From Streptomyces sp. Tue6028 (GTDB taxonomy: Bacteria; Actinomycetota; Actinomycetes; Streptomycetales; Streptomycetaceae): DNA of 64,000 nt. Where the stretch lies: contig NZ_MLCE01000019.1 of the NCBI RefSeq assembly GCF_002300165.1, forward strand, positions 62,001 to 126,000, written 5' to 3'. The position numbers were made by a program, and so were the translations under genes. The number at the start of each line of letters is the position of its first letter. Within the stretch, counting starts at the first letter, position 1. The notes beneath the pieces are model-generated. The model worked only from the letters and a program-made list of their open reading frames with translations, did not search any database and was not told the origin of the DNA. Below are positions 1 to 64,000 of the stretch, piece after piece.

Positions 1-527
1 ACCCCCTCCTCACCATCGGTCCGAAGGCCAACGACCTGTGGAAGCCGGTGATCGCCGCCGTCAACGGCATGGCCTGCGGCGGCGCCTTCTACCTGCTGGG
101 CGAGGCGGAGTTCGTGGTCGCGGACGAGACGGCGACCTTCTTCGACCCGCACACCACGTACGGGATGGTCAGCGCCTACGAGTCCGTCCACATGGCGCAG
201 CGGATGCCGTTCGGCGAAGTGGCGCGGATGGCGCTGATGGGGACCGCCGAGCGGATCTCGGCGCGGCGGGCCCACGAGGTGGGGCTGGTGTCCGAACTCA
301 CCCCGCCCGGTGCCGCGCTGGACGCGGCCGTCGAGTGCGCCGCCGTCATCGCCTCGCATCCGCCCGAGGCCGTGCAGGGGACCGTACGGGCGCTGTGGCT
401 CGCCAAGGAGGCGGCACGGGCCCAGGCCCTCGCGCACGCCCCGCAGCTCGTCTCGCTCGGCAATCTGCCGACGGAACGGCAGGCGGGGCTGTTCACCGGA
501 CGACGGCCCGGGTTCCGGCTGCGTTAG
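1..527 (+). CDS. Enoyl-CoA hydratase/isomerase family protein, C-terminal part
   Basis: C-terminal 174 residues of a crotonase-fold enzyme; the 5' end is outside the window and the frame is open from base 3. The segment KPVIAAVNGMACGGAF carries the conserved Gly-rich oxyanion-hole region. It is followed by MPFGEVARMALMG and ERISARRAHEVGLVSEL, the usual order of crotonase helices around the active site. Family members hydrate or isomerise enoyl-CoA thioesters in the cytoplasm; the substrate cannot be told. The gene ends on a TAG that begins the 12-mer TAGGGGGTTTCG, which recurs at two other stop codons in this window. It converges on the kinase gene to its right. Confidence 0.88.
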   Translation, partial: PLLTIGPKANDLWKPVIAAVNGMACGGAFYLLGEAEFVVADETATFFDPHTTYGMVSAYESVHMAQRMPFGEVARMALMGTAERISARRAHEVGLVSELTPPGAALDAAVECAAVIASHPPEAVQGTVRALWLAKEAARAQALAHAPQLVSLGNLPTERQAGLFTGRRPGFRLR

Positions 528-536
528 GGGGTTTCG
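525..536 (+). repeat. 12-mer TAGGGGGTTTCG at a stop codon, copy 1
   Basis: The in-frame TAG stop of the crotonase gene is the first codon of TAGGGGGTTTCG. The same 12 bases start at the stop codons of purU (39832 to 39821, minus strand) and of the alpha/beta hydrolase (50307 to 50296, minus strand). Confidence 0.6.
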
Positions 537-651
537 GCGTCGCGTGGCGGGGTTCCCGGACCGGGCGTAGCGTCTGCTGCGACGGCCGCCGTCCGGACTC
601 CCTTCCGTGCCCGGCACGACGGCCGTCACCGTCCGCCGGGCCCGGCGCGCG

Positions 652-2976
652 CTACGTCGTGCGGGCCGTGCCCGTCCCCTTCTCCGCGTCCAGGGCGTAC
701 ACGCAGCGGTCCTTGCTGCAGGCGTAGACGACCCCGTCCCTGACCACCGGGGCGCCGGTGATCTCGCCGCCCGTGGCGAGCTTCCAGCGCAGCCGGCCGT
801 CGTCGGCCTTCAGGGTGTACAGCAGATGGTCGGTGGAGCCGAAGTGGATCCGGCCCTCGGCCACCGCCGGGGCACCCACCAGGTCACCGCCCGCCTGGAA
901 CCGCCACTTGGGCGTACCGGTGACGGCGTCGAGGGTGTACAGGCCCTTGCCACTGCCGACGTGGACGTGGCCCGCGGCGACGAGCACCGGCTCGACGGAG
1001 GCCCGGGACTCGGTGGCGATACGCCAGCGGTCGCGGCCGTCGGTGGCGTCGAGAGCGTAGACCGTGCCGAGGTAGTCGGCGAGGTAGACGCCGCCCCCGG
1101 TGACAGCGGGGCCGGGGGCGAAGGTGGGCGGGCAGAGGAAGACCGCCGGGGCCTCGAAGTGCCAGCGGACATGTCCGCCGGCCACGTCGATGGCGAGCAC
1201 GCGAGTGCCGGCGCAGACGTAGACGTAGCCGTCGGGGGCCTGGGTGATCCGGACCGGTACGCCGCCGCAGGAGGCCGCGTCACCGATCGGGTAGGACCAG
1301 CGCTCCTCACCGGTGCGGGCCTCCAGGGCGCGCAGCCGCGCGTCCTTCCAGACGTAGACCGTGCCGTCGTGGAGCGCCGGTCCGGCCTCCGGGGACTCGA
1401 AGTCGGTCTGGGCGCCGGTGATCTCCCACAGCTTCTGGCCACTGGAGGCCTCCCACGCCTGTACGCCGCCGCCGCGGGTGCCGGTGACGACGGTGCCCCG
1501 GTCCGCCTTGAGGGAGTACACCCAGGCGTCCGTCGACAGGCGCCACAGGTCGCCGCCCTCGCGGGCGTCGAGCGCGAACAGCGTGGGCCCGTCCGAGGCG
1601 TGGATACGGCCGTCGGCGACCGCCATGGACCAGGCCACGTCCCGGGTCTTGAACCGGCGGCGTCCGGTGGCCACGTCCAGCGCGTGGACCTCGAAGGAGG
1701 TCACATAGACCAGGTCGTCGGCGACCGCGGGCGTCCCCCACACGTCGTTGGACATGCGGAAGCGCCAGGGCCGCCAGCCCGAGGCCGACTCGGCGGGCGG
1801 GGCCGGCGCCACGGCCGGCACGGGGTCGGCGCCGTTCACCCCGGCGTGCGGCCGGGACCAGGACGCGGCCAGGCCCGCCTCCGGAGGCGGCGCCTTGACG
1901 GCGGCGGCACGGGCGTCGGCGACGCGCGGCCCGGGGCCGATGGGCACCTGGGCGCCCGCGAGGCGCACCGGGCCGGTGTCGGGCGCCCCGACGGGCACGG
2001 GGGCGTGCGAGGGCGGCGCGGGCACGGCGGAGCGGCCCCCTGCGCTGCGTCCGCCGCCGGTGGCGGGCTTGGGGGCCGGGCGGCCCCCTCGGCGCGTCTC
2101 GATGAGGCCCACCGCCCGCTCGGGCAGCCAGGCCGACGCCGTACCGCTGTCGTCGGAGCCGGAGCCGAAGAGGTGGGGGGCCAGCTGCGCCTGGAGGTCG
2201 GCGGGGTTCGGGCGTGCCGTGGCCTCCATCTGCATGCAGGACTCGATGAGGGGGCGCAGTTCGTCGGGCAGCCCCTCCAGGTCCGGGCCCTCGCGCAGCA
2301 GCATGAAGACCGTCTCGACGGGGTTCGCGCCATGGAAGGGGGCGTGGCCGGTGGCGGCGAAGACGAGCATCGAGCCGAGCGAGAAGACGTCGCTCGCGCC
2401 GGTGACGCTGCGGGAGTCCTTGGCCTGCTCGGGCGACATGTAGGCGGGTGTGCCGACGGCGACGTTCGTCATGGTCAGGCGGGTGTTCGAGACGCCGGAC
2501 GCGATGCCGAAGTCGATCACGCGCGGCCCGTCCTCGACGACCAGGACGTTGGAGGGCTTGAGGTCGCGGTGGACGAGACCCGCGCCGTGGATGGACTGGA
2601 GGGCCTCCGCGACGCCCGCCGCCAGCCAGCGCACCGCCTGGGCCGGGAGCGGCCCGCACTCGTTCACTATTTCTTCGAGGGAGGGCGCGGGCACGTAGGC
2701 CGTGGCCAGCCAGGGCACCGCGGCGCGCGCGTCGGCGTCCACGACCGCCGCCGTGTAGAAGCCGGACACGGCGCGGGCCGCCTCGACCTCGCGCGAGAAG
2801 CGGACCCGGAACAGCTGGTCCTCGGCGAGTTCCGTCCTGACCGTCTTGATCGCCACGCGCCGGCCGGACGCCGAGCGCGCGAGATAGACCAGCCCCATGC
2901 CGCCGGCACCGAGCCGCCCCAGCACCTCGAACGGCCCGATCCGCCGCGGATCGTGCTGCGTCAGCTGATCCACCAC
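652..2976 (-). CDS. Serine/threonine protein kinase with C-terminal PQQ-type beta-propeller
   Basis: 774 residues. Residues about 12-270 form a Hanks-type kinase: glycine loop GRLGAGGMG, lysine in VAIKTV, catalytic HRDLKPSN, metal-binding DFG and SPEQ in the activation segment. A Pro/Ala/Gly-rich linker (about 270-400) leads to seven or so WD/PQQ-like repeats of the type '[20 protein letters not shown]' and '[20 protein letters not shown]', which should form a propeller. No transmembrane helix is visible between kinase and propeller, so the protein is probably cytoplasmic, unlike PknB-type receptors. The propeller may act as sensor or scaffold (inference). The gene stands alone; its substrate is unknown. 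Confidence 0.93.
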
Positions 2977-3199
2977 TTGCCTGCCACCTCCCCGTACGGG
3001 CCGCGCCGTCCACGTATGAACGCGGCCCCGTGCAGCGTCTCACCACCGCACCGCCATGGCGGCACGCACCCTGATTCTTCCTGGCCGAGCCAAAGGTTGC
3101 GAACCAGGGGGCGAATCGGGGTGTCTCATGATGTATCAGGGCAAAGGGTCAGGGTTTTCCGGTGGTGGACCGCCGCGCCGCCCGCGACCGGTGGCCGAT

Positions 3200-3916
3200 T
3201 CACCTCTCCAGTACGGCGAAGGAGGCCCCCTGGTTGTCCGTGACCACCGCCACCCGCCCGTACGAGGTCTCGAAGGGCGCGGCCTGGACACGGCCGCCGA
3301 GCCGGCTCACCGTCCGCAGCGCCGCGCCGCAGTCCTCGACCCCGAAGTGGACGAGGAAGTGGGGTGGCATTTCGGCCGGGAAGACGTCGGAGACCGGAGC
3401 CCGGCCGAAATCGGGGGTGGCGTCGGGGCCGAAGAGGGCGTCGTGGAAGAGGGAGCCGTAGAACCGGTCGACCGTCGTGGTGTCCCGGGCGTACAGCTCG
3501 GCCCAGCAGAAGGAGCCGGGCTCGTGGCGCCGCCCGAAGCCGGGGTGCGTGCCGGTCTGCCACAGGCCGAACACGGCGCCCTCCGGATCGGTCGCCAGGG
3601 CGGCCGTCCCCAGGGTGTCGACCGGCTCGGGGGCGGTGATGAGCCGTCCGCCCGCCTCCGTGACCCGGCGGGAGAGCGCGGTGACGTCGGGCGCCGCGAA
3701 GTAGACCGTCCACACGGTGGGCATCCGGCCGTCCCGCTTGGGCGCGAGGGCCGCGACGGCCTCGCCGCGGAGACGGGCCCAGCCGGACGGGCCGTACCCC
3801 TCGGCGAAGGTCCAGCCGAAGAGCTCGCCGTAGAAGCGCTTGCCCGCGTCCACGTCGGGGAGCTGCGCGTCGACCCAGCAGGGCACGCCCTCGGAGAAAA
3901 CGGCTGATTCGGCCAT
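3200..3916 (-). CDS. VOC (glyoxalase/bleomycin resistance) family protein, two-domain
   Basis: 238 residues with two tandem vicinal-oxygen-chelate modules: residues about 8-120 (PCWVDAQLPDVDAGKRFYGELFGW and ATDPEGAVFGLWQ) and about 132-238 (FCWAELYARDTTTVDRFYGSLF and VVTDNQGASFAVLE). Such two-module single-chain proteins are common in Streptomyces, often annotated as hydroxylase or glyoxalase-like. Whether metal ligands are complete is uncertain and no substrate can be assigned. Divergent from the TetR gene at 4052; a 135-bp gap separates them. Confidence 0.85.
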   Translation of the reverse strand: MAESAVFSEGVPCWVDAQLPDVDAGKRFYGELFGWTFAEGYGPSGWARLRGEAVAALAPKRDGRMPTVWTVYFAAPDVTALSRRVTEAGGRLITAPEPVDTLGTAALATDPEGAVFGLWQTGTHPGFGRRHEPGSFCWAELYARDTTTVDRFYGSLFHDALFGPDATPDFGRAPVSDVFPAEMPPHFLVHFGVEDCGAALRTVSRLGGRVQAAPFETSYGRVAVVTDNQGASFAVLER

Positions 3917-4043
3917 GCGGCCAAGCTAACGGCCCTCCCCGCATCCCGCAGAGCGGGCGCGCCCACCCCCGTGAACTCCCGTGGCGGGCCCCCGCACCCC
4001 ATTTGCACTCGGCCGAATCGCGCTCCGATCACCCCTCGGTAAG

Positions 4044-4058
4044 CTGACGGCATGACAG
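4044..4058. promoter_or_regulatory. Operator-like palindrome across the tetR start codon
   Basis: CTGACGGCATGACAG matches the core CTGAC-N5-GTCAG of the window's shared palindrome at 9 of 10 positions (GACAG in place of GTCAG). It contains the ATG of the downstream TetR gene, suggesting autorepression. A single 9/10 match can arise by chance in 64 kb, so the position over the start codon is the main argument. Confidence 0.35.
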
Positions 4059-4699
4059 GACAAGTGCGTACCGTCGACGGCCGCGTGGCCGGACGGCGTG
4101 GGCAGGCGACCCGGCAGAAGCTGCTCGACTGCCTCAGCGAGATGCTCAGCTCCTCGCCCTACCGGGACGTCAAAGTCATTGATGTCGCCCGGAAGGCGGG
4201 CACGTCGCCGGCGACCTTCTACCAGTACTTCCCGGACGTCGAAGGCGCCGTCCTGGAGATCGCCGAGCAAATGGCCGCGGAGGGCGCGGCGTTGACCCAG
4301 TTGCTCGAAGGACGTTCGTGGGTCGGCAAGGCCGGCTGGCAGACCGCCCAGGAGCTCGTGGACGGTTTCCTGGAGTTCTGGCGCAAGAACGACGCGATCC
4401 TGCGGGTCGTCGACCTGGGCGCCGCCGAGGGCGACAAACGGTTCTACAAGATCCGCATGAAGATCCTGAACTCCGTGAACAACTCCCTTACGGACACCGT
4501 CACCGAGCTCCAGTCCAAGGGCAAGGTCGACAAGGACGTGAACCCGGCCGCGATGGCCGGCTCCCTCGTCGCCATGCTCGCGGCGGTGGCCTCGCACCAG
4601 AAGGGCTTCCAGTCCTGGGGCGTCAAGCAGGCCGAACTCAAGCCGAACCTGGCGCTGTTGGTGCACCTCGGCGTGACCGGGAAGAAGCCGACGAAGTAG
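4052..4699 (+). CDS. TetR/AcrR family transcriptional regulator
   Basis: 215 residues. Residues about 18-65 are the TetR helix-turn-helix: RQKLLDCLSEMLSSSPYRDVKVIDVARKAGTSPATFYQYFPD. The rest is helical ligand-binding domain, reminiscent of the EthR subgroup (TFYxYFP) rather than KstR. The start ATG has no clear Shine-Dalgarno, and TAAGCT lies 7 bases upstream, so the mRNA may be leaderless. An operator-like palindrome spans the start (4044-4058). Because the same motif precedes the acyl-CoA catabolic units from 7.8 to 34.6 kb, this is the leading candidate for their repressor (inference). It converges on the Lrp gene. Confidence 0.9.
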   Translation: MTGQVRTVDGRVAGRRGQATRQKLLDCLSEMLSSSPYRDVKVIDVARKAGTSPATFYQYFPDVEGAVLEIAEQMAAEGAALTQLLEGRSWVGKAGWQTAQELVDGFLEFWRKNDAILRVVDLGAAEGDKRFYKIRMKILNSVNNSLTDTVTELQSKGKVDKDVNPAAMAGSLVAMLAAVASHQKGFQSWGVKQAELKPNLALLVHLGVTGKKPTK

Positions 4700-4808
4700 C
4701 GCCTCCCCTTTTCTTGCTCAGATCCCCTGCTCAATTCCTGTCATGCGGGCGGCAGTCCACCGGTGTGGGCTGCCGCCCGCTGCGCTGTGCGGGCCCCGGC
4801 GCCCACCG

Positions 4809-5261
4809 CTACGAGGGCAGCGGGCGGTCCGTGACGACGTGCTTCATCACGAGCGTCGACGTCAGCCGCTGCACGCCCGGCAGCGTCGCCAGCCGGTCGT
4901 CGTAGAGCCGCTGGAAGGCCGCGAGGTCGGCGGTCGCGACCCGCAGCAGGTAGTCCGGCTCCCCGAAGAGCCGTTGCGCGTCCAGGACGTGGGGGATGTC
5001 CGCCAGCGCCCGCTCGAAGTCGGCGACGGTGTCCCGGTCCTCCTGGCGCATCGAGACGAAGACCAGCGCCTCGAAGGTCAGGCCGACGGCGGCCGGGTCC
5101 ACGACCGCGCGATAGCCCCGGATGGCACCGGACCGCTCCAGCTCGCGCAGCCGCCGGTGGCAGGGCGAGACGCTCAGCCGCACCCGGGCGGCCAGCTCGG
5201 TGACGGTGAGCCGGCCGTCCTGCTGGAGCTCGGCAAGAATTTTCTGGTCCACGGCGTCCAT
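4809..5261 (-). CDS. Lrp/AsnC family transcriptional regulator
   Basis: 150 residues. N-terminal winged helix (MDAVDQKILAELQQDGRLTVTELAARVRLSVSPCHRRLRELERSGAIRGYRAVVDP) and C-terminal RAM/Lrp ligand domain (ALVFVSMRQEDRDTVADFERALADIPHV, FGEPDYLLRVATADLAAFQRL). The frame is open 97 codons further upstream, but homology begins at this ATG. Transcribed divergently from the LysE exporter over an 82-bp spacer with an inverted repeat. The pairing matches the known arrangement of an Lrp-type regulator controlling an adjacent amino-acid exporter. Confidence 0.92.
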   Translation of the reverse strand: MDAVDQKILAELQQDGRLTVTELAARVRLSVSPCHRRLRELERSGAIRGYRAVVDPAAVGLTFEALVFVSMRQEDRDTVADFERALADIPHVLDAQRLFGEPDYLLRVATADLAAFQRLYDDRLATLPGVQRLTSTLVMKHVVTDRPLPS

Positions 5262-5283
5262 GAGGAAGATTCTGCCCCCAAAA

Positions 5284-5329
5284 GCGCGATCATGAGCAAA
5301 TTTCGAAAACACCTTTGGGGCGATCGCGC
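5284..5329. promoter_or_regulatory. Inverted repeat in the lrp-lysE intergenic region
   Basis: GCGCGATC (5284-5291) and GATCGCGC (5322-5329) form a perfect 8-bp inverted repeat with a 30-bp, unusually AT-rich centre containing AAATTTCGAAAA. AT-rich cores flanked by symmetric arms are typical of Lrp/AsnC binding sites. TAATGT at 5331-5336 resembles a -10 box and ends 7 bases before the LysE ATG, which fits a leaderless mRNA. Confidence 0.55.
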
Positions 5330-5343
5330 CTAATGTCCCTCTT

Positions 5344-5958
5344 ATGGATTGGGGACTGGTCACGGCGTTTCTGGCCGTGGATCTGCTGCTGGTGTGCGTG
5401 CCGGGCGCCGACTGGGCGTACGCGATCTCGGCGGGGCTGCGGGGCTCGGTGCTTCCCGCCGTCTCCGGGCTCGTCGCCGGGTACGCGGTGCACACACTGC
5501 TCGCCACGGCCGGGCTCGCGGTGCTGGTCGCGGGGTCGCCCGCGCTCCTCACCGGGCTGACGGTGGCGGGGGCGGGCTACCTGCTGTGGCTGGGCTGGGG
5601 CGTGCTGCGCAGGCCGGCGACGCCGGGAGCGGCCCAGGACGCCCCGGCGGCGCCGCCGCTGCGCACGTTTCTGCGCGGGTCCGCCATCAGCGGTCTCAAC
5701 CCCAAGGGCCTGCTGCTCTACCTCTCCGTGCTGCCGCAGTTCCTGCGACCGGGCGGGGTTCCGGTGGCCGCGCAGACCGGCCTGCTCGGTGCCGTCCACA
5801 TGGCCGCCTGCGCCGCCGTCTATCTCACCGTCGGCCTGCTGGCCCGCGCCGTGCTGCGCGCCCGCCCCGCCGCGGCCCGCGCGGTGGCCCGCACCTCCGG
5901 CGCCGCGATGCTCGGCATCGGCGGGTTCCTGCTGGTGGAGCGCCTGGCCACCCTGTGA
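5344..5958 (+). CDS. LysE/RhtB family amino-acid exporter
   Basis: 204 residues with about six hydrophobic segments (for example 4-25, 40-62, 66-86, 145-170, 183-202). It has the LysE-family sequence 'PGADWAYAISAGLRGSVLPAVSGLVAGYAVHTLLA' near the N terminus and 'GLNPKGLLLYLSVLPQFL' in the middle; the GLNPK motif is diagnostic for RhtB/LysE translocators. It exports amino acids or derivatives across the cytoplasmic membrane; substrate unknown. The divergent Lrp gene is the likely regulator. Confidence 0.93.
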   Translation: MDWGLVTAFLAVDLLLVCVPGADWAYAISAGLRGSVLPAVSGLVAGYAVHTLLATAGLAVLVAGSPALLTGLTVAGAGYLLWLGWGVLRRPATPGAAQDAPAAPPLRTFLRGSAISGLNPKGLLLYLSVLPQFLRPGGVPVAAQTGLLGAVHMAACAAVYLTVGLLARAVLRARPAAARAVARTSGAAMLGIGGFLLVERLATL

Positions 5959-5983
5959 CGCGGGACCCCGCCGGTGGGTGCGG

Positions 5984-6502
5984 TCAGCGCGCGGGCGGGC
6001 GGCGGCGCTCGATCCGGAACAGCCGGATCTCCCGGTCGACCCGCGCCTGGTAGGTGGCGTACGGCGGCCAGAACGTCAGCGCCGCCTTCCAGGCCGCGGC
6101 CCGCTCCTCCCCCGCCAGCAGACGGGCGGCCACGGGGATGTCCTCACCCTTCCAGCTGATCACGGCGTCGGGGTGGGCGAGCAGGTTGGCGGTCCAGGCG
6201 GGGTGGCCGGCGCGGCCGAAGTTGGACCCGATGAGGAGCCAGGTGTCGGGACCGGGCCCCTCCGGCATGCACGCCAGCGGAGTACGCCGCTCCAGCCCGC
6301 TCCGGGCGCCGCGCGCGGTGAGCACGACCCCGGGCAGCATCTGCGCGCTGAGCAGCACCTTGCCCCGGGTCAGCCGGTGCACGGCGCGGTCGAGGGCGGG
6401 CACGACGTGCGGCGCGACCCGGGCGAAGGCGCGGGTCGAGGACACCTTCTGCACCAGCCGGACACCGGGGACCCGGCGCGGCCCCTGTCCCTGGGTGGTC
6501 AC
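5984..6502 (-). CDS. Deazaflavin (F420)-dependent nitroreductase family protein
   Basis: 172 residues with GTG start overlapping the TGA of the upstream acyl-CoA dehydrogenase as GTGA (4 nt), implying translational coupling. Features typical of the Ddn/FDOR split-barrel family: 'RLTRGKVLLSAQMLPGVVLTARGARSGLERRTPLACM', 'WLLIGSNFGRAGHPAWTANLLAHPDAVISW' and 'WPPYATYQARVDREIRLFRIER'. Family members use F420H2 to reduce enones, quinones or nitro groups. It probably supplies a reduction step to the acyl-CoA pathway encoded around it and shares the operator at 7800. Confidence 0.88.
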   Translation of the reverse strand: MTTQGQGPRRVPGVRLVQKVSSTRAFARVAPHVVPALDRAVHRLTRGKVLLSAQMLPGVVLTARGARSGLERRTPLACMPEGPGPDTWLLIGSNFGRAGHPAWTANLLAHPDAVISWKGEDIPVAARLLAGEERAAAWKAALTFWPPYATYQARVDREIRLFRIERRRPPAR

Positions 6503-7725
6503 ACCGCCACCTCCCCGCCGTCGAAGAGCCGTGCCGCGTCCGCCGCGTGCCCGCGCAGCCGGTGCACGGGCCCGAAGAGCAGCTCGTCGCCGGACGCCCG
6601 CTTGAAGTACAGGTGGGCGTCGTGCTCCCAGGTGAACCCGATGCCGCCGTGCAGCTGGATCCCCTCCGCCGCCGCCGTGCGCAGTGCTTCCAGCGCCTGC
6701 GCGAGGGCCAGGGGCCCCACCCGCTCCCCCTTCGCCGCGGCCCAGGCCGCGTAGTACGCCGCCGAGCGCGCCGCCTGCACCGCCACGTAGACGTCCGCGA
6801 GCCGGTGCTTGACCGCCTGGAACGACCCGATGGCCCGCCCGAACTGCTCCCGCTGCCGCACGTACTCGACGGTCCGTTCCAGGGCGCGGTCCGCGGCGCC
6901 CACGGCCTCGGCGGCCAGCACGGCGGCGGCCGTGTTCCCGACGGCGGCGAGCGCGCCGGGCACCCCGGAGTCGGCCGCGCCCCGCTGCTCGCTCCCGACA
7001 TCGCTTCCGGCGTCGTTTCCGCCCAGCAACTCGGCCTCCACGTCCCGCAGTTCCACGCGGGCCTGCGGCCGGGTCTCGTCCAGCGTGGTCTGCCGCACGC
7101 GGACGAGCCCCTCGGCCCCCGCCCGGACGAGGAACAGCAGCGTCCGCGAGCGGGCGAACCCGCCCGTGTGAGCGGCCACCACGAGCAGCCCCGCGCTGTG
7201 CCCGTCGAGCACCTGCGCCGCCTGCCCGTACAGGCGCCACACGCCCTCGGCCCGGCGCGCCTGCACCCCGCCGGCCCGGCCCCCACCGGACCAGTCGCCC
7301 CGGTTGTCGCCCACCAGGCCGAGGGCCGTCGCCAGGGCCGTGCCCGGCACGGCGAGTGCGGCGGTCAGTTCACCGGAGGCGAGGCGGGGCAGCAGCGCCG
7401 TGCGCTGCGCCTCGGTGCCGAGGGCGAGGACGAGCGGCGCGGCGAGCACCGCCGTCGCGAGCAGCGGGCCGGGGGCCAGCACCCGGCCCGACTCCTCGCA
7501 GGCGAGGGCCAGTTCGGTCACCGCGCAGCCGACACCGCCGTACCGCTCGGGGAGGGCGAGTCCCGGCAGCCCCAGCTGCCGGCCGAACGCCTCCCAGAGC
7601 GCCGAGTCGTACCCGGCGGGTGTGCCCACGGCGGCCCGCAGCTCCTCCGGGCCGCAGCGTTTGTGCAGCAACTCCCTGAGCGTACGGCGGATCTCGTCCT
7701 GTTCGGCGGTGAAGCTGGCGTCCAT
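6499..7725 (-). CDS. Acyl-CoA dehydrogenase (beta-type subunit)
   Basis: 408 residues. The start is the ATG preceded by AGGAGG at 9-base spacing; the frame stays open 12 codons upstream. N-terminal domain EQDEIRRTLRELLHKRC and ERYGGVGCAVTELALACEE; C-terminal four-helix domain with REQFGRAIGSFQAVKHRLADVYVAV and HGGIGFTWEHDAHLYFKRA. The GFTWE glutamate sits where the catalytic base lies in the FadE27/FadE29-like half of heteromeric actinobacterial dehydrogenases. It may need an alpha-type partner such as the protein at 26437 (inference). First gene of a two-gene unit under the operator at 7800-7818. Confidence 0.92.
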   Translation of the reverse strand: MDASFTAEQDEIRRTLRELLHKRCGPEELRAAVGTPAGYDSALWEAFGRQLGLPGLALPERYGGVGCAVTELALACEESGRVLAPGPLLATAVLAAPLVLALGTEAQRTALLPRLASGELTAALAVPGTALATALGLVGDNRGDWSGGGRAGGVQARRAEGVWRLYGQAAQVLDGHSAGLLVVAAHTGGFARSRTLLFLVRAGAEGLVRVRQTTLDETRPQARVELRDVEAELLGGNDAGSDVGSEQRGAADSGVPGALAAVGNTAAAVLAAEAVGAADRALERTVEYVRQREQFGRAIGSFQAVKHRLADVYVAVQAARSAAYYAAWAAAKGERVGPLALAQALEALRTAAAEGIQLHGGIGFTWEHDAHLYFKRASGDELLFGPVHRLRGHAADAARLFDGGEVAV

Positions 7726-7799
7726 CGGCGGGCTCCTCCTGCGGCGGCCACGTGGCCTCACGGGACACGCGTATCCGATGGGCCCTGCGTGAACGGCCC

Positions 7800-7818
7800 A
7801 TCTGACGGCCCGTCATGT
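7800..7818. promoter_or_regulatory. Regulon palindrome, site 1
   Basis: ATCTGACGGCCCGTCATGT, one core mismatch to CTGAC-N5-GTCAG, 75 bp upstream of the acyl-CoA dehydrogenase start on the minus strand. Confidence 0.7.
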
Positions 7819-7873
7819 TAGGGCGGAGGGGATCGAATGCCCAGGCCCGCGACGGCCTCCCTTTCCCGGCTCG

Positions 7874-7892
7874 ATCTGATGTACCGTCAGAT
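7874..7892. promoter_or_regulatory. Regulon palindrome, site 2
   Basis: ATCTGATGTACCGTCAGAT, ending two bases before the ATG of the lipid-transfer protein gene. With no room for a Shine-Dalgarno, that gene is probably leaderless and bound repressor would cover its transcription start. Confidence 0.75.
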
Positions 7893-7894
7893 TC

Positions 7895-9064
7895 ATGACG
7901 CCAGGGAGCCGGAAAGTCGCCGTCGTCGGCGTGTCCCTCTCGGACTGCGGCCGCGTGGACGGCGTGACGCCGTACGCGCTGCACGCCCAGGCCGCACGAC
8001 GGGCCCTCGCCGACGCGGGCCTGGACCGCGAGGTCGTCGACGGCTTCGCCTCCGCCGGCCTCGGCACGCTCGCCCCGGCCGAGGTGGCCGAATACCTCGG
8101 ACTGCGCCCGGACTGGGTCGACTCCACCTCGGTGGGCGGCTCCACCTGGGAGGTGATGGCCGCCCACGCCGCCGACGCGATCGCCGCCGGTCACGCCAAC
8201 GCCGTCCTCCTCGTCTACGGCTCCACGGCACGCGCCGACATCAAGGCGGGCCGGCGCACCGGGAACCTGTCGTTCGGGTCCCGCGGCCCGCTCCAGTTCG
8301 AGGTCCCGTACGGCCACACACTCATCGCCAAGTACGCGATGGCCGCCCGCCGGCACATGCACACGTACGGCACGACGATCGAGCAGCTGGCATCGGTGGC
8401 GGTGCAGGCGCGGGCGAACGCGGCGGCGAACCCGGAGGCGATGTTCCGGGAACCGATCACCGTCGACGAGGTGCTGGACGGACCGCTGATCGCGGACCCG
8501 TTCACCAAGCTGCACTGCTGCCTGCGCTCCGACGGGGGCGCCGCGGTCCTGCTGGCCGCCGAGGAGTACGTACGCGACTGCCGCACGGCGCCGGTCTGGA
8601 TCCTCGGCACCGGGGAGCACGTCTCGCACACCACCATGTCGGAGTGGGAGGACTTCACGGTCTCGCCCGCGGCGATCAGCGGGCGGCACGCCTTGGGACG
8701 GGCTGGTGTCCGCCCCGAGGAGGTCGATCTCGCCGAGATCTACGACGCCTTCACCTACATGACGCTGGTGACGCTGGAGGACCTCGGGTTCTGTGCGAAG
8801 GGGGAGGGCGGCGCCTTCGTCGAGAAGGGCCGGCTGACCCTGTCCGGCGACCTGCCGGTGAACACGGACGGGGGCGGCCTGTCGGCCCAGCATCCCGGCA
8901 TGCGCGGCCTGTTCCTGCTGGTGGAGGCGGTGCGACAGCTCCGGGGAGAGGCGGACGGGCGGCAGGTGCGCCGCCGCGACGGCACGCTGCCGCGACTGGC
9001 CGTCGCCTCCGGCACCGGCGGCTGGTTCTGCTCCTCGGGCACGGTGGTGCTGGGACGCGACTGA
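7895..9064 (+). CDS. Lipid-transfer protein / thiolase-fold (SCP-x like) enzyme
   Basis: 389 residues of thiolase fold: VAVVGVSLSDCGRVDGVTPYALHAQAARRALADAGLD at the N terminus, DPFTKLHCCLRSDGGAAVLLA in the middle, then EVDLAEIYDAFTYMTLVTLEDLGFC and the C-terminal SSGTVVLGRD. The position of the acyl-accepting Cys in true thiolases is VGGSTWEVMAAHAADAI here, with no Cys. This puts it with nonspecific lipid-transfer proteins such as Ltp2, which pair with DUF35 proteins as retro-aldolases in steroid side-chain cleavage. Tyrosines in EIYDAFTYM are candidate catalytic residues. A DUF35 partner in the same regulon lies at 13193. Confidence 0.88.
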   Translation: MTPGSRKVAVVGVSLSDCGRVDGVTPYALHAQAARRALADAGLDREVVDGFASAGLGTLAPAEVAEYLGLRPDWVDSTSVGGSTWEVMAAHAADAIAAGHANAVLLVYGSTARADIKAGRRTGNLSFGSRGPLQFEVPYGHTLIAKYAMAARRHMHTYGTTIEQLASVAVQARANAAANPEAMFREPITVDEVLDGPLIADPFTKLHCCLRSDGGAAVLLAAEEYVRDCRTAPVWILGTGEHVSHTTMSEWEDFTVSPAAISGRHALGRAGVRPEEVDLAEIYDAFTYMTLVTLEDLGFCAKGEGGAFVEKGRLTLSGDLPVNTDGGGLSAQHPGMRGLFLLVEAVRQLRGEADGRQVRRRDGTLPRLAVASGTGGWFCSSGTVVLGRD

Positions 9065-9100
9065 GCGGCCCGCCGCGCCCGGCGGGACCGGGCACGGCGG

Positions 9101-10417
9101 TCACGGTGCGACGGTGACCAGGGCCGAGTCGTCGGTGGGGTCCGGGTCCCGGCGGTCCGGCCGGCCGACGTCCGGCCCCTCGATGCTCCGCAGCGCGATC
9201 CTGCCCGTCCCGGGCTCCCCGAGGTGCAGGGTGAAGTCGAAGGTGCGGCTCTTCCCCGGCGCGAGCTCGCCGACGTCACAGACGTACGTGAAGTCCTTCT
9301 CGTCGCAGTAGGGCTCGAAGTAGCCGTCGTCGACCTCCTCCATGGGCTGCTTCACCACACCGGAGCCGGGCGGGGGTTCGAACACCAGCCGGGCGGACCG
9401 GCCGGGATCGCCGGGCCCTTCGTTGTGGACGGTGAGGCGCACCCCGCGCTCGTCCCCCGGGTCGCCGTGCACAGTGACGTCGGAGAGTTCGTAGTCGGCG
9501 CGGGTGTCGAGGCGGACCTCGGTGCTCACGATCCGCTGGGCGAACCTGCCGTGCCCGCCCCGGGTGACCTCGGCGCGCAGAGCCGGCCCGTCACCCGCAT
9601 CGCCGCCCTTGGGATAGCTGCCGTACTGGCCCGGTCCCATGTCCAGCGCCCAGGCCTCCTGGGTGAAGTAGCCGTACATGGACGCGGCCGAGGCCCGCAT
9701 GCGCAGCGCCGGGCGCAGGACGACGGTCCCGCCGGGGGCGATGCGCAGCCGGGGGAACCGGCAGACCGCGGTGTGCCCGTGATGGGTCTGTGGATAGCGG
9801 CAGTTGGAGTACTGCCGCGTGAACTCCTGTGTCCCGGAGCCGAGTTCGAGCCCGAGGCCGACGACCGGCACCTCGCCGGCGTTGTGCACGACGACCGGCG
9901 CGGTGATCTCGGCACCCGGGCGGACGTCCTCCAGCGGCGCGGCGGTGCGCACCTCGACCACGGGCTCCCCGACCACGACCCGGGTGCGGGCGGAGAGTTC
10001 CTTCCCGTCCTTCGTCGTGTAGGTGACCCGGACGGTCCCGGTGTCGCCGGGCCTGCTGCCCTCGGCGGCGACCGGCAGGACGCGTTCGCCGTTCACCCAG
10101 TTGTTGTAGGAGGAGTCCACGTCACAGGTGACGTGGAGGGTGTCGCCCGAGCAGTGCCCGTGCCGGCGCAGCCGGACCGCGTGCTCGGAGCCGGGCAGGA
10201 CGTCCACGGTCAGCCGGCGGGCGCCCGCTCCCGTGTCGTTCCCGACCGTCACGTGGTACGGCTCCTTGTCCTCGGGGCCGGACTTGTCGCCGTTGGGGCG
10301 CACGTAGAAGAGACCGGGCGCCGAGAGCGACGGCTTCGGGGGCTTGTCCAGGGGGCCGCACCCGGTGAGCCCCAGCAGCAGGGCGCCGCCGAGGACCCAG
10401 GCGGTCACGCGCCTCAC
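9101..10417 (-). CDS. Secreted lipoprotein of unknown function
   Basis: 438 residues, GTG start. A lipoprotein signal peptide (MRRVTAWVLGGALLLGLTGC) has a lipobox LTGC with the acylated Cys at residue 20. The mature part is made of beta-rich, immunoglobulin-like segments such as 'PYHVTVGNDTGAGARRLTVDVLPGSE', 'EITAPVVVHNAGEVPVVGLGLELG' and 'GVRLTVHNEGPGDPGRSARLVFE', plus paired cysteines. It resembles DUF11/CARDB-like surface proteins, anchored on the outer face of the membrane. I do not recognise a specific family. It converges on the lipid-transfer gene and diverges from the PNPOx-like gene. Confidence 0.8.
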   Translation of the reverse strand: MRRVTAWVLGGALLLGLTGCGPLDKPPKPSLSAPGLFYVRPNGDKSGPEDKEPYHVTVGNDTGAGARRLTVDVLPGSEHAVRLRRHGHCSGDTLHVTCDVDSSYNNWVNGERVLPVAAEGSRPGDTGTVRVTYTTKDGKELSARTRVVVGEPVVEVRTAAPLEDVRPGAEITAPVVVHNAGEVPVVGLGLELGSGTQEFTRQYSNCRYPQTHHGHTAVCRFPRLRIAPGGTVVLRPALRMRASAASMYGYFTQEAWALDMGPGQYGSYPKGGDAGDGPALRAEVTRGGHGRFAQRIVSTEVRLDTRADYELSDVTVHGDPGDERGVRLTVHNEGPGDPGRSARLVFEPPPGSGVVKQPMEEVDDGYFEPYCDEKDFTYVCDVGELAPGKSRTFDFTLHLGEPGTGRIALRSIEGPDVGRPDRRDPDPTDDSALVTVAP

Positions 10418-10611
10418 CGGACGGCCCGGCCGTCCGGGCGGACCGTGCCCCCGGGGCGGCCCCGGACCGGCCGGCGCGAGGCCGCCCCGGACAGGTCCCT
10501 TCGGAACAGGGCCGGTTCGGTCGCGCGCACGGATCCCCCGCCTTCCCCTCGCTGAGCTCCGGCAGGCGGCCCAACCTACTGCCGCCGGGCGCGGGGGCGA
10601 TACTCACAGGC

Positions 10612-11271
10612 ATGGAACCGGATCTTCATGAGCTGCTCAGATCGCTGCGGGTGTGGGACACGGAGCTGCCCGGCTTCGCGCCGGACGAGGCGCCCGGGGA
10701 GCCGCTGCCCCTCTTCGTGAGCTGGTTCGCGGAGGCGGTGGCGGCCGGTCAGCCCGAGCCGCACACCATGTCGCTGGCGACGGCGGACGAGGACGGCCTT
10801 CCGGACGTGCGGACCGTGATGCTGCACGGCGCGGACGCCGACGGCTGGTCGTTCGCGAGCCACGCGACGAGCCGCAAGGGACGCCAGCTCGGGTCCCGCC
10901 CGTACGCGGCCCTCGGCTTCTACTGGCCTGCCCAGGGGCGCCAGATCCGTCTGCGCGGCCCCGTCACGGCGGCCCCGCCCGAGGAGGGCCGGGCGGACCT
11001 GCACGCCCGCTCCACCGGCGCGCTGGCCGCCGCGCTGGTGGGCCGCCAGAGCGACGTACTGCCCTCGTACGAGGAGCTGGAGCGCGCGTCCGACGCCGCC
11101 TGGGACCGGGCACGCCGGGAGCCGGACGCCCCGGCCCCCACCTGGACGCTGTACCGCCTTCGCCCCGAGGAGGTGGAGTTCTTCCAGGGCGACGCCCGCC
11201 GCCGCCATGTGCGCCTCCTCTACCGCCGCACGGCCTCGGGCGGCTGGCTGAAGGAACTGCTGTGGCCGTGA
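10612..11271 (+). CDS. Pyridoxamine 5'-phosphate oxidase family protein (PdxH paralogue)
   Basis: 219 residues with the FMN-binding split barrel: PHTMSLATADEDGLPDVRTVMLHGADADGWSF, SHATSRKGRQLGSRPYAALGFYWPAQGRQIRLRG, and C-terminal RLRPEEVEFFQGDARRRHVRLLYRR. The order matches PNPOx, but the C-terminal substrate-binding segment differs from the bona fide pdxH at 58668 ([13 protein letters not shown]), so it may oxidise or reduce another substrate. Monocistronic; no clear ribosome site before the ATG. Confidence 0.85.
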   Translation: MEPDLHELLRSLRVWDTELPGFAPDEAPGEPLPLFVSWFAEAVAAGQPEPHTMSLATADEDGLPDVRTVMLHGADADGWSFASHATSRKGRQLGSRPYAALGFYWPAQGRQIRLRGPVTAAPPEEGRADLHARSTGALAAALVGRQSDVLPSYEELERASDAAWDRARREPDAPAPTWTLYRLRPEEVEFFQGDARRRHVRLLYRRTASGGWLKELLWP

Positions 11272-11326
11272 GGTCCGGGCTGCCGCCGCGGCCGTACGGC
11301 TCAGGGAGCCACCCTCACTGTGCGGC

Positions 11327-12232
11327 TCAGGCGGTCGCCGCGGCCGTGAAGTCGTACACCGCGAAGTCGGCGACGGCGCGGTAGCCGATGCGCTGGTACA
11401 GCCCGGTGCTGGTCGGGTTGGCGAGGTCGGCGAAGAGCAGGACGTCGTCGGCGCCGGAGTCCAGCGCGGCCCGGCTGACCTCCGCGGTGGCGGCGCCCGC
11501 GTAGCCACGGCCGCGCTGCTGCGGCGGGGTGTAGACGGGACCGACGCGGACCTGTCCGGCGATCAGGGGGGTCACGCTCGCCATGGCGACCGGCCTGCCG
11601 TCTTCGGTCTCCCAGAGCGTCACGCCCCCGTAGACCGCGCGGTCGTCGGCCCAGGCCCCGTGGTCGCGGTCGACGTCCTCGCCGAGGAACTCGGCGAACT
11701 CCGCGCACCACCGGGCGACCTGGTCCCGGTCCGCCGCGGTCGCGACCCGCGCCCTGCCCGGCGGTGCCGGCACCGGCACCGTCAGCGTGCCGAGCCGGTA
11801 CAGCCGCTCGCTCCGGCGCAGCACGGCGCCGGCTCCCGTGCGCCGCTGCCAGGCGTCGGCGAACGCGGTCGCGGTGGCGCTGTCCCCGATCACGCCGGGC
11901 AGCCGGTGCCGTTCGTCGACGAGCCGGGCGGCGAGCGCGTCCGCGTCCCGCGCGGACAGCCGCGTCAGGCTCAGCCCGTACGGCGGCGTGCGGAAGAAGG
12001 CCGCCCGCACGGCGCCCTCCCGCTCCAGGAATCCAAAGACCGGCGCCTCCTGCCCGAACGCCCGGTGCCCGAGCCGGCGCAGCGCCGCCGTCACGGACAG
12101 CGCCACGGTGTGCAGCGCGGGCTCGGAGCGCAGGAAGTCCCCGGCCTGCCCGAGGAAACGATCCAGGTCGTGGGTGACCTGCCAGTCGTGGGACGCGGCG
12201 GATGCGGCGGAGGAACGGGAAGCGGGGTCCAT
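11327..12232 (-). CDS. GNAT family N-acetyltransferase
   Basis: 301 residues; ATG start at the first Met consistent with homology (MDPASRSS), although the frame is open far upstream. The N-terminal half (DLDRFLGQAGDFLRSEPALHTVALSVTAALRRLG) is a degenerate GNAT-like module. The C-terminal GNAT domain has the acetyl-CoA loop VYTPPQQRGRGYAGAATAEVSRAAL and the beta-bulge segment LFADLANPTSTGLYQRIGYRAVADFAVYDF. Substrate unknown. Tail-to-head with the acetyltransferase at 12313, so the two may be co-transcribed leftward. Confidence 0.85.
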   Translation of the reverse strand: MDPASRSSAASAASHDWQVTHDLDRFLGQAGDFLRSEPALHTVALSVTAALRRLGHRAFGQEAPVFGFLEREGAVRAAFFRTPPYGLSLTRLSARDADALAARLVDERHRLPGVIGDSATATAFADAWQRRTGAGAVLRRSERLYRLGTLTVPVPAPPGRARVATAADRDQVARWCAEFAEFLGEDVDRDHGAWADDRAVYGGVTLWETEDGRPVAMASVTPLIAGQVRVGPVYTPPQQRGRGYAGAATAEVSRAALDSGADDVLLFADLANPTSTGLYQRIGYRAVADFAVYDFTAAATA

Positions 12233-12312
12233 GCCCCATGGTCCCGCGGGCCGGACGCGCCCCGCCTCCGGTTTTCCGCGGCCCCCGGGCGGCGGCTCCC
12301 CCGGGGCGGATC

Positions 12313-12936
12313 TCACCGCGCGCCCTCCGCGAGGTCCGGGACCTCCGGCTCCGGGTCGGTCGTGAGGCGGGCGTGCAGATGACAGTCGCGGAAGGCGTCG
12401 TGGCGGCCCGCCTCGAACATGGCGCCGCGCAGCGTGCCCTCGTACCGGTAGCCGCAGCGTTCGGCGATGTGGCAGGAGGCGTCGTGACCGGCGGCGTGGT
12501 CCAGTTCGAGGCGGTGCAGGGCCAGTTCGGTGAAGGCGAACCGGGTGGCCAGGAGCAGGGCACGGGTGGCGACGTGCCGGCCGCGGGCCTCGGGGAGCAC
12601 CCAGTAGCCGACCATGGCGCGGTGCATCACGTGGTCGATGGCGTTGATGCCGATGTGGCCGAGCGCGTCCCCGGTGTCCGGGTCGGTGACGCGGAAGGCG
12701 ACACCGCTGCCCTCCCGCGCGCTCTCGGCGCGCGAACGCAGCGACTCCCGGGCCGCGTCGACGTCCCGCACGAACTTGAGCGGCGTGTTCCAGCGCTGGA
12801 ACTCCGGGTCGGACAGCCCGCGGAGCCACGACGCGGCGTCGGCGTCGGACTCCGCGTCCCAGGGGCGCAGCCACAGGCCGTGACCACGCAGTTCGGGAAA
12901 GGGGTTCACTGCGTACTGCTGGTGGACGTTGCTCAT
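12313..12936 (-). CDS. RimJ/RimL-type GNAT acetyltransferase
   Basis: 207 residues. GNAT fold of the RimJ/L subgroup: LRGHGLWLRPWDAESDADAASWLRGLSDPEFQRWNTP, VGYWVLPEARGRHVATRALLLATRFAFTELALHRLELDHAAGHDASCHIAERCGYRYEGTLR. The motif A loop ARGRHVAT binds acetyl-CoA pyrophosphate. Family members acetylate protein N-termini or small amines. The start chosen is the ATG (MSNVHQQ); the 244 bp upstream is low-complexity. Confidence 0.87.
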   Translation of the reverse strand: MSNVHQQYAVNPFPELRGHGLWLRPWDAESDADAASWLRGLSDPEFQRWNTPLKFVRDVDAARESLRSRAESAREGSGVAFRVTDPDTGDALGHIGINAIDHVMHRAMVGYWVLPEARGRHVATRALLLATRFAFTELALHRLELDHAAGHDASCHIAERCGYRYEGTLRGAMFEAGRHDAFRDCHLHARLTTDPEPEVPDLAEGAR

Positions 12937-12989
12937 CGGGCCATTCAATCCCCTCGCTCCACGCGGAGTCGTGGGGTTTGTCCGGATCC

Positions 12990-13170
12990 CGGTCCGATGA
13001 CGGCCATGGCCGCGGTGACCGGGGTCCTGGCACCCGTGACCGCTGCGATCGGATCCGTGGCGACCGGGTCCCCGGTGACCGGGTCCGTGGCGGCCGCGAC
13101 TGCGACTGCGACTGCGACCGTGGCAGCAGCGGCGGCGACCGGGGCCGTGCCGGGCTGTGGCCGCCTCCGC
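12990..13170. repeat. Low-complexity GC-rich stretch
   Basis: Degenerate repeats of GTGACCG/GCGACCG units, including a perfect (GACTGC)3 run at about 13099-13118. It lies in the 256-bp gap between the acetyltransferase start and the DUF35 stop. No ORF with convincing homology covers it. Confidence 0.5.
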
Positions 13171-13192
13171 CTGTGTCATCGTCGCGGCCCGC

Positions 13193-13621
13193 TCACACCG
13201 GGGGCCGGAACACGGGCACCCGAACCGCCCCCGCGTCCCGGAACGTCACCTCCAGCTCCATCCCCACCCGCAGGGCCGCGGGGAGGCACTGGACCACCTC
13301 GGTCATCATCCGCGGGCCCTCGGCGAGATCCACGACGGCGGCGGTGTACGGCACACGTCCGCCGAAGGGCGGGAGGTCGTTGCGGTGCACGACGGACCAG
13401 GTGTAGAGCGTGGCGCGCCCGCTCGCGGGCCGCCAGGCGACGTCCTCGCTCCAGCAGTGCGGGCAGAACTCCCTGGGATAGTGGTGCGCCCGGTCGCAGG
13501 CGGCGCAGTGGCGCAGCAGCAGCCGGCCCTCGGCCGCCGCGTCCCAGTACGGCCGGGTGAAGGCGTCCACCTCGGGAAGGTCGAACCGCGCGCCGGACGC
13601 GCCGCTCTGCGGCCCGCTCAC
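13193..13621 (-). CDS. Zn-ribbon OB-fold (DUF35) protein, putative acyl-CoA binding/aldolase partner
   Basis: 142 residues, GTG start overlapping the DoxX stop as GTGA. A rubredoxin-like zinc ribbon (CAACDRAHHYPREFCPHC, two CxxC pairs) is followed by an OB fold (YTWSVVHRNDLPPFGGRVPYTAAVVDLAEGPRMMTEV). DUF35 proteins partner with thiolase-fold lipid-transfer proteins, for example ChsH2-DUF35 with Ltp2 in retro-aldol cleavage. The likely partner is the protein at 7895, under the same palindrome class though 5 kb away (inference). Confidence 0.88.
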   Translation of the reverse strand: MSGPQSGASGARFDLPEVDAFTRPYWDAAAEGRLLLRHCAACDRAHHYPREFCPHCWSEDVAWRPASGRATLYTWSVVHRNDLPPFGGRVPYTAAVVDLAEGPRMMTEVVQCLPAALRVGMELEVTFRDAGAVRVPVFRPPV

Positions 13622-14070
13622 CGGAAGAGCCCGAACGCGTCGTCCAGCGACCACGTCTGCCACGACATCCCGAACAGGGCGACCAGGGAGATCAGCGCCA
13701 TCATCGAGTTCTGCCCCTGCTCGGCCCAGTCGTGGATCATGAGGACGAGGTAGAGGAGGTTCAGCAGGAGTCCGCCGACCAGCGCGACCGGTGTCAGCAG
13801 GCCGGTGACCAGCCCGAGTCCGAGAGCCAGTTCGGCGTAGACGACGACGTACGCCATCGTGCGCGGGCGCGGCGCGACGACCACGTCGAAGCCGGAGCGC
13901 ACGGCGTTCCAGCGGTGCTTGGCCGCGACGTCCGCCGCCCAGGCGATCCCGGTGCCCCGCTCGAACCAGCCCTTCCTGTCCTTGTGCCGCCAGCTCTCCA
14001 GCCACCACAGGCCGAGCCCGATCCGGAGCACGGCCAGCCATTCCGCGCCACTGAGCCAGATGCTGTCCAT
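13618..14070 (-). CDS. DoxX family membrane protein
   Basis: 150 residues with about four transmembrane segments (7-25, 72-92, 93-115, 122-140) and the DoxX-like N terminus GAEWLAVLRIGLGLWWLESWRHKDRKGWF. DoxX proteins are small membrane subunits linked to quinone or thiol redox; the role here is unknown. First gene of a DoxX-DUF35 unit, with regulon site 3 located 27 bp upstream of its ATG. Confidence 0.85.
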   Translation of the reverse strand: MDSIWLSGAEWLAVLRIGLGLWWLESWRHKDRKGWFERGTGIAWAADVAAKHRWNAVRSGFDVVVAPRPRTMAYVVVYAELALGLGLVTGLLTPVALVGGLLLNLLYLVLMIHDWAEQGQNSMMALISLVALFGMSWQTWSLDDAFGLFR

Positions 14071-14096
14071 GACCGATCCTCCCGCCGCCCGCCGAA

Positions 14097-14115
14097 ATCT
14101 GACGGTACGTCAGTT
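14097..14115. promoter_or_regulatory. Regulon palindrome, site 3
   Basis: ATCTGACGGTACGTCAGTT, perfect core CTGAC-N5-GTCAG, upstream of the DoxX-DUF35 pair (minus strand). The divergent monooxygenase starts 217 bp away and may or may not be controlled by it. Confidence 0.8.
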
Positions 14116-14331
14116 CAGCGCAAGCGTGCGGACCGCGCAAGAGGCGTGCACCAGCTCCGGCGCGCCGTCCGCCGGACCGGCGCGGCACCGCCACCCACTC
14201 CACACCCCCGCCACAACGAGGCCGTCTACGCCACCGGCCCCACCCACTCCTCCTACAGCCGTGATCAGTTCGCAACCGATTCCGGTCTTGACCGAGACCT
14301 ATCAAGCTAAGTCGTGATTACGCTCGCGCTC

Positions 14332-15543
14332 ATGGCCGACTCGACTGCTTCCTCGACGCCCCGCACGGTGCCGTCCCACGAAGACCGCCCCGTGTACGTG
14401 ATCGGCGGCGGCCCCGGCGGACTCGCGGCGGCGTACGCGCTGCGCGCCCAGGGCGTACGGGCCGTCGTGCTGGAGAAGTCCGACAAGGTCGGCGCCTCCT
14501 GGCGGCGCCACTACGACCGGCTGCACCTGCACACCACCCGGCGGCTGTCCGCGCTGCCGGGGCTGCCCATGCCGCGCTCCTTCGGGCGCTGGGTGTCGCG
14601 CGACGACGTGGTGCGCTACCTGGAGAAGTACGCCGAGCACCACCAGCTGGAGATCGTCACCGGTGTCGAGGTCTCGCGCATCGAGCCCGCGCCGGGCGGC
14701 GACGGCTGGCTGCTGCGCGCCACCGGCGGACGCGAGTTGACCGGCAGCGCCGTGGTCGTCGCGACCGGCTACAACCACACGCCCCGCCTGCCCGACTGGC
14801 CCGGCCGGGACGACTACACCGGCGAGCTGCTGCACGCCGGGCAGTACCGCAACCCCACGCCCTACGCCGGCCGTGACGTCCTCGTCGTCGGCATCGGCAA
14901 CACGGGCGCCGAGATCGCGGTGGACCTCGTCGAGGGCGGCGCCCGCCGCGTACGCCTGTCGGTCCGCACCGCACCGCACATCGTGCGCCGCTCCACCGCC
15001 GGGTGGGCCGCGCAGTTCACCGGGATCCTGGTCCGACGGCTGCCGGTGCGGCTCGTGGACCGACTCGCCCGGCCGATGGCCAGGCTGAGCGTCCCCGACC
15101 TGTCGGCCCAGGGGCTGCCCCGCCCCGAGACCGGGCTCTACTCCCGTGTCAACGAGGGCTCCATCCCCGTCCAGGACGTCGGCCTCATCGACGCCGTCCG
15201 CAAGGGCAGGGTGGAGGTCGTGGCCGCCGTGGACGGCTTCGAGGACGGCAAGGTGATCCTCGCCGACGGGCAGCGGATCGGTCCGGACGCGGTGATCGCC
15301 GCCACCGGTTACGTCCGCGCGCTGGAGGACGTCGTGGGCCACCTCGGTGTGCTCGACCCGCGCGGCCGCCCGGTCGTGCACGGCGCCCGCTCCCCGAAGG
15401 ACGCCCCGGGTCTCTACTTCACCGGCTTCACCAACCCCATCAGCGGCATGTTCCGCGAACTCGCCCTGGACGCACAGAAGATCGCCAGGTCTGTCGCCCG
15501 CCACACGGCCGCGGCGCGAGGATCCGCACCCGCCGCCCGCTGA
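14332..15543 (+). CDS. Flavin-containing monooxygenase / NAD(P)-binding FAD oxidoreductase
   Basis: 403 residues from the ATG; a GTG at 14314 would add six residues and neither start has a good ribosome site. FAD-binding Rossmann motif VYVIGGGPGGLAAAYALRAQG at the N terminus; second nucleotide-binding GxGxxG (VLVVGIGNTGAEIAVDL) at about residue 185; VVVATGYNHTP and AVIAATGYVRALED as the FMO-type ATG motifs. Such enzymes hydroxylate or insert oxygen using NADPH and O2. A catabolic oxygenation role within the surrounding gene set is plausible but not shown. Confidence 0.87.
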   Translation: MADSTASSTPRTVPSHEDRPVYVIGGGPGGLAAAYALRAQGVRAVVLEKSDKVGASWRRHYDRLHLHTTRRLSALPGLPMPRSFGRWVSRDDVVRYLEKYAEHHQLEIVTGVEVSRIEPAPGGDGWLLRATGGRELTGSAVVVATGYNHTPRLPDWPGRDDYTGELLHAGQYRNPTPYAGRDVLVVGIGNTGAEIAVDLVEGGARRVRLSVRTAPHIVRRSTAGWAAQFTGILVRRLPVRLVDRLARPMARLSVPDLSAQGLPRPETGLYSRVNEGSIPVQDVGLIDAVRKGRVEVVAAVDGFEDGKVILADGQRIGPDAVIAATGYVRALEDVVGHLGVLDPRGRPVVHGARSPKDAPGLYFTGFTNPISGMFRELALDAQKIARSVARHTAAARGSAPAAR

Positions 15544-15933
15544 CCCGCGCACCCCCGCCCGACGGCCGGGCCCCTGCCCCGGTGGGGCACTCGACGCCCC
15601 GGCACCCGACACCCAGCACCCGACGCCCGACGCCTGCGCCCGACGCCTGCGCCATCGCGTCCGCTCGCCGGGTCACTCCCGCGTGCACCGACATCGCGCC
15701 CCTCGCCGGCGGGGCGTGCCCGCGGCCTGCGGCTCCGGCTCCGGTCCCCTGCGTGCGGCAGCGGCAAAGGCAACGGTCAACTCCCCGACGTACCAACCGT
15801 GTTACTCGCGCGTCAGATGTGGCGCCGGTGCTGTACCGATCCAGCCACGCGGGCCAGAATGCGAGCCCTGCTCACTTTCCGGTTCCGGCTCCATCCACCT
15901 CTCGTGTTCGACTCGCATCGACGGAGGATGAAC
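15544..15933. other. Intergenic region upstream of the amine oxidase
   Basis: About 390 bp with no supported gene. The first 130 bp is C-rich with degenerate repeats of CCCGACGCCTGCG. A half-site GCGCGTCAGAT near 15808-15818 resembles one arm of the regulon palindrome but lacks the other. Confidence 0.5.
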
Positions 15934-17445
15934 GTGGCACGTGAAAGACAGCTCACTCCCGGGCCGGCGGCCCGGCTCTCCCGGCGCTCGGTCCTGGGCG
16001 GCGCCGCCGCGACGGGCGTGGCCCTCACCGGCGTGACCGCGGGCCCCGCCGCGGCCGCCACCACCGCCCGCGAGGCCGACGTCGCCGTCGTGGGCGGCGG
16101 GCTCGCGGGACTGACCGCGGCCCGCGATCTCGTGGCGGCGGGCCGGTCCGTGGTCGTCCTGGAGGCCCGCGACCGCGTCGGCGGCCGGGTGGTCAACCTG
16201 AAGCTGCCGAACGGCGGTGTCACCGAGGGCGGCGGCGAGTTCGTCGGCCCCACCCAGGACCGCATCAAGGCGCTCGCCGACAGCCTGGGCGTGGCGACCT
16301 TCACCACCTACAACGCCGGCAAGAACCTGCTCTACAAGGACGGGAAGCGGACCCCGTACGCCACCGACGGTCTGCTCGGCTCGGTCCCTCCGGTCGACCT
16401 GGCGGGGCTCGCCAACGCCGCCGTCGTGCAGGCCGAGCTCGACGACATGGCCAAGCAGGTTCCCGTCGCCGCGCCATGGACCGCCGCCAAGGCCGCGGAG
16501 TGGGACAAGCAGACCTTCGAGAGCTGGCTGAACTCCAAGGCCGTCGTCCCCTCGGCCAAGTTCCTCATCGACGTGGCCTGCACGTCCGTGTTCTCGGCGC
16601 AGCCGCGCGAACTCTCCCTGTTGTTCGTGCTGTTCTACATCGCCGCCGCCGGGAACGAGTCCAGCCCCGGCACCCTGGAGCGCCTGACCGAGACCGCGAA
16701 CGGCGCACAGGAGTCCCGCTTCGTCGGCGGCTCCCAGCAGGTGCCGGTCAAGCTCGCCGCGACCCTGGGCGACCGGGTGGTGCTCGGCGCCCCGGTGCGC
16801 TCCGTCACGCTCTCCGGCGGCAGATACCTGGTGGCCGCCGACGGGACGACGGTCACCGCGCGGCGTGTCGTCGTGGCGCTCCCGCCGCCGCTGGCCGCGC
16901 GCATCGCGTACGACCCGCTGCTGCCCGCCGACCGCGACCAGCTCTGCCAGCGGCTGCCGATGGGGTCGATCGGCAAGGCGATCGCCGTCTACGACACCCC
17001 GTTCTGGCGCGCCGCCGGCCTCAACGGCCAGGTCGTCAGCGACACCGGCACCGTCCGCTCCACCTTCGACAACTCGCCGCCCGACGCCTCCTACGGTGCC
17101 CTGATGGGCTTCATCGAGGCCGACGAGATGCGCGCGTTCGACAGCGCGACGGTCGACGAGGTGAAGGCCGCCGTGCTGAAGGACTACGCCGTGTACTTCG
17201 GCGACAAGGCCAAGTCGCCCACCTCCTTCGTGCTTCAGCGCTGGGACAACGAGGGGTACTCGCGCGGCGGCCCGGTCGCCTACGCCCCGCCCGGGGTGCT
17301 CACCACGTACGGCCCGGCCCTGCGCAGGCCCGTCGGCGGCATCCACTGGGCCGGTACCGAGACCGCCACCTACTGGAACGGCTACATGGACGGCGCCGTC
17401 CGCTCCGGCGAACGCGTGGCGAAGGAGGTCCTGGCGGCGCTGTGA
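15934..17445 (+). CDS. Tat-exported flavin monoamine oxidase
   Basis: 503 residues from a GTG placed six bases after GGAGG; an ATG at 15928 abuts that ribosome site and is less likely. N-terminal twin-arginine signal (RLSRRSVLGG, hydrophobic stretch, Ala-rich cleavage region), so it is secreted folded. FAD motif DVAVVGGGLAGLTAARDLVAAG, then VVVLEARDRVGGRV, and the C-terminal amine-oxidase motif GGIHWAGTETATYWNGYMDGAVRSGERVA. It oxidises amines to aldehydes with release of H2O2 and ammonia. Unusual is export rather than cytoplasmic action. Confidence 0.9.
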   Translation: MARERQLTPGPAARLSRRSVLGGAAATGVALTGVTAGPAAAATTAREADVAVVGGGLAGLTAARDLVAAGRSVVVLEARDRVGGRVVNLKLPNGGVTEGGGEFVGPTQDRIKALADSLGVATFTTYNAGKNLLYKDGKRTPYATDGLLGSVPPVDLAGLANAAVVQAELDDMAKQVPVAAPWTAAKAAEWDKQTFESWLNSKAVVPSAKFLIDVACTSVFSAQPRELSLLFVLFYIAAAGNESSPGTLERLTETANGAQESRFVGGSQQVPVKLAATLGDRVVLGAPVRSVTLSGGRYLVAADGTTVTARRVVVALPPPLAARIAYDPLLPADRDQLCQRLPMGSIGKAIAVYDTPFWRAAGLNGQVVSDTGTVRSTFDNSPPDASYGALMGFIEADEMRAFDSATVDEVKAAVLKDYAVYFGDKAKSPTSFVLQRWDNEGYSRGGPVAYAPPGVLTTYGPALRRPVGGIHWAGTETATYWNGYMDGAVRSGERVAKEVLAAL

Positions 17446-17581
17446 CGGTTCCGCCCGGCCGGGCGGCGGGTACGAACCACGTACCCGCCGCACCCCCGCA
17501 CGCGCCTCCCGCCGGGCCATCGGGGCCGAGGCCGCACCAGCGCGTCCCCTGCTCGCACACAGCCTTTGCCTGCACAACGGT

Positions 17582-17624
17582 TCCTGACGCGGCGTCAGTT
17601 GCGTAATCTGACACTGCGTCAGTT
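17582..17624. promoter_or_regulatory. Regulon palindromes, sites 4 and 5 in tandem
   Basis: TCCTGACGCGGCGTCAGTT (17582-17600) and ATCTGACACTGCGTCAGTT (17606-17624), both with perfect CTGAC-N5-GTCAG cores and centres 24 bp apart. They are about two helical turns apart on the same face, 35 bp upstream of the CoA ligase ATG. Confidence 0.8.
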
Positions 17625-17658
17625 AGAAGTTGGCTGTCACACAGGAGCGGGCGGACCG

Positions 17659-19884
17659 ATGCTTGGATCAACCCACGGCACCCTCACCACCGACTCCCGC
17701 CGGGCCCGGGTCATCGCCTGCGGCGAGCAACCCTCGCCGGTCGTGCACGGCCGGCCGGCCGAGGTCGACGACCTGGACGTCAGCGGGCGTCCGCTGTACG
17801 CCGACGTCCCCGATCTGGACCGCTTCTTCCGTCCCGAGTCCGTGGCCGTGGTCGGCGCCTCGGACGCCGAGGGTCGGCCCAACACCGGCATCACCAGGCA
17901 GCTCATCGCCTGGGCGGAGCGGGTCGGTGCCCGGCTGCACCCCGTGCACCCGACCCGCCGGTCCGTCTTCGGCATCCCCTGCTTCCCCTCCGTCGCCGAC
18001 CTGCCCGAGCAGGTCGATCTCGCCGTTCTGCTCGTCGGCGACCCCCTTCCCGTGATCGAGGAACTGGCCCAGGCCAAGGTGAGGTTCGCCGTCGCCTTCG
18101 CCTCCGGATTCGCCGAGACCGGGGCCGACGGCGCCGAGGCGCAGGACCGTCTCGCAGCCGCCGTCCGGCGCTCCGGGCTCCGCCTGCTCGGACCCAACAC
18201 GAACCTCAACGCCTTCGAGCACTTCCGCGACGACCTGGCGGGTCCGGCGATCGCGCTCATCACCCAGTCGGGGCACCAGGGACGCCCGGTGTTCGCCATG
18301 CAGGAGCTGGGCGTCCGGCTCTCCCACTGGGCGCCCACCGGCAACGAGGCCGACCTGGAGACCGCCGACTTCATCTCCTACTTCTCCGAACAGCCCGGCA
18401 TCGGGGCCATCGCCTGCTACGTCGAGGGCCTGAAGGACGGCCGTTCCTTCCTGCTCGCCGCGGACCGCGCGGCCCGACGCGGGGTGCCCGTCGTCGCGGT
18501 CAAGGTCGGCCGCACCGAGACCGGCGCCCGCACGGCCGCCTCGCACACCGGCAAGCTGACCGGGGCCGACGCCGTGGTGGACGCGGCCATGCGGCAGTAC
18601 GGAGTGATCCGCGTCGACGGGCTCGACGAGCTCCAGGACACCGCCGCCCTGCTGGCGCGGGCACGCACCCCGCACGCCGACGGCGTCGTCGTCTATTCGA
18701 TCTCGGGCGGCACGGGCGCGCACTTCGCGGACCTGGCGAGCGAGGCCGGGCTCTCGCTGCCCACACTCTCCGAGGAGAAGCAGGCCGAGCTGCACCAGTG
18801 GATACCCGACTACCTGAACGTGGCCAACCCCGTCGACAACGGCGGGCATCCCGTGGGCGACTGGCGCGGCCGGAAGATCATCGACGCGATCCTCGCCGAT
18901 CCTTCCGTGGGAGTGCTCATCTGCCCCATCACCGGCCCCTTCCCGCCGATGAGCGACCGGCTCGCCCGGGATCTGGTGGACGCGGCGGAGCAGACGGACA
19001 AGCTGGTGTGCGTGGTGTGGGGGTCGCCGGTCGGAACGGAGGCCGCCTACCGCCAGACGCTGCTCGGGTCCTCGCGGGTCGCCACCTTCCGCACCTTCGC
19101 CAACTGCATCACCGCCGTCCGCGCCCACCTGGACCACCACCGGTTCGTCTCGGCCTACCGCTCCCCCTTCGACGAGGCGCCGCGCACACCCTCGCCCTCC
19201 TTCCGCAAGGCACAGGCACTGATGCGCCCCGGCCAGCAGCTGAGCGAGCACGCGGCCAAGCAACTGCTGCGCGCCTACGGGATCAGGGTGCCGCGCGAGC
19301 AACTGGTGACCAGCGCGGCGGCGGCCGTACGGGCGGCGAGCCTGGTCGGCTACCCGGTCGTCATGAAGGCCTCCGGCGCGCAGATCGCCCACAAGACCGA
19401 ACTCGGCCTGGTCAAGGTGGGCCTGACCTCCGCCAGCCAGGTCCGCGACGCCTATCGCGAGCTGACCGACATCGCGCGCTACGAGGGGATCTCGCTCGAC
19501 GGTGTGCTCGTGTGCCAGATGGTCGAGCGGGGTGTCGAGATGGTCGTCGGCGTCACCCACGACCCGCTCTTCGGACCGACCGTGACCGTGGGACTCGGCG
19601 GTGTCCTCGTCGAGGTGCTGCGGGACACGGCCGTGCGCGTGCCGCCCTTCGGTGAGGACCAGGCCCGGGCGATGCTGTCCGAGCTGCGGGGGCGGGCCCT
19701 GCTCGACGGGGTGCGCGGTGGGCCGCCGGTGGACGTCGACGCGCTCGTCGAGGTCGCCCTGCGGGTGCAGCGGATGGCCCTCGAACTCGGCGACGACATC
19801 GCGGAGCTGGACATCAATCCGCTGATGGTGCTGCCACGCGGGCAGGGCGCGGTCGCGCTGGACGCCATGGTGGTCTGCCACTGA
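17659..19884 (+). CDS. ADP-forming type acyl-CoA ligase (CoA-binding plus ATP-grasp)
   Basis: 741 residues. N-terminal CoA-binding Rossmann domain (FFRPESVAVVGASDAEGRPNTGITRQLI), succinyl-CoA-ligase-like domain with the candidate phosphohistidine in TAASHTGKLTGADAVVDAAMRQYGV, and C-terminal ATP-grasp domain (LLRAYGIRVPREQLV, GYPVVMKASGAQIAHKTELGLVKVGL, IAELDINPLMV). Fused architecture as in acetate-CoA ligase (ADP-forming) and Pat-type proteins, but without an added GNAT domain. Activates an unidentified acid with CoA. Followed 49 bp later by an enoyl-CoA hydratase in the same unit, behind tandem operators 4 and 5. Confidence 0.9.
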   Translation: MLGSTHGTLTTDSRRARVIACGEQPSPVVHGRPAEVDDLDVSGRPLYADVPDLDRFFRPESVAVVGASDAEGRPNTGITRQLIAWAERVGARLHPVHPTRRSVFGIPCFPSVADLPEQVDLAVLLVGDPLPVIEELAQAKVRFAVAFASGFAETGADGAEAQDRLAAAVRRSGLRLLGPNTNLNAFEHFRDDLAGPAIALITQSGHQGRPVFAMQELGVRLSHWAPTGNEADLETADFISYFSEQPGIGAIACYVEGLKDGRSFLLAADRAARRGVPVVAVKVGRTETGARTAASHTGKLTGADAVVDAAMRQYGVIRVDGLDELQDTAALLARARTPHADGVVVYSISGGTGAHFADLASEAGLSLPTLSEEKQAELHQWIPDYLNVANPVDNGGHPVGDWRGRKIIDAILADPSVGVLICPITGPFPPMSDRLARDLVDAAEQTDKLVCVVWGSPVGTEAAYRQTLLGSSRVATFRTFANCITAVRAHLDHHRFVSAYRSPFDEAPRTPSPSFRKAQALMRPGQQLSEHAAKQLLRAYGIRVPREQLVTSAAAAVRAASLVGYPVVMKASGAQIAHKTELGLVKVGLTSASQVRDAYRELTDIARYEGISLDGVLVCQMVERGVEMVVGVTHDPLFGPTVTVGLGGVLVEVLRDTAVRVPPFGEDQARAMLSELRGRALLDGVRGGPPVDVDALVEVALRVQRMALELGDDIAELDINPLMVLPRGQGAVALDAMVVCH

Positions 19885-19933
19885 CCGGCCCGCCGCACGG
19901 CCCACCGTCCGCCGCACGCATCGGAGTACCCCC

Positions 19934-20839
19934 ATGTCCGACTCCCCCCGTGAATCCCCGGAATCCCGCCGGTCCGCCGGCCCACGCGAAACACCTGAAC
20001 CTCGCGAGACTCGCGAACCATCGGACAAGTCCCAACAATCTGGAAATCTCCTCGACTCATTGATACTTCAGACCACTGACAACGCCGTCTCGTGGATCAC
20101 CCTCAACCGGCCCGAGGCGATGAACGCCCTCACCTGGGACCAGCGGGAACGGGTGATCGCGCTGCTCGCCGAGGCGTCCGCCGACCCCGCCGTGCGGGCC
20201 GTCGTGATCACCGCGCGGGGGCGCGGCTTCTGCGCGGGCGCGGACCTGCGCGGCGGCCCGCCCGCCGGGGAGCGGGTCGCCGGCGACGTCGCCCGGACGA
20301 TCCGGCTCGGCGCGCAGCGCCTGATCGCCGCCGTCCTCGACTGCGAGAAGCCGGTGATCGCGGCCGTCAACGGCACGGCGGCCGGGATCGGCGCGCACCT
20401 CGCCTTCGCGTGCGACCTGGTGCTCGCGGCGGAACCGGCCCGGTTCATCGAGGTGTTCGTGCGCCGTGGTCTCGTCCCCGACGGCGGCGGCGCCCATCTG
20501 CTGCCGCGGCTCGTCGGTCCGCAGCGCGCGAAGGAGCTGATGTTCTTCGGCGACGCGCTGACGGCCGCGGACGCGGAGCGGATCGGGCTCGTCAACAGGG
20601 TCGTGCCGCCGGACGACCTGGAGAAGACCGCCCGCGAGTGGGCGGAGCGGCTCGCCGCCGGCCCGACCCGTGCGCTGGCCCTCACCAAGCAGCTGGTCAA
20701 CGCCTCTCTCGACACCGACCGTGCGACGGCCTTCGCCGCGGAGGCGGCCGCGCAGGAGATCAACATGACGACGGCGGACGCCGTCGAGGGCGTCACGAGC
20801 TTCGTGGAACGACGCGACCCCCGCTTCGAGGGCCGCTGA
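19934..20839 (+). CDS. Enoyl-CoA hydratase/isomerase family protein
   Basis: 301 residues: a 45-residue Arg/Glu/Ser-rich N-terminal extension, then a crotonase domain (NAVSWITLNRPEAMNALTWDQRERVIALL, ARGRGFCAGADLRGG with the oxyanion-hole Gly, KPVIAAVNGTAAGIGAHLAFACDLVLAA, VRRGLVPDGGGAHLLPRLVG). The extension has atypical base composition and homology starts after it. A later start at about 20045 is conceivable, but no better start codon with a ribosome site is evident. Probably co-transcribed with the ligase. Confidence 0.9.
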   Translation: MSDSPRESPESRRSAGPRETPEPRETREPSDKSQQSGNLLDSLILQTTDNAVSWITLNRPEAMNALTWDQRERVIALLAEASADPAVRAVVITARGRGFCAGADLRGGPPAGERVAGDVARTIRLGAQRLIAAVLDCEKPVIAAVNGTAAGIGAHLAFACDLVLAAEPARFIEVFVRRGLVPDGGGAHLLPRLVGPQRAKELMFFGDALTAADAERIGLVNRVVPPDDLEKTAREWAERLAAGPTRALALTKQLVNASLDTDRATAFAAEAAAQEINMTTADAVEGVTSFVERRDPRFEGR

Positions 20840-20904
20840 CCCGTCGGCATCCGCCGTCGGCCCGGCGGCGGACAGTCCCCTCCGGCGGACCGGCGGACAG
20901 CCCC

Positions 20905-21873
20905 CTAGCCGCGGGTCAGGATGCGCAGGTCTCCGCTGTCCGGGTCGCCGAAGAGCACGAACAGTTCGGGGCCGCTCTCGCTGCCCCCGATGGTCCAGTA
21001 GGTGTCGTGGCCGCAGTCCTTCACGCGGACGACGACGCCGTCCCGCACCTCGGGCCCGTTCCCGCCCGCGTAGGGGTCGTAACGACCCTCGGTGTCCAGG
21101 AACCAGCTCCCTGCCCCGGCGCAGCGGGTGAAGTCCCGCTTCGCGACGTCGTCGAACTCGGGCTCGGCGGGCAGCTTGGTGAGGTCGGCCCGGCCGCCGG
21201 GCCGCAACCGCAGCACCGCACCGCCGTCGCCGTGCCAGACCCCGACGAGCTGTGCGGTGGTCAGCGTCGGGGGCTCGTACTCCTCGATGAGTCCCGTGGA
21301 CAGCCCCACCGCGCCGGCCGTCGCGACCAGGGCGCACGCCGCGAGGGCGGCGAGCGCGGAGCGGGACCAGATGCGACGGACGCGTGACGGGCGTCCGGCG
21401 GCGCGCGCCCGCCGCCGGACATGGCCGACGCCCAGCGCGGGCAGGATCCCGGAGGCGGCCAGGAGCAGGGCGGGTACGCCGGTGGGCGAGAGAACGCCGA
21501 GGGTGACGGCGACGGTGGCCCACACGGCACCCAGGAGGATCACGGACGCCAGGTGCCGGACGGTCTCGGGACCGGGGACGCGCCGGGCCGTCAGCCGGGC
21601 CAGCGTGGCGGCCGGCATCGTGAGCACGGCCGCGTGCAGCATGCCGAGCGCGGCGAGCAGCAGCGGGCCGAGGACGAGCATGCACAGCAGGCCCGCGGCG
21701 GCGAGTGCGCCGCCGGTCCCGGCCCCGTGGTTGTCGTCGTCGAACGTCCCGACCCACCAGACCGCGGCGGCCACCGCGAGCTGCACGGCACAGACCGCGG
21801 CGGCGGCGTTCAGTTCGGCGTTCTCCCATGTCAGCCGCGGACGCCTGGGCCGACCCGTGTCTCCCCACCCCAT
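20905..21873 (-). CDS. Integral membrane protein of unknown function
   Basis: 322 residues from the ATG at MGWGDTGRP; the frame is open 22 codons upstream. Five or so hydrophobic segments (about 20-42, 55-90, 112-133, 136-155, 172-195) are followed by a soluble extracytoplasmic C-terminal domain (YEPPTLTTAQLVGVWHGDGGAVLRLRPGGRADLTKLP, then DTYWTIGGSESGPELFVLFGDPDSGDLRIL) that looks lipocalin-like. No family recognised with confidence. It converges on the hydratase gene. Confidence 0.72.
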   Translation of the reverse strand: MGWGDTGRPRRPRLTWENAELNAAAAVCAVQLAVAAAVWWVGTFDDDNHGAGTGGALAAAGLLCMLVLGPLLLAALGMLHAAVLTMPAATLARLTARRVPGPETVRHLASVILLGAVWATVAVTLGVLSPTGVPALLLAASGILPALGVGHVRRRARAAGRPSRVRRIWSRSALAALAACALVATAGAVGLSTGLIEEYEPPTLTTAQLVGVWHGDGGAVLRLRPGGRADLTKLPAEPEFDDVAKRDFTRCAGAGSWFLDTEGRYDPYAGGNGPEVRDGVVVRVKDCGHDTYWTIGGSESGPELFVLFGDPDSGDLRILTRG

Positions 21874-22041
21874 GGGCGAAAGATACGCGGCCGGTGCGCG
21901 ACGGCACACGAGGGGTTCGGCGACCGCCCCGGCCCGCACACCCCGCCCACGGACCCGCCCACCGCGCTACCGCTCCCCCGGCCTCTTTCCGCCCCCTGCC
22001 CCTCCCGCCCCGTCCCCCTTTCCGTCACCCCACCCCTTCCA

Positions 22042-22060
22042 ATCTGACGCACCGTCAGCT
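22042..22060. promoter_or_regulatory. Regulon palindrome, site 6
   Basis: ATCTGACGCACCGTCAGCT, perfect core, ending 15 bp before the ATG of the flavin reductase gene. Confidence 0.8.
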
Positions 22061-22075
22061 TCAATGGGGAATGTG

Positions 22076-22696
22076 ATGGGACACGCAGGGATGGCCGCAG
22101 CCGCCGTCCGCTACCTCCGGTCGGCCGGGGCCCCCACCGCCGCGGGGCCCGTCGAGGCGCTGCCGCGCCCGGACCTCCGCGCGGTCGGCGACGACGAACG
22201 CGCACCGGTCGACCAGGCCGAGTTCCGCCGGGTGCTCGGGAACTTCGCGAGCGGCGTCACCGTGGTCACCGCCCCGGACACCGGGACCGCGGATCGCGAG
22301 GCACCGGCGGGGCCCGCGGGTTTCGCCTGCCAGTCCTTCGCCTCGCTCTCCCTCGACCCCCCGCTGGTCTGCTTCATGGTCGGCCGTACGTCGACGACCT
22401 GGCCGCGGATCGCCCGCGCGGGAGTCTTCTGCGTGAACGTCCTCGGGGCCCACCAGGGCGAGCTGTGCCGCGGCTTCGCGGTGAGCGGCGCGGACAAGTT
22501 CGCCGGGGTCGCGTACGACGCGGCACCGGTCTCCGGCTCGCCGCGGCTCGCGGGGGCGGCGGCCTGGATCGACTGCACGATCCACGCGGTGCACACGGGC
22601 GGGGACCATCTGATCGTGGTGGGCCGGGTGGACGCCCTCGGCACCGGAGACGCCGACGCGGCACCGCTGCTCTTCCACAAGGGCCGCTTCCTCTAG
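22076..22696 (+). CDS. Flavin reductase domain protein (two-component monooxygenase reductase)
   Basis: 206 residues from an ATG with GGGGA seven bases upstream; in-frame ATG at 22064 and GTG at 22073 are alternatives. FMN-binding split barrel of the HpaC/HsaB class: FRRVLGNFASGVTVVTA, ACQSFASLSLDPPLVCFMVGRTSTTWPRI, FCVNVLGAHQGELCRGFA and the C-terminal DHLIVVGRVDAL. These reductases feed FMNH2/FADH2 to a separate oxygenase. No large oxygenase partner is encoded nearby, so its partner lies elsewhere or is the FMO at 14332 (unlikely on biochemical grounds). Confidence 0.88.
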   Translation: MGHAGMAAAAVRYLRSAGAPTAAGPVEALPRPDLRAVGDDERAPVDQAEFRRVLGNFASGVTVVTAPDTGTADREAPAGPAGFACQSFASLSLDPPLVCFMVGRTSTTWPRIARAGVFCVNVLGAHQGELCRGFAVSGADKFAGVAYDAAPVSGSPRLAGAAAWIDCTIHAVHTGGDHLIVVGRVDALGTGDADAAPLLFHKGRFL

Positions 22697-22698
22697 AC

Positions 22699-22800
22699 CG
22701 CGACCGGCACGAGGAACGCGACCGGCATACGGTCCGCGACCGGCACGTGGACCGCGGCCGGGACGGGAGCCGCGGCCCTCACGTGGACCGCGGCTCTCAG
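22699..22800. repeat. 18-bp tandem repeat, five and a half copies
   Basis: Units CGCGACCGGCACGAGGAA, CGCGACCGGCATACGGTC, CGCGACCGGCACGTGGAC, CGCGGCCGGGACGGGAGC, CGCGGCCCTCACGTGGAC and a partial copy. The array fills the gap between the flavin reductase stop and the convergent MFS stop. Confidence 0.75.
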
Positions 22801-22813
22801 GCACCCTCGACCG

Positions 22814-24139
22814 TCACGCGAGCGCGGCTGCGGGTGCGCCCGTCACCGGATGCCTGCGCCGGATCACCAGCGCCATCAGCGCCGCCGCCGCGCACAGCGC
22901 GCCCGAGGCGTACCAGACGACGTCGTACGAGCCGAAGGTGTCCCGCGCGACACCGCCGAGGAAGGCGACGAGGGCGGCGCCGACCTGATGGGAGGCGAGG
23001 ACCCAGCCGAAGACGATGGCACTGTCCTCGCCGTACTGCTCGCGGCACAGGGCCAGCGTGGGCGGGACGGTGGCGACCCAGTCGAGGCCGTAGAAGACGA
23101 TGAAGAAGATCATCGGCGGGTGCACGCTCGGGGCGAGGAGCATCGGCAGGAACAGCAGCGAGATGCCGCGCAGCGCGTAGTACACGGCCAGCAGCCGGCG
23201 GGGCTCGAAGCGGTCGGTGAACCAGCCCGAGGCGATCGTGCCGACGACGTCGAAGACACCGATGACCGCGAGGAGCGAGGCGGCCGCCGTGACGGGCATG
23301 CCGTGGTCGTGGGCCGCGGGCACGAAGTGCGTCTGCACGAGGCCGTTCGTGGAGGCGCCGCAGATCGCGAAGGTTCCGGCGAGCAGCCAGAACGGTCCTG
23401 TGCGGACGGCGGAGAGCAGGACGGTCACCGCGCGCCGGGCGGCTCCGGGCACCGGCTCGGGCTTCGGCACGAACTCCGTGGCGCCGTACGGCTTCTGGCC
23501 CACGTCCGCCGGATGGTCGCGCAGCAGCAGCCACACGAAGGGGACGACCGCGAGGGCGGCGAGGGAGACGGTGACCGCGGCCGGACGCCAGTCGTGCTCC
23601 TCGACGATCCAGGACAGCACCGGCAGGAAGATCAGCTGGCCGGACGCCGAGGCGGCCGTCAGGATGCCCGTCACCAGGCCCTTGCGTTCGGTGAACCAGC
23701 GGTTGGTGACCGTCGCGGCGAAGGCCAGGGCCATCGAGCCGGAGCCCAGGCCCACGAGCAGGCCCCAGCACAGCAGCAGTTGCCAGGCCGCCGTCATCCA
23801 CACGGTGAGACCGGAGCCGAGCGCGATCACCGTCAGCGCGACGGCGACCACGCGCCGGATGCCGAAGCGGTCCATCAGCGCGGCGGCGAACGGCGCCGTC
23901 AGCCCGTACAGCGCGAGGTTGACCGAGACGGCGGCTCCGATCGTGCCGCGCGACCAGTGGAACTCCTGGTGCAGCGGATCGATCAGCAGTCCCGGCAGCG
24001 AGCGGAAAGCCGCCGCGCCGATGATCGTCACGAAGGTGACGGCGGCGACGAACCAGGCGCGGTGGATGCGATGGGCGCCAAAGGGGCGTGCGGGTCGGGA
24101 GTCCTCGACGGGCGCGGCGGCTTCGGTTGTCTGGGTCAC
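22814..24139 (-). CDS. MFS transporter (oxalate/formate antiporter-like group)
   Basis: 441 residues, GTG start. Twelve hydrophobic segments with MFS loop motifs: DRFGIRRVVAVAL after helix 2 and DRFEPRRLLAVYYALRG after helix 8. The pattern 'SLPGLLIDPLHQEFHWSRGTIGAAVSVNLALYGLTAPFAAALMDRFG' is typical of monocarboxylate/OFA-type porters. Divergent from the GlxA-type AraC regulator across 71 bp, so the regulator may control it. Uptake of an organic acid feeding the catabolic genes is possible but unproven. Confidence 0.88.
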   Translation of the reverse strand: MTQTTEAAAPVEDSRPARPFGAHRIHRAWFVAAVTFVTIIGAAAFRSLPGLLIDPLHQEFHWSRGTIGAAVSVNLALYGLTAPFAAALMDRFGIRRVVAVALTVIALGSGLTVWMTAAWQLLLCWGLLVGLGSGSMALAFAATVTNRWFTERKGLVTGILTAASASGQLIFLPVLSWIVEEHDWRPAAVTVSLAALAVVPFVWLLLRDHPADVGQKPYGATEFVPKPEPVPGAARRAVTVLLSAVRTGPFWLLAGTFAICGASTNGLVQTHFVPAAHDHGMPVTAAASLLAVIGVFDVVGTIASGWFTDRFEPRRLLAVYYALRGISLLFLPMLLAPSVHPPMIFFIVFYGLDWVATVPPTLALCREQYGEDSAIVFGWVLASHQVGAALVAFLGGVARDTFGSYDVVWYASGALCAAAALMALVIRRRHPVTGAPAAALA

Positions 24140-24210
24140 GACATAGAGCTTCGGGGACGGGCTCCGCGCGAACCACTGGCCCGAGGGACAGCATTCGTTA
24201 GGATCGGGCC

Positions 24211-25269
24211 ATGACCGAACAGCAGGCACCGCACCGGCGGCACCGCGTCGCCATCCTCGCGCTCGACGGCCTGATGCCCTTCGAGCTGGGCATCCCACAG
24301 CGGATCTTCGGCAAGGCACGGGACGCCGAGGGCCGACCCCTGTATGAGGTCGTCACCTGCTCGGTCCGGGCGCCCGGCCCGGTCGAGACGGACGCCGACT
24401 TCGCCGTCCTCGTCGCGAACGGACCGGAGGCGCTCGACACCGCCGACACCGTGGTGGTCCCCACGTCGTACGAGCTCGGCCCGGTCTACGAGGACGGCGT
24501 CCTCACCCCCGAACTGGCCTCGGCCTTCGCCCGCATCCGCCCCGGCACCCGGCTCGTCTCCATCTGCATCGGCGGCTACGTCCTCGCCGCCGCCGGCCGG
24601 CTCGACGGGCGCCCCGCCACCACGCACTGGATGCACGCGGACCACTTCCAGCAGCTCTTCCCGAAGATCCAGGTCGACCCGGACGTCCTGTTCGTCGACG
24701 ACGGCGACGTCCTCACCTCCGCCGGGGTCGCGGCCGGGATCGACCTCTGCCTCCATCTCGTACGCCGGGACCACGGTGCCGCCGTCGCCAATGAGGTGGC
24801 CCGCCGCACGGTCGTACCGCCGCACCGCGACGGCGGCCAGGCGCAGTACATCCAGCGCCCGGTCCCGGAGGCGCAGGCGGCCACCACCACCGCGGCCCGC
24901 GCCTGGGCGCTCGGCCGCCTGCACGAGCCGATCCAGCTGCGCGACATGGCCGAGCAGGAAGCCATGTCGGTACGCACCTTCACGCGCCGCTTCCGCGAGG
25001 AGGTCGGCATCAGCCCCGGGCAGTGGCTCACCCAGCAGCGCGTCGAACGGGCCAGGCATCTGCTGGAGTCCAGCGACCTGTCCATCGACCAGGTGGCGCG
25101 GGACGCGGGCTTCGGCACGGCGCAGTCGATGCGCCAGCACCTCCAGGCGGCGCTCGGGGTCACGCCCACCGTGTACCGGCGGACGTTCCGTGCGGGGAGC
25201 ACCGGCCCCGGGCCCGGCGGCGACCCGGGCTCCGGCGACTCCCTCACGCCGTCCGCGCCGGGCCGGTGA
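24211..25269 (+). CDS. GlxA family AraC-type transcriptional regulator
   Basis: 352 residues. Residues about 10-190 form a DJ-1/PfpI-like domain (VAILALDGLMPFELGIPQRIFG, TRLVSICIGGYVLAAAGRLDGRPATTHWMHA, with Cys in the nucleophile-elbow-like SICIGG). Residues about 225-325 are an AraC tandem helix-turn-helix (LRDMAEQEAMSVRTFTRRFREEVGISPGQWLTQQRVERARHLLE and DQVARDAGFGTAQSMRQHLQAALGVTPTVYRRTF). Its Gly/Pro-rich tail is disordered. Probably regulates the divergent MFS gene or itself. Confidence 0.92.
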   Translation: MTEQQAPHRRHRVAILALDGLMPFELGIPQRIFGKARDAEGRPLYEVVTCSVRAPGPVETDADFAVLVANGPEALDTADTVVVPTSYELGPVYEDGVLTPELASAFARIRPGTRLVSICIGGYVLAAAGRLDGRPATTHWMHADHFQQLFPKIQVDPDVLFVDDGDVLTSAGVAAGIDLCLHLVRRDHGAAVANEVARRTVVPPHRDGGQAQYIQRPVPEAQAATTTAARAWALGRLHEPIQLRDMAEQEAMSVRTFTRRFREEVGISPGQWLTQQRVERARHLLESSDLSIDQVARDAGFGTAQSMRQHLQAALGVTPTVYRRTFRAGSTGPGPGGDPGSGDSLTPSAPGR

Positions 25270-25309
25270 TCGGGGCGGCGTCCGCCGCCCGGTCGTGGCG
25301 CCCGGGGCG

Positions 25310-26359
25310 CTAGAAGGTCAGTACCGCCCTCGCCACCCTCCCCTGGTGCGCGTCCTCCGCGGCCTTGTCGAAGTCCTCCACCGGGTACGTCGCCGTGACC
25401 AACTCGTCCAGCAGCAGGCGGCCCTCGCGGTACAGCTCCGCGTAGAGCGCGATGTCACGCTGCGGGCGGGAGGAACCGTAGCGGCAGCCCAGGATCGACT
25501 TGTCCAGGAACAGGGAGGAGACGAGGAAGGACGCCTCGGCCGTCGCCGGCGGCACCCCGAGCAGCACCGCCTGCCCGTGGCGGTCGAGCAGGTCGACGGC
25601 CTCGCGGACGAGTTCGACCCTGCCGACGCACTCGAAGACGTGGTCGGCGCCGGTCGGCAGGATGTCCTTCACCCGCTCCGTCGAGGTCAGGAAGTGCGTC
25701 GCGCCGAACCGGCGGGCGGCGGACTCCTTCGCCGGGTTGGCGTCGACCGCGACGACCTTCAGGGCGCCCGCGATCCGCGCCCCCTGCAGCACGTTGAGAC
25801 CGATGCCGCCGGTGCCGATCACGACGACACTGTCGCCCCGGTCCACCCGGGCACGGTTGAGGACCGCGCCGACACCGGTCAGGACCCCGCAACCGATGAG
25901 CGCGGCGGACGTCAGCGGGATGTCCTCGGGGATCCGGACCGCCTGCACCGCCTTCACGACCGTGCGTTCCGCGAAGGCCGAGTTGGCGGCGAACTGGTAC
26001 AGCGGCCGCCCGGCCCGCGTGAACGGCTGCTGCGGCATCCCGATCGCCTTGCGGCACATCGTCGGCCGTCCCCGGTCGCACTCCGCGCAGGCACCGCAGT
26101 TGGCCAGCGTGGACAGTGACACATGGTCGCCCGGCCGGACGTGGGTGACACCGTCGCCGACCTTCTCCACCACGCCCGCGCCCTCGTGTCCGAGCACCAC
26201 GGGCACGGGGAACGGGATGGTCCCGTCCACCACGGAGAGGTCGCTGTGGCAGAGTCCGGCCGCGGAGAGGGCGACCCGCACCTCGCCGGGACCCGGCTCC
26301 CGTACCTCCAGGTCGTCCACAACCTGGGTCTGCTTCCCGTCGAAGATCACGCCTCGCAT
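25310..26359 (-). CDS. Zinc-dependent MDR alcohol dehydrogenase
   Basis: 349 residues. MDR fold: catalytic zinc ligands Cys in AGLCHSDL and His-Glu in LGHEGAGVVEKVGDGV, structural-zinc cysteines in CGACAECDRGRPTMC, and NAD-binding VVVIGTGGIGLNVLQGARIAGA. Similar to the actinobacterial class III-like/NDMA-dependent group. Last gene of a leftward unit SDR - acyl-CoA dehydrogenase - this gene (gaps 31 and 77 bp), under regulon site 7. Confidence 0.92.
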   Translation of the reverse strand: MRGVIFDGKQTQVVDDLEVREPGPGEVRVALSAAGLCHSDLSVVDGTIPFPVPVVLGHEGAGVVEKVGDGVTHVRPGDHVSLSTLANCGACAECDRGRPTMCRKAIGMPQQPFTRAGRPLYQFAANSAFAERTVVKAVQAVRIPEDIPLTSAALIGCGVLTGVGAVLNRARVDRGDSVVVIGTGGIGLNVLQGARIAGALKVVAVDANPAKESAARRFGATHFLTSTERVKDILPTGADHVFECVGRVELVREAVDLLDRHGQAVLLGVPPATAEASFLVSSLFLDKSILGCRYGSSRPQRDIALYAELYREGRLLLDELVTATYPVEDFDKAAEDAHQGRVARAVLTF

Positions 26360-26436
26360 CGCGCCGTGCTCCCCTCTGTCCCGGGCCGCCACCGGGTTCC
26401 GGTCCCGGGGCCGTCCCGTGGGTTCGTGTCCCGGGG

Positions 26437-27585
26437 CTATCCCCTGGGCTCTTTCGGCAGGCCGAGCACGCGCTCGGCGATGATCGTGCGCTGTACCTCG
26501 TCCGAGCCGCCGTAGACGGTGTCGGCCCGGCTGAACAGGAACAGGTGCTGGAGCGCGTCCAGTTCGTACGGCGCCGTCGCCGACCAGTCCACCGGACCCA
26601 CCGCCGCCGCGGCCCCCCGCACCCGCACCGCCAGTTCGCCGAGCCGCCGGTGCCAGCCGCCCCACAGCAGCTTGGCCACGCTGGGCGCCCCGGTGCCGCC
26701 CGCGTCCGGACCGCCGAGCGTGCGCAGGGCGTTCCAGCGCATGGTGCGCAACTCGGCCCACTGGCGTACGAGTCGGTCGCGCACGACGGGATCGGTGACG
26801 GCTCCGCTCGCCACGGCCGCCTCCACGACGCGCCCCAACTCCTCGGCGAACCCGATCTGCTGGGCCAGTGTGGAGACTCCCCGCTCGAAGCCGAGGAGGC
26901 TCATCGCGACGCGCCAGCCGTCGCCCTCGCCGCCGACCAGGTGCTCGGCGCGCGCCACCGCCCCGTCGAAGAAGACCTCGTTGAACTCGCTCGTGCCGGT
27001 GAGCTGCCGGATGGGGCGGACCTCGACGCGGCCGGGCTGGTCCATCGGGACGAGCAGGAAGGACAGGCCGTGGTGGCGGACGGAGCCGGCACCGGTTCGG
27101 GCCAGCACGAAGCACCAGTCGGCCTCGTGGGCCAGCGAGGTCCAGATCTTCTGCCCGGTGACACGGTACGAGCCGCCGTCGCGTACGGCCGCGGTCCGCA
27201 CGGCGGCGAGGTCCGAGCCCGCGCCCGGCTCGCTGTAGCCCTGGCACCAGAGTTCGTCGCCGCGGGCGACGGGCGGCAGGAAACGGGACTTCTGCTCCGG
27301 CGTGCCGTGCGCGACGAGGGTCGGGGCGAGCAGGTTCTCCCCGATGTGCCCCGAGCGGGCGGGCGCCTTCGCGCGGGCGTACTCCTCGGCCCAGACGACC
27401 TGCTGGATCAGGCTCGCCCGCCGGTTGCCGTACCCGTCCTCTCCCCATCCGAGGCCGATCCAGCCGCCCCGGCCGAGCTCCCGCTCCCAGTCCCGGCGCT
27501 CGGGCCGGCCGGTGAGGTGCGCCGCCAGCCACGCCCGCGCCTCGTGCCGGAACTCCTCGTCCTCGGCACCGAATCCGAACTCCAT
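26437..27585 (-). CDS. Acyl-CoA dehydrogenase (alpha-type subunit)
   Basis: 382 residues. N-terminal EFRHEARAWLAAHLTG, FAD-binding middle domain (ELWCQGYSEPGAGSDLAAVRTAAVRDGGSYRVTGQKIWTSLAHEADWCFVLART), C-terminal FSRADTVYGGSDEVQRTIIAERVLGLPKEPRG. The WTS...W and GSDEVQ motifs are those of the FadE26/FadE28-like FAD-contributing half. A separate subunit with the GFTWE glutamate, such as that at 6499, may complete the enzyme (inference from the known heterotetramers of cholesterol catabolism). Confidence 0.92.
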   Translation of the reverse strand: MEFGFGAEDEEFRHEARAWLAAHLTGRPERRDWERELGRGGWIGLGWGEDGYGNRRASLIQQVVWAEEYARAKAPARSGHIGENLLAPTLVAHGTPEQKSRFLPPVARGDELWCQGYSEPGAGSDLAAVRTAAVRDGGSYRVTGQKIWTSLAHEADWCFVLARTGAGSVRHHGLSFLLVPMDQPGRVEVRPIRQLTGTSEFNEVFFDGAVARAEHLVGGEGDGWRVAMSLLGFERGVSTLAQQIGFAEELGRVVEAAVASGAVTDPVVRDRLVRQWAELRTMRWNALRTLGGPDAGGTGAPSVAKLLWGGWHRRLGELAVRVRGAAAAVGPVDWSATAPYELDALQHLFLFSRADTVYGGSDEVQRTIIAERVLGLPKEPRG

Positions 27586-27616
27586 GCGCGCTCCCCCTCC
27601 CCGGCCGCCAGGGCCC

Positions 27617-28528
27617 TCACGCGTTCGGCCGTGCCTTGTCGGCCGCCGCCCGCGCCATGGCCTCGACCTGCTCCAGCAGCGGCATCGGGTCGACGCCCAC
27701 GGTGCCCGGCAGGAAGTCGGCGATCCGCTCGGGGGTCCAGGTGCCGTCCGCGTACCCGGCGCGCAGTTCGCGGGGCTGCGCCCACACCGCGATCTTGGGA
27801 CCGGCGATCGTGTACACCTGGCCGGTGATCCGGGCCTCGCGCGCCCGGTCGGACAGCAGGTAGACGACGAGCGCGGCGACGTCCTCCGGCTCGCCGATCT
27901 CCTTGAGCTCCATGGGGACGCCCGCGGACATGCGGGTCCGGGCGACCGGCGCGACCGCGTTGGCCGTCACTCCGTACTTGTGCAGCCCCAGCGCCGCGCT
28001 GCGGACGAGCGAGATGATCCCGCCCTTCGCCGCGCTGTAGTTGGCCTGCGAGACGGACCCTTGGTGATTGCCGCTGGTGAAGCCGATCAGGGTGCCCGAG
28101 CCCTGTTTGCGCATCACCGCGGAGGCGGCCCGGAACAGCGTGAACGTGCCCTTGAGATGGGTGGCGACCACCGGGTCCCACTCCTGCTCGGACATGTTGA
28201 ACAGCATCCGCTCGCGAAGGATCCCCGCCACGCACACCACGCCGTCGATCCGTCCGTACGACGCGAGCGCGGTGTCCACGACGCGCTGCCCGCCCGCCAT
28301 GGTCGAGATGTCGTCGGCGACGGCCACCGCGTCCCCGCCGGCCGCCTCGATCTCCTTGACGACGGCCTCGGCGACCGAACTGGTGGGCTCGGCGCCCTCG
28401 ACGGACACGCCGTAGTCGTTGACGACGACCCGCGCGCCCGCCGCCGCGGCGGCGAGGGCGACGGCCCGGCCGATCCCCCGTCCTCCGCCCGTGACGGCGA
28501 CGACCTTGCCTGCCAAGAAGTTCCCCAC
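27617..28528 (-). CDS. Short-chain dehydrogenase/reductase (17beta-HSD4-like)
   Basis: 303 residues. Classical-type SDR: TGGGRGIGRAVALAAAAAGARVVVNDYG (TGxxxGxG), the NAD-loop Asp, then catalytic Ser in GFTSGNHQGSVSQANYSAAKGGIISL with Tyr-x3-Lys (YSAAK). The length, long C-terminal extension and VVVNDYGV resemble multifunctional-enzyme-2 type 3-hydroxyacyl-CoA dehydrogenases. First gene of the SDR-ACAD-ADH unit; site 7 lies 21 bp upstream. Confidence 0.92.
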   Translation of the reverse strand: MGNFLAGKVVAVTGGGRGIGRAVALAAAAAGARVVVNDYGVSVEGAEPTSSVAEAVVKEIEAAGGDAVAVADDISTMAGGQRVVDTALASYGRIDGVVCVAGILRERMLFNMSEQEWDPVVATHLKGTFTLFRAASAVMRKQGSGTLIGFTSGNHQGSVSQANYSAAKGGIISLVRSAALGLHKYGVTANAVAPVARTRMSAGVPMELKEIGEPEDVAALVVYLLSDRAREARITGQVYTIAGPKIAVWAQPRELRAGYADGTWTPERIADFLPGTVGVDPMPLLEQVEAMARAAADKARPNA

Positions 28529-28548
28529 GCCCGGCCCCTTCCCGCAGT

Positions 28549-28595
28549 TTCTGACGGTCCGTTAGATTCAACTCGGATTCTACGACCCGTCAGAT
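28549..28595. promoter_or_regulatory. Regulon palindromes, sites 7 and 8
   Basis: TTCTGACGGTCCGTTAGAT (28549-28567, one core mismatch) faces the SDR gene. ATTCTACGACCCGTCAGAT (28577-28595, weak left arm, perfect right arm) faces the cyclase gene. Two sites for two divergent promoters, centres 28 bp apart. Confidence 0.7.
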
Positions 28596-28624
28596 ACCTG
28601 GAGACAAGCCCCCGGGGAGGACTC

Positions 28625-29560
28625 ATGTCGCAGCCGGCGCTCCGTCCGGAGTTCCACGAGATCGCCAAGCGCGTGAACAACTGGGGCCGTTGGGGGTCGG
28701 ACGACGAGATCGGGACGCTGAACCTGATCACCGACGAGGTCGTACGGCAGGCCGCCGCGGCCGTGCGCTCGGGACGCCGTGTGCCGCTGGCGCTGCCCCT
28801 GAGGCAGGACGGCGTACAGACCGGCATGATCCCGGGACGGGTCAATCCGCTGCACGTCATGGTGCAGATCAACCAGGAGCTCTTCGGCCCCGGGACCGTA
28901 GCGTGCAGCGACGACGCCGTGACCATGGGGCTCCAGGCGGGCACCCACTGGGACGCGCTCACCCATGTCTCCCATTCCGGGAAGCTCTACAACGGCCGCC
29001 CGGCCGGCACGGTCACCCCGCACGGCGGCGCCGAGTTCAGCGGGATCGACAAACCGCGGCACATCGTCTCCCGGGGCGTCCTGCTCGACGTCGCGCGGGC
29101 GCGGGGCGTGGAGCGCCTCGACGGCGGGCACGCCGTGACGCCCGACGACCTGGACGCCGCCGAGGAACTGGCGGGCACGCGGGTCCGGGCGGGCGACATC
29201 GTCCTGGTGCGCACGGGCCAGGTCCAGGTGTATCTCGCCGGGGACAAGCACGCGTACGGCTATCCCTCACCGGGTCTGTCGGTACACACCCCGGAGTGGT
29301 TCCACGCACGCGACGTCGCGGCGGTCGCGAACGACACCCTCACCTTCGAGATCTTCCCGCCCGAGATCGAGGACCTGTGGCTGCCCGTGCACGCGCTCGA
29401 CCTGGTGGAGATGGGGATGCTGCAGGGCCAGAACTGGAATCTCGAAGAGTTGTCCACAGCCTGTGGACAAGAAGGGCGCTACGCGTTCCTGCTGTCGGCC
29501 ATGCCCGAGCCCTTCGTCGGCGGCACGGGGACTCCGGTGGCACCGGTCGCGGTGCTCTGA
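28625..29560 (+). CDS. Cyclase family (kynurenine formamidase-like) hydrolase
   Basis: 311 residues; ATG preceded by GGGGAGGA. The cyclase-family metal motif (HxGTHxDxxxH in relatives) appears as GLQAGTHWDALTHVSHSGKLYNGRP, with the first His replaced by Gln. Other conserved parts: KRVNNWGRWGSDDEIGTLNLIT and GDIVLVRTGQ. Relatives hydrolyse amides, lactones or cyclic diketones. Single-gene unit divergent from the SDR operon, with site 8 located 29 bp upstream of the ATG. Ring opening of a cyclic intermediate is a reasonable guess. Confidence 0.88.
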   Translation: MSQPALRPEFHEIAKRVNNWGRWGSDDEIGTLNLITDEVVRQAAAAVRSGRRVPLALPLRQDGVQTGMIPGRVNPLHVMVQINQELFGPGTVACSDDAVTMGLQAGTHWDALTHVSHSGKLYNGRPAGTVTPHGGAEFSGIDKPRHIVSRGVLLDVARARGVERLDGGHAVTPDDLDAAEELAGTRVRAGDIVLVRTGQVQVYLAGDKHAYGYPSPGLSVHTPEWFHARDVAAVANDTLTFEIFPPEIEDLWLPVHALDLVEMGMLQGQNWNLEELSTACGQEGRYAFLLSAMPEPFVGGTGTPVAPVAVL

Positions 29561-30278
29561 GTGCCGTCCGTCACGCGGCGCGGCGGCCGGCCACCGGCCG
29601 CCGCCGCGAAGCGAGACGCCCCGAGGCCGGCCGGTAGCCACCGTCGACCTGCGTCGGCCGCCGTCGCCACCGCCGCGGACCTGGATCGGCTGGCGGCGCG
29701 GCACTGCGCGCCCCGAGCACGGCACTGCGCGCCGCCATCCGGCTCCGGCGTACCCGCCCTGCTCCTCCTGGCCCGGGGAGGAGCCGACGCCGAATGCGAC
29801 TCACACTCGCCGAGGGCTCCCGTCACCGGAACCCTCGCCGTCCCCTCGCGGCGAATCGCTGACCACAAGCGTGATCAAACGGTCACGTCACGTCAACACC
29901 CGATCGGCGGTTCATCCCTGTACCTCCCTGTTTGCGACAGCACGGACGGAAGCACACCCCGGCGCATTCGGCCGCGACCGCGGCCCGGCACAGCGGACCC
30001 GTGCGCATGTGCCCGCATCGTGCACCCCGCGCTCCGGACGGGGCGGACCGGCCGCGTCGGATGGGAGAAGCCGGCGATACGGAGCATCGAGGGACACGGC
30101 GGCGCGGCGGCGGCACATCACGACACGGCGAACTCGGCACGACGCAGGCACTCACGGCCCCGCGGGCCCCGACGCGACCCCGGCCGCGCGCCCTGGGCGG
30201 CGCGGGAGAAGGGCCCTGGACCATGGTCCGGCCCGGGGAGACAGGCCCTGGACCGTGGTCCGGCCCGGGAGACAGGCC
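29561..30278. other. Long intergenic region without a supported gene
   Basis: About 720 bp between the cyclase stop and the RsbW-like stop. All frames that are open are Arg/Pro/Ala-rich shadows without homology. Visible: a 14-bp direct repeat CGGCACTGCGCGCC near 29698 and 29720, a less GC-rich patch near 29865-29945 containing CGGTCACGTCACGTCAAC, and the 31-32-bp repeat at the right end. Confidence 0.5.
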
Positions 30279-30280
30279 CT
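30213..30280. repeat. Two-copy 31/32-bp direct repeat with internal palindrome
   Basis: Two near-identical units (30213-30244 and 30245-30275) and the first bases of a third. Each unit contains a self-complementary core (GGACCATGGTCC in one, GGACCGTGGTCC in the other) inside GGGCC...GGCCC. Located exactly at the 3' end of the leftward RsbW-like gene, so it may act as a bidirectional or leftward terminator. Confidence 0.55.
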
Positions 30281-30740
30281 AGACCGCCTCGTACGCGAAG
30301 TCCTCGTAGCCCGGATAGGCGGCGCCCGTCGAGGCACCCGGTGCGCAGCGGTCCACCTCGCACCAGATCCGCTTGCCGGCGCCCTCGGCGTTCCAGCCCC
30401 AGCGGTCCGCGAGTCCGTCGACGAGTTCCAGGCCGCGGCCGTTGGTCTCGTCGCCCTCGGCATGACGGGGAATCGGGGGCCGGGCACTGGTGTCGGCCAC
30501 CTCCAGGCGGACGGTGGCCGCCTCGCACCCGTCCGGCAGGGACAACCGCAGCACGGCCGGACAGCCGGTGTGCACCACGGCATTGGTGACGAGTTCGGAG
30601 ACGAGCAGGATCAGCGTCTCGGCGAGCGGTTCATCGGCCCCTATACCGGACCCGGCGAGCCTCGACCTGGCCCATCGCCGGGCTCGCCCCACCTCCGCGG
30701 GGTCGGGCCGGATCTCCAGCTGCACTTGAAGCACCTGCAC
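30279..30740 (-). CDS. RsbW-like ATP-binding regulatory protein (HATPase_c)
   Basis: 153 residues. GHKL ATPase motifs: N box LLVSELVTNAVVH, G1 box VRLEVADTSARPP and G2 region NGRGLELVDGLADRWGW. This is the short single-domain anti-sigma-factor/kinase type that is very abundant in Streptomyces. A partner antagonist or sigma factor is not adjacent; a STAS antagonist lies at 36878. Function beyond phosphorelay-type regulation is unknown. Confidence 0.9.
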   Translation of the reverse strand: MQVLQVQLEIRPDPAEVGRARRWARSRLAGSGIGADEPLAETLILLVSELVTNAVVHTGCPAVLRLSLPDGCEAATVRLEVADTSARPPIPRHAEGDETNGRGLELVDGLADRWGWNAEGAGKRIWCEVDRCAPGASTGAAYPGYEDFAYEAV

Positions 30741-31218
30741 CGCTCACACCATCCGAACCGGCGGACACATCGCCTCGCGCCTCACAAGGGCCACGATCGT
30801 AGCCATTTTCTGCATGGCCAGAACAAGGATCACGGAACGTGATTCCCTTACGAGACAGCATGGTTGACGTACAGTCACCCCAACAAGCGCTTCGGGCATA
30901 TTCCAGCGCGAAGGAGTACGCGTGCGGCATACTGTGCGACGCTCGCCATGGGGAGTCGAACAGGCGGACTCGGGGGCCCGACCCGCCTCACGAGCGGCAC
31001 GCATCGCCGGATCCGGCGCCGCCTCGCGGGCAACACCGGGATGGCTCAGCCTCAGAACCACTCGCATCCCACACAAGGTACCCGAGCCCGGCGCCGACTC
31101 CAGGCCGTGACAAGTCACGCCTAGGACACAACCCGATATCAACGCTCCGTAATTCCGGTATGCCACGATCCGCGACATTTCTTGGCCTCTTCCCGTGACA
31201 TGCCTGCCCAGGGGCCTT
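30741..31218. other. Intergenic region with lower GC content
   Basis: 478 bp, noticeably less GC-rich than its surroundings. It holds TTGACG at 30864-30869 inside TGACGTACAGTCA, a possible short ORF (30922-31110), and no recognised RNA gene. Lower GC is typical of promoter-rich intergenic DNA in Streptomyces. Confidence 0.45.
30922..31110 (+). CDS. Possible small ORF with good ribosome site
   Basis: 62 codons from a GTG five bases after AAGGAG. The peptide begins MRHTVRRSPWGVEQADSG and is basic and Ser/Ala/Arg-rich. By eye about 72% of its third positions are G or C, below the usual level for genes here, and I recognise no homologue. It is the only frame in the gap with a strong Shine-Dalgarno. 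Treat as unproven. Confidence 0.25.
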   Translation: MRHTVRRSPWGVEQADSGARPASRAARIAGSGAASRATPGWLSLRTTRIPHKVPEPGADSRP

Positions 31219-32127
31219 TCAGGCGATCGCCGCGGAAAGGTCGCCGGACAGAATCTCCTCACTCTCGGTAGCGCCTCCCGCACGGTACGTCCGCACCCAG
31301 GCCCTCTTCAGATGGAGATGGACGTCGGACTCCCAGGTGAAGCCCATGCCGCCGTGCACCTGGAGGCAGTCGCGGGCGCCACGCACGGCGGCCTCGTCGG
31401 CGAGCAGCCGGGCCGCGGCGACGTCCACCGGATCCGCGGTCACGGCGGCCGCGTAGACGGCCGCGCGCGCCACCTCCGTCCGCACCAGCATCTGCGCGCA
31501 CAGGTGCTTCACCGCCTGGAAGGCGCCGATCGGCTGTCCGAACTGCTCGCGCGTCCGGGCGTGTTGCACGGCCAGCTCGCAGGTGCGGGCGGCGCTGCCC
31601 AGCTGCTCCGCGGCGGTGAGGAGCGAGGTCAGGAGCCGCACGACGCCGTCCCGGCCCGCCTGAAGGTCCCGGGCCGGGGGCGCGGGGACCCGGTGCAGCG
31701 GGGTGAGCGGGTCCACCGAGGCCAGCGGTTCGGCGCCCGTCGCGTCCCCGCGTACCGTGTCGGCCGCCTCCAGCCACTCCACCAGACCTCCGTCGACGGC
31801 GGTCACCACCGTCTCGCCGGTGGCGGCCCCGGCCACGGCCCCCGCCGCGAGGTGCGTCGCGATCAGCGGTCCGGGCAGCAGCACTCGTCCCGCCTCCTCG
31901 AAGACGAGCACCGCTTCCGGAAGCCCCAGTCCGACGCCGCCCTCGGCCTCCGGCAGCCGCAGGGCGAAGAACCCCGCCTCGCCGAGCTCGCGCCACAGGG
32001 CCGGGTCCAGGCGCGGCGGCCCCTCGTCGACGGCGGCGCGCAGTGCGTCGCGGCCGAAGCGTGCCGCCAGCCGCTCCCGCACGCCGGACCGCAACGCCTT
32101 CTGGTCGTCCGTGAGTTGGAAGTCCAT
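31219..32127 (-). CDS. Acyl-CoA dehydrogenase, short beta-type subunit
   Basis: 302 residues, short for the family (about 380-400). N-terminal MDFQLTDDQKALRSGVRERLAARF; C-terminal REQFGQPIGAFQAVKHLCAQMLVRTEVARAAV and HGGMGFTWESDVHLHLKRAWVRTY. The middle beta domain is reduced, as in small subunits of heteromeric actinobacterial dehydrogenases. It carries the GFTWE glutamate that acts as base in such complexes. Ten bp downstream of the alpha-type gene at 32138, so the two probably form one enzyme. Third gene of the unit behind site 9. Confidence 0.9.
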   Translation of the reverse strand: MDFQLTDDQKALRSGVRERLAARFGRDALRAAVDEGPPRLDPALWRELGEAGFFALRLPEAEGGVGLGLPEAVLVFEEAGRVLLPGPLIATHLAAGAVAGAATGETVVTAVDGGLVEWLEAADTVRGDATGAEPLASVDPLTPLHRVPAPPARDLQAGRDGVVRLLTSLLTAAEQLGSAARTCELAVQHARTREQFGQPIGAFQAVKHLCAQMLVRTEVARAAVYAAAVTADPVDVAAARLLADEAAVRGARDCLQVHGGMGFTWESDVHLHLKRAWVRTYRAGGATESEEILSGDLSAAIA

Positions 32128-32137
32128 GGCGCGCCGC

Positions 32138-33292
32138 TCACCGTCCCTTGGGGAGGCCGAGGATGCGCTCGGCCACGATGTTCTGCTGGATCTGCGAGGT
32201 GCCGGCCGCGATCGTGTACGACAGCGACGAGAGCCGGTCGAGGGTCCACTCCTGCCCCAGGTCGAGCGCCTCGGGGCCGAGCGCCTCGGCCGCGGCGTCG
32301 TACAGCTCCTGGCGCGCGTGCGAGTAGCGCAGCTTGAACACCGAGCCGCCGACGCCGGGCACCGCCCCCGTCCGCTGCGCCTCGCCGACGTTCCACTGGG
32401 TGAGCCGCCACAGCGCGCGGAACTCGGCGTTCAGCCTGCCCAGGCGGCGGCGCAGCACGGCGTCGTCCCAGCGCCCGTTCTCGCGCGCCCGGCGGGCGAG
32501 GGCGCCCAGCACCCGGCGGCAGGCGACGACCTCCCCGACGAAGGCGGTGCCCCGCTCGTAGGACAGCGTCACCATGGTGACCCGCCAGCCGTCGTTCTCG
32601 GCGCCGACGCGGTGGCCGACGGGGACGCGCACCTCGTCGAGGAAGACCTCGGCGAACTCGGTGGAGCCCGCGAGGGTCCGCAGCGGCCGGACGGTGATAC
32701 CCGGCGCGTCCATGGGCAGGGCGAGCCAGGTGATGCCCCGGTGCCTGGGGGCGTCGGGGTCCGTGCGGACGAGCAGCTCGCACCAGTTGGCGACCTCCGC
32801 GTGGGAGGTCCAGATCTTGGACCCGCTCACCACGTACTCGTCGCCGTCGCGCCACGCGCGGGTACGCAGCGCCGCGAGGTCGGAGCCCGCGTCCGGCTCG
32901 CTGAAGCCCTGGCACCAGACCTCCTCGCCGCGCAGCACGGGCGGCAGCCACCGTGCCCGCTGCTCGGCGGTGCCCTCGGAGACGATGGTCGGCCCGGCGT
33001 GCAGCAGCCCGACGAAGTTGGCCCCCACGTAAGGGGCGCCCGCCTTCTCCGTCTCCTCCAGGTAGATGAGGTGCTGTGTCGGGGTGGCGCCCCGGCCGCC
33101 GGCGTCGACGGGCCAGTGCAGTCCGGCGTACCCGGCGTCGTACAGCATCCGCTGCCAGCCGAGGTCGTAGGCCCGTCTGCCCGGCCAGTCGTCGGGGGAC
33201 GGCTTCGGGGGCAGGGTCGGGAGCGCCTTGGCGAGCCACTCGCGCAGCCGGGCCCGGAACTCCTCCTCCTCGGGAGTGTGGTCCAGGTCCAC
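32138..33292 (-). CDS. Acyl-CoA dehydrogenase, alpha-type subunit
   Basis: 384 residues, GTG start sharing one base with the amidohydrolase stop (TAGTG). N-terminal TPEEEEFRARLREWLAKALP, FAD region EEVWCQGFSEPDAGSDLAALRTRAWRDGDEYVVSGSKIWTSHAEVANWCELLVRT, C-terminal SSLSYTIAAGTSQIQQNIVAERILGLPKGR. This is the FAD-binding half, matching the short subunit at 31219 in an alpha2beta2-type arrangement (inference). Transcribed with the amidohydrolase. Confidence 0.92.
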   Translation of the reverse strand: MDLDHTPEEEEFRARLREWLAKALPTLPPKPSPDDWPGRRAYDLGWQRMLYDAGYAGLHWPVDAGGRGATPTQHLIYLEETEKAGAPYVGANFVGLLHAGPTIVSEGTAEQRARWLPPVLRGEEVWCQGFSEPDAGSDLAALRTRAWRDGDEYVVSGSKIWTSHAEVANWCELLVRTDPDAPRHRGITWLALPMDAPGITVRPLRTLAGSTEFAEVFLDEVRVPVGHRVGAENDGWRVTMVTLSYERGTAFVGEVVACRRVLGALARRARENGRWDDAVLRRRLGRLNAEFRALWRLTQWNVGEAQRTGAVPGVGGSVFKLRYSHARQELYDAAAEALGPEALDLGQEWTLDRLSSLSYTIAAGTSQIQQNIVAERILGLPKGR

Positions 33293-34479
33293 TACAGGTC
33301 CAGGTCGAGCATGCGGATCGCGTTGCCGCGCATCAGCTTGTGGATCGTCTCGTCGTCCAGGCCCTTCACGTGGTCGAGGGCGACCTCCTTGGTGTGCGGG
33401 AAGGTCGAGTCGACGTGCGGGTAGTCGGTCTCGAAGGTGGCGTTGTCCCGTCCGACGACGTCCAGGGACGCGACTCCGTGCTTGTCGCGGAAGAAGCAGC
33501 AGAAGATCTGCCGGTAGTAGTACGTCGACGGGGGTTCCGGGATCGTGTCCCGGACGCCGCCCCAGGCGCGGTGTTCCTCCCAGACGTCGTCGGCGCGTTC
33601 CAGGGCGTACGGGATCCAGCCCATCTGGCCCTCGGAATAGGCGAGTTTGAGCTGCGGGAACTTGACGAGGACCCCGGAGAAGAGGAAGTCCATCATCGAG
33701 GCCATCGCGTTGTTGAAGGACAGCGAGGCCTGCACGGCGGGCGGGGCGTCCGGGGAGGCGGCGGGCATCTGGCTGCTCGACCCGATGTGCATGTTCACGA
33801 CCGTGCCGGTCTCCTGGCAGACGGCGAAGAACGGGTCCCAGTAGCCGGAGTGGATGGACGGCAGTCCCAGGTAGGTGGGGATCTCGGAGAAGGTCACGGC
33901 CTTCACACCGCGGGCGGCGTTGCGCCGGATCTCGGCGACCGCGAGGCCGACGTCCCACAGCGGGATCAGGCAGAGCGGGATGAGCCGGCCGCCGCTGTCG
34001 CCGCACCACTCGTCGACCATCCAGTCGTTGTAGGCGCGCACGCAGGCCAGGGCCACCTCCTTGTCGTGCGCCTCGGCGAAGGTCTGCCCGCAGAAGCGCG
34101 GGAAGGTCGGGAAGCAGAGGCTGGCCTCGACGTGGTTGAGGTCCATGTCCCGGAGCCGTTCGGCGGGGTCCCAGCAGCCGCGCCGCATCTCCGCGCGGGT
34201 GATGCCCTCCAGCGTCATCTCGTCGCGGTCGAAGCCGACGGCGGCGATGTTGCGTTTGTAGGGGAACTTGAGGTCCTCGTAGATCCACCAGTCGGTGGGC
34301 GGGCCGTCCGGGTCCATCGTGATCTGGTACTTGCCGCCCACATAGGCGAGTTCGCCGATGCCGGCGGTCAGCGGCTTCGGTCCCCGGTCGTGGTATTTCC
34401 GCGGCAGCCAGGTCTCGAAGAGGTGCGCGGGCTCGATCACGTGGTCGTCGACGCTGATGATGCGGGGCAGTTCGGTCAT
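33292..34479 (-). CDS. Amidohydrolase family protein (ACMSD-like TIM barrel)
   Basis: 395 residues. Metal-dependent hydrolase barrel of the amidohydrolase-2 group: N-terminal ISVDDHVIEPAHLFETWLP (DxH), middle ETGTVVNMHIGSSS (His ligand), 'VLVKFPQLKLAYSEGQMGWIPYALERADDVWEEH', and C-terminal NATFETDYPHVDSTFP (Asp ligand). These proteins hydrolyse or decarboxylate cyclic intermediates and often accompany acyl-CoA dehydrogenases in actinobacterial catabolic islands. First gene of a three-gene leftward unit; site 9 is 25 bp upstream of the ATG. Confidence 0.92.
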   Translation of the reverse strand: MTELPRIISVDDHVIEPAHLFETWLPRKYHDRGPKPLTAGIGELAYVGGKYQITMDPDGPPTDWWIYEDLKFPYKRNIAAVGFDRDEMTLEGITRAEMRRGCWDPAERLRDMDLNHVEASLCFPTFPRFCGQTFAEAHDKEVALACVRAYNDWMVDEWCGDSGGRLIPLCLIPLWDVGLAVAEIRRNAARGVKAVTFSEIPTYLGLPSIHSGYWDPFFAVCQETGTVVNMHIGSSSQMPAASPDAPPAVQASLSFNNAMASMMDFLFSGVLVKFPQLKLAYSEGQMGWIPYALERADDVWEEHRAWGGVRDTIPEPPSTYYYRQIFCCFFRDKHGVASLDVVGRDNATFETDYPHVDSTFPHTKEVALDHVKGLDDETIHKLMRGNAIRMLDLDL

Positions 34480-34503
34480 GGTTCCCCTCCGCCTGGCGAA
34501 CTT

Positions 34504-34522
34504 ATCTGATGACCCGTCAGAT
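34504..34522. promoter_or_regulatory. Regulon palindrome, site 9
   Basis: ATCTGATGACCCGTCAGAT, 25 bp upstream of the amidohydrolase ATG; one core mismatch (CTGAT). Confidence 0.75.
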
Positions 34523-34591
34523 CTCTCGACACAAGCAGGCTAGCCCCGCGCCTATGGACCGACAAGGCGGCGAGCCCTACGCTCTGCCACG

Positions 34592-34610
34592 ATCTGACTG
34601 ACCGTCAGCT
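34592..34610. promoter_or_regulatory. Regulon palindrome, site 10
   Basis: ATCTGACTGACCGTCAGCT, perfect core, 39 bp upstream of the acyl-CoA synthetase GTG start. Confidence 0.8.
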
Positions 34611-34649
34611 GAAGTCGGGCCGGCGAAGCCCGGCCGAAGGAGGGCCGAC

Positions 34650-36203
34650 GTGAACGACACCGCACACGCCCTGGGTTCCGCGCGCACGCTCTGGGAACTG
34701 GTGGACCGCCGCGCCGCGCTCACCCCCGACCGGCCCGTCCTCCTCCAGGACGACCGGTCACTGAGCTTCGGCGCGCTGCGCGACCGCGCCGAGCGGGTGG
34801 CGGCGGGCCTGTACGACATGGGCGTACGCCCCGGCACCGTGGTGGCCTGGCAGCTGCCCACCCGCATCGAGACGGCGCTGCTGTCCTTCGCGCTGGCCCG
34901 CCTCGGCGCCGTGCAGTCCCCGGTCATCCCCTTCTACCGCGACCGCGAGGTGGGCTTCGCCCTGCGCGAGTCCAGGGCGGAGTTCTTCGCGGTGCCGGGC
35001 GAGTGGCGGGGCTTCGACCACACCGCGATGGCACGGCGGCTCGGCGCCAAGGGTGTCTTCGCGGCGTACGACGCACTGCCGGACGGCGATCCGGCGGTGC
35101 TCCCGCCGCCGCCCGCCGACGGCACCTCGGTGCGCTGGATCTACTGGACCTCCGGCACGACCTCCGACCCCAAGGGCGTCCTGCACACGGACCGTTCGCT
35201 GATCGCGGGCGGCTCGTGCCTCGCGCACGCGCTGCGTCTGACGGCCGACGACGTGGGCTCGATGGCGTTCCCCTACGCGCACATCGCCGGGCCCGACTAC
35301 ACCGTGATGCTGCTGCTGTACGGCTTCCCGGCCGTGATGTTCGAGCACTTCGCGCTGCCCGCCGCCCTGGAGGACTACCGCCGGCACGGGGTGACGGTGG
35401 CCGGCGGCTCCACGGCGTTCTACTCGATGTTCCTCGCCGAGCAGCGCAAGCAGCCCGGCGTGCCCGTCGTCCCCACCCTGCGGCTCCTCGCGGGCGGCGG
35501 CGCGCCCAAGCCGCCCGAGGTCTACCACTCCGTCGTACGGGAGATGGGGGTGCAGCTCACCCACGGATACGGCATGACCGAGGTCCCGATGATCACGATG
35601 GGCGCGCCGGACGACACCGCCGAGAACCTGGCGGCCACGGAGGGCAGGCCCCCGGAAGGCATGGAGATACGGATCGTGGACGGCGAGGTGCGGCTGCGCG
35701 GCGAGGCCGTCTGCCAGGGGTACCTGGACGGCGCGCAGACCGCCGCCGCGTTCGACGCGGACGGGTTCCTGGTCACCGGGGACGTCGGGCATCTGACGGA
35801 GAGCGGACACCTCGTCCTCACCGGGCGTCTGAAGGACATCATCATCCGCAAGGGCGAGAACATCTCCGCCAAGGAGGTCGAGGACCTGCTGCACCGGCAC
35901 CCCGGCGTCGCCGACGCCGCGGTGATCGGGCTGCCGGACGCCGAACGCGGCGAACGCGTCTGCGCGGTGGTCGAACAGCCGCCGGGCGCGGACGTGCTGA
36001 CCCTGGACGCGGTGACCGCCCACCTGCGCGGGGAAGGGCTGTCCGTGCACAAGCTGCCGGAGCAGCTGGAGGTGGTGGACGCCCTTCCGCGCAACGACAC
36101 GCTGCGCAAGGTGCTCAAGTACAAGCTCAGGGAACGCTATTCGGCACCGTCCGCGCCGGGCCGGGGCCCGGCGGCGCGGGACGGCGCTACTCCGGCACCG
36201 TGA
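34650..36203 (+). CDS. AMP-forming acyl-CoA synthetase
   Basis: 517 residues; GTG preceded by AAGGAGGG. Adenylate-forming signature IYWTSGTTSDPKGVLHT, HGYGMTEVPMITMG, GDVGHLTESGHLVLTGRLKDIIIRKGENISAKEVEDLL, and the C-terminal catalytic lysine region PRNDTLRKVLKYKLRE. Closest in layout to cyclohexanecarboxylate/medium-chain acyl-CoA ligases. It should activate the pathway acid with ATP and CoA. Single-gene unit under site 10; its 3' end overlaps the convergent EF-hand gene by 17 bp. Confidence 0.92.
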   Translation: MNDTAHALGSARTLWELVDRRAALTPDRPVLLQDDRSLSFGALRDRAERVAAGLYDMGVRPGTVVAWQLPTRIETALLSFALARLGAVQSPVIPFYRDREVGFALRESRAEFFAVPGEWRGFDHTAMARRLGAKGVFAAYDALPDGDPAVLPPPPADGTSVRWIYWTSGTTSDPKGVLHTDRSLIAGGSCLAHALRLTADDVGSMAFPYAHIAGPDYTVMLLLYGFPAVMFEHFALPAALEDYRRHGVTVAGGSTAFYSMFLAEQRKQPGVPVVPTLRLLAGGGAPKPPEVYHSVVREMGVQLTHGYGMTEVPMITMGAPDDTAENLAATEGRPPEGMEIRIVDGEVRLRGEAVCQGYLDGAQTAAAFDADGFLVTGDVGHLTESGHLVLTGRLKDIIIRKGENISAKEVEDLLHRHPGVADAAVIGLPDAERGERVCAVVEQPPGADVLTLDAVTAHLRGEGLSVHKLPEQLEVVDALPRNDTLRKVLKYKLRERYSAPSAPGRGPAARDGATPAP

Positions 36204-36699
36204 AGTAGCGGGCGAACGCGGTCACGACCTCCGCCTCGCCGATCCGGCCGTCGGAGTCCGTGTCGAGCGTGGCCGCGGCCACGGCGGCGATCTCGTCGCG
36301 CACGCCGAGCGCCTTGAGGACGCGCTCGGTCTCCTCGACCGTGGCCGCGCCGTCCCCGTCGGAGTCCGCGACGGCGAGGGCGGCGTGCAGGAAGGGACGG
36401 GCGATCTCCGCGAACCGCTCGGGGTTGTCGCGCAGCCGCTTGACCGCGCCGCTGACGAACTCCTCGCGGGTGATGCGCTGATCGCCGTCCCGGTCCGCTA
36501 TCCCCGCCATGCCCTGCCAGAACGCCTCGGCGCCGCCGTACAGTGCCTGGCCCTTGTCCGACCGGGCCGTCGTACCGAATTCGGCGAGGACCGCCTTGGT
36601 CGCGGCGTTGAAGTCCTCACGGTCGATGTAGCCGTTGCCGTCCTGGTCGAAGCCGGCGAACCGGTCGGCAATCCTGCGTTCGTACTCGGTACTGACCAT
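36187..36699 (-). CDS. EF-hand calcium-binding protein (calerythrin-like)
   Basis: 170 residues with four EF-hand loops: DQDGNGYIDREDF (about 18), DRDGDQRITREEF (about 70), DSDGDGAATVEET (about 112) and DTDSDGRIGEAEV (about 147). The first, second and fourth have canonical 12-residue Ca2+ loops; the third lacks the usual hydrophobic at position 8. It is the calerythrin/CabB type known from Streptomyces, a cytoplasmic calcium buffer or sensor. Monocistronic. Confidence 0.92.
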   Translation of the reverse strand: MVSTEYERRIADRFAGFDQDGNGYIDREDFNAATKAVLAEFGTTARSDKGQALYGGAEAFWQGMAGIADRDGDQRITREEFVSGAVKRLRDNPERFAEIARPFLHAALAVADSDGDGAATVEETERVLKALGVRDEIAAVAAATLDTDSDGRIGEAEVVTAFARYFTVPE

Positions 36700-36877
36700 G
36701 GTGTGTTCGGACCGCCTTACATCTCAGCCGGTCTCCTGTCTGACCGGACTGGGGTTCATCTGGGACGGAGCGTACGACGCCGGACCCGCCGCGGGCACGG
36801 GAAAACGACGGTTGTACCAAGACCGCGGGAATTCTGGGACAACTGTGTGGCACCGGAGGACCCCGGGGTGGAACACA

Positions 36878-37258
36878 TCACGCCGACAGGGGGCTGGATT
36901 CCTCGTCGACGGCGGAGGTCACGTCCGGGTACACGTCGAAGAGCCGGCGCACGCCGAGGGCGCCGAGGACCCGGTTGACGTGGGAGCCGTCGAGCGCGCC
37001 GCGCGCGGGCAGGATCAGTCTCAGCCGGCCCCGGCAGGAGCGGATGAGCCGGCGGGTGGCGATGAGGACGCCGACACCGCTGGAGTCGCAGAAGAAGACC
37101 TCGGAGAGGTCGAGGACGAGACTTCGCCGGCCCTCGGCCACCGCGTCGTGCACCCGCTGGCGCAGGACCGGTGACGTGACGAGATCCAGCTCGCCCGACA
37201 CCCGGAGCACGGCCCACTCGCCCTGTTCGCCGTCGGTCACCTTGAGCGTCACCGCCAC
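36878..37258 (-). CDS. STAS domain anti-sigma factor antagonist
   Basis: 126 residues from a GTG (a second GTG six bases on is possible). STAS fold: WAVLRVSGELDLVTSPVLRQRVHDAVAEGRRSLVLDLSEVFFCDSSGVGVLIATRRLI, with the phosphorylatable serine in DSSG. It would bind and be phosphorylated by an RsbW-like kinase. Close to, but divergent from, the sigma factor at 37646 across 387 bp; a regulatory link is plausible but not shown. Confidence 0.9.
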   Translation of the reverse strand: MAVTLKVTDGEQGEWAVLRVSGELDLVTSPVLRQRVHDAVAEGRRSLVLDLSEVFFCDSSGVGVLIATRRLIRSCRGRLRLILPARGALDGSHVNRVLGALGVRRLFDVYPDVTSAVDEESSPLSA

Positions 37259-37645
37259 GCCTCTCGCTCGCCTCGCCCAACAGAAACGGAAGCAGTCGCT
37301 TCGCTTCCTTCCAGCGCGGCTGCCCAGCCGTCGTTCCATGAAACACCGGTCCGCACAGGAAGAAACGACGGTCCACGGTCGAAAATGTGAGAGGAGCGAG
37401 CCTTTTCGGACGACTACGGTCTCCTTCGGTCGCGTTTTGATCGGATTCGATAGGGAAGGCGACCTGCCTCTACCATCCGCGGCCTGTCCAGGGGCGCGTA
37501 TTGGCCCAAAGGGGCGTGCGCCGTCAGACGTGCCGACTACATTCGAGACAGCCGTGCACACAGGCTGGACAGGAGCAGGACGCACACAGGCACACGCACG
37601 GGCGACAGGGACGGGCGCCGGCACGACCAGGGGTGAGGGGGCCGC
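37259..37645. other. Divergent promoter region of the STAS and sigma-factor genes
   Basis: 387 bp, less GC-rich than coding DNA, no supported ORF. Contains the inverted repeat GGAAGC (37288-37293) / GCTTCC (37303-37308) close to the STAS start and an AT-richer stretch TTTTGATCGGATTCGATAG near 37436-37454. No clear -35/-10 pair assigned. Confidence 0.4.
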
Positions 37646-38226
37646 ATGGCGAAGAGGGACACACCGCCCCGCTGGGACCGCAAGATGCAGCAGCGGCTCG
37701 CACGCGGGGAGGCCGCGGCGCTCGGTGAGCTCTACGACCGGTTCGCTTCGCTCGTGCACGGTCTGGCCCACCGCGTGCTCGGGGACGAGCGCGCGGCCGA
37801 CGCGATCACCCGCGAGGTGTTCACCCACGTCTGGGAGAACCCCGAGGGGTACGACCCCAAACAGGGCCCGCTGCGCTCCTGGGTGGCCACGCTCACCCAC
37901 CGCCTCGCCGTCCAGCGACTGCGGGTGAACGAGACCGCCGCCCTCGCCCGGGGCGGCCACGGCACCACCGAGGAGCTGGAGCGGAAGGTGCGCAGCGCGT
38001 CCGTCGCGGCCCGCGCGGACTACATCGTGACGTCCATGCCGGCCCCGCTACGGGCCGCGCTGGAACTCGCGTACTTCCAGCGCCGGGACTACCGCCAGGC
38101 CGCCGCCGACCTGGGCGTCACCGAGGACGAGGCCCGCCGCAGGCTCCGCCTCGGGCTCCAGCTCCTGTCCACCGCCCACGACGCCGGCCCCACCGGCGCC
38201 CGCCCGAGTACGGGGGTGCGCGGTGA
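37646..38226 (+). CDS. RNA polymerase sigma factor (ECF-like), 3' end probably frameshifted
   Basis: About 190 residues of sigma-70 family sequence: region 2 AALGELYDRFASLVHGLAHRVLGDERAADAITREVFTHVWENPEGYDPKQGPLRSWVATLTHRLAVQRLRV and region 4 MPAPLRAALELAYFQRRDYRQAAADLGVTEDEARRRLRLGLQLL. In the literal sequence the frame does not stop here but runs as an Arg-rich shadow to 39580, through the whole next gene. Adding one G to the GGGGG run at 38212-38216 would bring the TGA at 38224 into frame, giving ...STGGAR and a GTGA overlap with the next gene. I therefore end it at 38226. ECF-type (regions 2 and 4 only). Confidence 0.75.
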
Positions 38227-39779
38227 ACGGGCGACCCGACCGGTTCGAGGCCTTCGACGAGCACGAGGCCCACGGGCCCGACGCATACGGGCACGACGGA
38301 CGCGACGGACACGGACACGGCGCGCTCGAAGCACATGCCGCGCACGACGGACGCGACGACCGGGAAGAGGCCCCCGACGCCGGCCCCTGGGAGGACACGC
38401 CCGACGAGCGGACGGACGCCGAGCACGGCACGGACGCCGGCGCGGCACCGCACGACGGGCCCGGCTCCTCCGCGGGCGGCGGCTCCGCCGGCCCGGGCGG
38501 CCCCGGCTCCCCGGAGCACGGAGGCGCCGCCGGACAGCCGGACGGTCCCCCGCGCATACCGCTGCCCCGCTCCTCGGTCGAGGACACCGGACTCCCGCTG
38601 CCCGACCCGGTCCCCGCCACCGCCCCGGCGCCGCTCGTCCTCGACCACCGGGTGCTGAAGTCCCTGCTCGGCGCATGGGCGCTGGCCGCCTGCTCGGCGG
38701 AGGAGACGGTGGCCGTCGAGGAGCATCTCGGGGACTGCGGCTCCTGCGCCGACGAGGCGCTGCGGCTGCGCGAGGCGGTCGGGCTGCTGCACCCGCCCGA
38801 GAGCCTCGACCTCGATCCGACGCTGCGCACCCGTGTCCTGGAGAGCTGCCTCGACCGGCGCCCGCCGCGCATCCCGGTGCCCGACTGGGCGGCTCCGTAC
38901 GACGCCGAGACCGCCCGGCTCGACGCACTGCTCCAGGACATCGGGGGCGCCGAGTGGCATGCGCCGGTGCGGCTGCGCTGGTTCGCCGCCGACCGGCCGG
39001 TGAGCCGCCGTACGACGGTCGCCGGGGTCATCGCGCACCTGCTGAGCGTCGACGGGCTCGTCGCGACGGCGCTCGGTCTGGAGGACCCGCTCGGCCCGGC
39101 CGTCCCGAAGTCCGCGGACCCCGCCACCCCGGAGGGCCGCACCGAGGCGTACTGGCGTGCCTCGCACTTCCCGCCCACCCGGGCCGTGCGCCTGCCCTGG
39201 CGGGAGCAGAGCCACCACCTCGTCCGCACCGTGTCGTTCGCCGTCGAGGGGGCGTCGGCGGCCGAGGCCGGGACCGGCTCGGGCGGGCTCACCGTGGCGT
39301 ACGGCGGCTTCGGGCTGCCGCTGAGCGACGCGATGCTGGACCGGGCCTTCGAGTGCTGGGTGCACGCGGGCGACATCGCGGACGCCGTCGACTACCCGTA
39401 CGAGCCGCCCGCGCCCCGGCATCTGCACAAGATGATCGACCTGGCCGCGCGGATGCTGCCCGCCACCCTCGCCGGGCGGCGGCGGGCGGGGCTCTCCGAG
39501 GCCCCGGCCCGTCATCTGGTCGCCGCGGGGGCGCCGGGGCGCAGCCTGCGCCTGGAGATCGAGGGGTCCGGGGGCGGTGAGTGGATGATCCCGCTCGACT
39601 CGCCGGGCGCGGTCGGTTCCACGGAGCGGGAGGTGGCCCATGTCGCGCTGGACGGCGTGGAGTTCTGCCGCCTCGCCGCGGGCCATGTCTCCCCGCAGGA
39701 GGCCGCCGCCGGTCAGGACGGCGACCGCGAGGCGATCAGGGACGTGCTCTTCGCCGCGGCGTCACTGAGCCGGATGTAG
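38223..39779 (+). CDS. Zinc-finger anti-sigma factor with MDMPI-like domain
   Basis: 518 residues. An Asp/His/Gly-rich disordered N terminus (1-135) precedes a ZAS-type zinc finger (SLLGAWALAACSAEETVAVEEHLGDCGSCADEALRLRE, HxxxCxxC). The C-terminal half resembles the mycothiol-dependent maleylpyruvate isomerase/DinB fold: WFAADRPVSRRTTVAGVIAHLLSVDGLVATALGL and FECWVHAGDIADAVDYP. The GTG start at the sigma-factor 3' end points to translational coupling and a sigma/anti-sigma pair. No transmembrane helix is visible, so the sensing is cytoplasmic, perhaps of thiol or redox state (inference). Confidence 0.85.
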   Translation: MNGRPDRFEAFDEHEAHGPDAYGHDGRDGHGHGALEAHAAHDGRDDREEAPDAGPWEDTPDERTDAEHGTDAGAAPHDGPGSSAGGGSAGPGGPGSPEHGGAAGQPDGPPRIPLPRSSVEDTGLPLPDPVPATAPAPLVLDHRVLKSLLGAWALAACSAEETVAVEEHLGDCGSCADEALRLREAVGLLHPPESLDLDPTLRTRVLESCLDRRPPRIPVPDWAAPYDAETARLDALLQDIGGAEWHAPVRLRWFAADRPVSRRTTVAGVIAHLLSVDGLVATALGLEDPLGPAVPKSADPATPEGRTEAYWRASHFPPTRAVRLPWREQSHHLVRTVSFAVEGASAAEAGTGSGGLTVAYGGFGLPLSDAMLDRAFECWVHAGDIADAVDYPYEPPAPRHLHKMIDLAARMLPATLAGRRRAGLSEAPARHLVAAGAPGRSLRLEIEGSGGGEWMIPLDSPGAVGSTEREVAHVALDGVEFCRLAAGHVSPQEAAAGQDGDREAIRDVLFAAASLSRM

Positions 39780-39820
39780 TCGCCGAGCCGGATGCAGGGG
39801 TGAGACCCCTTGCGACGGCC

Positions 39821-39832
39821 CGAAACCCCCTA
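39821..39832 (-). repeat. 12-mer TAGGGGGTTTCG at a stop codon, copy 2
   Basis: The TAG stop of purU on the minus strand is the first codon of TAGGGGGTTTCG, the same sequence as at 525-536. Confidence 0.6.
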
Positions 39833-40714
39833 GGCGAAGACCACCGTCCGGCGCCCGTTCAGCAGGATCCGGCGCTCCGCGTGCCACTTGACGGCCCGCG
39901 CCAGCGCCTGGCACTCCACGTCACGGCCGATGGCGACCAACTGGTCGGGCGTCACGTCGTGGCCGACCCGCTCGACCTCCTGCTCGATGATCGGGCCCTC
40001 GTCGAGGTCGGCGGTGACGTAGTGCGCGGTCGCGCCGATCAGCTTGACGCCCCGGGCGTGGGCCTGGTGGTAGGGCTTCGCGCCCTTGAAGCTCGGCAGG
40101 AAGGAGTGGTGGATGTTGATGATCCGCCCGCTGAGCTGCTTGCACAGATCGTCGGAGAGGACCTGCATGTAGCGGGCCAGCACGACGAGTTCGACGTTCT
40201 CGCCGCGGACCAGTTCGAGGAGCTGGGCCTCGGCCTCCGCCTTCGTGTCCTTGGTCACCGGGATGTGGTGGAAGGGGACGTCGTACGACGCCACGAGCTC
40301 GGCGAAATCGGTGTGGTTGGAGACCACGGCGGCGATGTCGACGGGCAGTGCGCCGATCCGCGCGCGGAACAGCAGGTCGTTCAGGCAGTGGCCGAACTTG
40401 CTGACCATGAGGACGACCCGCATCCGGTCCTCGGCACGGTGGATCTGCCACTCCATGTGGAAGGAGTCACCGATCGCCGCGAAACTCGCCCGCAGTTTGT
40501 CCACGGTCACCGGCGCCTCCGCCGAGAAGTGGACCCGCATGAAGAACAGTCCCGTGTCGTGGTCGCCGAACTGCTGGCTGTCCTCGATGTTGCAGCCGGT
40601 CATGAACAGATAGCTCGACACGGCGTGCACGATCCCCTGCTTGTCCGGGCAGGAGAGGATCAGGACGTACTGCTCGGCGGCGGGTGCGGCCCCGCGGACG
40701 GACTGCTCATTCAT
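39830..40714 (-). CDS. purU: Formyltetrahydrofolate deformylase
   Basis: 294 residues. N-terminal ACT domain (YVLILSCPDKQGIVHAVSSYLFMTGCNIEDSQQFGDHDTGLFFMRVHF) and C-terminal formyltransferase fold with catalytic NIHHSFLPSFKGAKPYHQAHARGVKLIGATAHYVTADLDEGPIIEQEV (Asn, His, Asp). It hydrolyses 10-formyl-THF to THF and formate, balancing one-carbon pools. Start is the ATG at MNEQSVRG; the frame is open 17 codons upstream. In the leftward direction behind the SCO4402-family gene, with a 78-bp gap. Confidence 0.95.
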   Translation of the reverse strand: MNEQSVRGAAPAAEQYVLILSCPDKQGIVHAVSSYLFMTGCNIEDSQQFGDHDTGLFFMRVHFSAEAPVTVDKLRASFAAIGDSFHMEWQIHRAEDRMRVVLMVSKFGHCLNDLLFRARIGALPVDIAAVVSNHTDFAELVASYDVPFHHIPVTKDTKAEAEAQLLELVRGENVELVVLARYMQVLSDDLCKQLSGRIINIHHSFLPSFKGAKPYHQAHARGVKLIGATAHYVTADLDEGPIIEQEVERVGHDVTPDQLVAIGRDVECQALARAVKWHAERRILLNGRRTVVFA

Positions 40715-40792
40715 GCAGCACAGGGTCCCATACCAGACCCACGGAACGGGCAGCCGTCCCGCCACACGGACGCCGTCGGGGCGTGGCGGGCG

Positions 40793-41293
40793 CTATGCCG
40801 AGCGCGTCAGGATGCGCAGCACCTCGAGCGTGCGCGGCGGGGCGTCGGGGTCCTCACCGTCGCTCGCCGCCAGCCGCACGTGCGCGTCGCGCGCGGCGCG
40901 CACGGCCTCCGGCCACGCGTGGTGGTCGAGGTACGCGGAGACCGGCGCGTCGGGTCCGACCTGGTGCATGATCCGCAGCACGCGCAGCACCGCGGTGTCG
41001 ACGAGGGCCGCCTCCTGGGAGTCCCGGAATATCGTGCCGACGTACTTCTCTGCGGACCAGTTGTCCAGCCAGGTGTCCTCGACCAGGCGGTACACGGCGT
41101 CGGTGACGTCCCCGTACCCGTCGATGCCCGCGAGCCAGACGTCACGCTGGAACGCGGGGTCGGAGAGCATGTGCAGCGCGGAGCGCACATTGCTGCGCCA
41201 GCGCCACCACGGCATGTCGTTGAGTGGCATGCCGCCCATGGTGGATGAGCGACGGCCGCGACGGGAAGAGTTCTCCGAACCTTGCACGGTCAT
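40793..41293 (-). CDS. SCO4402 family protein of unknown function
   Basis: 166 residues (in-frame ATGs also at MGGMPLND and MPLNDMPWW; the true start is unclear). Hydrophilic with a conserved-looking core WWRWRSNVRSALHMLSDPAFQRDVWLAGIDGYGDVTDAVYRLVEDTWLDNWSAEKYVGTIFRD. From memory this is the family named after S. coelicolor SCO4402; function unknown. Divergent from the solute-binding lipoprotein gene. Confidence 0.8.
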   Translation of the reverse strand: MTVQGSENSSRRGRRSSTMGGMPLNDMPWWRWRSNVRSALHMLSDPAFQRDVWLAGIDGYGDVTDAVYRLVEDTWLDNWSAEKYVGTIFRDSQEAALVDTAVLRVLRIMHQVGPDAPVSAYLDHHAWPEAVRAARDAHVRLAASDGEDPDAPPRTLEVLRILTRSA

Positions 41294-41359
41294 CGATCGT
41301 ACGTTCCCCGCGAAATCCGGATCACCGGCCCCCGTAATTCACCTCTGTGTCACCTTCCA

Positions 41360-41388
41360 TTGACCACGGGTCACTCGAAGGTTAGTGA
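41360..41388 (+). promoter_or_regulatory. Promoter of the solute-binding protein gene
   Basis: TTGACC (41360-41365), 17-bp spacer, TAGTGA (41383-41388): a good match to the Streptomyces housekeeping-sigma consensus. The perfect inverted repeat TGACC-ACG-GGTCA (41361-41373) overlaps the -35 box and may be an operator. Confidence 0.6.
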
Positions 41389-41410
41389 TGTGACGGAATC
41401 GTGCGTGTCC

Positions 41411-42709
41411 ATGACCGGCAGTCGGCGTACGCGCACCAGCTCCTCCGTCCTCCCCCGGCCCCTCCGGGCCACGCTGCTGTCCGCGGGCGCGCTGGCCGCG
41501 TGTGCGTCGATCGCCGTCGGATGCGGGGTCATCCCTGGTGCCACGGGGGGTTCCGGGGACGACTCCGTCACCGTCATGACCTGGGCGCCCGAGAAGACCG
41601 CGGCGACCAACAAACCCGGCATGCCCGCCATGGCGAAGGCCTACGCCCGCTGGGTCAACGCGCACGGCGGGATCAACGGCCACCCGCTCAAGGTCCTCAC
41701 CTGCAACGACCACAACGACGCCGTGTTCGCCGCGCAGTGCGCGCAGCGCGCGGCGAAGGAGAACGTCGTCGCGGTGGTGGGCTCCTACAGCCAGCACAGC
41801 CGGGACTTCCTCGCTCCGCTGGAGAGCGCGGGCATCCCGTACATCGGCGGCTACGGCGTCACCGACGACGAGTTCACCAGCCCGCTGTCCTACCCCGTCA
41901 ACGGTGGCGAGCCCGCGCTGCTGGCCGGGCTCGGCGAACAGCTCGGCAAGAACTGCGGTCCGGTCGCGCTGATCCGTCCCGACACCATCGCCGGCGACCA
42001 GCTCCCGGTGCTGCTCGACTCGGGCCTGAAGTCGCGGTCCCACTCGGCCGCGGCGGACCAGCGGGCCGCCGAGGACGCGACGGAGTACGCACGGCAGACG
42101 CAGCAGGCGCTCACCCACGCCACCTCCGACCCGGCCGAGCGGGGCTGTGTGGTGCCCGCGCTCGGCGACCGCACGGACACCTTCATGGACTCCTTCCGGC
42201 GCGACCGCCAGAACTATCCGAAGGTGAGCACGGGCACGGTGCTCGGCAGCGTCGACCAGTCGCTGATCGACGCCACGGGCGGCAAGTCCAGCCCGTACGA
42301 GGGTTCCTACGTCACCGGCTGGTACCCGCCCTCGAACGACTCCCGCTGGGACCAGATGCGCTCCGTGATCAAGGAGCAGGCCTTCGGCGACAACCGGATC
42401 GACCCCGCGGACGCCGGAGTGCAGACCACCTGGATCGCGTACACCGTGCTGAAGGCGGTCATCGAGTCGCTCGGCGACCAGAAGGTGACCTCACTGGCCA
42501 TCCGGCGCGCTCTCGACAACGGGCTGAAGGTGACCACGGGCGGGCTCACCCCGACGCTCAGCTGGCGCTTCGAGGACCTGATCGCGGCCGTCGACTTCCC
42601 GCGCCTGGTCAACGCCGACGTCACCTTCCAGGTGGTGCGCCAGGGTCTGCTGACCTCGGAGCGGCGCGGGTTCGTGAACGTGTCCAGGACGCTGGAGAAC
42701 GCGGACTGA
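41411..42709 (+). CDS. ABC-type branched-chain amino-acid-like substrate-binding lipoprotein
   Basis: 432 residues from the ATG (a GTG at 41390 would lie upstream of the predicted transcription start). N-terminal signal with lipobox-like SIAVGC at about residues 32-38; mature part a type I periplasmic-binding fold of the LivJ/urea group (MAKAYARWVNAHGGINGHPLKVLTCNDHNDAVFAAQCAQRAAKENVVAVVGSYS and 'VVPALGDRTDTFMDSFRRDRQNYPKVSTGTVLGSVDQSLIDATGG'). No permease or ATPase genes are adjacent, so it is an orphan binding protein or a sensor. Confidence 0.88.
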   Translation: MTGSRRTRTSSSVLPRPLRATLLSAGALAACASIAVGCGVIPGATGGSGDDSVTVMTWAPEKTAATNKPGMPAMAKAYARWVNAHGGINGHPLKVLTCNDHNDAVFAAQCAQRAAKENVVAVVGSYSQHSRDFLAPLESAGIPYIGGYGVTDDEFTSPLSYPVNGGEPALLAGLGEQLGKNCGPVALIRPDTIAGDQLPVLLDSGLKSRSHSAAADQRAAEDATEYARQTQQALTHATSDPAERGCVVPALGDRTDTFMDSFRRDRQNYPKVSTGTVLGSVDQSLIDATGGKSSPYEGSYVTGWYPPSNDSRWDQMRSVIKEQAFGDNRIDPADAGVQTTWIAYTVLKAVIESLGDQKVTSLAIRRALDNGLKVTTGGLTPTLSWRFEDLIAAVDFPRLVNADVTFQVVRQGLLTSERRGFVNVSRTLENAD

Positions 42710-42743
42710 GATCCCCCGCGCCCTCCCCGCCGTCAGGGACGGC

Positions 42744-44621
42744 TCACAGCTGGATCCGCGTCCGCTGCGTCAGTCCGTACTTGGACGCGATGGAGTTCCA
42801 CAGACGGGCGGCCTTCTCCTTCTCCGAGGAGGCCGTGCCGCTGGCCCGGGTGGCCGCCTGGGTCTGCCCGGTCTCGCGGGCATGGCCCTTGCGGCAGCCC
42901 TTCTTGCCGCCGACCTGGTCGGCCCAGGCCGCGTAGTGGTTGTCGGCCGACTGAGAGGCCTTCCAGGCGTTGGTGAGCGCGGTGGACAGCGCGGCGTGGT
43001 TCGGGAGCTTGTCCATGGACAGCGCGCCGAGCCGGGTGACCAGCTCGCCCCGCTGCTTGGCCGCGTCGCGCAGGTCGCTGGCCGCCTGGTCCAGGTTGTT
43101 GCACGCCCTCACGTTCGCCACGGCCTTGATCACCGAGTCACGGCTGTTGCTGCTGTCCGCGAGGAGCTTGTCCAGCTCGACGGCCTGCGCCTTGACCGGG
43201 TCCGCGGCCGGCGACGCCGATTCCTGCGTGGCGGGAGCCGTCGCCGACACGGTCTTGCTGCCGTCGTCCTTGGTGTCGGAGTCCCCGCCGCCGCTGAGCA
43301 GCGCACCGGCGCCGACGCCGAGCACGGCGATGCCGATGCCGATGGCCGCGATCAACGGGACGCGCGAGCCGCTGCGACCGCCGCGACCGCCGCCACCCCC
43401 CTCCGAGTCGGGGGTGCCTCCGCGCCGGGCGGCGGCCCGGCCGCCCGGGGCGGGTGACGCGTACGGGGCCTGCGCGCCGTACGGGGCCTGCGCGCCGTAC
43501 GGGGCCTGCTGGGCCGAGGGGTCGAAGCGCGGCATCTGCTGCGTCGACGCCGGCCCCTCCGGCTCGCTGCGGAAGAGGTTGTCGAACTCCGCCGGGGGCT
43601 GCCGGTCCTCCGGCCCGCCCGGACGTATGCCGTACGGCTCTGACCCGGGCTGCGCGGGAACGGAGGCCATGAACTGGGTGGCCTCGGCGTCCGGGTGCCC
43701 GGCGGTGGGCAGCGGCCCGGCCTCGGGGCCGCCCTGCGGCGCCCGGCCGAGGAACTGCGTGGCGTCGCCGGCCGGCATCTCGGGCGGCAGTGCCCCCGGG
43801 GCGACCGGCGGGATGAACTGGGTGGCGCCCTCGTCGGGCGTGGCGGGGACGGGCGGGATGAACTGGGTCGCTCCCTCGTCACCGGCCGGGGCGGGCGGTA
43901 TGTGAGGTATGTACTGCGTGGCGCCGTCCACGGCAGCGGGCGGCAGCGGCGCGGAGGCCGGCGCCCCGGGGGCACCATAGCCGTCGGTGGCCTGCGGGAG
44001 AGCCGCGCCGGGGTTGCCATAGCCGTCCGTGGCCTGCGGGAGAGCCGCGCCGGGGTTGCCATAGCCGTCCGTGGCCTGCGGGAGAGCCGCGCCGGGGTTG
44101 CCATAGCCGTCCGTGGCCTGCGGGAGAGCCGCGCCGGGGTGCTGCACCGGGGGCGGGTAACCGTACCCGCTGCCCGCGTGCCCGCCCGGCGCCTGTGGAG
44201 CGGCGCCGCCCGGCACGCCGAAGGGCGCCTGCGCGCCCTCGGGCGGCAGCGGGCCCGCACCGGCCGGCGGCTGCGGCAGGTATCCCTGCGGCTGCTGGGC
44301 CGCGTGCGCGCCGGAGGCGGCCCAGCCCTGGGAGGAGTCGGAGGTGCCCCAGTCGGAGGCGGGCGCGGACGGAGCCGGCGGCTCGGCGGCTCCCCATGCC
44401 TGGGCGTCGTTCTCGGGCGCACCCCAGCCCTCGGCGCCGCCGGGCGCGGGCGCGGCCGACTGGTCCGGGCCCCATGGCCGGCCCCAGGCCTGGCCGCCCG
44501 CCGGGGTCGCGGCGTCGCCCGCCGTACCGGGCAGCAGGGGCGCGCCACCGTCGGAGGGCAGCACGATGCCTTCGCGCGCGGGCCGCGCCGAGGGCTCCTC
44601 GCCCTGTCCGCTCTGCGTCAC
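42744..44621 (-). CDS. Repeat-rich single-pass membrane protein with ATQ motifs
   Basis: 625 residues, GTG start five bases after GGAG. The first 380 residues are disordered Pro/Gly/Ala/Gln-rich sequence. They hold four perfect or near-perfect 14-residue repeats (PGAALPQATDGYGN), five degenerate [DE]xATQ[FY] units (DGATQYIPHI, EGATQFIPPV twice, GDATQFLGRA, AEATQFMASV) and PYGAQA three times. A transmembrane helix follows a basic segment (VPLIAAIGIGIAVLGVGAGALL, about 425-446), then an extracellular helical domain of 180 residues. Conserved Thr in ATQ units could be phosphorylated by Ser/Thr kinases (inference). Family function unknown. Confidence 0.82.
   Translation of the reverse strand: MTQSGQGEEPSARPAREGIVLPSDGGAPLLPGTAGDAATPAGGQAWGRPWGPDQSAAPAPGGAEGWGAPENDAQAWGAAEPPAPSAPASDWGTSDSSQGWAASGAHAAQQPQGYLPQPPAGAGPLPPEGAQAPFGVPGGAAPQAPGGHAGSGYGYPPPVQHPGAALPQATDGYGNPGAALPQATDGYGNPGAALPQATDGYGNPGAALPQATDGYGAPGAPASAPLPPAAVDGATQYIPHIPPAPAGDEGATQFIPPVPATPDEGATQFIPPVAPGALPPEMPAGDATQFLGRAPQGGPEAGPLPTAGHPDAEATQFMASVPAQPGSEPYGIRPGGPEDRQPPAEFDNLFRSEPEGPASTQQMPRFDPSAQQAPYGAQAPYGAQAPYASPAPGGRAAARRGGTPDSEGGGGGRGGRSGSRVPLIAAIGIGIAVLGVGAGALLSGGGDSDTKDDGSKTVSATAPATQESASPAADPVKAQAVELDKLLADSSNSRDSVIKAVANVRACNNLDQAASDLRDAAKQRGELVTRLGALSMDKLPNHAALSTALTNAWKASQSADNHYAAWADQVGGKKGCRKGHARETGQTQAATRASGTASSEKEKAARLWNSIASKYGLTQRTRIQL
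43969..44136. repeat. 42-bp in-frame tandem repeat, four copies
   Basis: Four head-to-tail 42-bp units; the three at 44011-44136 are identical and the one at 43969-44010 diverges at its left end. They encode the 14-residue repeat of the membrane protein. Identity down to silent positions indicates recent expansion. Confidence 0.9.
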
Positions 44622-44853
44622 CGGGACTCCTACGAATGGGGGACCTTCGGAATCGTCGGCTCACGCTACCGGGTCCCCACAACCCGGTGCCACGCAGCAC
44701 GGGACGTGACGCCCGCCCCCTGTGACCCGGGTAACGAATCCGTCCCGCGCGGCGCTGTATATGGCTCCTTTCTTCACCACCGCGTCCGTTTCCCCGCCGT
44801 TCACGCCCGGGCGGACCGTGCGTTCATGTCGCCCGCACGCCCCGCCCTCGGGC

Positions 44854-46239
44854 TCACGCCGCCGCCTGGAGGTCCATCCGCGCGCCGAACTCCCGGACCA
44901 CCGGCTCGTCCCGATACGGCTCCAGCCGCTGCTGGAGGTCGTCGAGATACTCCGCGCCCCGGTTGGAACGCAGCGTGCCCAGCAGCTCCACGGCGCGCAT
45001 CCCGGTGTGGCAGGCCTGCTCCACCTCGCGCTGCTGCACCTGCGCCGTGGCGAGCAGCACATAGCCGATCGCCCTGCGCCGGGCCCGCGACTCGGGGTGC
45101 CCGGCGAGGGACTCCTCCGCGCACCGCGCCGCCGCCTCCGCCTGTCCCAGGTCGCGGTGGCAGTGCGCCAGCTCGTCGGCGAGATAGGCCTCGTCGAAGT
45201 GCGCGATCCACGTCGGGTCGTCCCCGGAGGCCGCGTCCGCACCCTCCAGCGCGGTCACCGCGCGCCCGGACGCCAGCTGGGCGGCGCGCGCGTCGCCCAT
45301 CAGCGCGTGCCCGCGCGCCTCCGCGGCGTGGAACATCGACTCGGCTCGGGGCGTCACCCGCCCGCGTGCGCCCTCCTGCGCGGCGCGCGCCAGCTGCGCG
45401 ATCTCACGCGGGTTGCCGAGCTGTGCGGCCAGATGACTCATGGACGCGGCGAGCACATAGCCGCCGTACCCGCGGTCGCCGGCCGCCTGGGCGAGCCGCA
45501 GGGCCTGGATGTAGTAGCGCTGGGCGAGCCCCGGCTGGCCGGTGTCGACGGCCATGTACCCGGCGAGTTCCGTCAGCCGTGAGACCGCGGCGAACAGGTC
45601 GCGCCCGACCGCCTCCCGGTAGGAGCCGGCGAGCAGTCCGGACACCACGCTGTTCAGGTAGTGCACGACCACCGGGCGCACATGCCCGCTGCCGTACTGG
45701 TGGTCCAGGTCGACGAGCGCCTGGGTCATCGCGCGGACCGCCGCCACGTCCGAGAGCCCCACCCGCGGGCCCGCCGAACGCGCCACCTGGGCGTCCGGCG
45801 CCGAGATCAGCCAGTCCCGGCTGGGTTCGACGAGCGCGGAGGCGGCGACCGAGGAGCCGGACAGGAAGTCCCGTCGGCCCACGTCGCTGCGCCACAGCTC
45901 GCAGACCTGCTCGATGGCGCCCAGTACGGTCGGCGAGAACTGGAGGCCCACGCCGGACGCGAGGTTCTTGCCGTTGGCCATGCCGATCTCGTCGATCGTG
46001 ACCGTGCGGCCCAGCTTGCGTCCGAGCGCTTCCGCGATGATCGCCGGAGCCCGCCCGCGCGGCTGCTGTCCACGCAGCCAGCGCGCCACGGACGTCTTGT
46101 CGTAGCGCAGATCGAGACCGTGTTCCGCACCGCACATGTTGACCCGGCGCGCGAGCCCGGCGTTGGAACAGCCCGCTTCCTGGATGAGCGCCTGGAGCCG
46201 TTCGTTCGGCTGCCTGGCGATGAGAGGCCTTGCGGCCAT
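44854..46239 (-). CDS. XRE-type regulator with TPR-like C-terminal domain
   Basis: 461 residues. N-terminal helix-turn-helix-like segment (ERLQALIQEAGCSNAGLARRVNMCGAEHGLDLRYDKTSVARWLRGQQPRG), the characteristic ASSALVEPSRDW-type linker (GSSVAASALVEPSRDWLISAPD), then helical repeats (AGYMAVDTGQPGLAQRYYIQALRLAQAAGD, ELAHCHRDLGQAEAAARCAEESLAGHPESRARR) like NsdA/SCO4441-type proteins. Members influence antibiotic production and development in Streptomyces. Monocistronic; divergent from the primase-fold gene. Confidence 0.88.
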   Translation of the reverse strand: MAARPLIARQPNERLQALIQEAGCSNAGLARRVNMCGAEHGLDLRYDKTSVARWLRGQQPRGRAPAIIAEALGRKLGRTVTIDEIGMANGKNLASGVGLQFSPTVLGAIEQVCELWRSDVGRRDFLSGSSVAASALVEPSRDWLISAPDAQVARSAGPRVGLSDVAAVRAMTQALVDLDHQYGSGHVRPVVVHYLNSVVSGLLAGSYREAVGRDLFAAVSRLTELAGYMAVDTGQPGLAQRYYIQALRLAQAAGDRGYGGYVLAASMSHLAAQLGNPREIAQLARAAQEGARGRVTPRAESMFHAAEARGHALMGDARAAQLASGRAVTALEGADAASGDDPTWIAHFDEAYLADELAHCHRDLGQAEAAARCAEESLAGHPESRARRRAIGYVLLATAQVQQREVEQACHTGMRAVELLGTLRSNRGAEYLDDLQQRLEPYRDEPVVREFGARMDLQAAA

Positions 46240-46677
46240 GGCGTACCCCCTGCTCTCCGGCGGTTCGCCTCCGGGGCGTGCCGACCGGTGCCGAGTGAGC
46301 GATCGCGCTCGGGCCCCGCGGGCCCTTGCGCGTCGTCCCTCGCACCGGCACGCCCCTTCGACTCACCCGCCCGTGGCTGCGGTGCCTGCCCACGCACCGA
46401 CGTGACGTGTCTTCAGCGGCCGACCGCACCGAAAGAAGTCGGCCAGGAAGATCAATGCCCCGCAGACATGCCGAAGATGCGAGACATGTGAGGTTTGCCG
46501 GGGTAAAGGCGGTTGCCGACCCCACCGCTGCCTACCCACTCCCCGCGGTCGTTCCTCCCGCGCGCCCCCACACGTGCATCCATGCGCCCCAGACGCGGAA
46601 TCGATGCTCCTCCCCCGCGCGTGTGCCCCCCGTAACCCGAGGTGGACCCGGGAGTTGAGTTCCACGTGGAAAAGACC
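46240..46677. other. Divergent intergenic region
   Basis: 438 bp between the XRE regulator and the primase-fold gene. No supported ORF; contains the direct repeat GACGTGACGTG near 46399. Promoters presumably lie here but none could be assigned by eye. Confidence 0.4.
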
Positions 46678-47319
46678 ATGGCAGGCACCGAGTCCGCACA
46701 TATCCCCCAGCAGCGTGGCGAATCGCTGCAGGAAACCGCCGTGCGCTATGCCGATGAACGCCACTGGGACGTGGTCCCCGGCACCTGGCTGGAAGCCGTC
46801 GACGGGGTGCAGCACTGTTCCTGCGGCGAGCCCGCGTGCACCTCACCCGGCGCGCACCCGGCGCGCGAGGACTGGGCGACTCAGGCGACGGGCAGTGCGA
46901 CCGTCGCGCGCCGGCTGTGGTCGAAGCAGCCGGCGGCCTCGATCCTGCTGCCCACGGGGCGGACGTTCGACGCGATCGACGTCCCGGAGACGGCCGGTTT
47001 CCTCGCCCTGGCCCGCATGGAGCGCATGGAGCTGACCCTCGGTCCGGTCACCTGCACCCCGGACCGCCGCATGCACTTCTTCGTGCTTCCGGGTGCCGCC
47101 GCGAAGGTCCCCGACCTGGTGCGGAAGCTGGGCTGGCCGCCCGCCTCCCTCGATCTGCTGGCACTCGGCGAGGGCTCGTACGTGGCCGCCCCGCCCACCC
47201 GTTTCGGTTCCCGCGGCGCCGTGCAGTGGGCCCGCCGCCCCACGCCCGCCAACCGGTGGCTGCCGGACGCGGAGGAGCTCATCTCGCCCCTGGCGTACGC
47301 GTGCGGACGGGACCGGTAG
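46678..47319 (+). CDS. Bifunctional DNA primase/polymerase N-terminal domain-like protein
   Basis: 213 residues from the ATG; in-frame GTGs at 46642 and 46666 are possible starts. Prim-Pol-type N-terminal region: LQETAVRYADERHWDVVPGTWLEAVDGVQHCSCGEPACTSPGAHPAREDW with paired cysteines, then SILLPTGRTFDAIDVPETAGFLALARM. Streptomyces carry many stand-alone copies of this domain; catalytic Asp residues of active primases (DxD) are reduced to DAIDVP here. Probably not a replicative enzyme; role unknown. Confidence 0.8.
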   Translation: MAGTESAHIPQQRGESLQETAVRYADERHWDVVPGTWLEAVDGVQHCSCGEPACTSPGAHPAREDWATQATGSATVARRLWSKQPAASILLPTGRTFDAIDVPETAGFLALARMERMELTLGPVTCTPDRRMHFFVLPGAAAKVPDLVRKLGWPPASLDLLALGEGSYVAAPPTRFGSRGAVQWARRPTPANRWLPDAEELISPLAYACGRDR

Positions 47320-47407
47320 CACCGCCGACCGCCTTGCCCGCCACCGCCGTTCGGCGCCGGCGGGCGCACGGCCGTCCGCGGTCGCCGCACCCACGTAGGG
47401 TTCTCGC

Positions 47408-48199
47408 ATGACCGAGGGAGCAGGGGCCGGTGTGCCCGCCGTACGCGTACAGGGGCTCTGGAAGCGGTTCGGGGAACAGATCGCCGTCGCGGGGATCGAT
47501 CTGGAGCTGCCCGCGGGCCGGTTCATCGGGCTCGTCGGCCCGAACGGGGCCGGCAAGACCACCACGCTGTCGATGGTGACCGGGTTGCTCAGGCCCGACC
47601 AGGGGACCGTCGAGGTCGTCGGCCACGACGTGTGGCGCGACCCGGTGGAGGTGAAGGCCCGCATCGGCGTGCTGCCCGAGGGGCTGCGGCTGTTCGAACG
47701 GCTCTCGGGGCGCGAACTCCTCGCCTACACGGGCCGGCTGCGCGGTCTGCCCGGCGCCGAGGTCGACAAGCGCGCCACCCAACTCCTCGACGTGCTCGAC
47801 CTCGCGGGCTCCCAGCACAAACTCGTCGTCGACTACTCGACCGGCATGCGCAAGAAGATCGGCCTGGCCTGCGCCCTCCTGCACAACCCGGAGGTCCTCT
47901 TCCTCGACGAGCCGTTCGAGGGCGTCGACCCCGTCTCCGCGCAGACGATCCGCGGTGTCCTGGAGCGCTACACCGGCTCCGGCGCCACGGTCGTGTTCTC
48001 CTCCCATGTGATGGAGCTGGTGGAGTCGCTGTGCGACTGGGTCGCCGTGATGGCCGCGGGGCGCATCCGCGCGCACGGCCCGCTCGCCGAGGTCCGCGGC
48101 GGCGCGCCCTCCCTCCAGGAAGCCTTCCTCGAACTGGTCGGCGCGCAGGGCCGCATCGCCGGGGCCGATCTGGACTGGCTGGGCGGCGGGGCACGATGA
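47408..48199 (+). CDS. ABC transporter ATP-binding protein
   Basis: 263 residues. Walker A GPNGAGKTTT, Q-loop region, signature STGMRKKIGLACAL (degenerate LSGGQ), Walker B EVLFLDEPFEGVDP and H-loop VVFSSHVMELVE. ABC-2 exporter type. Its TGA overlaps the ATG of the permease gene (ATGA), so the two are coupled and form one exporter of unknown substrate in the cytoplasmic membrane. Confidence 0.94.
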   Translation: MTEGAGAGVPAVRVQGLWKRFGEQIAVAGIDLELPAGRFIGLVGPNGAGKTTTLSMVTGLLRPDQGTVEVVGHDVWRDPVEVKARIGVLPEGLRLFERLSGRELLAYTGRLRGLPGAEVDKRATQLLDVLDLAGSQHKLVVDYSTGMRKKIGLACALLHNPEVLFLDEPFEGVDPVSAQTIRGVLERYTGSGATVVFSSHVMELVESLCDWVAVMAAGRIRAHGPLAEVRGGAPSLQEAFLELVGAQGRIAGADLDWLGGGAR

Positions 48200-49809
48200 G
48201 CGCCGCGGGCGGCGTCTCCGCCGCATCGATCACCCCCGTCGTCGTACGGCTGAAGCTGTCGCTGCTGCGCAACGGGCTGCGCCAGTCGGCCGGCCGGCGG
48301 GCCGCGTACATCTCCTCCGTCGTCCTCGTCCTGCTCTTCGCCGCCCTTCAGCTGATCGGCCTGATCGCACTGCGCGGCAACACCCACGCCCCCGCCGTCG
48401 CCCTGCTGCTGGTGGCGCTGCTCGCACTCGGCTGGGCCGTGATGCCGCTGTTCTTCCCCAGCGGCGACGAGACCCTCGACCCGACGCGTCTGGTGATGCT
48501 GCCGCTGCGTCCGCGCCCGCTGGTACGGGCGCTGCTGGCGGCCTCCCTGGTCGGCGTCGGGCCCCTCTTCACGCTCTGTCTGCTGCTCGGCTCGGTGATC
48601 TCCGTGGCGCACGGCGCGGCGGCGTACGTCACCGCCGTCGTCGCCGTGGCCGTCGCCCTCCTCGTCTCCGTGGCCCTCGCACGGGCCGTCGCCGCCGCCA
48701 ACATCCGGCTGCTGTCCAGCCGCAAGGGCCGTGATCTCGCGGTGCTCAGCGGTCTGGTGATCGCGGTCGGCGCGCAGCTGGTCAACTTCGGTGCGCAGCG
48801 GCTCGGTTCGGCGGGCGGTCTGTCGCAGCTCGACCCCGTGGCGGACGTACTGCGCTGGGTGCCGCCCGCCTCCGCGATCGGCGCGGTGGACTCGGTGAGC
48901 GACGGGTCGTACGCGACCGGCGTGGTCCAACTGCTGCTGGCCGTGGCCGCCTTGGCGGGGCTGCTGGCACTGTGGTCCCGGCATCTGACCCGTCTGATGA
49001 CCTCGCCGGACGGTTCGACGCTTCAGGCGGCCGAGCCGGCCGCGCGGGAGAAGGGGGCGTCGGGAGCGGCCCGGCTGCTGCCGTCCGGGCGCACCGGGAC
49101 CGTCATGGAGCGCAGCCTGCGTTATGTGTGGCGCGATCCGAAGACCAAGGCGGCATGGGTGACGTCGCTGGCCATCGGGCTGATCGTGCCGGTGTTCAAC
49201 GCTCTCCAGGGCACCGGTTCGATCTACTTCGCGTGCTTCGCCGCGGGGATGCTCGGCATCCAGATGTACAACCAGTTCGGGCAGGACACGTCCGCCTTCT
49301 GGATGGTCGCGATGACGATCTCGTCCACTCGGGACGCGTACGTCGAGCTGCGCGGGCGTGCGCTGGCGCTGCTGGTGATCACCCTGCCGTACGCGACGCT
49401 CGTGACCGTCCTGACGACGGCGATGCTCGGCGACTGGCCGAAGCTGCCGGAGGTGCTCGGTCTGTCCTTCGCGCTGCTCGGCGCGATGCTGGCGACCGGC
49501 GCGTGGTCCTCGGCGCGCTTCCCGTACTCGATCCCGCAGGAGGGCTACAAGAACGTGGCCCCGGGGCAGGCGGGCCTCGCCTGGATCTCCGTCGTCGGCG
49601 GCATGGTCTCGGCGGCGCTGCTCGCGGCCCCCGTCATCGCGCTCACCATCTGGCTGAACGTGACGTCGGGCGGCGACGACTGGAGCTGGCTGGTGCTGCC
49701 GCTGGGCGCCGGATACGGGGCCCTGATCACGGAGCTGGGGCTGCGGATGGCGGCACCGCGGACGGCAGGGCGGCTGCCGGAGATACTGGCGGCGGTCAGC
49801 AAGGGCTGA
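48196..49809 (+). CDS. ABC-2 type transporter permease
   Basis: 537 residues with about twelve hydrophobic helices (first pair about 35-85, last at about 500-520) and a basic/Ala-rich loop near 270-300 splitting two six-helix halves. No signal peptide and no catalytic motifs. The layout matches the large transporter-permease family found next to GPNGAGKTTT ATPases in actinobacteria. Start fixed by the 4-nt overlap. A 21-bp tandem array begins nine bases after the stop codon. Confidence 0.9.
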   Translation: MSAAGGVSAASITPVVVRLKLSLLRNGLRQSAGRRAAYISSVVLVLLFAALQLIGLIALRGNTHAPAVALLLVALLALGWAVMPLFFPSGDETLDPTRLVMLPLRPRPLVRALLAASLVGVGPLFTLCLLLGSVISVAHGAAAYVTAVVAVAVALLVSVALARAVAAANIRLLSSRKGRDLAVLSGLVIAVGAQLVNFGAQRLGSAGGLSQLDPVADVLRWVPPASAIGAVDSVSDGSYATGVVQLLLAVAALAGLLALWSRHLTRLMTSPDGSTLQAAEPAAREKGASGAARLLPSGRTGTVMERSLRYVWRDPKTKAAWVTSLAIGLIVPVFNALQGTGSIYFACFAAGMLGIQMYNQFGQDTSAFWMVAMTISSTRDAYVELRGRALALLVITLPYATLVTVLTTAMLGDWPKLPEVLGLSFALLGAMLATGAWSSARFPYSIPQEGYKNVAPGQAGLAWISVVGGMVSAALLAAPVIALTIWLNVTSGGDDWSWLVLPLGAGYGALITELGLRMAAPRTAGRLPEILAAVSKG

Positions 49810-49818
49810 GCCACGGGC

Positions 49819-49944
49819 CGGCCCCGGTCCTGTGCGGCCGGTACCGGTCCCGTGCAGGTCGGCACCGGTCCCGTGCAGGTCGGCACCGGTCCCGTGCAGG
49901 TCGGCACCGGTCCCGTGCAGGTCGGCACCGGTCCCGTGCGGCCC
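49819..49944. repeat. 21-bp tandem repeat, six copies
   Basis: Six 21-bp units; those at 49861-49923 are identical and the outer ones diverge. Each unit starts GGCACCGGTCCC and continues GTGCAGGTC, so GCAC and GTGC within a unit could pair as a short hairpin. Located just after the permease stop codon in non-coding DNA. Confidence 0.9.
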
Positions 49945-50143
49945 GAAGTGGCGCCCTGGGGGCGCCCTGACGCGGACGCTCCGCCGCGGAGCACGGACGG
50001 CGGACGACGGCAGGTCCGGGGCGCGGCCCCGTCACGGGGCCCGGACGCGGGCCGGGATGCGGGCCGGGACGAGGTCGCGGGTACGGGACCACTCAGATGC
50101 GGGCGCCGCCCGGATACGGGCGCCGAGGCCGGTGCGGGACGCA

Positions 50144-50305
50144 GGGGGTTTCGTTTGGATCAGGCCGGGTCCGCGGCGCCCGGCACGGCACCTCGCCGCG
50201 TTGTCGGACCACCCGAGTACGCCCAGTACGCAGGTGATCCTCCGCCTTGCGATGCACCGCACCGGACGCCGCGGACTGATCCGACCTGATCCGAACGAAA
50301 CCCCC
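50144..50305. repeat. Imperfect palindromic element of about 160 bp
   Basis: The left arm starts GGGGGTTTCGTTTGGATCAGG-type sequence at 50144-50164. The right arm (50285-50305) is its reverse complement with one mismatch. Similarity continues inward for another 20 bp or so with a 4-base gap (TCCGCGGCGCCCGG against TCCGCGGCGTCCGG). About 75 bp of unique sequence lies between. The right arm runs into the stop codon of the alpha/beta hydrolase. This may be a MITE-like or REP-like element, or a bidirectional terminator. Confidence 0.65.
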
Positions 50306-51174
50306 TAGCCGGTGAGGACGCCGTCGAGGAACGGCTCGATGGCCGCGCGCCAGGCCTCCGGCTGGTCGTAGTGCACGAGGTGTCCGGCGTCGGCCACCTC
50401 CGCGTACTGGCCGCGCGGCAGGACGCGGACCATCTCCTGGGACTCGGCCCGGCCCAGTTCGCCGTCGAGGCCCCGGACGACCAGGGCGGGGCACCGGACC
50501 TGCGCGAGCTCCTCCCAGTGGGCGTCGTACACCCAGGTCTGGCGGGACTTGAGCATCTGCTCCGGTTCGAAGACCGGGCGCCACCCGTCCGGGGACTCGT
50601 GCATCACTTCGGCGTAGAACTCGCCGCGGGACGGGTTGGGGCGCTCCACCCAGGGGTCGTCCTCACCGAACCACTTCCGTACGTCGGCGAGGGTGGCGAA
50701 GGGCACGGGCCAGGCCTTGAACCAGTCCTCCCACTCGCGCTGGGACGCGGCCCCGAGCGCGGAGGCCCGCATGTCGCAGATGATCACTCCGCGGACGAGG
50801 TCGGGGCGCTTGGCGGCGAGCTGCCAGGCGGTCAGCGCGCCCATGGCATGGCCGATCAGGACGGCGGGGGCGAGACCGAGCTGTTCGAGAGCGGCCTCTG
50901 CGTCCTCCACATAGGCCTCGCGGGTGTACTCCGCCTCCGGCGGCTTCTCGCTCTGGCCGTGGCCGCGCTGGTCGAGCGCGACGGCACGGTGCCGCTCGGA
51001 GAGCCAGCGGGCGGTGGACGCCCAGTGCGAGGCACGGCCCATGAGGCCGTGCAGTAACAGCACGCCGGGCGACTCCTCCGAGGCCCTGGGCGGGTCGGTC
51101 TTCGGCGGGTCGGCGAACTCCCAGGCGGCGAGGCGTACGCCGCCCGTTCCCCTCACGTCGATGCGCCGCACCAT
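50305..51174 (-). CDS. Alpha/beta hydrolase
   Basis: 289 residues. Alpha/beta hydrolase fold: VLLLHGLMGRASHWASTARWLSERHRAVALDQRGHGQSEKP, nucleophile-elbow-like VLIGHAMGALTAWQLAAKRPDLVRGVI in which the usual GxSxG Ser is His-Ala (GHAMG), acid in VVRGLDGELG and His in EVADAGHLVHYDQPEAW. The nucleophile position reads A, not S, in GHAMG, so it may be a non-hydrolytic homologue or use another residue. Monocistronic, leftward. Confidence 0.88.
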   Translation of the reverse strand: MVRRIDVRGTGGVRLAAWEFADPPKTDPPRASEESPGVLLLHGLMGRASHWASTARWLSERHRAVALDQRGHGQSEKPPEAEYTREAYVEDAEAALEQLGLAPAVLIGHAMGALTAWQLAAKRPDLVRGVIICDMRASALGAASQREWEDWFKAWPVPFATLADVRKWFGEDDPWVERPNPSRGEFYAEVMHESPDGWRPVFEPEQMLKSRQTWVYDAHWEELAQVRCPALVVRGLDGELGRAESQEMVRVLPRGQYAEVADAGHLVHYDQPEAWRAAIEPFLDGVLTG

Positions 51175-51303
51175 CGGGCACCCCCCTAGCTCGCTCGGAC
51201 CGGCTCACTCCCGCTCGAACCGGCCGGTCCACTCGTACCGCTTCCTGCCGCTGCTCCTGCTGGTGTGCTGCTCTACATGTACCCCTGACGCACCGCCACG
51301 TTA

Positions 51304-51354
51304 TCGAATGAGGTTTCGAAAATGGGCCTCCTGGCTGCAACACCCCTCATTCGA
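51304..51354. promoter_or_regulatory. Perfect 10-bp inverted repeat with 31-bp spacer
   Basis: TCGAATGAGG (51304-51313) and CCTCATTCGA (51345-51354), about 130 bp upstream of the hydrolase start. It may be a regulator binding site or a looped RNA stem; no known family assigned. Confidence 0.5.
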
Positions 51355-51410
51355 GTGACCATGTCCCAGGATTGACCGCCGCCGCCGAGGGGAGATCTTC
51401 AGCGGGAGGC

Positions 51411-51513
51411 GGACCGCTCGGGGAAACCGGTCCGAGGGGATTGACCCTGAGAGCTCGGGGCTCCGGGTCAGCACAGGGGAGGACAGGCCCCGGCGCCATG
51501 CGGCGCCGGGGCC
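51411..51513. ncRNA. Candidate structured RNA ending in a strong hairpin
   Basis: Three consecutive stems: GGACCG/CGGTCC (51411-51416 with 51428-51433); TGACCC/GGGTCA (51442-51447 with 51465-51470) enclosing GAGC/GCTC; and a perfect 12-bp stem GGCCCCGGCGCC / GGCGCCGGGGCC with ATGC loop (51486-51513). The last resembles an intrinsic terminator without a T-run, as is common in Streptomyces. Strand and transcription are unknown. Confidence 0.35.
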
Positions 51514-51920
51514 CTCTCCACGACTACGGCACATCCTTGCGCCCCCTCCCCGACCGCGCACCATCGCTCCCGGACACGGTCAAGAGCCCTCAGGTCATAT
51601 GCCTCACGCGACAGCCTCGCACGCATACGGTCCCGCCGCTGCGATTCCGCACACTGAATCTTGGTTTCGGCGGGATCGCGGAGACAACACAACTGCCCCT
51701 GACACCACGGGAGTTGACATGTCCCAAGCGGATCGGCCGGAATGCGCGGTACACGGGACGGCGTGCGCCCGGGGACCGGCGCGGGGCCGGCCGATGCCGT
51801 CCCCGCGCCGGCCCCCGGGAGCTGCCCCTCGCGGGTACCGGTCGCGCCGGCGCCTCCGGTGGGCGGCGCGGGCGGCCCGTCACGGGCACGGGCCCCGGAG
51901 CGCCGCCCGGGACGCGGGCG

Positions 51921-52613
51921 CTAGCGCTTGGCGACGAACACGTGGGAGGCGACGTCCGCCTCCAGCTCGGCGGCCTCACCGCCGCTGCCCACGAGCACCC
52001 CGCCCGCCGACTCGGTCACGCTCACCACGGAGCCGGGCTGCACGCCCGCGCGCCGCAGCGTGTACATCAGCTGCGCGTCCGTCTGGATCGGCTCGCCGAT
52101 CCGGCGGACCACCACGGTCTTGCCGTCCAGGCCCGGGTCGAGCTCGGACAGGGACACCATGCCCTCGTCCAGGAACGGGTCGGCGCCGTCCTTCTCACCG
52201 AGCTCCTCCAGGCCGGGGATCGGGTTGCCGTACGGCGACTCGGTCGGGTGGCGCAGCAGCTCCAGGACGCGCCGCTCGACGGCCTCGCTCATCACGTGTT
52301 CCCAGCGACACGCCTCGGCGTGCACCTGCTCCCACTCCAGACCGATCACGTCGACGAGCAGGCACTCCGCGAGACGGTGCTTGCGCATCACCCGGGTGGC
52401 CAGCCGCCGCCCTTCCTCGGTGAGTTCCAGATGGCGGTCGCTGGCGACCGCCACCAGGCCGTCGCGCTCCATGCGCGCCACCGTCTGGCTGACCGTGGGG
52501 CCGCTCTGGTCGAGCCGCTCCGCGATCCGGGCGCGCATGGGGACCACGCCTTCCTCCTCGAGTTCGAGGATGGTGCGGAGATACATCTCCGTGGTGTCGA
52601 TCAGTCCGGACAT
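51921..52613 (-). CDS. dmdR1: Iron-dependent transcriptional repressor DmdR1 (DtxR family)
   Basis: 230 residues, start fixed by MSGLIDTTEMYLRTILELEEEG and GAGGGG upstream. Winged helix (ARIAERLDQSGPTVSQTVARMERDGLV), metal-binding and dimerisation domain with ligands in MRKHRLAECLL and VHAEACRWEHVMSEA (Cys-x2-Glu-His), and C-terminal SH3-like domain (QLMYTLRRAGVQPGSVVSVTESAGGVLVGSGGEAAELEADVASHVFVAKR). From memory nearly identical to S. coelicolor DmdR1, which represses siderophore genes when bound to Fe2+. A long ORF lies antiparallel over the whole gene, as reported for adm. Confidence 0.96.
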   Translation of the reverse strand: MSGLIDTTEMYLRTILELEEEGVVPMRARIAERLDQSGPTVSQTVARMERDGLVAVASDRHLELTEEGRRLATRVMRKHRLAECLLVDVIGLEWEQVHAEACRWEHVMSEAVERRVLELLRHPTESPYGNPIPGLEELGEKDGADPFLDEGMVSLSELDPGLDGKTVVVRRIGEPIQTDAQLMYTLRRAGVQPGSVVSVTESAGGVLVGSGGEAAELEADVASHVFVAKR

Positions 52614-52701
52614 TCGTGCCCCTCGATTAGCTCTGCCGGAGACTCGACGGCCCACCGGCGTGTGCGCTGGCCCTGAACTCAATTCTGACGCATACCACTG
52701 A
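51928..52701 (+). CDS. Antisense ORF overlapping dmdR1 (adm-like), unproven here
   Basis: 257 codons opposite dmdR1; the peptide is Ser/Arg/Thr-rich (MATNTWEATSASSSAASPPL) and has no domain. In S. coelicolor an antiparallel ORF over dmdR1 was reported as the functional adm gene. Here its openness is also explained by GC-biased codons of dmdR1 on the other strand. Reported because of that precedent only. Confidence 0.3.
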   Translation: MATNTWEATSASSSAASPPLPTSTPPADSVTLTTEPGCTPARRSVYISCASVWIGSPIRRTTTVLPSRPGSSSDRDTMPSSRNGSAPSFSPSSSRPGIGLPYGDSVGWRSSSRTRRSTASLITCSQRHASACTCSHSRPITSTSRHSARRCLRITRVASRRPSSVSSRWRSLATATRPSRSMRATVWLTVGPLWSSRSAIRARMGTTPSSSSSRMVRRYISVVSISPDIRAPRLALPETRRPTGVCAGPELNSDAYH

Positions 52702-52704
52702 CAA
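52676..52704 (-). promoter_or_regulatory. Candidate dmdR1 promoter
   Basis: Read on the minus strand: TTGTCA (52704-52699), 17-bp spacer, TGAGTT (52681-52676). The spacing is canonical and the -10 is imperfect; about 60 bp upstream of the start codon. Confidence 0.4.
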
Positions 52705-52806
52705 CCGTGCCCGGCCGTCGAAACCGGGCGGTCACGCCTGCCCGCCGCGGCCGTGCGGCCACGGAGCGGGCCGGAGCGACGGACCCGCCCGGACGGGCGG
52801 GCGTTG

Positions 52807-52832
52807 TTGACAGCGCAGTGGTCCAGACCGCA
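52807..52832 (+). promoter_or_regulatory. Promoter with DasR-like (dre) site upstream of nagS
   Basis: TTGACA (52807-52812) is followed by AGTGGTCCAGACCGCA (52817-52832), which resembles the DasR responsive element AGTGGTCTAGACCACT, with four differences. The centre TGGTC-CA-GACC is intact. Overlap with the promoter spacer suits repression by DasR, the GlcNAc/GlcN-6-phosphate-sensing GntR regulator of Streptomyces. Confidence 0.55.
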
Positions 52833-52945
52833 ACGTGATCCGCGACACGACAGGAGTACGGCCGCACCGGGACTCCGGTTCAGCCGCCCTTCGGCCGTGC
52901 GCGTCGACCCCGACGATACGACGAGACGTGGAAAGGGCTTCGCCG

Positions 52946-53701
52946 ATGAGCGACAGCAAGTTGGCCGGGCAGTTCTTCGACGCCGCGATCGGCCTGCTCC
53001 AGCGGGTACGGGACGAGGACGCGGCGGACATCGAGGCGGCCGGCACCCTGATCGCCGACACCGTCGCGGACGGCGGACGGCTGTTCGCCTTCGGCGCCGG
53101 GCACTCCTCGCTCGCCGCGCAGGACGTCGTGTACCGCGCGGGCGGCCTCGCCCTGATGAACCTGCTCACCGTGCCGGGGGTCGTGGGCGTCGACGTCATG
53201 CCCGCCACGCTGGGCTCCGCCCTGGAGCGGGTCGACGGGCTGGCGAGCGCGGTCCTCGACTGCAGCCCGCTGCGCTCCGGGGACCTGCTCGTGATCATCT
53301 CGCTCTCCGGCCGCAACGCGCTCCCGGTGGAGATGGCCATGAACGCCCGCGCGCTGGGGGTGAAGGTCATCGGCGTCACCTCGGTCGCCTACGCCACCGA
53401 GACGACGTCGCGGCACGTCTCGGGCACCTATCTGAAGGACCACTGCGACGTCGTCCTCGACTCGAAGATCGCGGTCGGTGACGCGGAACTCACCCTTGAC
53501 GCGATCGAGGCCCCCTTCGCCCCCGCGTCCACCGTGGTGACCACCGCCCTGCTCCAGGCCGTCATGGCGACGGCGGCGGGCACCCTCGCCGGCCGCGGCA
53601 TCGAGCCGCCCCTGCTGCGCTCGGGCAACGTGGACGGCGGCCACGACTGGAACAACCGGGTGATGACGGAGTACGGGGACCGGATCTTCTACCGGCGCTG
53701 A
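52946..53701 (+). CDS. nagS: SIS-domain sugar-phosphate enzyme (NagS-like)
   Basis: 251 residues; ATG start (the frame is open 37 codons upstream without homology). SIS domain: GGRLFAFGAGHSSLAAQDVVYRAGGLALMNLL (phosphosugar loop), GDLLVIISLSGRNALPVEMAMNARALGVKVIGVTS, C-terminal LLRSGNVDGGHDWNNRVMTEYGDRIFYRR. From memory this matches SCO4393/NagS, described as a GlcNAc-6-phosphate dehydratase that links to aminosugar toxicity. The dre-like site upstream fits an aminosugar role. Confidence 0.85.
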   Translation: MSDSKLAGQFFDAAIGLLQRVRDEDAADIEAAGTLIADTVADGGRLFAFGAGHSSLAAQDVVYRAGGLALMNLLTVPGVVGVDVMPATLGSALERVDGLASAVLDCSPLRSGDLLVIISLSGRNALPVEMAMNARALGVKVIGVTSVAYATETTSRHVSGTYLKDHCDVVLDSKIAVGDAELTLDAIEAPFAPASTVVTTALLQAVMATAAGTLAGRGIEPPLLRSGNVDGGHDWNNRVMTEYGDRIFYRR

Positions 53702-53893
53702 CCCGGCCCGCCGGAGCCCGGGACGGCCTGCCACCGGCACCGCCGCGGCCCGGCGGCCCTGGGAGCCTCCCGGCGGTTCCGGGACCCGTCTCCCGCGGGC
53801 ACCCACGGGCGGCGGGACCGGCCCGCCCGGCGGTTCGGGCGCCGAGCGCCTCGTCCCGGCGGGCGCACACCGGCCGTGCCGCGGGACCGGGCC

Positions 53894-55276
53894 CTACTCG
53901 CTCCCCAGCAGTCCCTCCAGGTCCAGCGCCATCGCGATCCGTACGGCCACGTCCTCCGCGTACGTGGCGTCCGCGCGCTCGAACTGGCTGCGTCCCGCGC
54001 CCCGCAGGAACGTCACGACGCCCAGGGTCCGTCCCCGGCTGCGCAGCACGACGCACAGCGCGTGCACCGAGTCCGGCGGCCACTGGCGGGCCACGGCCCA
54101 CTCGCGTGCCTGCTCGGTCCCGGCGGCACCCGCGCTGGCCCGTACGGACCCGGCGCGGTCCACGCACTGGAGCGCGGGATGCCCGTCCCCGTAGCGCACG
54201 GGCAGTCCCGCCTTGCCGGTCAGCATGCTCGGGCCGGGCGCCCCCGAGGGCGTGGCGGCGGCCCTGACGAGCCGGACGGGGCCTTCCCCGTCGCGCAGCG
54301 AGCCACCCGCCACCCGGTCGATCAGCGCGTGGTCGGCGAAGCCGGCGAGCGAGAAGTCGAGGTGGACGGTGGCGGCCTCCGCCGGGTCCTCGCACTCGGC
54401 GGCGGCCCGTGCCGCCCGGTGCAGCTGGATGGCGCGGAAGCGCAGCTGAGCCGCCTCCTGCTCGGCCTGCTTGGCCTCCGTCACGTCCTGGAAGAGCCAT
54501 CCCACGCCGAGCGGTACGGGCTCCTCGGCGAGCGGTGAGGCGAGGCGCAGGAACCCGCTGCGCCAGCAGCGCCGCTTCTCGCCCTCCGGGGTCCGCAGGC
54601 TCACCCACATCTCGGCGGGCGCGGGCGGGGCACCCTCGGCGAGCACATGGGTGAGCGCGCCCTCCAGGTCCTCGACGCCCTGGGAGAGCAGTTCTCCGAG
54701 GGGGCGTCCGAGCAGGGACGTACGGCCGGTCCCGAGGGCTCGTGCGGCGTGGGCGTTGACGACGGCGGGCCGCAGGTCGGCGTCGACGAGGACGACGCCC
54801 CAGCTGGCGTCCTCGAACAGCGCCTCGCTGAGCGCGATGGACCGTTCGAGGTCGATCTGGGCGTGCACCTCGCTGAAGGCGCAGTACACGCCGGCGGGTT
54901 TGCCGTCCGGTCCGCGCACGGCGGCGGACTGGGTGCGCACCAGCACCCGGCCGCCCTCCTTGGTCAGCAGGGCGAACTCGTGGACCTGCCGTCCGGGTGC
55001 CTCCATGGCGGACAGCAGCCGCGCCTCGACCTCCTCGGCGTCCGCGGTGCGCACCGCCCATCCGGCGAACCCGTGCCGGCCGACGGCTTCGGCGGCGGTC
55101 CAGCCCAGGATGCGCTCGGCCTCGCGGTTCCAATGGGTGACGACACCGTCGGCGTCGAAGGCGCACAGCGCCGCGTCCATCCCGTCCAACAGCGCGGCAA
55201 GCAGATCCGAACCATCCCGCTCGGGCTCGTCGGGCCCCAGCTCGTCGGTGGTCCCACTACGCCGGGAAGCACTCAC
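53894..55276 (-). CDS. PAS-PAS-GAF sensor protein without an output domain
   Basis: 460 residues from a GTG five bases after AGGGGG (a start ten codons upstream is possible). PAS 1 about 25-135 (LDGMDAALCAFDADGVVTHWNREAERILGWTAAEAVGR, EGGRVLVRTQSAAVRGPDGKPAGVYCAFSEV), PAS 2 about 145-260 (ALFEDASWGVVLVDADLRPAVVNAHAARALGTG), coiled linker, and a C-terminal GAF-like region (VHALCVVLRSRGRTLGVVTFLRGAGRSQFERADATYAEDVAVRIAMALD) that usually precedes SpoIIE phosphatase domains. The protein ends there, so it may act by protein contact. Ligand unknown. Confidence 0.85.
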   Translation of the reverse strand: MSASRRSGTTDELGPDEPERDGSDLLAALLDGMDAALCAFDADGVVTHWNREAERILGWTAAEAVGRHGFAGWAVRTADAEEVEARLLSAMEAPGRQVHEFALLTKEGGRVLVRTQSAAVRGPDGKPAGVYCAFSEVHAQIDLERSIALSEALFEDASWGVVLVDADLRPAVVNAHAARALGTGRTSLLGRPLGELLSQGVEDLEGALTHVLAEGAPPAPAEMWVSLRTPEGEKRRCWRSGFLRLASPLAEEPVPLGVGWLFQDVTEAKQAEQEAAQLRFRAIQLHRAARAAAECEDPAEAATVHLDFSLAGFADHALIDRVAGGSLRDGEGPVRLVRAAATPSGAPGPSMLTGKAGLPVRYGDGHPALQCVDRAGSVRASAGAAGTEQAREWAVARQWPPDSVHALCVVLRSRGRTLGVVTFLRGAGRSQFERADATYAEDVAVRIAMALDLEGLLGSE

Positions 55277-55509
55277 CTGGACCCCCTGCAGGCTGTGTGT
55301 CCGCACGTACGGCGCGACAGTTCACTCACTGGCAATCATTCAACTCGAACGTGACCCAGCCCACATCGCCTTCCCCAAAGATTGGACGAAATCGTTGTAC
55401 GCCGGATTTCCGTCCCGCCCGCCCCAGAAACCCATGACTTTCCCGGCCACCGCACCGGGCCTGCGGGAACGCCCGGCACGGGCGCCGCGGATACTTTCCA
55501 AAAAAACGG

Positions 55510-55538
55510 TTGAAGCGTGCGGGATCGGTTCCTAGTGT
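55510..55538 (+). promoter_or_regulatory. Strong housekeeping-type promoter
   Basis: TTGAAG (55510-55515), 17-bp spacer, TAGTGT (55533-55538), preceded by an A-run. Transcription should start near 55545 and run into the 12-codon ORF and the structured region. Confidence 0.65.
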
Positions 55539-55571
55539 GTGGTGCACACGAGAAGGGAGGTGGTTCGGCAG

Positions 55572-55610
55572 ATGTATGGAAACCGGACGCGTGAGGTGGC
55601 TGCGGGCTAG
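55572..55610 (+). CDS. 12-codon ORF with good ribosome site
   Basis: ATG eight bases after GGGAGGTGG, encoding MYGNRTREVAAG and a TAG stop. It begins about 27 bases into the predicted transcript and ends about 80 bases before the large hairpin. Could be a regulatory leader peptide; no known amino-acid run typical of attenuators. Confidence 0.4.
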   Translation: MYGNRTREVAAG

Positions 55611-55692
55611 CGGCCCGTCACCACATCCAGTGCGGTGCCGGACCAGCACGTGAATCGAGCGTGCAGCCGGCCCCAATCCCAAGCAGTCACCC

Positions 55693-55763
55693 GACCTGTG
55701 GGCTCGCCGGTACGTCCGGCCGGCTCCTCCGCCGCGAGGCGGAGGGACCCGAGCCCACAGGTC
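55693..55763 (+). ncRNA. Candidate structured RNA: three-way junction with GNRA tetraloop
   Basis: The outer 13-bp stem GACCTGTGGGCTC (55693-55705) pairs with GAGCCCACAGGTC (55751-55763). It encloses two hairpins: GCCGG-TACGT-CCGGC (55706-55720) and CCTCCGCC-GCGA-GGCGGAGG (55726-55745), whose GCGA loop is a GNRA tetraloop. The perfect 13-bp outer stem and stacked hairpins argue for a functional RNA fold. It lies in non-coding DNA downstream of the promoter at 55510; transcript extent unknown. Confidence 0.5.
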
Positions 55764-55906
55764 GTCTGCGTTTCACGGGGCGTTCCGTGCCCGGCATCCG
55801 CGTCCGCCGGGCCGCCGGACCCGCGCTCCGCACCCGCCCGCGGGCGAATTCACGGGATGTGAGGCAGGACACACCCGTATCCGAAGGCCCGCAGTACTCT
55901 TGGGCC

Positions 55907-55984
55907 ATGCTTCCGATGCTCGTTCGACGCCGCCACGTGGACTTCGTGCGCGTCACGAGCATGGGCTGTCGGCGCTCTGCCTGA
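55907..55984 (+). CDS. Putative leader peptide (RRRHVD type)
   Basis: 25 codons, or 22 from the second ATG at 55916, containing VRRRHVDFVRVTSMGC near the C terminus. Short peptides with RRRHVDL-xR and a terminal Cys are annotated in many Streptomyces as 'putative leader peptide', usually ahead of sulfur or cysteine-related genes. TACTCT at 55895-55900 ends six bases before the ATG, so the mRNA is probably leaderless. The next gene, 103 bp downstream, is an IPNS-family oxygenase. Its single Cys codon would be the sensor in a cysteine-attenuation model (inference). Confidence 0.6.
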   Translation: MLPMLVRRRHVDFVRVTSMGCRRSA

Positions 55985-56087
55985 CCCAGCCCCTCTTCGC
56001 ACGGCCTCCTCTTCCATTTGGCACCCGTGGCCCCCGCCCCACCCCCGGCGGCCGCCCGGGCACCCGTACACCCTGCGGACGCACCTC

Positions 56088-57143
56088 ATGACGACGTACA
56101 CGTCTTCCCCGAACCACCGCCTGCCCGGGCCGCAGCACGGCTCCCGGCAGCTTCCGATCATCGATCTGTCCGCGGCCGACCGCGGACCCCAGGCCCGCGC
56201 CCTGCTGCACGCGCAGCTGCACAGCGCTGCCCACGACGTGGGCTTCTTCCAGCTCGTCGGGCACGGGGTGAGCGAGGAGGAGACCGGCGCGCTGCTGCGG
56301 GCGATGCACCGGTTCTTCGCCCTCCCCGAGGCCGACCGGCTCGCCCTCGACAACCTGAACTCGCCGCACTTCCGCGGCTACACCCGCACCGGCGACGAGC
56401 GCACGGGCGGCAGCCGGGACTGGCGCGACCAGCTGGACATAGGGGCCGAGCGGGCCCCGCACGTGCCGGGCCCCGGCGAGCCCGCCTACTGGTGGCTCCA
56501 GGGCCCGAACCAGTGGCCCGCCGCGCTGCCCGAGCTGCGCACCGCGGCGCTCGCCTGGATCGACCGGCTCAGCTCGGTCGCCGAGCGGCTGCTGCACGAG
56601 CTGCTGACCGCGATCGGGGCACCGGCCGGCTTCTACGACCCGGTCTTCGGGGAGCGGGCCCATCCGCACCTGAAGCTCGTGCGCTACCCCGGGAGCGCCG
56701 GGGACGGCGCCGATCAGGGGGTCGGCGCGCACAAGGACTACGGCTTCCTGACGCTGCTGCTCCAGGACCAGGTCGGCGGGCTCCAGGTGCAGCGGGAGGA
56801 CGGGCTGTTCCACGACGTGCCGCCGCTGCCGGGTGCCTTCGTCGTCAACCTGGGCGAGTTGCTGGAAGTGGCCACGAACGGGTACCTGCTGGCCACCAAC
56901 CACCGGGTGGTGAGTCCCGCCGGGGCCACCGAGCGGTTCTCGGTGCCGTTCTTCTACAACCCCCGGCTGGACGCCCGGGTCGAGCCGCTGCCCTTCCCGT
57001 ACGCGTCCGCCGCCCCCGGTGTGACGACGGACCCGGACAATCCGCTCTTCGCGGAGTACGGCTTCAACGAACTGAAGGGGAAGCTGCGCGCCCACCCGCT
57101 GGTCGCCGCCCGTCATCACGCAGAGCTGCTCACCCCCGCGTGA
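56088..57143 (+). CDS. Isopenicillin N synthase family 2OG-Fe(II)-type oxygenase
   Basis: 351 residues. N-terminal DIOX_N (LPIIDLSAADRGPQARALLHAQLHSAAHDVGFFQLVGHGV) and C-terminal double-stranded beta-helix with iron ligands H-x-D in GVGAHKDYGFLTLLLQDQVGGLQVQ, distal His in LLATNHRVVSPAGATERFSVPFFYNP and the RxS co-substrate-binding arginine. No beta-lactam genes are nearby, so isopenicillin synthesis is not implied; hydroxylation or oxidation of a small molecule is. The RRRHVDF peptide gene upstream may control it. Confidence 0.92.
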   Translation: MTTYTSSPNHRLPGPQHGSRQLPIIDLSAADRGPQARALLHAQLHSAAHDVGFFQLVGHGVSEEETGALLRAMHRFFALPEADRLALDNLNSPHFRGYTRTGDERTGGSRDWRDQLDIGAERAPHVPGPGEPAYWWLQGPNQWPAALPELRTAALAWIDRLSSVAERLLHELLTAIGAPAGFYDPVFGERAHPHLKLVRYPGSAGDGADQGVGAHKDYGFLTLLLQDQVGGLQVQREDGLFHDVPPLPGAFVVNLGELLEVATNGYLLATNHRVVSPAGATERFSVPFFYNPRLDARVEPLPFPYASAAPGVTTDPDNPLFAEYGFNELKGKLRAHPLVAARHHAELLTPA

Positions 57144-57174
57144 CGACCGGCGTGCGAGTGGGGCCCGGCGCCTC

Positions 57175-58275
57175 TCAGTGCGCGATGTCCTCGTATCCGA
57201 CGATCTCCTGCGGGCCGCGCGCGGCGGGGCCCACGTAGCGCGCGGAGGGGCGCACCAGGCGGCCCGTGCGCTTCTGCTCCAGGATGTGCGCCGACCAGCC
57301 GGCGGTACGGGCACACGTGAACATCGAGGTGAACATGTGCGCCGGGACCTCGGCGAAGTCGAGCATGATGGCGGCCCAGAACTCGACGTTCGTCGCCAGG
57401 ACGCGGTCCGGGCGGCGGGCGTGGAGCTCGGCGAGGGCCGCCTTCTCCAGGGCCTCGGCGATCTCGAAGCGCGGGGCACCGAGGTCGCGGGCGGTGCGCC
57501 GGAGCACCCGCGCGCGGGGGTCCTCGGCGCGGTACACCCGGTGGCCGAAGCCCATCAGGCGCTCGCCCTTGTCGAGGGCCTTCTTGACGTATGCCTCGGC
57601 GTCCCCGGTGCGTTCGATCTCCTCGATCATGCCGAGGACGCGGGAGGGCGCGCCGCCGTGCAGCGGTCCGGACATCGCGCCGACCGCTCCGGAGAGCGCC
57701 GCCGCCACGTCCGCGCCGGTGGACGCGATGACGCGGGCCGTGAAGGTGGAGGCGTTCATGCCGTGCTCCGCCGCCGACGTCCAATAGGCGTCCACGGCCG
57801 CGACGTGCTTGGGGTCGGGCTCGCCGCGCCAGCGGATCATGAACCGCTCGACCACGGAGTGCGCCTTGTCGATCTCGCTCTGCGGCACCATGGGCAGGCC
57901 CTGGCCGCGGGCGGACTGGGCCACATAGGAGAGCGCCATGACGGCGGCGCGGGCGAGGTCGTCGCGGGCCTGCTCCTCGTCGATGTCGAGGAGGGGTTTG
58001 AGGCCCCAGACGGGGGCGAGCATCGCGAGCGCGGACTGCACGTCGACGCGGATGTCGCCGGAGTGGACGGGGATGGGGAACGGCTCGGCGGGCGGCAGGC
58101 CGGGGTTGAAGGCGCCGTCGACGAGGAGACCCCACACGTTCCCGAACGAGACGTGGCCGACCAGGTCCTCGATGTCGACGCCCCGGTACCGGAGTGCGCC
58201 GCCCTCCTTGTCCGGTTCGGCGATCTCCGTTTCGAACGCGATGACTCCTTCGAGTCCGGGTACGAAGTCGGACAT
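57175..58275 (-). CDS. Citrate synthase family protein with Asp-to-Glu change at the active site
   Basis: 366 residues; GAGGAG before the ATG. Citrate synthase fold with both catalytic histidines (AEHGMNASTFTARVIASTG, MSGPLHGGAPSRV) and the FGHRVYRAEDPRARVLR oxaloacetate-binding region. The third catalytic residue, Asp in NVDFYSG of typical enzymes, is Glu in TNVEFWAAIML. Such NVEF variants occur in actinobacterial citrate synthase-like proteins; activity as citrate or 2-methylcitrate synthase is uncertain. Monocistronic. Confidence 0.9.
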   Translation of the reverse strand: MSDFVPGLEGVIAFETEIAEPDKEGGALRYRGVDIEDLVGHVSFGNVWGLLVDGAFNPGLPPAEPFPIPVHSGDIRVDVQSALAMLAPVWGLKPLLDIDEEQARDDLARAAVMALSYVAQSARGQGLPMVPQSEIDKAHSVVERFMIRWRGEPDPKHVAAVDAYWTSAAEHGMNASTFTARVIASTGADVAAALSGAVGAMSGPLHGGAPSRVLGMIEEIERTGDAEAYVKKALDKGERLMGFGHRVYRAEDPRARVLRRTARDLGAPRFEIAEALEKAALAELHARRPDRVLATNVEFWAAIMLDFAEVPAHMFTSMFTCARTAGWSAHILEQKRTGRLVRPSARYVGPAARGPQEIVGYEDIAH

Positions 58276-58667
58276 CAGGCGGCTCCTCGTGACGTGTGCG
58301 ACAGATGGCTGTGGGGGTGTACGGCACGTACGGGTGTACGTGTGTTCGCGACCATGTGTCAGGCGTGTACGACAGGGCGACGGTCGATGGTCGTTCGACC
58401 GGCCGGTCCGGTTCCACGGTCGGCGGCGAGGACTCCGGGCGATTCCCGAAAGATCTCGGAAGTCGCCCGAACAGCCCTCTGCGACTCGCGGTCCGAAGCG
58501 GTCTCACCCCGGTGATGCCCCGTGCGGCTGGCGGTCATCCAACCGGAACGGCAGCAGCACGATATCCCCGGGTGCCACCTTTGGGGAGGGTTCGCGGCAC
58601 TCAGTGCCACGCAGTGATGAACCACACTCCTCTCCGGGGAGGGCCGCGTATACGGCAAGATGACCGC
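58276..58667. other. Intergenic region between citrate synthase and pdxH
   Basis: 392 bp; no supported ORF. Several GTGTAC/GTAC copies cluster at 58316-58370, and a GC-rich imperfect palindrome CCTCTCCGGGGAGG lies at 58629-58642 just ahead of pdxH. Confidence 0.45.
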
Positions 58668-59411
58668 GTGAACGATCGTTTCCCGGACGACTCCGCCGCC
58701 GAACCTCTCGTCCAGCGTGCCGCCGAAGCCGCGGATCCCTCCGAGGAGGAGCTGGCCGTCGACCCCGCCGCGATGCGCGCGCACTACCGCGCCGAGGGCC
58801 TGACCGAGGACGATCTCGCGGCGCACCCCATGGATCAGTTCGGCCACTGGTTCCGGCAGGCCGCGCAGGCGGCGGTGCACGGCTTCGTGCACGAACCGAA
58901 CGCGATGGTCGTCGCGACGGCGGACGCCGACGGCCGGCCGAGCTCCCGCACCGTGCTGCTCAAGCAGTACGACGAGCAGGGCTTCGTCTTCTACACCAAC
59001 TACGACTCGCGCAAGGCCCGCGAGCTGGCCGAGAACCCGTACGTCTCGCTGCTCTTCCCATGGCACCCCATGGCCCGGCAGGTGATCGTCACCGGCACGG
59101 CACGCCGCACCGCCCGGGACGAGACCGCGGCGTACTTCCGCACCCGCCCGCACGGCTCGCAGCTCGGCGCCTGGGCCAGCGAGCAGTCCTCGGTCATCGC
59201 CTCGCGGGACGAACTGGAGTCCTCCTACGCACAGTTGAGTGCCCGGTACCCGGAGGGCGAGCAGGTCCCGGTGCCGCCGAACTGGGGCGGTTTCCGCGTC
59301 GCCCCGCAGGCCGTCGAGTTCTGGCAGGGCCGTGAGAACCGGCTCCACGACCGGCTCCGCTACGTGGCCGAACCGGACGGCAGCTGGCGGGTGGAGCGCC
59401 TCAGCCCCTGA
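58668..59411 (+). CDS. pdxH: Pyridoxamine 5'-phosphate oxidase
   Basis: 247 residues from a GTG. Complete PNPOx: [34 protein letters not shown]-binding [56 protein letters not shown], and C-terminal dimerisation/active-site [23 protein letters not shown]. It makes pyridoxal 5'-phosphate from PNP/PMP with O2. A diverged paralogue is at 10612. Confidence 0.95.
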
Positions 59412-59447
59412 GGGACGGGCCAGGGCCCGGGGCTCCGGCCCGCGGCC

Positions 59448-60065
59448 TCAGTCCAGCGCCTGCTCCATCAGTGCTCCCCACTGCTCCACCACTCGCGCCC
59501 GCCGCGCCGCGTCGTCGGTGAGGAGGTTGGCGAGGCCGAGACCGCGGGCCATGTCCAGCAGGCCCTGCACCGTCTCGCGCACACCGGGCCGGGACTCGTC
59601 GGCGCCCAGCAGGTCGACCGCGATGCGATGGCTCTCACGGCCGACGCGGGCCTCCAGCTCGGTGACCCGCGTCCGCAGCTGGTCCTCGTTCGAGGCGGCG
59701 ACCCACAGATGCAGGGCGGCGCGGAAGAGTGGCCCGGTGTAGAGGTCGACGAGGGCGGCCACCACGACCCGGCGGTCGGCGGCGCCGTCGGGGAAGAGGG
59801 CGCGCAGAGCGGTGGAACGCTCCTCGGCGACGTACTCGACGGCCGCGGTGAACAGGTCCTCACGGGTGGGGAAGTGGTGCTGGGCGGCGCCCCGGGAGAC
59901 ACCGGCGCGCTCGGCGACGACGGAGACCGTCGAGCCCGCCCAGCCGTGTTCGGCGAGGCAGGCCACGGCGGCTTCCAGGAGCCGCTGCCGGGTGGCCCGG
60001 CTGCGGTCCTGCTTGGGGACATGCGGAAGACGCCCGACGTGTTCCGTCGTGCTCACACCACCCAT
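59448..60065 (-). CDS. TetR family regulator of the acyl-CoA operon
   Basis: 205 residues from ATG 60065; the GTG at 60056, overlapping the hydratase TGA as GTGA, is an equally good start. Helix-turn-helix RSRATRQRLLEAAVACLAEHGWAGSTVSVVAERAGVSRGAAQHHFPTREDLFTAAVEYVAEE. Last gene of a leftward operon (carboxylase - ACAD - CoA ligase - hydratase - tetR), so it probably autoregulates that operon. None of the shared palindromes was seen at this operon. Confidence 0.92.
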   Translation of the reverse strand: MGGVSTTEHVGRLPHVPKQDRSRATRQRLLEAAVACLAEHGWAGSTVSVVAERAGVSRGAAQHHFPTREDLFTAAVEYVAEERSTALRALFPDGAADRRVVVAALVDLYTGPLFRAALHLWVAASNEDQLRTRVTELEARVGRESHRIAVDLLGADESRPGVRETVQGLLDMARGLGLANLLTDDAARRARVVEQWGALMEQALD

Positions 60066-60787
60066 GCGGCATCCCGTCGTTCGAGGAAGGCGGTCATCCC
60101 CTCGGCGGCCTGCGCGGAGGAGAACAGCCGGGCCGAGAGCGCGGTCAGCCCGGCCGCGTCCCGGTCGAAGGTCTCCAGCACCTTAGCCGTGAGCAGCGCC
60201 TTGGTCTCGGCGAGAGCCTGGGGCGAGGACCGGCGTACCCCGTCGAGGATCGGGGCGAGCACCTCGTCGGCGTCGGGGCCCGCGGCCGTCAGCAGACCGG
60301 TGCGGACCGCCTCGGCGGCGTCGAAGCGTTCGCCGGTCAGGTAGTGACGGGCGAGGGCGCGCGGGTCGGTGCGGGGCAGCAGCGTGAGGGAGATCACGGC
60401 GGGTGCGACGCCGATGCGCACCTCCGTGAAGGCGAAGCTCGCCCCCTCCCCCGCGACCGCGATGTCGCAGGCGCCGAGCAGGCCGAGCCCGCCCGCCCGC
60501 ACATGGCCGGTCACCCGGGCCACCACGGGCTTGCGCAGCTCGACGATCTGCCGCAGCAGTCCGACGAGGGCGTCCGGGTGCGGCGGGTCGCGCAGGTCGG
60601 CGCCCGCGCAGAAGGTGTTCCCGGTGTGGGTGAGGACGACGGCGCGCACGCCGTCGTCCTTGCCGCACCGGGTGAGCGCGTCGGCGAGTTCGCCCACGAG
60701 GACGGCCGACAGGGCGTTGCGGTTGGCGGGCGAGTCGAGGGTCAGCGTGGTGACGGCGCGGTCGTGGGCCGCGTGCACGACGGTCAT
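60053..60787 (-). CDS. Enoyl-CoA hydratase family protein
   Basis: 244 residues; ATGA overlap with the upstream ligase. Crotonase: LTLDSPANRNALSAVLVGELADAL, HTGNTFCAGADLRDPPHP (oxyanion-hole Gly), KPVVARVTGHVRAGGLGLLGACDIAVA, VRIGVAPAVISLTLLPR. Acts on the enoyl-CoA produced by the adjacent acyl-CoA dehydrogenase. Confidence 0.93.
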   Translation of the reverse strand: MTVVHAAHDRAVTTLTLDSPANRNALSAVLVGELADALTRCGKDDGVRAVVLTHTGNTFCAGADLRDPPHPDALVGLLRQIVELRKPVVARVTGHVRAGGLGLLGACDIAVAGEGASFAFTEVRIGVAPAVISLTLLPRTDPRALARHYLTGERFDAAEAVRTGLLTAAGPDADEVLAPILDGVRRSSPQALAETKALLTAKVLETFDRDAAGLTALSARLFSSAQAAEGMTAFLERRDAAWVV

Positions 60788-62349
60788 GAAAGGCTCCGCA
60801 GCTGACGGCGCAGGATCTTCCCGGAGGCGGCCCGGGGGACCCCGTCGACGAAGGTGACCATGCGGACCCGCTTGTACGGGGCGACGCGTTCGGCGACGTG
60901 CATCATGACCTCGCCCTCGGTGAGGTCCGGTGCGGACGGCTGGCGCACCACGAAGGCGTGCGGGACTTCGTTGTTGTCTTCGTTGTAGACCCCTATGACG
61001 GCGGCATCGGCGATGCCGGGGTGGGTGAGCAGCAGCGCCTCCAGTTCGGCGGGCGCGACCTGGAAGCCCTTGTACTTGATGAGTTCCTTGACGCGGTCGA
61101 CGACGAAGAGCCAGCCGTCGGCGTCGACATGGCCGACGTCCCCGGTGTGCAGCCAGCCGTCCGCGTCGATCATCGCGGCGGTGGCGTCTGGGCGCCCGAG
61201 GTAGCCCTTCATGACCTGGGGTCCGCGGATGGTGATCTCGCCGGCCTCGCCGACGCCCAGGTCCTTGGCGGGGTCGTCCAGGGAGACGATCCGCATCTCG
61301 GTACCGGCTATCAGCTTGCCGACGGTCCCGGGCGGCGGGTTCTCGGCGTCCAGGGGGACGACGTGCGTGCCGGGCGACAGTTCCGTCATGCCGTACGCCT
61401 GGCCGACGGGCGGCAGTCCGAGCCGCTGCGAACAGGCGGCGGCCAGGGCGGCGTCCAGCGGCGCGGCCGAGCAGATGATGTATTTCAGGGACGACAGGTC
61501 GTACTGCGCGACGGCCGGGTGCTTGGCGAGGGCCAGGACGATCGGCGGGGCCACGTACAGACCGGTGATGTGGTGCTTCTGGATGGCCGCGAGGAAGGTG
61601 TCCAGGTCGAAGCGCGGCAGCACGACGACGGTGGCGCCCTGCCTCAGCGGCGCGTTGATGAGGGCGGTCAGCCCGTAGATGTGGAAGAAGGGCAGCACGG
61701 CGAGGATGCGGTCGCCGGAGCCCATCGGCATGCACGGCGAGAGCTGTGCGAGGTTGGTGGCGATGGACCGGTGGGTGAGCATCACGCCCTTGGGGACACC
61801 CGTCGTGCCCGAGGAGTACGGCAGTGCCGCGACGTCCTCGACGGGGTCGATGTCCACCTGGGGCTCGGGCGCCGTGCTGCCGAGCAGCTCGATCAGCGAG
61901 CGGTGCCCCGCCGCCTGGTCGCAGACGAAGATCTCCCGTACGCCGCCCGCGAGTTCGGCCGCCTGGCGGGCGGTCTCCAGGAGCGGGGACACGGTCACGA
62001 TCCAGCTCGCCGCGCTGTCCCGCAGCTGCTTGGCGAACTCCTCGGCCGTGGCCAGCGGGTGCACGGTGGTGACCGAGGCCCCGGCGCGCGTCGCCGCGTA
62101 GAACGCCGTGGGGAAGGCGATGGTGTTGGGGCTGTGCAGGGCCAGCACGTCGCCCTTGCGGACGCCTGCCTCGGCGAACGCGGCGGCCAGCCGACGGTGG
62201 AAGTGGTCGAGTTGGCCGTAGGTGAGCGTGGTGCCGTCGACGCCGTCGACGAGCGCGGGCGTGTCGCCGCGCTCGGCGGCCCCGCCGAGGACGGCCTCGT
62301 GGATGGGTTGCTCGACGGCCGGGACGTCTGCGTACTCGCTGCGGAACAC
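60784..62349 (-). CDS. 4-coumarate/cinnamate:CoA ligase family enzyme
   Basis: 521 residues, GTG after GGAGG. Motifs: LPYSSGTTGVPKGVMLTH, GQAYGMTELSPGTHVV, LHTGDVGHVDADGWLFVVDRVKELIKYKGFQVAPAELE, PRAASGKILRRQL (catalytic Lys). From memory it closely resembles S. coelicolor SCO4383 (cinnamate:CoA ligase, ScCCL). It activates a phenylpropanoid or related acid with ATP and CoA. Third gene in a five-gene leftward operon. Confidence 0.94.
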   Translation of the reverse strand: MFRSEYADVPAVEQPIHEAVLGGAAERGDTPALVDGVDGTTLTYGQLDHFHRRLAAAFAEAGVRKGDVLALHSPNTIAFPTAFYAATRAGASVTTVHPLATAEEFAKQLRDSAASWIVTVSPLLETARQAAELAGGVREIFVCDQAAGHRSLIELLGSTAPEPQVDIDPVEDVAALPYSSGTTGVPKGVMLTHRSIATNLAQLSPCMPMGSGDRILAVLPFFHIYGLTALINAPLRQGATVVVLPRFDLDTFLAAIQKHHITGLYVAPPIVLALAKHPAVAQYDLSSLKYIICSAAPLDAALAAACSQRLGLPPVGQAYGMTELSPGTHVVPLDAENPPPGTVGKLIAGTEMRIVSLDDPAKDLGVGEAGEITIRGPQVMKGYLGRPDATAAMIDADGWLHTGDVGHVDADGWLFVVDRVKELIKYKGFQVAPAELEALLLTHPGIADAAVIGVYNEDNNEVPHAFVVRQPSAPDLTEGEVMMHVAERVAPYKRVRMVTFVDGVPRAASGKILRRQLRSLS

Positions 62350-62377
62350 GGTTCCTCCTAGAGCGGCTCGCCAGGTC

Positions 62378-63538
62378 CTAGTACGACTTGGGCAGACCCA
62401 GGGTCTGGTGGGAGACGTAGTTGAGAATCATCTCCCTGCTCACCGGCGCGATACGAGACACGCGCGAGGCCGTAATCAGGGAGGCGAGGCCGAACTCACG
62501 GGTGAGGCCGTTGCCGCCGAGCGTGTGCACGGCCTGGTCGACGGCCCGTACGCAGGCCTCACCGGCCGCGTACTTGGCCATGTTCGCCGCCTCCCCGGCC
62601 GCCACGTCGTCCCCGCGGTCGTAGAGATAGGCCGCCTTCTGCATCATCAGGCGGGCCAGTTCGAGTTCGATGTGGGACTGCGCCAGGGGGTGCGCGATGG
62701 CCTGGTGGGCGCCGATGGGCGCCTTCCAGACGGTGCGCTCGCGCGCGTACCCGACGGCCTTGGCGAGCGCGTACCGGCCCATGCCGATCGCGAACGCGGC
62801 CGTCATCACCCGCTCGGGGTTGAGGCCGGCGAAGAGCTGGAGCAGGCCGGCGTCCTCGTCGCCGACGAGCGCGTCGGCGGGCAGCCGCACGTCGTCCAAG
62901 GTCAGCTCGAACTGCTTCTCCGCGCCGTGCAGTTCCATGTCGATGGGACGGCGGCCGAAGCCCTCGGCGTCCCGCTCCACGATGAACAGGCAGGGCTTCA
63001 GGCTGCCCGTCCGCGCGTCCTCCGTGCGGCCCACGATGAGCGTCGCGTCGGCGATGTCGACGCCCGAGATGAACACCTTCCGGCCGGTCAGGACCCAGTC
63101 GGTGCCGTCCCGGCGGGCCGTGGTGGTGATCCGGTGCGAGTTGGAGCCCGCGTCGGGCTCGGTGATGCCGAAGGCCATCGTGCGGGTGCCGTCGGCGAGT
63201 CCGGGCAGCCACTGCCGCTTCTGCTCCTCGGTGCCGAACCGGGCGATGACGGTGCCGCAGATGGCGGGCGAGACGACCATCATCAGCAGGGGGCAGCCGG
63301 CGGCGCCCAGCTCCTCCAGGACGATGGAGAGTTCGGCTATGCCACCGCCTCCGCCGCCGTACTCCTCGGGCAGGTTCACGCCGAGGTAGCCGAGCTTGGC
63401 CGCCTCGGACCAGAGTTCGTCCGGGTGCCCTCCGTCGGCGACGACCTTGGCGAGGTAGTCGCGGCCGTAGCGCGCGCCCAGGGCGGCCACGGCGGAACGG
63501 AGTGCCTTGTGCTCTTCGGTCTCGACGGCGGAACTCAT
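62378..63538 (-). CDS. Acyl-CoA dehydrogenase
   Basis: 386 residues; ATG five bases after AGGAGG (the frame is open 12 codons upstream). Complete homomeric-type enzyme: NLPEEYGGGGGGIAELSIVLEE, FAD/substrate region MAFGITEPDAGSNSHRITTTARRDGTDWVLTGRKVFISGVDIADATLIVGRTED, C-terminal YARERTVWKAPIGAHQAIAHPLAQSHIELELARLMMQKAAYLYDRG and HTLGGNGLTREFGLASL. Between ligase and carboxylase genes in the same operon. Confidence 0.94.
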   Translation of the reverse strand: MSSAVETEEHKALRSAVAALGARYGRDYLAKVVADGGHPDELWSEAAKLGYLGVNLPEEYGGGGGGIAELSIVLEELGAAGCPLLMMVVSPAICGTVIARFGTEEQKRQWLPGLADGTRTMAFGITEPDAGSNSHRITTTARRDGTDWVLTGRKVFISGVDIADATLIVGRTEDARTGSLKPCLFIVERDAEGFGRRPIDMELHGAEKQFELTLDDVRLPADALVGDEDAGLLQLFAGLNPERVMTAAFAIGMGRYALAKAVGYARERTVWKAPIGAHQAIAHPLAQSHIELELARLMMQKAAYLYDRGDDVAAGEAANMAKYAAGEACVRAVDQAVHTLGGNGLTREFGLASLITASRVSRIAPVSREMILNYVSHQTLGLPKSY

Positions 63539-63638
63539 GGAGCCTCCTGAAGACGGAAAGTACGGCTGGTTCATGACGGGTTCGCGCGGTCCGGCCGGGT
63601 CGCGCGCGGTGCGGCGGCGCGGGCCGCCGACCGGGGCG

Positions 63639-64000
63639 TTACGGAGTGTCGTCCTGCGGGGCCGGCTGCACGACCGCGAGCAGCGCGCCCACCTCGACCT
63701 GCAGGCCGGGGGCCGCGTGCAGGTCCGTGAGCGTGCCCGCGGCCGGCGCGGAGATCTTGTGCTCCATCTTCATCGCCTCCAGCCACAGCAGCGGTTCGCC
63801 CGCCCGTACGAAGGCGCCGACGGCCAGGCCCTGGGCGACGCGTACGACGGTTCCGGGCATGGGCGCGAGCAGTGAGCCCGGGTCCTGCTGGGCGGTGGGA
63901 TCGCCGAAGCGCGGCAGCGCGGTCAGCGCGGTGGCGTTCACGAAGACCTGGTCGCCGTGGCGCGCGATCGCGAAGTCGCGCCGCACACCGTCGACTTCGA
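63639..64000 (-). CDS. Acyl-CoA carboxylase alpha subunit, C-terminal biotinyl domain (5' end outside window)
   Basis: The last 120 residues: PMPGTVVRVAQGLAVGAFVRAGEPLLWLEAMKMEHKISAPAAGTLTDLHAAPGLQVEVGALLAVV, with the biotin-attachment lysine in EAMKMEH. Frame open to the window edge. The upstream part should be the biotin carboxylase. From gene order the operon resembles those for carboxylation of a branched or propionyl-type CoA. Confidence 0.92.
   Translation of the reverse strand, partial: EVDGVRRDFAIARHGDQVFVNATALTALPRFGDPTAQQDPGSLLAPMPGTVVRVAQGLAVGAFVRAGEPLLWLEAMKMEHKISAPAAGTLTDLHAAPGLQVEVGALLAVVQPAPQDDTP

Follow-up and report, generated by a model that had tools for sequence, protein, structure and literature searches.

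A micro-ORF, an extended 16S rRNA tail complement and covarying helices in the Ms_IGR-5 RNA of Streptomyces sp. Tue6028

The locus and its RNA family

In the 64,000-nt stretch of Streptomyces sp. Tue6028 DNA that we analyzed (the window), an intergenic region separates a PAS-domain gene (53894-55306, minus strand) from a DIOX_N/2OG-Fe(II) oxygenase gene (56088-57143, plus strand); beyond the latter follow a citrate synthase gene on the minus strand and then a PNPOx gene. The region carries, all on the plus strand, a promoter at 55510-55538 (-35 element TTGAAG at 55510-55515, 17-nt spacer, -10 element TAGTGT at 55533-55538), a 12-codon micro-ORF at 55572-55610 with the ribosome site GGGAGGTGG, and a 3′ hairpin with a three-way junction at 55693-55763. 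This hairpin, a probable terminator without a U run, has a perfect 13-bp stem (55693-55705 with 55751-55763) that lies within the Rfam consensus, and encloses two hairpins, one at 55706-55720 and one, capped by a GCGA loop, at 55725-55746. The RNA points away from the PAS-domain gene and toward the oxygenase gene.

An earlier note on this DNA had picked out the promoter, the ORF with its strong ribosome site and the three-way-junction fold; all three are present as it described. The promoter pattern TTG-N16-19-TANNNT recurs at the equivalent place in 75 of 98 loci of the RNA family introduced below and is absent from 23, mostly of deep lineages. The GCGA loop, of GNRA type, exists here but is not conserved: a GNRA hairpin with at least 4 bp in the last 95 nt was found at only 7 of 46 same-genus loci. 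The opinion that the parts were not there by chance was borne out both by the fold of 55510-55763 (z = -4.47, with 0 of 200 shuffles as stable) and by the family match (E = 4.7e-17). The minimum-energy structure of 55546-55790 differs from that of 55510-55763; a fold based on energy only is thus not unique and depends on the ends chosen.

Searching the window with cmscan gave a match to RF02471 (Ms_IGR-5, an actinobacterial sRNA) at 55546-55770 on the plus strand, with 83.8 bits against a cut-off of 45 bits and spanning the full model (1-184). This was the sole Rfam family above cut-off within the window and, under permissive settings, the only one at E ≤ 1 in 55400-55900, where no 6S model matched at that threshold. 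The earlier note, which knew of no fitting Rfam family, was mistaken on this point; that the element belongs to the Ms_IGR-5 family is, judging from this match, near certain.

The family is present in 54 of 61 relatives (36/37 of the same genus, 14/15 of the same order, 4/9 of the same class) and in none of the 14 named control genomes. In a phylum-wide draw of 396 genomes RF02471 was found in 70 at E ≤ 0.001, 35 of them above cut-off, vs 143 genomes matched by R1, a model that we built on the 5′ module of the RNA; these multi-genome searches used stricter Infernal filters, with which weak matches are lost. One relative has a second, weak RF02471 match (G047:C377:10470-10603, 27.6 bits) that falls below the cut-off and was excluded from the analysis.

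We compared 178 homologous loci: 98 RF02471 loci and 80 further loci, of which 68 were found by R1 alone and 12 were weak RF02471 matches. RF02471 loci were analyzed for all 54 genomes among the relatives and for 59 of the 70 genomes of the phylum-wide draw (11 left out); of the 73 R1-only genomes 68 were analyzed, the five omitted having E above 1e-6. From Mycobacterium we took 77 of at least 80 loci, three being too close to the locus end. The loci were retrieved with models containing the tested columns, and related sequences are not independent; the counts below should be read with this in mind.

Transcription of homologues is on record. The S. lividans TK24 homologue, SLIV_16488, was validated by RNA-seq (PMC8079986), the S. 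avermitilis homologue is given as an sRNA transcription unit (PMC8780764), and in M. smegmatis Ms_IGR-5 overlaps a transcript (PMC10454040), as stated in the respective passages. The claim of a transcribed regulatory RNA is therefore well supported. For the M. abscessus and M. smegmatis homologues, ribosome reads are described in a passage of PMC4974804, with the caveat that structured RNPs may yield such reads without translation. Neither the passages on the S. lividans, S. avermitilis and mycobacterial homologues nor the Rfam entry give a function for Ms_IGR-5, and the same literature passages make no mention of an ORF or of pairing with 16S rRNA.

Two other identities were considered and dropped. 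Ms1/scr3559 is, according to passages of PMC9130861, PMC8539372 and PMC11077062, also an actinobacterial sRNA of similar size that binds a part of the expression machinery; it differs in that it binds the RNA polymerase core and in its locus, between sco3558 and sco3559. It was rejected as the RNA of the window because the M. smegmatis paper lists IGR-5 and Ms1 separately (a passage of PMC10454040) and because the loci differ. As for a phage or plasmid origin, blastn gave no match in the phage and plasmid collections; four viral contigs fit a loose pattern, but without an RF02471 match.

The gene next downstream differs in identity and strand among 23 inspected loci, seven neighbors at six of which were typed with Pfam. 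On the opposite strand we saw PNPOx (pdxH-like, L043), citrate synthase (L048), NAD-dependent DNA ligase (L083) and a THAP4-like gene (L031, with a class IV aminotransferase gene upstream); on the same strand, Clp_N (L006) and an epimerase (L029). A conserved downstream gene on the same strand, such as a leader would be expected to have, was not seen across the inspected loci. Since the neighbors vary in this way, the RNA is, as far as this comparison goes, free-standing and not the leader of the oxygenase gene.

The remainder of the intergenic region holds some small ORFs. One of them (55907-55984, plus strand, MLPMLVRRRHVDFVRVTSMGCRRSA) lies ahead of the oxygenase gene. An RHVD(L/F)-type pattern has five matches in the strain's own genome, four of which, this ORF included, are short ORFs with a Cys-containing tail; the other three (RRHVDLARVSSSSCRREA, RRHVDLRRVGTAACRPR and RRHVDLGRMSSAICPAS) together with it resemble a leader-peptide family. 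RHVD-type leader peptides occur upstream of sulfur genes. Over the RNA itself, either strand shows overlapping reading frames (91-118 aa, within 55326-55984); these look like artefacts of high G+C content, and none of them was taken as a gene.

The complement of the 16S rRNA tail and the micro-ORF

Immediately ahead of the micro-ORF, nucleotides 55551-55569 (plus strand) would pair without interruption, G-U pairs counted, with the last 19 nt of the 16S rRNA of this genome, forming an extended Shine-Dalgarno sequence. The letters of the tail were taken from the genome's own 16S gene; the position of the mature 3′ end is assumed from general knowledge. When both strands of the 64 kb were scanned in 25,588 windows of 30 nt (step 5), this duplex came out best, with -33.3 kcal/mol; -27.0 kcal/mol was the value of the next distinct site. 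A 16-nt tail pattern with G-U allowed has one match in the window, where 0.02 are expected, and three in the 7.96-Mb genome: the one here, one in a histidine kinase coding sequence and one in the 16S gene. Among 31 relatives the pattern has matches in 25 genomes and none in six; many of these matches read as the exact complement, as a 16S gene would, and are presumably such genes.

The complementarity recurs at the homologous loci. When all 178 were compared with the same 16-nt tail letters, rather than with each genome's own 16S, the longest pairing run was 16 nt in 141 loci, 15 in 31, 14 in two and 12 in four; at least 15 contiguous pairs are thus kept in 172 of 178. This comparison shows the tail complementarity to be conserved. 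In the open-licence papers that our searches turned up, a set without the presumed discovery papers, we saw no link between Ms_IGR-5 and the 16S tail; the RNA itself is known, and the anatomy described here does not appear in those papers as far as we saw of them.

The micro-ORF encodes MYGNRTREVAAG in the window (ATG at 55572, TAG at 55608-55610). It contains a second Shine-Dalgarno-like motif, GAGGTG (55593-55598), 9 nt ahead of the stop codon. A stop codon stands 8 or 9 nt past GAGGT(G/A) in all 178 loci (TAG 137, TGA 31, TAA 10), the distance being 9 nt in 166 and 8 nt in 12. In the 98 RF02471 loci it always follows GAGGTG by exactly three codons (TAG 74, TGA 15, TAA 9), and TGG at that place was seen 0 times, vs 11.3 expected under independence of positions 2 and 3, an expectation that ignores the relatedness of the loci. 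In the 80 further loci the distance is 9 nt in 68 and 8 nt in 12 (TAG 63, TGA 16, TAA 1). Among the matches listed for Mycobacterium, the stop is TAG in all 77 analyzed loci, which had been found by a pattern ending ahead of the stop; GGAGGTGGTCC occurs upstream in 74 of the same 77.

A canonical in-frame start (ATG, GTG or TTG) is present in 155 of 178 loci, and the remaining 23 have a near-cognate codon only (CTG, ATT, ATC, ATA or ACG). For the RF02471 loci the canonical start with an open frame was found in 88 of 98, with ORF lengths of 12 codons in 77, 13 in five and 14 in six; the other 10 have CTG, ATT, ATC or ACG in frame. For the further loci it was found in 67 of 80, the near-cognate starts of the remaining 13 being CTG (7), ATC (3), ATT (2) and ATA (1). 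The two other frames had canonical starts in only 12 of 196 cases in the first set and in 0 of 160 in the further loci. We also observed that the further loci, despite a very strong ribosome site, use TTG most often (45 loci), whereas ATG is found in 18 and GTG in four.

The 12 loci with 8-nt spacing (L135, L144, L160, L164, L169, L182, L183, L184, L190, L192, L207 and L212) make a natural experiment that uncouples the ORF from the motif: the motif, GGAGGT, falls into another frame, and start and stop still share theirs, the start being canonical in 10 loci and ATT in two. Some of these ORFs are shorter, with 10 codons in several.

By these comparisons the micro-ORF is shown to be conserved, and it is likely to be translated in this strain. 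The peptide is a different matter. Among the 12-codon ORFs, 59 of them distinct, no base of codons 2-4 is fixed and none of GAG GTG changes. No conserved peptide emerged; the remaining conserved codons coincide with paired RNA. With codons 2-4 free and GAG GTG invariant, it is the act of translation rather than the peptide that looks selected; the peptide itself appears not to be under selection.

Helices P0, P1 and P2 and a pseudoknot

The earlier note had proposed covariation among orthologues as a check of the fold. Covariation was found, mainly in helices that the note had not named: P0, P2 and a pseudoknot (PK), which this comparison shows to be supported.

Helix P0 (plus strand) joins 55547-55550 (CACG) to 55590-55593 (CGTG). 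In 93 distinct sequences 94.9% of its cells are paired, and one pair shows A-U, G-C, C-G, G-U and U-A. In the 80 further loci 98.8% are paired vs 63.6% after shuffling (highest shuffle 71.6%); with fixed offsets the first set gives 75.8% vs 58.3%, since some loci slip by one base. The joint covariation score of P0 and P1 is 0.357 vs 0.151 shuffled (0/500), and 0.03-0.11 when slid.

Hairpin P1 (55563-55568, GTTCGG, with 55583-55588, CCGGAC; plus strand) holds the start codon in its loop. It is paired in 84.2% of cells, with covariation chiefly at the inner pairs: the inner two changed on both sides in 17 and 10 cells, the outermost in four. Of the 93 sequences, 20 and 28, respectively, do not form these inner two pairs. 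As a phylum-wide helix P1 was rejected, its core having no covariation beyond shuffles.

Helix P2 (plus strand) joins 55595-55603 (GGTGGCTGC) to 55683-55691 (GCAGTCACC). All nine pairs are present in 66 of 80 anchored loci, 18 of the 98 RF02471 loci being not anchorable; 94.9% of cells are paired vs 91.6% shuffled (0/2000 shuffles). We prefer this anchored count because the unanchored one, 76 of 98 with at least nine contiguous pairs, takes in off-place matches (for example at L030, L086, L091, L094, L097 and L098). In the further loci nine pairs are formed in 25 vs 10 with the downstream region reversed, and there we saw exchanges such as GGTGATGAG:CTCATCACC and GGTGCCCGG:CCGGGCACC. P2 is missing from the minimum-energy fold of 55546-55790.

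The pseudoknot pairs 55585-55589 (GGACG), inside the ORF, with 55713-55717 (CGTCC) in the 3′ hairpin loop and at its edge (plus strand); in the window it takes up bases of two pairs in the stem of the inner hairpin. It excludes P1, and P1 excludes it, as GGAC is common to both. An exact 5-nt complement lies downstream in 133 of 171 loci, where 2000 shuffles gave 62.4 on average and never more than 82; 38 of the 171 have no exact complement, and seven of the 178 lack the NGAYN motif. By class, the complement is present for GGACG in 45/49, GGACC in 37/49, GGACA in 10/17, GGACT in 7/14 and AGACC in 6/11. The complement of TGACC is found in 14/14 loci of that class vs 10/157 others; that of CGACC is found in 11/11, yet is common elsewhere (69/160 other loci). 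In Mycobacterium, among the matches listed, 54 of the 77 analyzed loci have the five-base PK complement and 33 the exact 7-nt P2 partner.

RNAalifold on the 5′-domain alignment gave neither P0 nor P1, producing six pairs without covariation. The first (5′) helix of the Rfam model (positions 14-19 with 55-60) is paired in 82.1% of cells, equal to shuffles, and in none of the 93 sequences has a pair in which both partners changed.

A possible ribosome-gated switch and its rivals

RF02471, a family for which we found no function, hereby gains three testable features: the near-complete complementarity to the 16S tail, a micro-ORF that is kept although its first codons are not, and, within this ORF, a pseudoknot that covaries. 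A conserved ORF with its stop codon suggests that elongation and termination matter, beyond binding alone, and a conserved tail complement points to very strong recruitment. As both are conserved and the codons coincide with core helices, we favor a reading in which this free-standing sRNA would be a switch acting in trans, gated by ribosomes that are caught via the 16S tail; we judge its chances to stand about level.

The switch might work as follows. The sRNA, with its own promoter and its own 3′ hairpin, would have a 5′ part serving as a ribosome-capture module, up to 19 nt of which could bind the 16S rRNA at its single-stranded 3′ tail, putting a 30S subunit on the 12-codon ORF. Codons 5-11 are made of nucleotides of P1 or the pseudoknot, P0 and P2; as these overlap the core helices, a ribosome initiating, elongating and terminating there would have to melt the core of the RNA, which could refold once ribosomes leave. 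A terminating ribosome would have in its P site a codon that lies 6 nt past GAGGTG; judging from this spacing, the motif could hold the ribosome at that point. Depending on whether ribosomes occupy the RNA, its 3′ half, namely GCAGUCACC of P2 and the loop of the 3′ hairpin, may then be exposed or hidden and so act in trans. Translation of the ORF in this strain, its gating of the fold and the nature of the output are inferred.

If such gating is true, the RNA would be a sensor or store of ribosomes, widely conserved in antibiotic producers and mycobacteria, and the function of the family could be tested by point mutations in two base-paired segments. One could speculate further, and we do so tentatively and with considerable doubt, that Actinomycetota possess here an RNA dedicated to capturing ribosomes, a counterpart of a hibernation or subunit-buffering factor, which would clamp most of the free 16S 3′ tail, lead the ribosome through an ORF of 10-15 codons into a pseudoknot, and report or store the ribosome through the P1/PK switch.

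The main rival to a gated switch is a ribosome decoy or parking RNA, in which a 30S or 70S particle would be held by the full 16S tail, a weak start and structured codons behind it, and the output would lie in the capture as such, as in hibernation or a buffering of free subunits. The 15 or more tail pairs in 172 of 178 loci would suit a decoy, as would the weak starts common in the further loci (TTG in 45, near-cognate in 13) and the spacing that puts GAGGTG 6 nt ahead of the P-site codon once the stop has reached the A site; a pure decoy would have no need of the preserved stop codon and open frame, and we regard it as rather unlikely. Less probable still is an ordinary trans-acting sRNA that pairs with mRNAs and whose ORF merely protects or matures it. 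Rfam files RF02471 as an sRNA, and the P2 and 3′ loop segments are short, potentially single-stranded sequences; the near-complete match to the 16S tail is left unexplained by this reading alone.

That the encoded peptide is the product seems very improbable: the ORF is preserved in all 178 loci (with only a near-cognate start in 23) and its C-terminal EV is conserved in the 12-codon ORFs, but codons 2-4 are free, the conserved codons are those of paired RNA and are not exchanged for synonyms (GAG and GTG being invariant), and the motif lies in another frame in 12 loci. Least credible is that the RNA would be a transcription attenuator, an option named in the earlier note, or a leader of the oxygenase gene: its ORF, alternative helices and terminator follow one another as in a leader, and that gene does lie downstream on the same strand, but the reading is already disfavored by the genes found in that place in relatives (PNPOx, citrate synthase, DNA ligase and THAP4-like on the opposite strand, epimerase and Clp_N on the same strand) and by the RNA ending in a hairpin of its own.

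SgrS/SgrT is one of the dual-function (coding) sRNAs; another, VcdRP (PMC8672173), is like the RNA described here in its short transcript, ribosome site and small ORF. A conserved small ORF with a ribosome site, as in those sRNAs, was indeed found; the difference is that in this RNA the peptide lacks conservation in its first part, the conserved elements being the start, the stop and the near-full 16S complement. The extended Shine-Dalgarno sequence of S. aureus likewise makes a duplex reaching past the core and goes together with noncanonical starts; it belongs to mRNAs, and the solved complex has two additional pairs, whereas here up to 19 pairs would be formed, and by an sRNA (passages of PMC13009471).

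Compared with its own family, entered in Rfam under the type sRNA gene, the RNA of the window matches over the whole length above cut-off; the difference lies in the helices, the first one of Rfam having no covariation, while P0, P2 and PK covary here. By an estimate from gene numbering, the number of scr4389 would presumably agree with the place of Ms_IGR-5 on the S. lividans map, making it a tentative candidate for the same RNA. The RNA of this name is from S. coelicolor and is named in a passage of PMC8388888.
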